Shown here: one piece after another, positions 1 through 20,598 of the stretch | Position numbering within the stretch: the first letter of the stretch is position 1 | Layout: each line of letters begins with the position of its first letter | IMG/VR virus record: IMGVR_UViG_3300029985_000180 | Span: 1-20,598 of that record | DNA length: 20,598 nucleotides | Strand: one strand, 5' to 3' | Source of the DNA: a virus | The notes under the pieces: model-generated | Database searches by the model: none | What the model was told of the DNA's origin: nothing | Seen by the model: the letters and a program-made list of their open reading frames with translations, nothing else | Made by a program: the position numbers and the translations under genes

Positions 1-153
1 GTGGTAAAAGAAAATACTACATGTCTTAAAGATGTAATATATCCTGATAATAAAAATATTATATTTGTTGAAAATTATTTAGAGGCAGCTGGTGTTGTTC
101 AATGTCTTAATGCTGGTGTAGATTATAAAATAGTAAAGGATGGAAAGGAATAA
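1..153 (+). CDS. 3' end (or all) of an unknown small gene
   Basis: An open frame runs from the first base of the window to a TAA at 151-153 and encodes 50 residues ending in DYKIVKDGKE. It opens on GTG, but the frame touches the window edge, so the true start is probably upstream and the entry is partial. I do not recognise the protein. The stop overlaps the start of the next gene (TAATG), the usual sign of translational coupling, so this is part of the same operon as the RusA-like resolvase. The sequence is mixed charged and hydrophobic, without a membrane segment or cysteine motif. Confidence 0.6.
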   Translation: MVKENTTCLKDVIYPDNKNIIFVENYLEAAGVVQCLNAGVDYKIVKDGKE

Positions 154-650
154 TGGTGGATAGTTTAACAATAAAACATTACGAGATGCCTGTTTCGGTT
201 AACGCGCAGACAATGGTTCGGTGGGGTAAGAAATGTAATACTCATGCCACACACTCCTTCTATAAACATGCTGGAGAAGAAGTAATACAAATTTTAAATC
301 AAAGTAATCCCCACCAGTTATTAAGTTTCTTGGCCTCTCTTAATTCTTCTCCAATTTCTATAAGTATGACAATGTATAAATCCTGGCGAACAAAGAAGGG
401 TAATATCAGGGTAAATGACGTTGAGAACTATATGAAGAGTGAGACTGATTTGATATTTAAGTGTATAAATAAGTGGTTAGAAGATAATATTTCAACCTAT
501 TCTAATTCTAATTCTTCCCTTCCTTTATTTACTTTAGATGATAGTCAGGTATTCGAGGTACATATCTTAAAAGTAGAGTCAAAAATAGAGCAAATTGAGA
601 TTGAGATTAAGAAATTTAAGGAAGTGATAATATGCCAGGAAATGTTATAA
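153..650 (+). CDS. RusA-like Holliday junction resolvase
   Basis: 165 residues. RusA-family enzymes are small homodimeric endonucleases that resolve four-way DNA junctions in phage replication and recombination. The N-terminus has the family's SVN motif (residues 15-17). The acidic core is D89-V-E91-N92 followed by K95, matching the D-x-D-N ... K spacing of RusA (D70, D72, K76 in the E. coli enzyme). LDDSQVFEVHILKV (128-141) matches the family segment carrying the third aspartate. Two oddities: the second aspartate is a glutamate, and about 20 extra residues, including a Ser/Asn run near 115-123, separate the first acidic pair from D129/D130. The start at 153 overlaps the upstream stop and follows an AAGGA-like ribosome site. 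The 3' end overlaps the sigma-like gene by 19 bases. The assignment rests on remembered motif spacing, not a search. Confidence 0.68.
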   Translation: MVDSLTIKHYEMPVSVNAQTMVRWGKKCNTHATHSFYKHAGEEVIQILNQSNPHQLLSFLASLNSSPISISMTMYKSWRTKKGNIRVNDVENYMKSETDLIFKCINKWLEDNISTYSNSNSSLPLFTLDDSQVFEVHILKVESKIEQIEIEIKKFKEVIICQEML

Positions 651-1039
651 AGAAAAATAAAGATAGAAATAAAAATAAAGATAGCACACCAATAGAGAAC
701 GAGAATGAAATATGTGCTCTCTACCTGCCCTTAATAGATACTCATATTCTTCATCTAAAATTAAAATATTCCAGTAATAAAAACTTAGATTGGGATGATG
801 TTTACTCTTTTTTACAGCTAGGATTACTTAAAGCTGTTCGTTCATATCAAAAGGGGCATAATACAACAATGAAGTCTTGGATATTAACATTTTTGAGAGG
901 CTATACAAAAAACTACTTTCGAGACTTTGGACAATATTACTCAATTAATGACCAAATTGATGACACTAATCCAAGACAAGCAACAAAACTATATTATGAG
1001 ATAAATAAGATAAAAGAGGGAGAAGACTATGGCATGTAG
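632..1039 (+). CDS. small sigma-70 region-2-like protein, candidate late-gene sigma factor
   Basis: 135 residues. The segment from about 52 to 105 resembles sigma-70 region 2: DWDDVYSFLQLGLLKAVRSY (53-72) parallels the core-binding 'DDLxQxGxxGLLKAVxxFD' helices, and TTMKSWILTFLRGYTKNYFRD (78-98) parallels the aromatic region 2.3/2.4 'FSTYAxWWIRxxIxxxxRD' that melts and reads the -10 element. Nothing after residue 110 looks like region 4, so no -35-reading domain is present. The N-terminus is a Lys/Asn-rich tail. Known precedent: T4 gp55 and small phage sigma factors that work with a reduced set of regions. Start chosen at ATG 632, seven bases after AAGGAAG; the gene overlaps both neighbours. 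Its place beside a resolvase fits a late-transcription activator. It could instead be an unrelated helical DNA-binding protein. Confidence 0.6.
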   Translation: MPGNVIKKNKDRNKNKDSTPIENENEICALYLPLIDTHILHLKLKYSSNKNLDWDDVYSFLQLGLLKAVRSYQKGHNTTMKSWILTFLRGYTKNYFRDFGQYYSINDQIDDTNPRQATKLYYEINKIKEGEDYGM

Positions 1040-1304
1040 AGACAGAAACTGTAAGACTTGCGAATATATTGAAATTGACAGAATAGAAAAAGCAAATGAT
1101 GAGATGATTATAGAATGCCCTAAATGTCACTCTATCAGCTTTCAGATGCTGTTTACTAGCCCAGCCGTTATTGTAATGAAAGGTGAAGGAACATCAGCAC
1201 TGGAATTTTGTGATGAATTAGACCGGAGAAGAGCTAATGCGGCTTCTGGGCATGGGAATACTAGTCTTAGTGATTCTTCTGTTGGCGTCAAATATAGTAG
1301 ATAA
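1029..1304 (+). CDS. FmdB-type zinc-ribbon protein
   Basis: 91 residues with two CxxC knuckles, C8-K-T-C11 and C30-P-K-C33, plus an extra C3. After the second knuckle comes the FmdB-like continuation, hydrophobic then SPAVIVMKGEG (44-54), matching the family pattern 'SAPxxxFKGxG'. FmdB-type ribbons bind one zinc and are common as small phage and bacterial proteins thought to be regulatory; the exact role is unknown. The C-terminal 35 residues are polar and unlike the family. The gene overlaps the sigma-like gene by 11 bases and has a GAGGGAG ribosome site, so the two are translated together. A joint role in phage transcription control is plausible but not shown. Confidence 0.65.
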   Translation: MACRDRNCKTCEYIEIDRIEKANDEMIIECPKCHSISFQMLFTSPAVIVMKGEGTSALEFCDELDRRRANAASGHGNTSLSDSSVGVKYSR

Positions 1305-1374
1305 TGCTAAAGTAAACAGGAACATATATTAATATACGGCTTTTAGCCTATTTTTAGAAAATATCACATTTATA

Positions 1375-1429
1375 AACCCTTCATACTGATTTTTTTGCTT
1401 TATAAAAAATTTATGAGGGGTTCTTTTTT
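1375..1429 (+). terminator. rho-independent terminator of the resolvase/sigma-like operon
   Basis: AACCCTTCAT (1375-1384) pairs with ATGAGGGGTT (1413-1422) over 10 bp with one G-T pair. The interior has a further stem of A/T runs. A CTTTTTT tract follows at 1423-1429. It lies about 70 bases after the FmdB-type gene, as expected for the end of that operon. Confidence 0.8.
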
Positions 1430-1430
1430 G

Positions 1431-1440
1431 GTTATAAATA
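1431..1440 (+). promoter_or_regulatory. GTTATAAATA element, possible late-type promoter
   Basis: Directly after the terminator is GTTATAAATA, a close variant of the GTTATAAT word that precedes the structural genes and identical in its last eight bases to the T4 late promoter word TATAAATA. No -35 box is visible. Two further -10-like words follow (TATAAT at 1450 and 1468 areas). It would serve the 1640-3442 operon. Weak on its own; listed because of the resemblance to the other four sites. Confidence 0.3.
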
Positions 1441-1504
1441 ATGAATTGTATAATCAATATATTTCGTATAATTCTCGGTTTTTTCCAACACATTTATAGA
1501 AAAT

Positions 1505-1532
1505 TTGCTTGTATTCATAAAGCTAATATGAT
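1505..1532 (+). promoter_or_regulatory. candidate sigma-70 promoter for the 1640-3442 operon
   Basis: TTGCTT (1505-1510) and TATGAT (1527-1532) are separated by 16 bases, five of six and five of six matches to the consensus boxes. A start near 1540 would give a leader of about 100 bases that includes the hairpin at 1563-1601. A second TTGACA at 1553-1558 has only a weak TTTAAT 19 bases later and is less likely. Confidence 0.5.
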
Positions 1533-1562
1533 ATCATATGTATAGTGGATATTTGACAAGGC

Positions 1563-1601
1563 GGGAATACATAAGGCTTTAATGAACCTTAGTATCTGCC
1601 C
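1563..1601 (+). promoter_or_regulatory. folded leader RNA hairpin upstream of the small-gene operon
   Basis: TAAGG (1572-1576) pairs with CCTTA (1587-1591), ATAC (1567-1570) with GTAT (1592-1595) across a one-base bulge, and GGG (1563-1565) with CCC (1599-1601) across a small internal loop; the terminal loop is 10 bases. No T-tract follows, so it is not a simple terminator. It sits between the candidate promoter and the GGAGG ribosome site at 1631. It may stabilise the message or act as a regulatory leader; I see no match to a riboswitch class that I know. Confidence 0.4.
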
Positions 1602-1639
1602 TCATAGTGTCTCACTAAATCACACTTCTTGGAGGTAGT

Positions 1640-1843
1640 ATGAAGCAACAAATGCCAGACCTAGAACAAAGAACGTTTAACAGAATCCATCGTCTAACCA
1701 ATGGTGGATTTACTAAACCTTCAATGTTAAATGGCTTGGGAATCGAGCACAATTCCAAGCTAGCAGTAGTTTTTCTGTGGGCTTCTTATTTCATTCTTAA
1801 CTGGAATAAGCCGTCAGAAGAAAAAAGAAGGGAGGTAAAATAA
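1640..1843 (+). CDS. unknown small protein, first gene of an operon
   Basis: 67 residues, unrecognised. The N-terminal half is polar and basic with a helix-like stretch (EQRTFNRIHRL, 9-19); residues 41-54 (LAVVFLWASYFILN) are hydrophobic enough for a short membrane segment or a buried helix, followed by a charged tail (KPSEEKRREVK). The start at 1640 has a strong GGAGG at 1631-1635. It heads the operon that runs to 3442; the next gene starts two bases after its stop. Confidence 0.6.
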   Translation: MKQQMPDLEQRTFNRIHRLTNGGFTKPSMLNGLGIEHNSKLAVVFLWASYFILNWNKPSEEKRREVK

Positions 1844-1844
1844 A

Positions 1845-1946
1845 ATGAAATTACTTCTTATAATCGTTCTTACTGTCATCCTTACTACTATCATAATATT
1901 TCTTCCCGAAGCAATTGAAGCAACTCTGACAGTCTTAGGAATATAG
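1845..1946 (+). CDS. 33-residue single-span membrane protein
   Basis: MKLLLIIVLTVILTTIIIFL followed by a short acidic tail ending LTVLGI. Residues 2-20 form one membrane span with a Lys at position 2 and an acidic C-terminal side, which suggests an N-in topology. A GGGAGG ribosome site at 1830-1835 lies nine bases before the ATG, and the next gene begins two bases after the stop, so this short frame fits the operon exactly. Function unknown. Confidence 0.5.
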   Translation: MKLLLIIVLTVILTTIIIFLPEAIEATLTVLGI

Positions 1947-1948
1947 AT

Positions 1949-2158
1949 ATGTATCAGCAAATGAAGAATCCCAAAGACAAACTGGTTCATCTGGAAGGAG
2001 ATTTATATGAGTTAGTAAGAATAACAGCCAATGCTAAACTAATTGGCTTTGATGAACAGCTAAATAGCATCCTCTCCCTATTCTTTTTCGGGGAGCAAAA
2101 GAACCTAAATAACCAAGAAAGTGAGGTAAGCAATGGACATAAATCCATCAGACCCTAG
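1949..2158 (+). CDS. unknown small protein
   Basis: 69 residues, unrecognised. It looks soluble and mostly helical, with a hydrophobic patch (ILSLFFFGEQ, 41-50) in the second half. The ribosome site is poor (TAGGAA upstream), so translation may depend on coupling to the gene two bases before it. Its end overlaps the next gene by 26 bases. Kept because it fills the operon gap in frame and has no competitor. Confidence 0.45.
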   Translation: MYQQMKNPKDKLVHLEGDLYELVRITANAKLIGFDEQLNSILSLFFFGEQKNLNNQESEVSNGHKSIRP

Positions 2159-2777
2159 CTCATTTGAAAGTTGTATTATTTCAGAACTAAAAAAAATGCG
2201 GTCCAAGGATATAGTAAAGATAATACATTTCATTGATTCAAGCATTCCAAGTAATATCATAAAGAATATAGTATTAGTAATGGAATATGATAATCTCTAT
2301 ACTATACTTGAAAATAACAGTAACATACAAATGTCATTATTCAGAATATGGTTATTACAGACCCTAAAAAATAATGCTCATTCTTCTGTTTCTTCTCTAT
2401 CACTTCTAGAAAATGCTGATAAAGAAATAATCAATGCCCAAAGAAGAATGACAAAGAGCGTTATACTTACCTGGAGAGACAATGAAGAAAAAGAAAGAAG
2501 AAAGAATGAAAAGATAAAAAAAGATAAGCCAAGCAAAGAAGAATTAAACCAAGAAAGTATGCTTCACTTACTCAAAAAGGTAGATTTAGAAGCTGATATA
2601 GATTTTCCAGAAGTTGATTTTACCCAAGCACAGAAAGAAGAAAGGGCATTAGAAGAAAAAGCATTGGGTCCTGGATTTAAAAGTAACAAGCCTTATGTAG
2701 CAGTCACAATACCGGCAGAAGAAGTTCCAAATTGGTTTACCTGGTTATCTTCATTACTTCTCGGAAAGGTGGAATAA
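2133..2777 (+). CDS. unknown charged helical protein
   Basis: 214 residues, unrecognised. Residues 1-75 are a mixed helical region (SELKKMRSKDIVKIIHFIDS). Residues about 100-175 are extremely charged and probably coiled-coil (EEKERRKNEKIKKDKPSKEE, then acidic LEADIDFPEVDF). The C-terminus is hydrophobic and aromatic (VPNWFTWLSSLLLGKVE) and may contact a membrane or partner. The start at 2133 follows GAGG with a six-base spacer. It is the longest gene in the 1640-3442 operon. Confidence 0.6.
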   Translation: MDINPSDPSSFESCIISELKKMRSKDIVKIIHFIDSSIPSNIIKNIVLVMEYDNLYTILENNSNIQMSLFRIWLLQTLKNNAHSSVSSLSLLENADKEIINAQRRMTKSVILTWRDNEEKERRKNEKIKKDKPSKEELNQESMLHLLKKVDLEADIDFPEVDFTQAQKEERALEEKALGPGFKSNKPYVAVTIPAEEVPNWFTWLSSLLLGKVE

Positions 2778-2778
2778 C

Positions 2779-2889
2779 ATGAGCAACCTAGATAAGATAC
2801 TAGACGGAATGATACTTGGTTTCGTTGTAGTTTTCTGGATTTACTTCACACTAATCAAAAAATATCCAGATGACAAAGAAAGAAGGTAG
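2779..2889 (+). CDS. 36-residue single-span membrane protein
   Basis: The frame starts one base after the upstream stop, with AAAGGTGGAA as ribosome site. Residues 10-26 (GMILGFVVVFWIYFTLI) form one membrane span; the N-terminus is neutral and the C-terminus is highly charged (KKYPDDKERR), which predicts a cytoplasmic C-terminus. Function unknown. It is followed five bases later by another membrane protein. Confidence 0.5.
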   Translation: MSNLDKILDGMILGFVVVFWIYFTLIKKYPDDKERR

Positions 2890-2894
2890 ATATA

Positions 2895-3107
2895 ATGCAG
2901 AAAAATGGAATGCCCCTCTGGTTATTAGGCACTCTACTAACAATAGGAGTAATATTAGTAGTAGCAATAATAATAGTAATAACACTAATCCTTATACATG
3001 TATTGGGTATAGTACGCTTTGCTTTAATAGTAATAGCTCTTCAACTTGATTCCATTCAAACAACTCTCAATAATATATTAAAGAAGTTGTCCGGAGATAA
3101 GAAATGA
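2895..3107 (+). CDS. small hydrophobic membrane protein, holin-like in shape only
   Basis: 70 residues. Residues 7-50 are almost wholly hydrophobic and long enough for two membrane spans (about 8-28 and 30-49) around a His-containing turn, followed by a polar basic tail (NNILKKLSGDKK). Size, two spans and a charged tail fit small phage holins, but no endolysin or spanin is visible nearby, so I do not call it a holin. An AGAAGG site precedes the ATG. The stop overlaps the next start (ATGA). Confidence 0.55.
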   Translation: MQKNGMPLWLLGTLLTIGVILVVAIIIVITLILIHVLGIVRFALIVIALQLDSIQTTLNNILKKLSGDKK

Positions 3108-3442
3108 ATAGGCTGTCTTTTATCCTCTCAAAAACAGTTCAAATCAAGGAAGAAACTACCATAACTCATACAGTAAGAACAAAAGAAGAAATAAAAATCA
3201 TAAAAATTTCGCCCTATAATAACCCTCAAATAAAGAAGGGAACACATATACATCATGAGGGTAATATATATGAAGCTATAAAAATGGATCCTTTAGGTTG
3301 GTACTTATTATTAATCTCAGGTAAAAAGAAAAGCTATCAGAATACACCAGAATACCCAATGCTATACAGATGGGATGATAGGGTATATTTAGGTAAGCGT
3401 TTTGAACCCCTGAGAAGCCAAGCAAGTAAGAATGGCAGATAA
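3104..3442 (+). CDS. unknown soluble protein, last gene of the operon
   Basis: 112 residues, unrecognised. The first 45 residues are basic and beta-prone; the second half has a compact pattern of aromatic and glycine residues (GTHIHHEGNIYEAI, GWYLLLIS, YRWDDRVYLGKRF) suggesting a small beta-barrel. It overlaps the membrane protein by four bases (ATGA) and has GGAGAT upstream, indicating coupled translation. A terminator follows 13 bases after its stop. Confidence 0.55.
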   Translation: MNRLSFILSKTVQIKEETTITHTVRTKEEIKIIKISPYNNPQIKKGTHIHHEGNIYEAIKMDPLGWYLLLISGKKKSYQNTPEYPMLYRWDDRVYLGKRFEPLRSQASKNGR

Positions 3443-3455
3443 AAAGAAGCAGAAT

Positions 3456-3486
3456 TAGGGCATCTTTCAACGGGTGCCCTATTTTT
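3456..3486 (+). terminator. rho-independent terminator of the small-gene operon
   Basis: TAGGGCATC and GGGTGCCCTA pair with a short loop (TTTCAAC), and TTTTTA follows at 3482. It closes the operon ending at 3442. Confidence 0.8.
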
Positions 3487-3599
3487 ATGTCTACTCATTG
3501 TTGCCTTTACATTATTTCAAGAGCTAAAAATTCCGTCTAAGAGTAAGGAAAGAGAAGATAATAAATAAAATAAATAAAAATATAAGAAAATTTAGAAAA

Positions 3600-3767
3600 G
3601 TGTCTGAGCTACATTTTACTATCCAAGAAAGAGATAAGAAAGAGAGAATAAAAAGAACTGTTCTCATATTACACCATGAAAATAATATAAGAAAGGATGA
3701 GATAGGATATAGAGTGATAAGAGATAATAAATATAATATAAAATTAGAGAGAGAGAGAGAGATATAG
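3600..3767 (+). CDS. possible small basic protein with an (AG)n tract at its end
   Basis: A GTG-started frame of 55 residues (begins VSELHFTIQERDKK) is free of stops in a very A-rich stretch and reads like protein (RTVLILHH, DEIGYRVIRD). It ends two codons after a run of AG dinucleotides. The alternative frame beyond the run stays open to 3829 (IERGRDIVELKRAQLRDIGM), so gain or loss of AG units could fuse the two. There is no good ribosome site. It may be a decayed gene. The hydrophobic minus-strand frames over this stretch are mirror effects of purine-rich DNA. Confidence 0.3.
   Translation: MSELHFTIQERDKKERIKRTVLILHHENNIRKDEIGYRVIRDNKYNIKLEREREI
3746..3762 (+). repeat. (AG)8 dinucleotide run
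   Basis: Eight and a half perfect AG units. The run lies at the 3' end of the small open frame at 3600-3767, exactly where a second open frame takes over. Confidence 0.85.
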
Positions 3768-3870
3768 AAAGGGGTAGAGATATAGTAGAACTGAAAAGGG
3801 CACAGTTGAGAGATATAGGCATGAGGTAGAGTAAATAAGCAATAAATGAATAGATAATAAATAAAAATAG

Positions 3871-3909
3871 GCAAAAAAATAGGACCCTCAATGAATCCCA
3901 AGGGTCCTA
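3871..3909 (-). terminator. terminator of the minus-strand gene
   Basis: TAGGACCCT (3880-3888) and AGGGTCCTA (3901-3909) form a perfect 9-bp stem with a 12-base loop. On the minus strand the hairpin is followed by ATTTTTTTGC (complement of 3871-3880), so it stops transcription of the leftward gene ending at 4002. A few T residues on the plus side are not enough for a two-way terminator. Confidence 0.75.
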
Positions 3910-4001
3910 GAGTATTAATCACTACCCTATACTATGAACAGTAGACAAAAAAAGCAAAGAATGGACACAAGACTAAAAGAAGATAGCCAAGCAGTCTCAT
4001 G

Positions 4002-4592
4002 TTACTTGTTCAAAAAAGCAGAGAGATTTTCCTGATTACCATTCCAGTTGCTCATGACTTTCACCAGCTCGCTTTCCATCCAGGCCTTGACTTCTTCAAG
4101 ACCACCCGAAGAAGAGACTAGCAAAGAAGCCTTGCCAGCCCTTCCCATTGCCTTGATAAACTCCCTGACAGTGGCTTTGGTGGTGTCGTTTAGGGAGTTG
4201 TTGATGATGGTCGGGATAATGTGTGGTTCCATGTAGCTAAACAGGGAAACCAGACCATCTTCATCTTCCTTGCTTCCTTCCGACTTGGCCAGATTAATCA
4301 GCCTGGAAGCTTCGTCACCAGAGAGACCCAGATAACCCTTCACACAGTTGGCCAAAACATCCTGTCCCATCGTGTGATAGTCCAGGCTGGCAATTTCCAA
4401 GCTGTCATAGAAGGCCTTGAAAGCCCTTTTGCTGACCCTGAGAAAGTAATCAGGTTGCTTGATGCCTTTGTTCTTTCCCTTGATAGGAGTGACACCCACG
4501 ATGTTGATGGAAGGGAAGTCAAAGTATTCAGACTTCCTTTCACCGGAGTTATCAGTCTTGGGTTCGATAAGGGAGGACCATTTAATCGACAT
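4002..4592 (-). CDS. unknown protein, isolated minus-strand gene with distinct codon use
   Basis: 196 residues from the ATG at 4592, unrecognised. A GTG in frame at 4601 is possible, but ATG 4592 has TAGGTG six bases upstream, so I prefer it. The protein looks soluble: a mixed N-terminal domain (YFDFPSINIVGV, DYFLRVSKRAFKAFYDSL) and a helical C-terminal half (TVREFIKAMGRAGKASLL, WMESELVKVMSNW). It is the only gene on this strand. Its codons prefer C in third position (TTC, AAC, GAC, ATC) and it is visibly richer in GC than its neighbours, which suggests either recent transfer or strong expression. It has its own terminator, and an inverted repeat overlaps its likely promoter. It could be an early or lysogenic-phase accessory gene (moron); that is inference. 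Confidence 0.7.
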   Translation of the reverse strand: MSIKWSSLIEPKTDNSGERKSEYFDFPSINIVGVTPIKGKNKGIKQPDYFLRVSKRAFKAFYDSLEIASLDYHTMGQDVLANCVKGYLGLSGDEASRLINLAKSEGSKEDEDGLVSLFSYMEPHIIPTIINNSLNDTTKATVREFIKAMGRAGKASLLVSSSGGLEEVKAWMESELVKVMSNWNGNQENLSAFLNK

Positions 4593-4628
4593 GATATACA
4601 CCTATACTTTTTACTGCGTTAAAGCTAT

Positions 4629-4657
4629 GTGTCATTTTAGCAGGATGACACTATAAC
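4629..4657 (-). promoter_or_regulatory. inverted repeat overlapping the -10 of the minus-strand gene
   Basis: GTGTCAT (4629-4635) and ATGACAC (4645-4651) form a perfect 7-bp inverted repeat with a nine-base centre. On the minus strand it overlaps GTTATAGT (complement of 4650-4657), a plausible -10 box. A TTGACA lies further upstream (complement of 4683-4688) but at the wrong spacing. The arrangement suggests an operator. Confidence 0.4.
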
Positions 4658-4956
4658 CTGTCTTACTTATATCATTATGAATTGTCAAGGATTGTCAGCG
4701 GGCCTCAACCTGCTTGACATAATAGAAGCACAGAGTATGCCAAAGTTAGATTCCTTATTTTTCAATGCTTTCTTGAGATAGGCTAAAAACGAAAGTGGCA
4801 ATAAAACTACATATAATTGACGAAAATTAAACGCATATATCTTTATTTTCCTAGCTCTCTGTATATGTTGTATTGTATTTAGACCTGTGTATTTATTACC
4901 ACATATTTGAGGTAAAATTGACACACCCCTACTATACATTACTTATATCTCACTTG
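4658..4956. other. gene-free divergent region
   Basis: No convincing gene. The reverse-strand open frame in 4685-4939 lacks a ribosome site and reads as random AT-rich sequence. ATTGTCA occurs twice ten bases apart (4681 and 4691). A TTGACA at 4918-4923 has only a poor -10 (TTATAT, 19 bases on). The region separates the leftward gene from the rightward packaging genes and probably carries promoters for both. Confidence 0.5.
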
Positions 4957-4964
4957 GTTATAAT
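4957..4964 (+). promoter_or_regulatory. GTTATAAT element before terS
   Basis: Contains a perfect -10 word TATAAT (4959-4964), 22 bases before the terS start. The -35 position (around 4936-4941, ACATTA) has no resemblance to TTGACA. It is one of four intergenic copies of this 8-mer in front of packaging and structural genes. Confidence 0.45.
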
Positions 4965-4986
4965 GTATTTGAAGGATATTATAAAC

Positions 4987-5322
4987 ATGAGTGAAAACAA
5001 TAAAATGCGCCCTGGAAAGAATCATCCTGGTCCCGGTCGCCCTAAAGGAACACCTAATAGAATATCTGGTAACCTGCGAGAGGCTATTCAAGATAGCTTC
5101 AATAAGCTTGGAGGAGAGAAGTGGCTGTTAGAGTTAGCCAAGAAAGACCCAAGAACATTTGCCGGTCTGTTAGCTAAAATTCTGCCAGATGCTAATAAGA
5201 GTGAGCTACCTCCAATTCCTACTATATCAATCTCATTTGTTGAATCACATACTACCAAGCTTGACGATGATACATTAACTACTCTCAAGGATGCTAATGA
5301 TAAGGATGATACTAGTCTTTAA
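4987..5322 (+). CDS. terS: putative small terminase subunit
   Basis: 111 residues. The small terminase recognises the phage DNA and hands it to the large subunit. Residues 7-24 (MRPGKNHPGPGRPKGTPNR) carry the Gly/Pro/Arg/Lys motif 'GRPKGTxN' typical of short phage packaging proteins, an AT-hook-like DNA-contact element; then comes a helical segment with LREAIQDSFNKLGGEKWLLELAKKDP split around residues 30-55 and LLAKILP (61-67), also typical. The acidic, low-complexity C-terminus (DDDTLTTLKDANDKDD) could bind the large subunit. An ATG at 4963 is in frame, but the ATG at 4987 follows AAGGAT and gives the family's usual start. Position just before terL supports the call; the family is loosely defined. 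Confidence 0.65.
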   Translation: MSENNKMRPGKNHPGPGRPKGTPNRISGNLREAIQDSFNKLGGEKWLLELAKKDPRTFAGLLAKILPDANKSELPPIPTISISFVESHTTKLDDDTLTTLKDANDKDDTSL

Positions 5323-5572
5323 TATGAATTGTATATTGTGTAATCGATTACAACTTTTGATAACGACTATTATGTCTCTCTAGTTCCTTGATAAATAAGG
5401 GTAACTAATTATTTATTATGAATACTTATATTAACCTATCATCCTTTGATTATGACTAGCAATAAACCTTTCATATTATCTTATTACAACATGACAAGAC
5501 ATAGCAACCTTGAGATAGTATCAATAAATATAGTCAAAGGTTAAGACATAATCACAGACATACAACAGCATC
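5323..5572. other. non-coding gap between terS and terL with a palindrome and GACATA words
   Basis: Contains a perfect 14-bp palindrome TGTAATCGATTACA (5339-5352) and four copies of GACATA (5498, 5545, 5557, 5575, the last just inside the next small frame). No tRNA-like fold, terminator or promoter stands out. terS and terL are usually adjacent, so this gap may hold a packaging-initiation or regulatory site; that is speculation. Confidence 0.4.
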
Positions 5573-5755
5573 ATGACATACTCTCCGTTAGACATTGATA
5601 AGCTAATGATAAGATGCTGGCACAGAATCTCAACCTACTATAAGAAAAAAGCCGCCATAATCTACAAATACGGGGGTCATCTCTATAGGGCTCTTCCAAA
5701 TAATTTCAATTTTTTCGATTTTCTGCCAGGATTTTTCATAATTTTAAAAAGGTAA
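5573..5755 (+). CDS. possible small protein before terL
   Basis: A 60-residue frame ending two bases before terL. It is basic and aromatic ([21 protein letters not shown]) with a hydrophobic end ([14 protein letters not shown]). No ribosome site precedes the ATG. Its close spacing to terL is the main support. The base composition is mixed and it may be a chance frame. Confidence 0.35.
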
Positions 5756-5757
5756 AT

Positions 5758-7311
5758 ATGGCAAACAATAAACTTACAACCAATTCGACAAAAATAACAA
5801 GTTCCTCTAAATCCCCCTCTAAATCCCCCTCTAAATCCCCCTCTAAATCCTCTTCTATATCCCTCTCTAAATCCCCCTCTAAATCCCCCTCTAAATCCCC
5901 CTCTAAATCCTCTTCTATATCCCCCTCTTCCTTGTCTTCTTTGTCTTCTGCTTTATTACCTCCACCCCCTCCTTCTCTACCTGCTCCTACTCTTAATCTA
6001 GTCTTGCCAAAAAAAGTTATACCTCTCTTAAATACTGATGCTCGTTATAGGGTTCTTTGGGGCGGTAGGTGGTCAGCTAAAACAGAGAGTATAGCTAGAA
6101 TTCTTGTTGTTAAATCTTGTCAGAAAAAGTTACGTATCTTATGTGCTCGTGAAACTCAAGTAGCAATTAAACAAAGTGTTCATAGTAAGATTAAAGAAAT
6201 AATAGAGTTGATGGGGCTTTCTCCTTATTTTGAGATAACTGATACCTCCATTAAAAATAAGTGGGGTTCTGAATTTATTTTTTCTGGCTTAAGTGATGAT
6301 GTTATTATGGGTATCAAAAGTATGAACTCTCCTGATATTCTGTGGTTTGAAGAAGCTAGCAGTATGTCTTGGAGAACTTGGGATAAGCTGGACCCTACTA
6401 TACGTGCCAAAAATGCTGAACTCTATTTTACCCTGAATAGAGATTTAGATGAAGATCCAATATCTCAACTCTTTATATGTCAAGAACCTCCAGAGAATAG
6501 TATAGTTATTGAAATGGAGTATTGGGATAATCCTTGGTTTAGTGATGAAGCAATGAAGCAAATGCAATGGATGGCTTCTACTGACTTTGAAAAATATTTA
6601 CATGAGTGGGAAGGTAGGCCAGTTAATCATAGTGAAGCATCTGTATTTAAGAATAAGTTTATAGTTAAAGATTTTACTCCTTTTATTGACCCTGAAACTT
6701 GGTCTCCTCTTTATGGTTGTGATTTAGGATATAGTATAGACCCTACAGTATTAATTAAAGCCTGGGTATATGAGGATAGATTGTATATAGAACATGAGTT
6801 ATATCAGGACCATTTAGATTTAGATTTGATGCCTGATGCTTTTAATACTATTCCTGGTTCTTCCTCTCATATTATATATGTTGACTCCTCAAGACCAGAG
6901 ACTATTTCCTATCTTCGTTTACATGGCTTTCCTAGGGCCTTACCATCTCCTAAGGGGCCTGGAAGTATAGAGGATGGTATATCAAGGCTTCGAGGATTTA
7001 ATAAGATTGTGGTTCATCCTAGGTGTCAAAGAACTTTACATGACTTAAAGAATTACTCCTATAAGGTTGATAAGAAAACTGGTAATGTGCTGCCTGTAAT
7101 AGTAGACAAGCATAGTGACTGTATTGATGCTCTACGATATGCCATTACTCCTATTATCAGAAATTATAAGATGTCAGGTAGAAGTGGACCAGATATAGGA
7201 AGTATACTATGTGACCAATATGGAAGACCTATTTCTTCAAAGAGAAATGTTCCCGAAGCTTATAGATTACAACAAGGATATAGTGCTTTACGTGGGAATA
7301 AAAACTTATAG
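5758..7311 (+). CDS. terL: terminase large subunit (ATPase/nuclease)
   Basis: 517 residues; PBSX/Sf6-type large terminase, the motor that pumps DNA into the head and cuts it. ATPase domain: Walker [11 protein letters not shown] (102-111), Walker B ILWFEEA (194-200), coupling motif FTLN (224-227). Nuclease domain: [10 protein letters not shown] (D322), IYVDSS (D376), and [11 protein letters not shown] (D454, D457), the expected three acidic sites of the RNase H fold. Homologues begin only a short way before Walker A; here about 75 extra residues come first, a nested SKSP repeat (18-57), a Ser/Leu run and five prolines. No ATG lies between 5758 and Walker A, and AAAAAGG precedes 5758, so the extension is probably translated. 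Codon use matches the other late genes. The portal gene follows after a hexanucleotide array. Confidence 0.95.
5809..5928 (+). repeat. nested 12-bp/60-bp coding repeat in terL
   Basis: Two 60-bp units (5809-5868, 5869-5928) differ at one base. Each unit is three copies of AAATCCCCCTCT followed by AAATCCTCTTCT and an ATATCC variant. It encodes (KSPS)n-type residues 18-57 of the terminase. The coding strand is pyrimidine-rich. Confidence 0.9.
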
Positions 7312-7320
7312 GGATATATA

Positions 7321-7330
7321 GTTATAATAT
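7321..7330 (+). promoter_or_regulatory. GTTATAATAT element before the portal gene
   Basis: The 10-mer GTTATAATAT begins ten bases after the terL stop and contains TATAAT (7323-7328). No -35 box is visible 16-18 bases upstream (AAAAAC region). Transcripts starting here would carry the GAAATA array in their 5' leader. The same 10-mer occurs at 9633 and 12806. Confidence 0.45.
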
Positions 7331-7340
7331 TAAGGAATAA

Positions 7341-7424
7341 GAAATAGAAATAGAAATAGAAATAGAAATAGAAATAGAAATAGAAATAGAAATAGAAATA
7401 GAAATAGAAATAGAAATAGAAATA
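7341..7424 (+). repeat. 14 perfect copies of GAAATA
   Basis: An 84-base tandem array of the hexamer GAAATA lies between the terL stop and the portal ribosome site (AAGGAAG near 7432). It is non-coding: two of its forward frames lack stops but none has a linked start. The RNA would be unstructured and purine-rich. Confidence 0.95.
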
Positions 7425-7447
7425 AAGGAAAAAGGAAGATAGACACT

Positions 7448-9628
7448 ATGATAAATGACAATGGTGAAGAATTAGAAGGTCTGCCACTCCTAGATGGTAT
7501 TAAAGAAAGATTTAGAAAGACAGTAGAAGCATGGGATAAGAATTATAAACAAGCCATATCTGATGTCTCCTTTCTAAATTCTGATAACCAATGGCCAGAT
7601 GGTGAAAGGGCTGAAAGAGTTGGTAAGCCCACTATTGCTTCTGACCGTATTAATGCCCAGGTTAAGAGTATAGTTAATGCCCAGAGAGATAATAGGCCTG
7701 CTGTTTTAGTTTCTGCTGTTAATGATGAGGCTGATGAAGAAGTTGCCAATGTCTTACAGGGTATTATCAGACACATCGAATATCAGAGCAAGGCAAATCT
7801 AGCTTATGATACTGCTAACGAATTTGCTGTTCAGGGTGGCTTAGGTTTTATCAGGCTCAATCTGGAATATGAGAAGGATTCGTTTTCTCAAAAAATAGTA
7901 ATATCTGCTGTTCCTAATCCTTTTCTAGTTTATATTGACCCCTCCTTTAAAACAATAGATGGTTCTGATATAGAGTATGCCTTTATAGTAGAACCGATGA
8001 CCTATGATGACTTTAAATTATCCTTTCCAAAATCTCAATTAAGCAATATACAACATAATGAGTGGTATCCTGTTGCTTCTCGATTTCCAGAATGGTTTGA
8101 TAATGATAAGAAGACTACTATAATCTGTGAATACTTCGTAAAGGAATATGAGAAATATACCCTAGTCAGATTAAAGAATGGAATTGTAAAAGATAAGGCA
8201 GATTGTTCAGAAGGGGAGATTAAAAGAATTGTTCAGAGTAGGGCAGCAACTAGACAAACTGTAAAATGGTACAAACTGGCTTGTGGTATTGATTCCCCAG
8301 CTGAGATATTAGAAGAGACTGAATGGGTTGGTTCATCTATTCCAATTATTCCTGTATTTGGTGATGTGTTACTTGATAATGGTTCCCGTGTTTTCTCTGG
8401 GTTGGTCCATAATACCAAGGAAAGTCAAGTAATGTTAAACACTATTCAGACTGTTATTTTAGAACAGATTGCTCGTTCTCCTAAAAATCCTTGGATTGTT
8501 CCTGCTGGTGCCATAGAGGAATTTAAAGAATACTGGGCTAATGTTAACCTACTTGACTTGCCTTACTTGCCCTATAATACAAAGATAGAAGGCATGGGTC
8601 CTGGTGAGTTTCTTCCTGCTCCCTCAAGAATGACCGCTGAACCTCCTATTCAGGGTATGTTACAGGCTTTACAGGTCCTAGAGAATGATATCAAGGCCAG
8701 TAATGCTATATATGACCCAACATTAGGTGAGAAGATGGCTAATGACCAGAGTGGAGTTGCTATTAAAGCTCTACAACAGGCCGGCAATATAGCTCATTAT
8801 AACTACTCCGACAACTTATCACGGGCCATAGCAATTATAGGAACTCAGCTGCTAGATTTGATTAGAAAAGTATATACAGAAGAGAGAGTAATAAGAATAA
8901 TAGGATTGGATGATAAGCATCAGTTGGTTAAGATTAATGGCCAAGGTGATACAGATGATGAAATGACACAAGAAGGAGTTCAGAAGGTATTTGATATTAC
9001 TACAGGGGAATATGATGTAGCTGTTTCTTCTGGCCCATCATTTGCTACTAGACGTGCTGAAAATATGTCATTCCTTGTTGAGCTAGTTCAGTATTCTCCT
9101 AATAGTATGCAATTTGTCCTGGATAAGATTGTGGGCTTAATGGACTTCCCAGAAAGTAAAGATATTAAAGAAAGATTAGAGAAACTATTACCACCTGCCC
9201 TACAAAGCCAAGACCAACAGAAAAATAATCCTCAAATGCTACAACAAGAATTGACAAAGGCTCATGGTCTTATTCAGCAACTTACTCAAACCCTACAAAA
9301 CGAAACTCAATTAGCTGATAAGGAGGCAATGAAGTTTAAGATTGCCACTCTAGAAAATCAGACAGAGTTAGTAAAACAGCAGAGAGATATGCAGCATGAG
9401 GGTTCTTTAACTGCTTTTAAGGCTGAAATTGCTGAAATAAAAGCCGCTTCAGATCATAGTAAGGCCCTTTTACAGCAGGTTCATCAGCACATATTAGATA
9501 CTGGTGCTAGAGAACATCAAACTGCCATGGATATAACACAGACTATGGCTCAAAATGCTATGACACCACAAGAGCAACAGGGACAGCAAACTCAACAAGG
9601 ACAGGCACAAAACCAACAAGGACAATAA
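7448..9628 (+). CDS. P22-type portal protein
   Basis: 726 residues, almost the same length as P22 gp1. The portal is the 12-subunit ring at one head vertex through which DNA enters and leaves. Family features: DNQWPDGERAERVGKPTIASDRIN split across residues 36-60, VNAQRDNRP (77-85), and the middle segment IPIIPVFGDVL followed by GLVHNTKESQVMLN (about 297-332), matching the P22-portal pattern 'P.IPvfG ... GlVR..kd.Qr..N'. Residues about 585-726 are Gln-rich and helical (PQMLQQELTKAHGLIQQLTQ), ending in a QQGQ-rich tail; this fits the long helical barrel of P22-type portals. It starts at an ATG after AAGGAAG. The neighbours terL and scaffold support the call. Confidence 0.92.
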   Translation: MINDNGEELEGLPLLDGIKERFRKTVEAWDKNYKQAISDVSFLNSDNQWPDGERAERVGKPTIASDRINAQVKSIVNAQRDNRPAVLVSAVNDEADEEVANVLQGIIRHIEYQSKANLAYDTANEFAVQGGLGFIRLNLEYEKDSFSQKIVISAVPNPFLVYIDPSFKTIDGSDIEYAFIVEPMTYDDFKLSFPKSQLSNIQHNEWYPVASRFPEWFDNDKKTTIICEYFVKEYEKYTLVRLKNGIVKDKADCSEGEIKRIVQSRAATRQTVKWYKLACGIDSPAEILEETEWVGSSIPIIPVFGDVLLDNGSRVFSGLVHNTKESQVMLNTIQTVILEQIARSPKNPWIVPAGAIEEFKEYWANVNLLDLPYLPYNTKIEGMGPGEFLPAPSRMTAEPPIQGMLQALQVLENDIKASNAIYDPTLGEKMANDQSGVAIKALQQAGNIAHYNYSDNLSRAIAIIGTQLLDLIRKVYTEERVIRIIGLDDKHQLVKINGQGDTDDEMTQEGVQKVFDITTGEYDVAVSSGPSFATRRAENMSFLVELVQYSPNSMQFVLDKIVGLMDFPESKDIKERLEKLLPPALQSQDQQKNNPQMLQQELTKAHGLIQQLTQTLQNETQLADKEAMKFKIATLENQTELVKQQRDMQHEGSLTAFKAEIAEIKAASDHSKALLQQVHQHILDTGAREHQTAMDITQTMAQNAMTPQEQQGQQTQQGQAQNQQGQ

Positions 9629-9632
9629 ATCT

Positions 9633-9642
9633 GTTATAATAT
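9633..9642 (+). promoter_or_regulatory. GTTATAATAT element before the scaffold gene
   Basis: GTTATAATAT starts five bases after the portal stop. It carries TATAAT (9635-9640) preceded by TGT, a perfect extended -10 (TGnTATAAT). No -35 box. It lies about 80 bases before the scaffold start and would transcribe scaffold, coat and the post-coat gene up to the terminator at 12768. Confidence 0.55.
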
Positions 9643-9721
9643 ATTAAAAGAGCCTTTGAGTCTCATTAATCCTCATACTTATAGGACTTGATACCTTATT
9701 TATCATGTGGAGAGAAAAGAT

Positions 9722-10642
9722 ATGACCCCTGAGAAAGATGCAATGTTAGATATTGAAGATTTTAATAAGGTTCTACTAACTGGAAAACAAGAGGAGAATG
9801 TAGTAAAGCCTCCAGTTAAAGAAAAAGAAGTAGAACAAGAACAAGAACAAGAAGCTCAAGAAACAGAAGCATCAGAAGAAGAAATAGAAACAACTGAAGA
9901 AGTAGAAAATGAAATAGAAACCGAAGAAGAGGCAGAAAATAAGGCCCTTTCAGAAGAGGAAACTGATAAAGAAGTAGAAGTAAAAGAAACACCTTCTAAA
10001 GTTACTCATCGTGATACAAAAGCCGAAAAACAGATAGCAAAGTTAGTAAGAGAACGAGAAAGACTAAAAGGACAACTGGAAGCCACTCGTAATCAAGCAA
10101 GACAACCAGTAACTCAAGAAACATTTATTGACCTTGATGCTCCAAATCCTTTAAATTATGCTAATGGCGAAAATGATATTGATTTTAGAGTTGATGCCAA
10201 GTTATATCAGAGGGATAAGCAAAAAAAGATAAATAATTTTCAGGAAATTCAAAAAGAAATAATAAAAAAATATGAAGATACCACTGAATTATTAGAAATG
10301 GATGCGGAAAGAGTTGCTTCTGGTATTAAAACAGCTTCTCCAATGATGGCAAAATTAGTATATGATTCACCTATTCCTGGCGAACTTTGGCATTACCTCT
10401 TAGCTAATTCTGATGAAGCAATTAAGATAACACAAATGGACCCTATAAAAACTGCTGTTACTATTGGTAGAATTGAGGCTAAATTGGAAAACGAAATCAA
10501 AGAGAATAAAGAAAGTAAGGAAATAAGTAAAGAAGTAAATACAAAAATTAAGAAAGTATTGCCAACTCCGCCAAATCCGGTAAAATCTAATAAAGCTAAT
10601 ACTACTGTTCAGGTTAAAAATTATGGCTTTACTGCCTATTAA
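9722..10642 (+). CDS. head scaffolding protein
   Basis: 306 residues, close to P22 gp8 (303). Scaffolds drive coat assembly and then leave the procapsid. Sequence: a very acidic N-terminal third (runs of Glu, for example EEEIETTEEVENEIETEEE around 50-70), a helical charged centre (KLVRERERLKGQLEATR near 105), a segment 'SPIPGELWHYLLANSDEAIKI' starting near 218 split by the usual proline and ending in IGRIEAKLE, which I recall as typical of P22-like scaffolds, and a basic C-terminus (KIKKVLPTPPNPVKSNK) where P22 gp8 binds coat. An upstream GTG at 9707 is in frame, but ATG 9722 has GGAGAG seven bases before it. Position between portal and coat decides the call. Confidence 0.85.
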   Translation: MTPEKDAMLDIEDFNKVLLTGKQEENVVKPPVKEKEVEQEQEQEAQETEASEEEIETTEEVENEIETEEEAENKALSEEETDKEVEVKETPSKVTHRDTKAEKQIAKLVRERERLKGQLEATRNQARQPVTQETFIDLDAPNPLNYANGENDIDFRVDAKLYQRDKQKKINNFQEIQKEIIKKYEDTTELLEMDAERVASGIKTASPMMAKLVYDSPIPGELWHYLLANSDEAIKITQMDPIKTAVTIGRIEAKLENEIKENKESKEISKEVNTKIKKVLPTPPNPVKSNKANTTVQVKNYGFTAY

Positions 10643-10685
10643 ATATAAGAAATAATATAACAAACTTTTATAAAGGAAATATAAA

Positions 10686-11966
10686 GTGGCACTTACAAGC
10701 GTTTACAACAATCAGGCCTTCATAACCGCTAAGGCCCTGAAGCAAGTTAAAAATAATCTAGTAATGGTCTCTCGTGTAGCTCGTAGATGGGATGGAGACT
10801 TTGCAGGTTCTTTTGCTGCTAGTAATGGTGGCCCTGATGGTGGTAAGATTGGTACAACTTTAAATATTAGAACTCCGTGGTTCCCAAGTCTTCGTACAGG
10901 TTCTACTGCTGCTCCTAGTGCATATGCTGACTATTTTACTCCCGTAAGTCTCCTACAGTTAGGTGTTGATTACGAAGTTACTGTAGCTGATCAGACCTTA
11001 AATGTTGATGAATTTTATAGTAACATTGTAGATCCAATGGCAAAGACTCTCTATCAGAATATGGATTATGTTTGCTGGCAGGCTATTAATCCAGGTGTTC
11101 AAGGTGGTGGTTTTAATCAGTTCATAGGAAAACCAGGAACTCCACTAACTAACTCACAGAATATAATGGATGCATATGCTGTTATGCAGACTCAGGCTTC
11201 CGTATTTACTGATGATAAGATTTCAGTGGCTCTTAATCCACATACTAATGCTAATGTGTGGCAGGGTATTTCTACTGTGTTTAACCCTCAGTCAGATGGA
11301 TCAACTCGGTGGCGTAATGGTAGTATTGGTCATGTAGCCGGTATTGATTATTGTCAGACTGCTAATGCTCAGGCTCTAACTCTTGGGACATGGTCAGGAA
11401 CTATTCTGTATTCCTCAGGTGCTTCTGATGGCGGAAATACTATCACAGTTTCTGGCATGACTGGTGCTTTTGCTCCTGGTGAACACTTTACTCTCAATGG
11501 TGTATCAGCTGTTACTCCCATGGGTAAGGCAACTCAGTCAGAACTTAAACATTTTGTAGTTGAATCACAGACTGGCTCAGTTGTTACCTTCTCTCCAGCC
11601 TTCCATTTAACTGGTCCTCTTCAGAATATTAATGCTCTTCCTATTACTGGTGCTAATTTAAATCCTTGGGGTTTTACAACTGCCTCAGAATTAACTGCCG
11701 GAACTGGTCAGATTGCTCGTGAAAGTCTAGTATTCCACGAAGATGCCATTGCTTTCTGTATGGCTGACCTAATTGATACCTCAAATCTTGGTGGTGTTGC
11801 TGGTGGTAATAAGTTTGCCGCTCGTATGAAAGATCCTCAGACTGGTCTTCGTTGTTCTACACTATTCTGGATTGATGGTTATAATCATAAAATCTTATTT
11901 AGACTTGACGCACTTTATAATGCTGCTCCTCTACGACAGGGTTTTGCTACAATTGTTGTAGAATAA
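10686..11966 (+). CDS. major capsid (coat) protein, P22 type
   Basis: 426 residues; P22 coat is 430. HK97-fold coat proteins build the icosahedral head. The N-terminal arm and core (ISVALNPHTNANVWQG, 179-194) are followed by a beta-rich stretch at about 233-325 (NTITVSGMTGAFAPGEHFTL) that occupies the place of the P22 insertion (I) domain. The C-terminal part (NLGGVAGGNKFAARMKDPQTG, then LRCSTLFWIDGYNHKILFRL split across 385-405) matches the end of P22-type coats, where a small enzyme-like pattern 'G...rcdilwG.... p..a' recurs. The start is GTG at 10686 with AAAGGA upstream; no ATG is available in frame nearby. Expected to be the most expressed late gene. Confidence 0.92.
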   Translation: MALTSVYNNQAFITAKALKQVKNNLVMVSRVARRWDGDFAGSFAASNGGPDGGKIGTTLNIRTPWFPSLRTGSTAAPSAYADYFTPVSLLQLGVDYEVTVADQTLNVDEFYSNIVDPMAKTLYQNMDYVCWQAINPGVQGGGFNQFIGKPGTPLTNSQNIMDAYAVMQTQASVFTDDKISVALNPHTNANVWQGISTVFNPQSDGSTRWRNGSIGHVAGIDYCQTANAQALTLGTWSGTILYSSGASDGGNTITVSGMTGAFAPGEHFTLNGVSAVTPMGKATQSELKHFVVESQTGSVVTFSPAFHLTGPLQNINALPITGANLNPWGFTTASELTAGTGQIARESLVFHEDAIAFCMADLIDTSNLGGVAGGNKFAARMKDPQTGLRCSTLFWIDGYNHKILFRLDALYNAAPLRQGFATIVVE

Positions 11967-11996
11967 TTAAAATTAGATATAAAGGAAAAATAAAAT

Positions 11997-12734
11997 ATGC
12001 CTACTACAACTAATACCCCTTCAGTAACCATTTCTCCACTTACCACTGTTTTATCATCTGGTGGTTCCCTTGGAGCAAATGCTAATGACCCAATTACTTT
12101 CTTCCTAGGTGGTACTCAGCTTGCTTCTGTCATGGTAGCTAATCAGTATTACACTATTGCTTCTGTTGGTGGAGTAAACTATGCCTCTTACGGAACTCTA
12201 CAAGCCTCTCCTGTTGGCACTGGAGTAGCTAATACTGTTGGTGCTGTTTATCTTGCCTCCGGTCCTGCTACCCTTGTTGCCGGTCCTACTGGTGCTTCTG
12301 CCTCTTTTGCTAACAACAGTGCTGGTATTGGTGTTATGACCATTACTACTGCTCCTACTGGTGGAACTGCCTTTTCTATTGGTCAGGTAGTTACTGGTGC
12401 TGGTCTACCCGCAACTGGTCTTCAAGTAGTTAGTCTTATATCAGGAACTCTTGGTGCTCTTTCTAGCACTTATCTGATGAGTGCTGCTACTGGAACTGTT
12501 TCAACTGAATCTGTGACTATTTATCAGAATGCTGAAGTAATCCCTTCTGCTATTGCCCAGAACAGTGTAATCCTACAGAATCCAGGCTTTGCTCCTCTTC
12601 CTGCCACTGCTTACTCTGGCTTAACTTCAACAACTCCTTTTGGGTTCTCTACCCTTGCTAATGCCCAGGCTCTTGTTGCTCAGGTTCAGGCTATTAATAG
12701 TGCTCTCCTAGCTCTTGGATTAATTGGCGCATAG
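11997..12734 (+). CDS. beta-rich post-coat protein, candidate head decoration protein
   Basis: 245 residues dominated by Thr, Ser, Gly, Ala and Val, with no charged clusters: beta-strand repeats. Residues about 98-170 (VMTITTAPTGG, GQVVTGAGLPATGLQVVSL, STYLMS) form a module seen in phage surface proteins ('G.V.tG.Gv..gT.i....gG.Y.vS'). The C-terminus is helical (LANAQALVAQVQAINSALLA). AAAGGA precedes the start. Following the coat gene and lying before a terminator, it is probably made with coat; a decoration or head-fibre role is inference from place and composition. Confidence 0.7.
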   Translation: MPTTTNTPSVTISPLTTVLSSGGSLGANANDPITFFLGGTQLASVMVANQYYTIASVGGVNYASYGTLQASPVGTGVANTVGAVYLASGPATLVAGPTGASASFANNSAGIGVMTITTAPTGGTAFSIGQVVTGAGLPATGLQVVSLISGTLGALSSTYLMSAATGTVSTESVTIYQNAEVIPSAIAQNSVILQNPGFAPLPATAYSGLTSTTPFGFSTLANAQALVAQVQAINSALLALGLIGA

Positions 12735-12767
12735 TCTTTACCTTATTAATACACTCTATTATTACTC

Positions 12768-12804
12768 AAAATGGCTCATTAGAAATAGTGGGCTATTTTG
12801 TTTT
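12768..12804 (+). terminator. terminator of the scaffold-coat operon
   Basis: AAAATGGCTCATT (12768-12780) pairs with the complement ending at 12799 (TAGTGGGCTATTTT) over about 13 bp including three G-T pairs, around an AGAAA loop. GTTTT follows. A GTTATAAT element begins two bases later, so this is a stop/restart boundary between the head and tail operons. Confidence 0.7.
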
Positions 12805-12805
12805 A

Positions 12806-12815
12806 GTTATAATAT
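12806..12815 (+). promoter_or_regulatory. GTTATAATAT element before the connector/tail genes
   Basis: GTTATAATAT (TATAAT at 12808-12813) sits directly after the terminator and about 20 bases before the next start. No -35 box. The same 10-mer occurs at 7321 and 9633. It is well placed to start the tail operon. Confidence 0.55.
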
Positions 12816-12835
12816 AATATATGTGAGGTATACTC

Positions 12836-13123
12836 TTGGAATTTCCTATTTTTTTATATAAACGACATAGCACAGAAGCCTTTCAATGCCCTTCTCAGGA
12901 GTTTCTAGATGGCATTAAAGATAAGGAAATGTGGCAAGAAACACCTTGGCACGAACCTATAATAAAAACTGTTGCTGAATTAGAAAGAGAATATCCTAAA
13001 TTACTGGCTAAAATAGATAAATTAGAGTTAATAGTAGCTAATTTTGAAGAAGAAAGTAAGATTAAAGATGTCCAGATAGCTGATTTAAAAGTAAAGTTAA
13101 GATTTGCCAAAAAAGGTCTATAA
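12836..13123 (+). CDS. small coiled-coil protein, TTG start
   Basis: 95 residues, unrecognised. The first 45 residues are mixed and aromatic (EFPIFLYKRHSTEAF, QETPWHEP); residues 48-90 form a likely coiled coil (VAELEREYPKLLAKIDKLEL, then KIKDVQIADLKVKLRFAKK). The start is TTG at 12836, chosen because GAGG lies seven bases upstream and no ATG or GTG is in frame nearby. Three bases separate it from the tail adaptor gene. Position suggests a virion or assembly factor. Confidence 0.65.
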   Translation: MEFPIFLYKRHSTEAFQCPSQEFLDGIKDKEMWQETPWHEPIIKTVAELEREYPKLLAKIDKLELIVANFEEESKIKDVQIADLKVKLRFAKKGL

Positions 13124-13126
13124 AAT

Positions 13127-14149
13127 ATGCCCTCATCCTCTAATTTTCCAGGTATTGCCTCCCCTTCCGGTAAGTTGGTGGCACAGGATATAATTTTAGC
13201 AGCTTACTCTTTCCTTGGAATATATGATACTACTTCACCATTAACTCCTTTTGAATTACAATTGGGATTACAGAGTCTTATAGATTTATTAGATCAGTGG
13301 GATAATCAAGATTTATCAGTATTTTCAACCACTCCTTATGTTTTTCCCTTTCAATCAGGTATACAAACATATCAGGTGGGAGCAACTAATAGATTTGTAT
13401 GTAATGTTTTAGGTAATATAATGACTGTAATATCAGGAACTCCGGGTAATATAACAGCTGGACAAGTTCTTATTGCTCCTGGTATTGCTCCTAATACAAC
13501 TATTACAAGTATATTATCTGGAAATCAATATCAGATATCTTGGACTGCCCCTATACCCATTACTCAAGTTGATGCTGGTTTATGTTCCTTTGTTTCTCCA
13601 AATACTAATTACTTTAATACTATCTCTTCTTTAGACTATAATTGGAATATACCTAGACCAGTTAAGATAGATAAGGTAGAAATACAATACCCTTCTGGTC
13701 TTTCTCAACCTGTCAAATTAGAAATACCACAAGTTTCATTAGAGGTTTGGGCAGGAATTCCACAAGACAATACAACTAGTTTATGGCCCACAATGGTTTA
13801 TGATGATGCTGCTGATGGATATAGAAATTTACGCTTTTGGCCTATTCCTGGAAATACTGCCAATTGTATATTATGGGTGTGGGACCAATTAGACAAAGTA
13901 TCTAGCTTATTAGATACTGTATTTGCTCCTCCTGGTTATGCTATGGCTCTTAAACTTTCCCTGGCAGAATTATTAGAATTTCATTTTGAGAGAAGTCTGG
14001 CTCCTGAATTTCATTTAAAGGCCCTTGCTGCTCGTAATGCCATAAATAATATAAATGCTGATATTCCCTGTATAAAGTATGAGAGTATATATGCCGGTTC
14101 ACAAGGTTCAAGTATGATATTTGAATCAAGAGGAAGAGTAAGACTGTAA
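13127..14149 (+). CDS. gp4-like head-to-tail adaptor with an inserted beta module
   Basis: 340 residues. P22 gp4 is a 166-residue adaptor that joins the portal to the tail. The ends match: residues 19-75 (DIILAAYSFLGIYDT, FELQLGLQSLIDLLDQW, FPFQSGIQTYQVG) and 180-330 (RPVKIDKVEI, DGYRNLRFWPIP, FAPPGYAMALKLSLAELLEF, LAARNAINNINADIP). Between them, residues about 85-150 form a beta module (NIMTVISGTPGNITAGQVLI, NTTITSILSGNQYQIS) resembling the one in the post-coat protein. This insertion explains much of the extra length. The start follows an AAAAAAGG site. Placement before the fibre and gp10-like genes fits the P22 tail machine. Confidence 0.82.
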   Translation: MPSSSNFPGIASPSGKLVAQDIILAAYSFLGIYDTTSPLTPFELQLGLQSLIDLLDQWDNQDLSVFSTTPYVFPFQSGIQTYQVGATNRFVCNVLGNIMTVISGTPGNITAGQVLIAPGIAPNTTITSILSGNQYQISWTAPIPITQVDAGLCSFVSPNTNYFNTISSLDYNWNIPRPVKIDKVEIQYPSGLSQPVKLEIPQVSLEVWAGIPQDNTTSLWPTMVYDDAADGYRNLRFWPIPGNTANCILWVWDQLDKVSSLLDTVFAPPGYAMALKLSLAELLEFHFERSLAPEFHLKALAARNAINNINADIPCIKYESIYAGSQGSSMIFESRGRVRL

Positions 14150-14173
14150 TAAATATAAACAAGGAGATTATAA

Positions 14174-14497
14174 ATGATGGAGAATAATTTAATACTTCCT
14201 AGACTATTTGGGGTTGCTTCTGTTAACTCTACTATGCCTGGAATTTTAACACGATCAAATACTGGAATAGCCCACTTTGAAGCAGTTGGTTCTTTATCAA
14301 CCACTGCTGCCACTGTTCAATTTCAAGGTTCTATATCAGGTCAGAATTGGTCAAATGTAGGAAGTGCTTTAACCTTTACATCTGGAACTGGTAATGTAGC
14401 TCAATTTGTTGTCAATACAAGTGTCAATTATAATTTTTATCGCTGTGTAGTATCAGGTCTGTCAAGTGGTAGTATAAGTGCTTGGATGGGCAATTAA
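14174..14497 (+). CDS. small beta-sandwich virion protein, function unknown
   Basis: 107 residues. Strong AAGGAG seven bases before the first of two adjacent ATGs. The sequence alternates hydrophobic and polar residues in strands (VQFQGSISGQNWSNVGSALTF, split by glycine turns; YNFYRCVVSGLSSGSISAWMG at the end), like small phage tail or baseplate beta proteins in which an aromatic 'W..vG' lies between strands. No specific family recognised. The following two small genes have similar spacing and ribosome sites, so the group is one tail operon. Confidence 0.65.
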   Translation: MMENNLILPRLFGVASVNSTMPGILTRSNTGIAHFEAVGSLSTTAATVQFQGSISGQNWSNVGSALTFTSGTGNVAQFVVNTSVNYNFYRCVVSGLSSGSISAWMGN

Positions 14498-14524
14498 AAT
14501 AAAAACTATAAAGGAGTATACTAA

Positions 14525-14713
14525 ATGCCCTATGTTACAAATTCTATACCTTCTACGACTAGTCCTCTTAATATGCAGGTAGTGGCCTCAGCAAACGAAA
14601 ACCAAGTTCCGGCTGGCTATATTCTTGTATCTAATGGAACTAATGCTGATTGGACTCCTCAGGCTAGCGATTTGTCTACTTATGCTTATGAAATATTTGA
14701 GCCGGGTGTCTAA
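14525..14713 (+). CDS. short tail-region protein, unknown
   Basis: 62 residues with AAGGAG eight bases before the ATG. It contains a short 'GYILVSNGTNADWTPQ' stretch (residues 31-46) like the repeated tail-fibre phrase 'LvsnGt.a.W', so it may be a small fibre-associated protein. It ends acidic (YAYEIFEPGV). No family recognised. Confidence 0.55.
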   Translation: MPYVTNSIPSTTSPLNMQVVASANENQVPAGYILVSNGTNADWTPQASDLSTYAYEIFEPGV

Positions 14714-14730
14714 TTTTCTGGAGGTGTGCT

Positions 14731-14895
14731 ATTCCTTACAAATCACGTAAACAAGAAAAGTTTTTTAATGCTAATAGAGATAAATTAGAAAAGCAAGGTG
14801 TTAATGTAGAGGAATGGAATAAGGCCAGTAAGGGTAAGAAACTGCCTGAAAAGGTTAAGAAAAATAAAACTAAAAATGAGATGAAAGAATACTAA
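14731..14895 (+). CDS. small basic 'PYKS' protein apparently starting on ATT
   Basis: 54 residues read from ATT at 14731: IPYKSRKQEKFF, then NANRDKLEKQGVNVEEW and KASKGKKLPEKVKK. Small phage and bacterial proteins beginning MPYKS/MPFKS-x-x-Q-x-x-F and containing KASKGKKLPE are familiar, and in them the codon at this place is the initiating ATG. Here it is ATT, six bases after GGAGG (14720-14724), an ideal ribosome site. No ATG, GTG or TTG is in frame upstream after the previous stop at 14711. The reading is intact and ends two bases before the next gene. ATT starts are rare but real (infC). Alternatives: a start-loss mutation or a base error. Function unknown. Confidence 0.65.
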   Translation: MPYKSRKQEKFFNANRDKLEKQGVNVEEWNKASKGKKLPEKVKKNKTKNEMKEY

Positions 14896-14897
14896 AT

Positions 14898-16556
14898 ATG
14901 ACAAGTGTGATAGGACAACCTCAATTATTTCAAGCCAATGATAACACTACTGGTCTTCCTGCTGCTGGTGCTTTTTTATACACCTATGCCTCAGGAACTA
15001 ATACCCCTTTAAGCACCTTCTATGATGCTGCCCTAACTTCACCATGTCCAAATCCTATTACCCTTGATAACTATGGACAGGCAGTGTTTTATTTATCTTC
15101 TGCTTTATACCGTTTTAATCTAATTAACTCCTCAGGTATCCAGCAAGCACATTATCCACAGGACAACGTAGGACAAGGAACAGCTAGTCTTTCCTCTATT
15201 CCTCTTAATGGATTCTACTATGACTCAACTAATTTAATATATGAAATAAATATATCTTACTCACCAACTACTCAAACCTTTACTGTTTCTCCTACTTCTG
15301 CTTCTTTCAGACTTTGGTTAAATGGAACTTTAGCCAATTACACTACTCAAACTGTAACTCATGCTAATACTTCTGGTTCCTGGTATTTTTATTTTACTTC
15401 TGCCGGTGTTTTAACTGCTTCTATGACTTATTATAATATCTTAAATACAGTTCCGGTAGGTGCTGTTTATTATAATGCTTCAACTTCTCAATATTGGTTA
15501 TTTGAAACTAGAAAACATTATCAAAGTCCTGCTGAATGGGTTAACTCTCAAAATCTTGCTATAGGAACTTTTGTTAAGAGTATAACAGATTTTACAGTGG
15601 CTAATTATGGTTTAGGTGTTCCAGCACAAATTGCCACACAATTCACAATAGCCTCTGGAACTGCTATTGATGCTGATGTTGAGGTTGTCTCTCAAGCTAT
15701 CTCTTCTGGTGGTCCTTATTATACCTCATATTTAACTGGAACTGGACCCTTAGGTAATTTTACTTCTTCTGCTCTTCCCTTTATATATGATGGAGGAACT
15801 AACTACTTACAATACAATCAGAATAATAGTGGAACTTGGCAAATGACTGATTTAACTTCCGGTCAATATGTTAACTATTATTTATTTGCTTCTTTAGGTG
15901 CCGATTCAACTACTCCTAAACAAGTATTCCTAATTCCAGGACAATCTACCTTCTCTACTTTGGCTTCCGCACAGGCTGAAAGTGTTACTGCTCTAACTTT
16001 AGTATTTCCTCTCCTGTGCTTTGTCCCAGTATATCAAATTACAATGCTAACTAATTCTACCTATAGTAATCCAGGCAAATGTGTTATATCAGCTGTTACT
16101 CGTATTTCTTTAACCCATGCTCAATTTACACAGCCCTTTAATACTTCTTATGTTACTTCTACTTCACTCTTATCTACTTCTTCAGCAACACAAGGAGCAG
16201 GTGAGGTAGGATATAAGGGGACTTTATCTTATTCTTCAGGAACAGTTGGATATGCTTTAAATAATCCGTCTTTTCCAGGCTTGTCAATTATCGCCAATGG
16301 TTCTGCTACTTCTGTCACTATATCAAACCATTTTACATATATAACTACATCAGCTTCTAGTATGGCAACAACTTTACCAGCTGCTAGTGCTTCGATAGAT
16401 GGACAGGTATTTATAGTAGAGTTTGGCAGTTCAGTGACAACAGCTACATGGATTTCTAGTGGGGCTACTTTTGTTGGAGCACCTTCTACAATAGTTTTAA
16501 ATACCCCTTATCGTTTTATATATATTAACTCATCTACACAGTGGTTCTTATACTAA
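14898..16556 (+). CDS. receptor-binding tail fibre protein 1
   Basis: 552 residues. Residues about 20-95 form an anchor domain: GAFLYTYASGTNTPLSTFYD, PNPITLDNYGQAVFYL, YRFNLINSSGIQQAHYPQDN, the pattern common to short phage tail fibres and spikes that plugs them into the virion. The rest is Ser/Thr/Tyr-rich beta structure, with a second motif GAGEVGYKGTLSYSSGT near 433-449 and a typical fibre tip (MATTLPAASASIDGQVFIVEF, split; STQWFLY at the end). No enzymatic motif is visible, so it is probably a non-enzymatic receptor binder or a fibre platform. The ribosome site is weak (GATGAAAGA). The next gene shares the anchor, so the phage carries two receptor-binding proteins. Confidence 0.8.
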   Translation: MTSVIGQPQLFQANDNTTGLPAAGAFLYTYASGTNTPLSTFYDAALTSPCPNPITLDNYGQAVFYLSSALYRFNLINSSGIQQAHYPQDNVGQGTASLSSIPLNGFYYDSTNLIYEINISYSPTTQTFTVSPTSASFRLWLNGTLANYTTQTVTHANTSGSWYFYFTSAGVLTASMTYYNILNTVPVGAVYYNASTSQYWLFETRKHYQSPAEWVNSQNLAIGTFVKSITDFTVANYGLGVPAQIATQFTIASGTAIDADVEVVSQAISSGGPYYTSYLTGTGPLGNFTSSALPFIYDGGTNYLQYNQNNSGTWQMTDLTSGQYVNYYLFASLGADSTTPKQVFLIPGQSTFSTLASAQAESVTALTLVFPLLCFVPVYQITMLTNSTYSNPGKCVISAVTRISLTHAQFTQPFNTSYVTSTSLLSTSSATQGAGEVGYKGTLSYSSGTVGYALNNPSFPGLSIIANGSATSVTISNHFTYITTSASSMATTLPAASASIDGQVFIVEFGSSVTTATWISSGATFVGAPSTIVLNTPYRFIYINSSTQWFLY

Positions 16557-16565
16557 GGAATAATA

Positions 16566-18632
16566 ATGACAATTAACCCTTCAGCTTCTCTCTTTACCTT
16601 TCCCAGATTTCAAGCATTTAATACAGCAGGTTCCCCTTTAGCTGGTGGACAACTATACTCATATGCCGCAGGAACATTAACTCCACAAGCAACTTATACT
16701 GATAGCAGCTTAACTATACCTAATCCTAATCCAGTTATCCTTGATGCTTTTGGAACTGCTTCTGTGTGGTTAGGAAATAATGCCTATAAGATTAATTTAT
16801 TGGATGTTAATGGGGTTCAACAAGCTAATTTTCCCATGGACAATATTTCTTCAATTAGCACCAATATATCTGCTGGATTAGCTGCTTCTACGACTATTTC
16901 TCAAGGCCAGGGACTTGTAGGATTTAATTCAACATTATCTTATCCCCTTGGAACATTGCCAGGAGATTTATCAGATACAACTAATATAATAAACGGAGAT
17001 GCTTTAATTGGTGTCCTACAGCCATTTACTGGAGCAGTAGCAAGGACTCAGCATAGTAAAAATGCTGATATCCTTAGTGTTAAGGATTTTGGAGCCGTGG
17101 GAGATGGTATAACTGATGATACCGCAGCTTTTGTGGCGATGTTCGCCCTGAAAAGAGCTTGGTATATCCCATATACTTCGAGCGGATATCTTATTAATGG
17201 CAATCTAATCATAGCATCGAGTGGCGTTTGCGATGGGCAATTGATCGTAAAATCCGGGTTCCCGTCCGGGTTCAACTCTGCTGTGGCTGTGCAGATTTGC
17301 AATAACGTGTATGGCCAGAAGCTTCGGATCTATGGGTTGAACGTATATTCTACAGACGTTCGCCCCAGCCCATATACCGCGGCTAAGACGGTCGGCATTC
17401 TGGTTGGCCCAACCTCCACATACAGCGGCAATACTCCATGTCCAGGTGTAACCCTCTACAACTGCAAGGCTACTAGGTTCAGCGTCAACCTGCAAATTTC
17501 AACCTTTAACGTCACAGTGGTATCTGGAGCCTACCCCCAGGGTGACCACAACATACTAGTTTATAGCTATGACGACACCTATAACCAGGTAAATGATGTT
17601 AGTTTAATTGATGTGCAGTCAGATTCCGCGTCTACCAGTTATGGGGCCACGGCCTATGCCTTGAGGGTAGGGACTACTGGAAGTACTTATGTTAGTGATT
17701 CAGCACAGGGCGTCAATCTCAGGGTACAGGGATGCAATTTCGATGGGGCTCCGGTCTATATTGATAATATTGCTGGCGTAAATTATTGGGGTAACTATCA
17801 TGAAGTATATCCCACTGTTGGTGTTGTCCTAAATTCATCCCTTGGTTCCGGTCTTCAATGTGTGGACATTGGCGGTTGTTATTTCAGTGGAGGTAATTAC
17901 GCCATAGTTGCGTCCTATGTTGTAAACAATCTAGAAATACACCAAAATTCCTATTACGGGATAAATTATAGTGCTTTCCAGGCTAATTACACAGAGTTAC
18001 AAAACTTCAAGTATTGGAACGGGTATCATCAGACCAGTGATCCTGTCTGGGGTTCTGGTCCGTCTGAGGTAAATTTCAATTTTAGCCTAGGCTCATTTCT
18101 ATCCCAAGCTACATTTTCCGGTTGTTCCATTTTCTCGGACGGCCTTACAAACGGTTCGCAATTAGTCCAAAACACACTCTCTACAACCAATTGGTATCAA
18201 AAGGGGATGACTAATGATGGTTGGCAAAATTTGAATTCTTCGACTGGACGCTGTCGTTCTGGGTCTGCCGTGCAAACTGCAATCGCCGGTACCCAGGCAG
18301 GTAACCTGTTCACGTTCACTGTCCCGGCTCAGGCCCTACTATTCAATGGTGGCGATATTATAACTAGCTCAGCAGGAAGTGCAATTTGGGTTAAGAGCGT
18401 CAATTACGCTACTGGCCAAGCAACTTTGGATTCGACCTATACGGGATCCCTAACCATTAGCCATTCCCCGGCTTATTTTGTGGGGTATAATTTGGTCGGT
18501 AACGGAAGCCCTCAAGGTGCCATAACGGCTAATCCAGGCTCCCGTTACACCAATTTGTCTGGCGGCACCGGAACCACAACCTATGTCAAAGAAAGCGGGA
18601 TCGGGACCAACACTGGGTGGGTGGCGAAGTGA
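16566..18632 (+). CDS. tailspike with pectate-lyase-like beta-helix, receptor-binding protein 2
   Basis: 688 residues. Residues about 20-95 repeat the anchor pattern of the previous gene (GGQLYSYAAGTLTPQATYTD, PNPVILDAFGTASVWL, VQQANFPMDN). At 170-190, SVKDFGAVGDGITDDTAAF is the classic start of the right-handed beta-helix used by tailspikes that cleave or bind surface polysaccharide (Pectate_lyase_3-like). The end (ITANPGSRYTNLSGGTGTTTY, VKESGIGTNTGWVAK) is a common spike C-terminal trimer module. From about 17125, just after that motif, base composition rises and codons become more mixed: the anchor is native and the spike body looks acquired. AAGGAAT seven bases before the ATG. Catalytic residues cannot be picked by eye. 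Confidence 0.88.
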   Translation: MTINPSASLFTFPRFQAFNTAGSPLAGGQLYSYAAGTLTPQATYTDSSLTIPNPNPVILDAFGTASVWLGNNAYKINLLDVNGVQQANFPMDNISSISTNISAGLAASTTISQGQGLVGFNSTLSYPLGTLPGDLSDTTNIINGDALIGVLQPFTGAVARTQHSKNADILSVKDFGAVGDGITDDTAAFVAMFALKRAWYIPYTSSGYLINGNLIIASSGVCDGQLIVKSGFPSGFNSAVAVQICNNVYGQKLRIYGLNVYSTDVRPSPYTAAKTVGILVGPTSTYSGNTPCPGVTLYNCKATRFSVNLQISTFNVTVVSGAYPQGDHNILVYSYDDTYNQVNDVSLIDVQSDSASTSYGATAYALRVGTTGSTYVSDSAQGVNLRVQGCNFDGAPVYIDNIAGVNYWGNYHEVYPTVGVVLNSSLGSGLQCVDIGGCYFSGGNYAIVASYVVNNLEIHQNSYYGINYSAFQANYTELQNFKYWNGYHQTSDPVWGSGPSEVNFNFSLGSFLSQATFSGCSIFSDGLTNGSQLVQNTLSTTNWYQKGMTNDGWQNLNSSTGRCRSGSAVQTAIAGTQAGNLFTFTVPAQALLFNGGDIITSSAGSAIWVKSVNYATGQATLDSTYTGSLTISHSPAYFVGYNLVGNGSPQGAITANPGSRYTNLSGGTGTTTYVKESGIGTNTGWVAK

Positions 18633-18757
18633 GCAAAAAGACGTACACTGCTGGGTCAGTTTGTTTTAACTCTAGTCCAGCAGTGGGGCAGCAGAAGGGA
18701 TGGGTTTGTACTGTTAGTGGTACACCAGGCATTTGGGCAGGAATGGGTAATTTGTAA
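18629..18757 (+). CDS. orphan tail-fibre C-terminal module
   Basis: 42 residues from GTG, overlapping the tailspike stop by four bases (GTGA). The product, YTAGSVCFNSSPAVGQQKGW followed by VCTVSGTPGIWAGMGNL after a short SKKT lead, matches the tip sequence often found at the end of phage fibres and spikes ('G.i.fNs.P..gg..GWvCt.sGTpGtW...G'). Here it stands in its own frame after a spike that already has a different end module. It may be a translated small partner, made by coupling at GTGA, or the remnant tip of a spike replaced by recombination. No slippery site for frameshifting is visible at the junction. Confidence 0.55.
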   Translation: MSKKTYTAGSVCFNSSPAVGQQKGWVCTVSGTPGIWAGMGNL

Positions 18758-18785
18758 TAAGATAAAAATAGAGAAGAGAATATAG

Positions 18786-20598
18786 ATGAAACTACATAAT
18801 TTTTTACAAGGTTCATATACCCTAGAAACTCCTAATTATTCATGTGAGAGAACTATTAATTGGTATCCTGATATGAGTGAGTTAGGAGATGCTAAGGAAT
18901 CAGAACCCATTATGCTTTCTCCTACTCCAGGATTAACTTTACAACACACTCTACCACGTTCTCCTATTCGTGGTATATATAGAACTGCTAATAATTTTAT
19001 ATATTGTGTAGCTGGTAATGGCTTATTTTTATTAACTCCAACTGTCTCTTCTGGTAATATTATTTGGTCTCATACTCTTTTGGCTTATCTTACTACCTCT
19101 GCTGGATATGTGAGTATGTGTGATGGTATTCCAAATTATTATCAGGGTATATCAAATACAGGACTTATTAATCAGGTTATAGTAGTTGATGGTTCTACAA
19201 CTGGATTAGTATTTCAAGAAGGAACTTCAGAGGTTGTTCAAATAGGTCCTGCTAGCGGTTATTATGGTTCCTCTTTTGTAACTTTTCAAGATGGTTTATT
19301 TATTTTCTCACAACCAGGAACTATTACAGGATTTTATGCTTCTGACCCTCTTAATATAAATGATTTGGACACTATAGAAGTAAATCTAGTTTCAGATAAT
19401 GTTTCCCGTATCATTTCAGACCATGATGTAATTTGGATATTAGGCACACGTTATTTATCAGTTTGGCAGAATAGTGGTGGAGGAACAACAACTAATACCT
19501 TCCAACAAATTCCTGGTGCCACTGCTCCTACTGGCACTGTTGCTCCTTGGACAGTTGCTCAAGCTGCTGGAATGCTCTGCTGGGTGACAAATGATGATAG
19601 AGGTTGGGCAGAAGTTGGGATGGCCCTTGATTATAGACCTATCAGAATATCAAATCATGCTGTAGAATTATGGTTACAAAATCTTCAAGATGTTTCCCAA
19701 ACTATTGCCTGGACTTATCAAGAACAAGGTCATACTTATTATTGTCTAAATAATCCTTCAGCAATTAGTACATGGTGTTTTGATGTAGCTCATAAAATTT
19801 GGCATGAGAGAGCCTATTTTTCAGATGGTAATTATAGCAGAGATTTAGTTAATTTTCATATGAATGTATATATTCCTGGAGCCTTTCCAAATGCTTATAT
19901 GCATCTATGTGGTGATTATCAGAATGGTAATCTTTATTCCTTAGATAATACAAATTTTACACATAATGGCCAAGTTATTAGAAGAGAACGAACAACTCCC
20001 CATCAAAGTGGTCAATCTAAAAGATTAATATATAGCCAAATACAAGTAGATGCTGAAACTGGTATAGGGTTAGATGGTGCAGGATTATCTGTTCAAAATG
20101 GAGTATCTATAACTCCAACAACAATAACTGCTAATAATGTATTATTACAAGGTAATGGACCTAATTATACTTTGGTTGCTTTAGATGGAAGTATACAAAC
20201 ACCTATATCCTCTATATCTATATCTCCAGTCTCTTCCTATAATACTACATGGTCTAATTCTTACTCTATTAACAATAATCAGGTTTCAATAAATCCAACT
20301 ACTCTTACACAAACAACTCCTATAACTTTAGGTAATGGAAATGGAAATAATACAATATTTCAAATTCCAAATATAGTGGGAAATATACTAAATCCTACTG
20401 TATATTTGAATGACTGGAGAGGAAATAATATACAACCCATATATCCAAGTATGATAACTAATTTATGTGCTAGTTCATATAATTTTAATATATCTTGGTC
20501 TTTAAGTAATGTAACAGCAACTCCGGGTGTATGGTCTGTTCCTGATGATACTACTAATGGAACCTATTTATATGAGAGTTCCGCTAATTCCACTCATT
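18786..20598 (+). CDS. gp10-like packaged-DNA stabilisation / tail needle-adaptor protein, 3' end missing
   Basis: Open from ATG 18786 to the window end, at least 604 codons, no stop. P22 gp10 closes the portal channel after packaging and connects the adaptor to the needle. Matches: CERTINWYPDM (20-30) and LSPTPGL (44-50), the 'R.iNwy ... l..tPGl' start of this family; repeated beta-propeller-like strands (GLFLLTPT, DGLFIFSQPGTITGFYASDP); IISDHDVIWILGTRYLSVWQ (about 216-235), the 'fG....E.W' step; CWVTNDDRGWAEVGMA near 270; and IRRERTTPHQ with QIQVDAETGIGLDG near 400-430, close to where homologues of about 470 residues end. At least 170 further beta-rich Asn/Thr/Ser residues follow, so this one has an insertion or extension. 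The ribosome site is weak (GAGAAGAG). Confidence 0.8.
   Translation, partial: MKLHNFLQGSYTLETPNYSCERTINWYPDMSELGDAKESEPIMLSPTPGLTLQHTLPRSPIRGIYRTANNFIYCVAGNGLFLLTPTVSSGNIIWSHTLLAYLTTSAGYVSMCDGIPNYYQGISNTGLINQVIVVDGSTTGLVFQEGTSEVVQIGPASGYYGSSFVTFQDGLFIFSQPGTITGFYASDPLNINDLDTIEVNLVSDNVSRIISDHDVIWILGTRYLSVWQNSGGGTTTNTFQQIPGATAPTGTVAPWTVAQAAGMLCWVTNDDRGWAEVGMALDYRPIRISNHAVELWLQNLQDVSQTIAWTYQEQGHTYYCLNNPSAISTWCFDVAHKIWHERAYFSDGNYSRDLVNFHMNVYIPGAFPNAYMHLCGDYQNGNLYSLDNTNFTHNGQVIRRERTTPHQSGQSKRLIYSQIQVDAETGIGLDGAGLSVQNGVSITPTTITANNVLLQGNGPNYTLVALDGSIQTPISSISISPVSSYNTTWSNSYSINNNQVSINPTTLTQTTPITLGNGNGNNTIFQIPNIVGNILNPTVYLNDWRGNNIQPIYPSMITNLCASSYNFNISWSLSNVTATPGVWSVPDDTTNGTYLYESSANSTH

Follow-up and report, generated by a model that had tools for sequence, protein, structure and literature searches.

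Can a sigma factor that ends soon after region 2 act as the late-gene switch of a P22-like phage, and if so, which sequences would it read? This question is raised by a gene for a 135-residue protein near the left end of a 20,598-nucleotide stretch of viral DNA (IMG/VR record IMGVR_UViG_3300029985_000180; hereafter the window). A preliminary description of the sequence had read the product as resembling sigma-70 region 2 with no region 4, had placed its gene between a resolvase gene and the late genes of a P22-type phage, and had suggested, with T4 gp55 as the model, that it activates late transcription from promoters consisting of a -10 element alone.

The sigma-like gene and its surroundings

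Features of the window are listed in Table 1. The sigma-like gene overlaps the resolvase gene on its 5′ side by 19 bases and the zinc-ribbon gene on its 3′ side by 11 bases, and the genes for terminase, portal, scaffold and coat proteins all lie 3′ of it on the plus strand. The arrangement initially described, with a RusA-type resolvase upstream and late P22-like head genes downstream, was borne out by profile matches to the portal and coat proteins; on the basis of these predicted proteins the window virus is a P22-like phage. At its left end the window is cut off. The same phage, at ~99.98% identity, is found in three further viral contigs, all starting to the right of position 4011; one of them, G002, carries the phage ~9 kb past the right end of the window.

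Table 1. Genes and sequence elements of the window, with the positions of corresponding elements in related contigs
Feature	Position	Strand	Remarks
RusA-like Holliday junction resolvase gene	153..650	+	Pfam RusA, E 7.6e-5
Region-2-only sigma-70-like gene (FliA/SigF type)	632..1039	+	135 aa
Zinc-ribbon (FmdB-like) gene	1029..1304	+	NCBIfam
Late promoter-like element GTTATAATGTA	4957..4967	+	Before terS-position gene (4987-5322); G012 ortholog 21763
Terminase large subunit	5758..7311	+	
Late promoter-like element GTTATAATATT	7321..7331	+	Before portal; L006 2254, G012 24058
P22-like portal protein	7448..9628	+	E 1e-140, over its own cut-off
Late promoter-like element GTTATAATATA	9633..9643	+	Before scaffold; L006 4493, G012 26269
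Scaffold protein	9707..10642	+	
P22-like coat protein	10686..11966	+	E 9e-5, slightly under its own cut-off
Terminator-like hairpin	12770..12802	+	Read from sequence; directly upstream of 12806 element
Late promoter-like element GTTATAATATA	12806..12816	+	Before small gene (12836-13123); L006 7669, G012 29485

An alignment-based search identified a relative, L081/G012 (39.5 kb; hereafter G012), with a terminase large subunit that is 79% identical. The gene order RusA-sigma-zinc ribbon is the same in the two phages, with 42% identity between the RusA-like proteins and 50% between the zinc ribbons, and the G012 sigma ortholog is intact, with 132 residues and 49% identity to the window protein. 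Between the two orthologs dN/dS is about 0.18 (54% identity over 117 aligned residues, with dS near saturation), indicating that the gene is under purifying selection.

Several other features of these genomes were recorded. Positions 1-153 of the window encode the apparent C-terminal end of a DUF3326 protein, upstream of the resolvase gene, and a DUF3326 protein, unexpected in a phage, is also encoded upstream of the resolvase gene in the relative (L081:902-1945; Pfam E 5e-43). A single minus-strand gene for which no family match was found lies just 5′ of terS, amid the rightward array, in both phages (window 4002-4601; L081:7965-8684). Between the sigma and late genes of the relative, L081:4351-5061 encodes a protein whose N-terminus has a methylation motif like that of type IV prepilins (Pfam N_methyl, E 2e-7). 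The N-terminus of the window terminase large subunit (5758-5990) contains long SPSK-type repeats, and a reading of the ORF list of G012, itself P22-like, revealed no obvious replication genes.

The 135-residue protein matched the Pfam Sigma70_r2 profile with E 6e-5 and 23.2 bits (24.0 bits in a genome scan), which places it, taken alone, at the 24-bit Pfam cut-off; the G012 ortholog passes this cut-off on its own (25.1 bits) and matches a PHROG sigma family with E 4e-7. Every one of the 16 NCBIfam matches at E<=1 was to a sigma-factor model, the best being SigB/F/G (E 6e-6) and FliA (E 9e-5), and a phmmer search of the PDB returned three matches, only sigma factors, with FliA 1rp3 at the top (E 0.008). 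When the window protein and its ortholog were combined in a two-row profile, this profile matched, in the PDB, FliA 1rp3 (E 5e-5) and FliA 6pmi (0.0017), and hhalign comparison with five SigF/FliA-type region 2s gave a probability of 97% (E 6e-11). The similarity spans regions 2.1 to 2.4. By hand alignment, an aromatic residue conserved in both orthologs, W83, occupies the position equivalent to sigma70 Y430, the residue that flips -11A. These Pfam, NCBIfam and PDB matches agree with the original reading of the open reading frame, and as judged by them the product of the gene is a FliA/SigF-type region-2 protein of the sigma-70 superfamily.

No relatives of the 135-residue protein emerged from single-sequence searches of viral contigs, GTDB genomes and phage records, and a search with the zinc-ribbon protein likewise came up empty. 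Weak tblastn matches of the sigma-like protein were rejected as relatives, since they were either SigF-type sigmas of full length or tail genes without relation to it. Three records filed as phage look cellular: in MT839780.1 and MT837241.1 complete SigF-type sigma genes are surrounded by genes of bacterial appearance, and in MW495066.1 the sigma gene has rpsA and ispH as neighbours.

AlphaFold models of the protein, built from a single sequence and from five sequences, predicted a helical core with pLDDT of about 70-88. The top Foldseek matches of the model in the PDB were nearly all sigma factors, with TM up to 0.82 (target-normalised) against sigma domain 2 and a fit of about 2 Å over 75 residues. 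As none of the Foldseek E-values fell under 0.05, it is the agreement among the matches, and not any one E-value, that supports the fold assignment. The models point to a domain-2 fold, and comparison of both fold and profile with sigma region 2, a check put forward in the preliminary description, returned sigma factors almost exclusively, with FliA/SigF the best.

Profile searches for region 4 (PF04545/PF08281), which were positive in 14 of 14 control genomes, found none in the protein, as had been noted from the sequence alone, and none elsewhere in the window or in the overlapping contig; in lacking it the protein falls outside the full-length SigF/FliA group. Its last 20 residues ('NPRQATKLYYEINKI') resemble the first helix of region 3 of a SigF ('APRQMYELYYRINQI'), so that it looks like a SigF-type sigma that ends inside region 3.

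A single-element motif before late genes

On reading the late intergenic gaps, an 11-base motif, GTTATAAT[A/G]TA (GTTATAATRTA), was spotted. It gives a candidate sequence to the -10-only late promoters of the preliminary description, which had named none. The portal element differs from the motif by one mismatch, two further elements are present in an overlapping contig, one ahead of an ejection-type gene and the other ahead of a small gene of membrane type, and no element was found to the left of position 4900 in the window.

Exact copies occur three times in the window, versus 0.07 expected, each on the late strand and in the gap just before a gene. The post-hoc choice of motif was allowed for by counting all k-mers across the gaps and in 500 shuffles: the 10-mer GTTATAATAT is common to 5 of 14 gaps, a number reached in 0 of 500 shuffles. 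G012, which was found later, provided an independent test and contained seven exact copies, all on one strand, with zero copies of a reversed control pattern. Six of its elements precede the same six genes as in the window phage; the seventh is not strictly late and lies upstream of the sigma operon, 2.2 kb upstream of the sigma gene and on the same strand.

When the 13 sites of the window phage and G012 were compared, 9 of 11 positions were invariant and the other two differed once each. L006, an 80%-identical relative, covers three of the gaps and retains the element in each. At the 9633 site the sequence just upstream diverges from L006 and is conserved from the element onward, and at the 12806 site there is a 22-base indel between the terminator-like hairpin and the element. 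Matching hairpins are found in L006 and in G012, in the latter also directly 5′ of the element. The leader between the element and the portal gene (window 7330-7430) contains about a dozen GAAATA repeats that are absent in L006.

Nothing resembling a -35 element was detected. Across the 13 sites the best match to TTGACA at a distance of 16-18 bases was 2.3 of 6, versus 2.5 for background, and no conserved upstream position beyond the element stood out; generic sigma-70 -35/-10 scans gave no more matches than shuffles. The late genes are preceded by a conserved single promoter-like element without a -35. Its conservation and its placement ahead of genes on the rightward strand, which are mostly late, are observed; its function as a promoter, its recognition by this sigma and its late timing are what we infer.

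Both known sigma-bearing phages have the element, as do partial contigs that belong to their group. Neither sigma nor motif was found in the eight P22-like viral relatives searched. P22-like relatives at a greater distance, among them records of 37-46 kb, gave no match to the sigma protein, nor to the Sigma70_r2 profile when scanned with it, and 12 relatives had no shared 10-mer above shuffles, as compared with 5-6 gaps in the two sigma phages. This association has a sample of n=2 sigma-bearing phages, and the records compared may be incomplete. Because the exact-k-mer test recovers neither the known phiEco32 promoters nor any motif in S-CRES1, its negative result in the relatives is weak evidence on its own. 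Recognition of GTTATAATRTA by the sigma is suggested by their co-occurrence.

Proposed mechanism and alternatives

The combination of a region-2-only sigma with a near-invariant -10 word that has nothing upstream argues that the two probably work together as a late-gene switch. We consider it quite probable that a minimal domain-2 sigma directs the host core to single-element late promoters of the sequence GTTATAATRTA. The protein, reduced to domain 2 plus a region 3 stub and made from an early/middle operon, would bind the host RNA polymerase core via the beta′ coiled-coil and direct it to the elements before terS, portal, scaffold, and genes on the ejection and lysis sides. Lacking region 4, it would need no -35 element. 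The usual P22 arrangement is one late promoter plus antitermination. The present data suggest a P22-type phage in which several separate, dispersed promoters would serve the late genes instead, and in G012 the element upstream of the sigma gene could provide positive feedback.

One alternative would modify this explanation and not exclude it. The zinc-ribbon protein might bind the beta flap or DNA and so replace region 4, giving a split sigma with a gp33-like partner. The overlapping or abutting genes, their identical order in both phages and the conservation of the zinc ribbon are consistent with such a partnership, but no Pfam or NCBIfam match ties the zinc-ribbon protein to region 4, a -35 that it could read is missing from the promoters, and FmdB-like zinc ribbons are widespread; we regard the partnership as doubtful. 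Equally tentative is the fuller proposal that late antitermination in a P22-like lineage was replaced by a sigma of ~130 residues that reads dispersed 11-base promoters, with the zinc-ribbon protein as a novel type of split-sigma partner.

In the main rival explanation, the host housekeeping sigma reads the GTTATAATATA sites, perhaps with another phage activator, and the sigma-like protein does something else. TATAAT is the canonical housekeeping -10, and it is preceded at the sites by a G at -14, which belongs to the extended -10; since a promoter with an extended -10 can do without a -35, these sites might be read by the host holoenzyme. However, T-15 of TGn is present in only 5 of the 13 sites, and identity reaches -4, past the housekeeping -10. 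P22-like relatives that lack the sigma gene also lack the element, and a leftward promoter candidate in G012, identified by eye, has TATAAT without the GT prefix. With these observations, reading by the host sigma seems improbable.

Less probable still, and in our estimate very improbable, is that the protein is a decoy, a domain-2 fragment that would occupy the beta′ coiled-coil, displace the host sigma and shut off host transcription without initiating. Domain 2 is generally known to have the main core-binding surface, and many phages encode proteins that block the host sigma, but a decoy would leave the conserved single-element motif without a reader, and the conservation of W83 in both orthologs also speaks against it. 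That the gene is what remains of a full-length SigF-type sigma in the course of decay, as its region 3-like C-terminus might suggest, is already unlikely from conservation and can be given almost no weight, since the G012 ortholog, at 49% identity, is of almost equal length and sits in the corresponding place, and the dN/dS value speaks against decay.

Comparison with known sigma factors

The best sequence and fold matches to the 135-residue protein are full-length FliA/SigF sigmas, which differ from it in having regions 3 and 4 and in using a -35 element. In functional kind it would stand with gp55 and gp36, sigmas without region 4, a region that is absent from both the window protein and its G012 ortholog.

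T4 gp55 is a region-2 sigma for an 8-bp TATA-type late promoter without a -35; together with gp33 it has been described as a split sigma, and a review calls it the smallest of the family (PMC2988020). It differs from the window protein in its length of 185 residues, its C-terminal clamp-binding tail and its work with gp33 and the gp45 clamp. Profile comparison of the two proteins found no similarity (hhalign probability 0.4%), and the T4 late word TATAAATA was not enriched in the window phage. The analogy to gp55 made in the preliminary description holds for the missing region 4 and the single-element late promoters, but does not extend to any detected sequence kinship. The protein would therefore be gp55-like in its way of working and not, on this profile comparison, a recognisable member of the gp55 family.

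A looser precedent may be seen in the group-3 sigmas of cyanophages, which are encoded beside terL (PMC2784084). P-SS2 ORF003, S-CBS2 gp77, S-CRES1 gp20 and their counterparts in contigs L021-L024 share a SigF-type region 2 and a gene that adjoins the terminase; in these sigmas Pfam finds only region 2 and no region 4, and the profile of the 135-residue protein matched them with a probability of 92% (E 5e-7). They differ in length (171-244 residues), in having a region-3-like extension and in coming from otherwise unrelated phages. Among cyanophage-like contigs and isolates (L021-L024, about 2785-3384; L025-L027), the gene immediately following terL encodes a SigF-type sigma in which no region 4 is detectable; in the contigs it is located between terL and a portal-like DUF4055 gene. 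These sigmas possibly represent a wider class of region-4-less phage sigmas.

In phiEco32, the phage sigma gp36 has no homology to region 4, and its promoters, which precede middle and late genes, have one element (tAATGTAtA) and no -35, an absence that was attributed to the missing region 4 of gp36 (PMC8948821). As in the window protein, Pfam finds only region 2 in gp36, where the match is weak. Both elements contain TAATRTA, although that of phiEco32 is without the GTTA start. The 214 residues of gp36 compare with 135 here, its phage belongs to another group, and it was not among the tblastn matches of the 135-residue protein. Of the two, gp36 is a better-matching experimental precedent than gp55.

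Sigmas of this kind are known experimentally from T4 gp55 and phiEco32 gp36, and the phages described here would provide an independent lineage of minimal, region-4-less sigmas for which candidate promoters have been located. With 132-135 residues, the protein may be a functional sigma of even smaller size than gp55, and the system would make the question of how little sigma suffices to start transcription directly testable.
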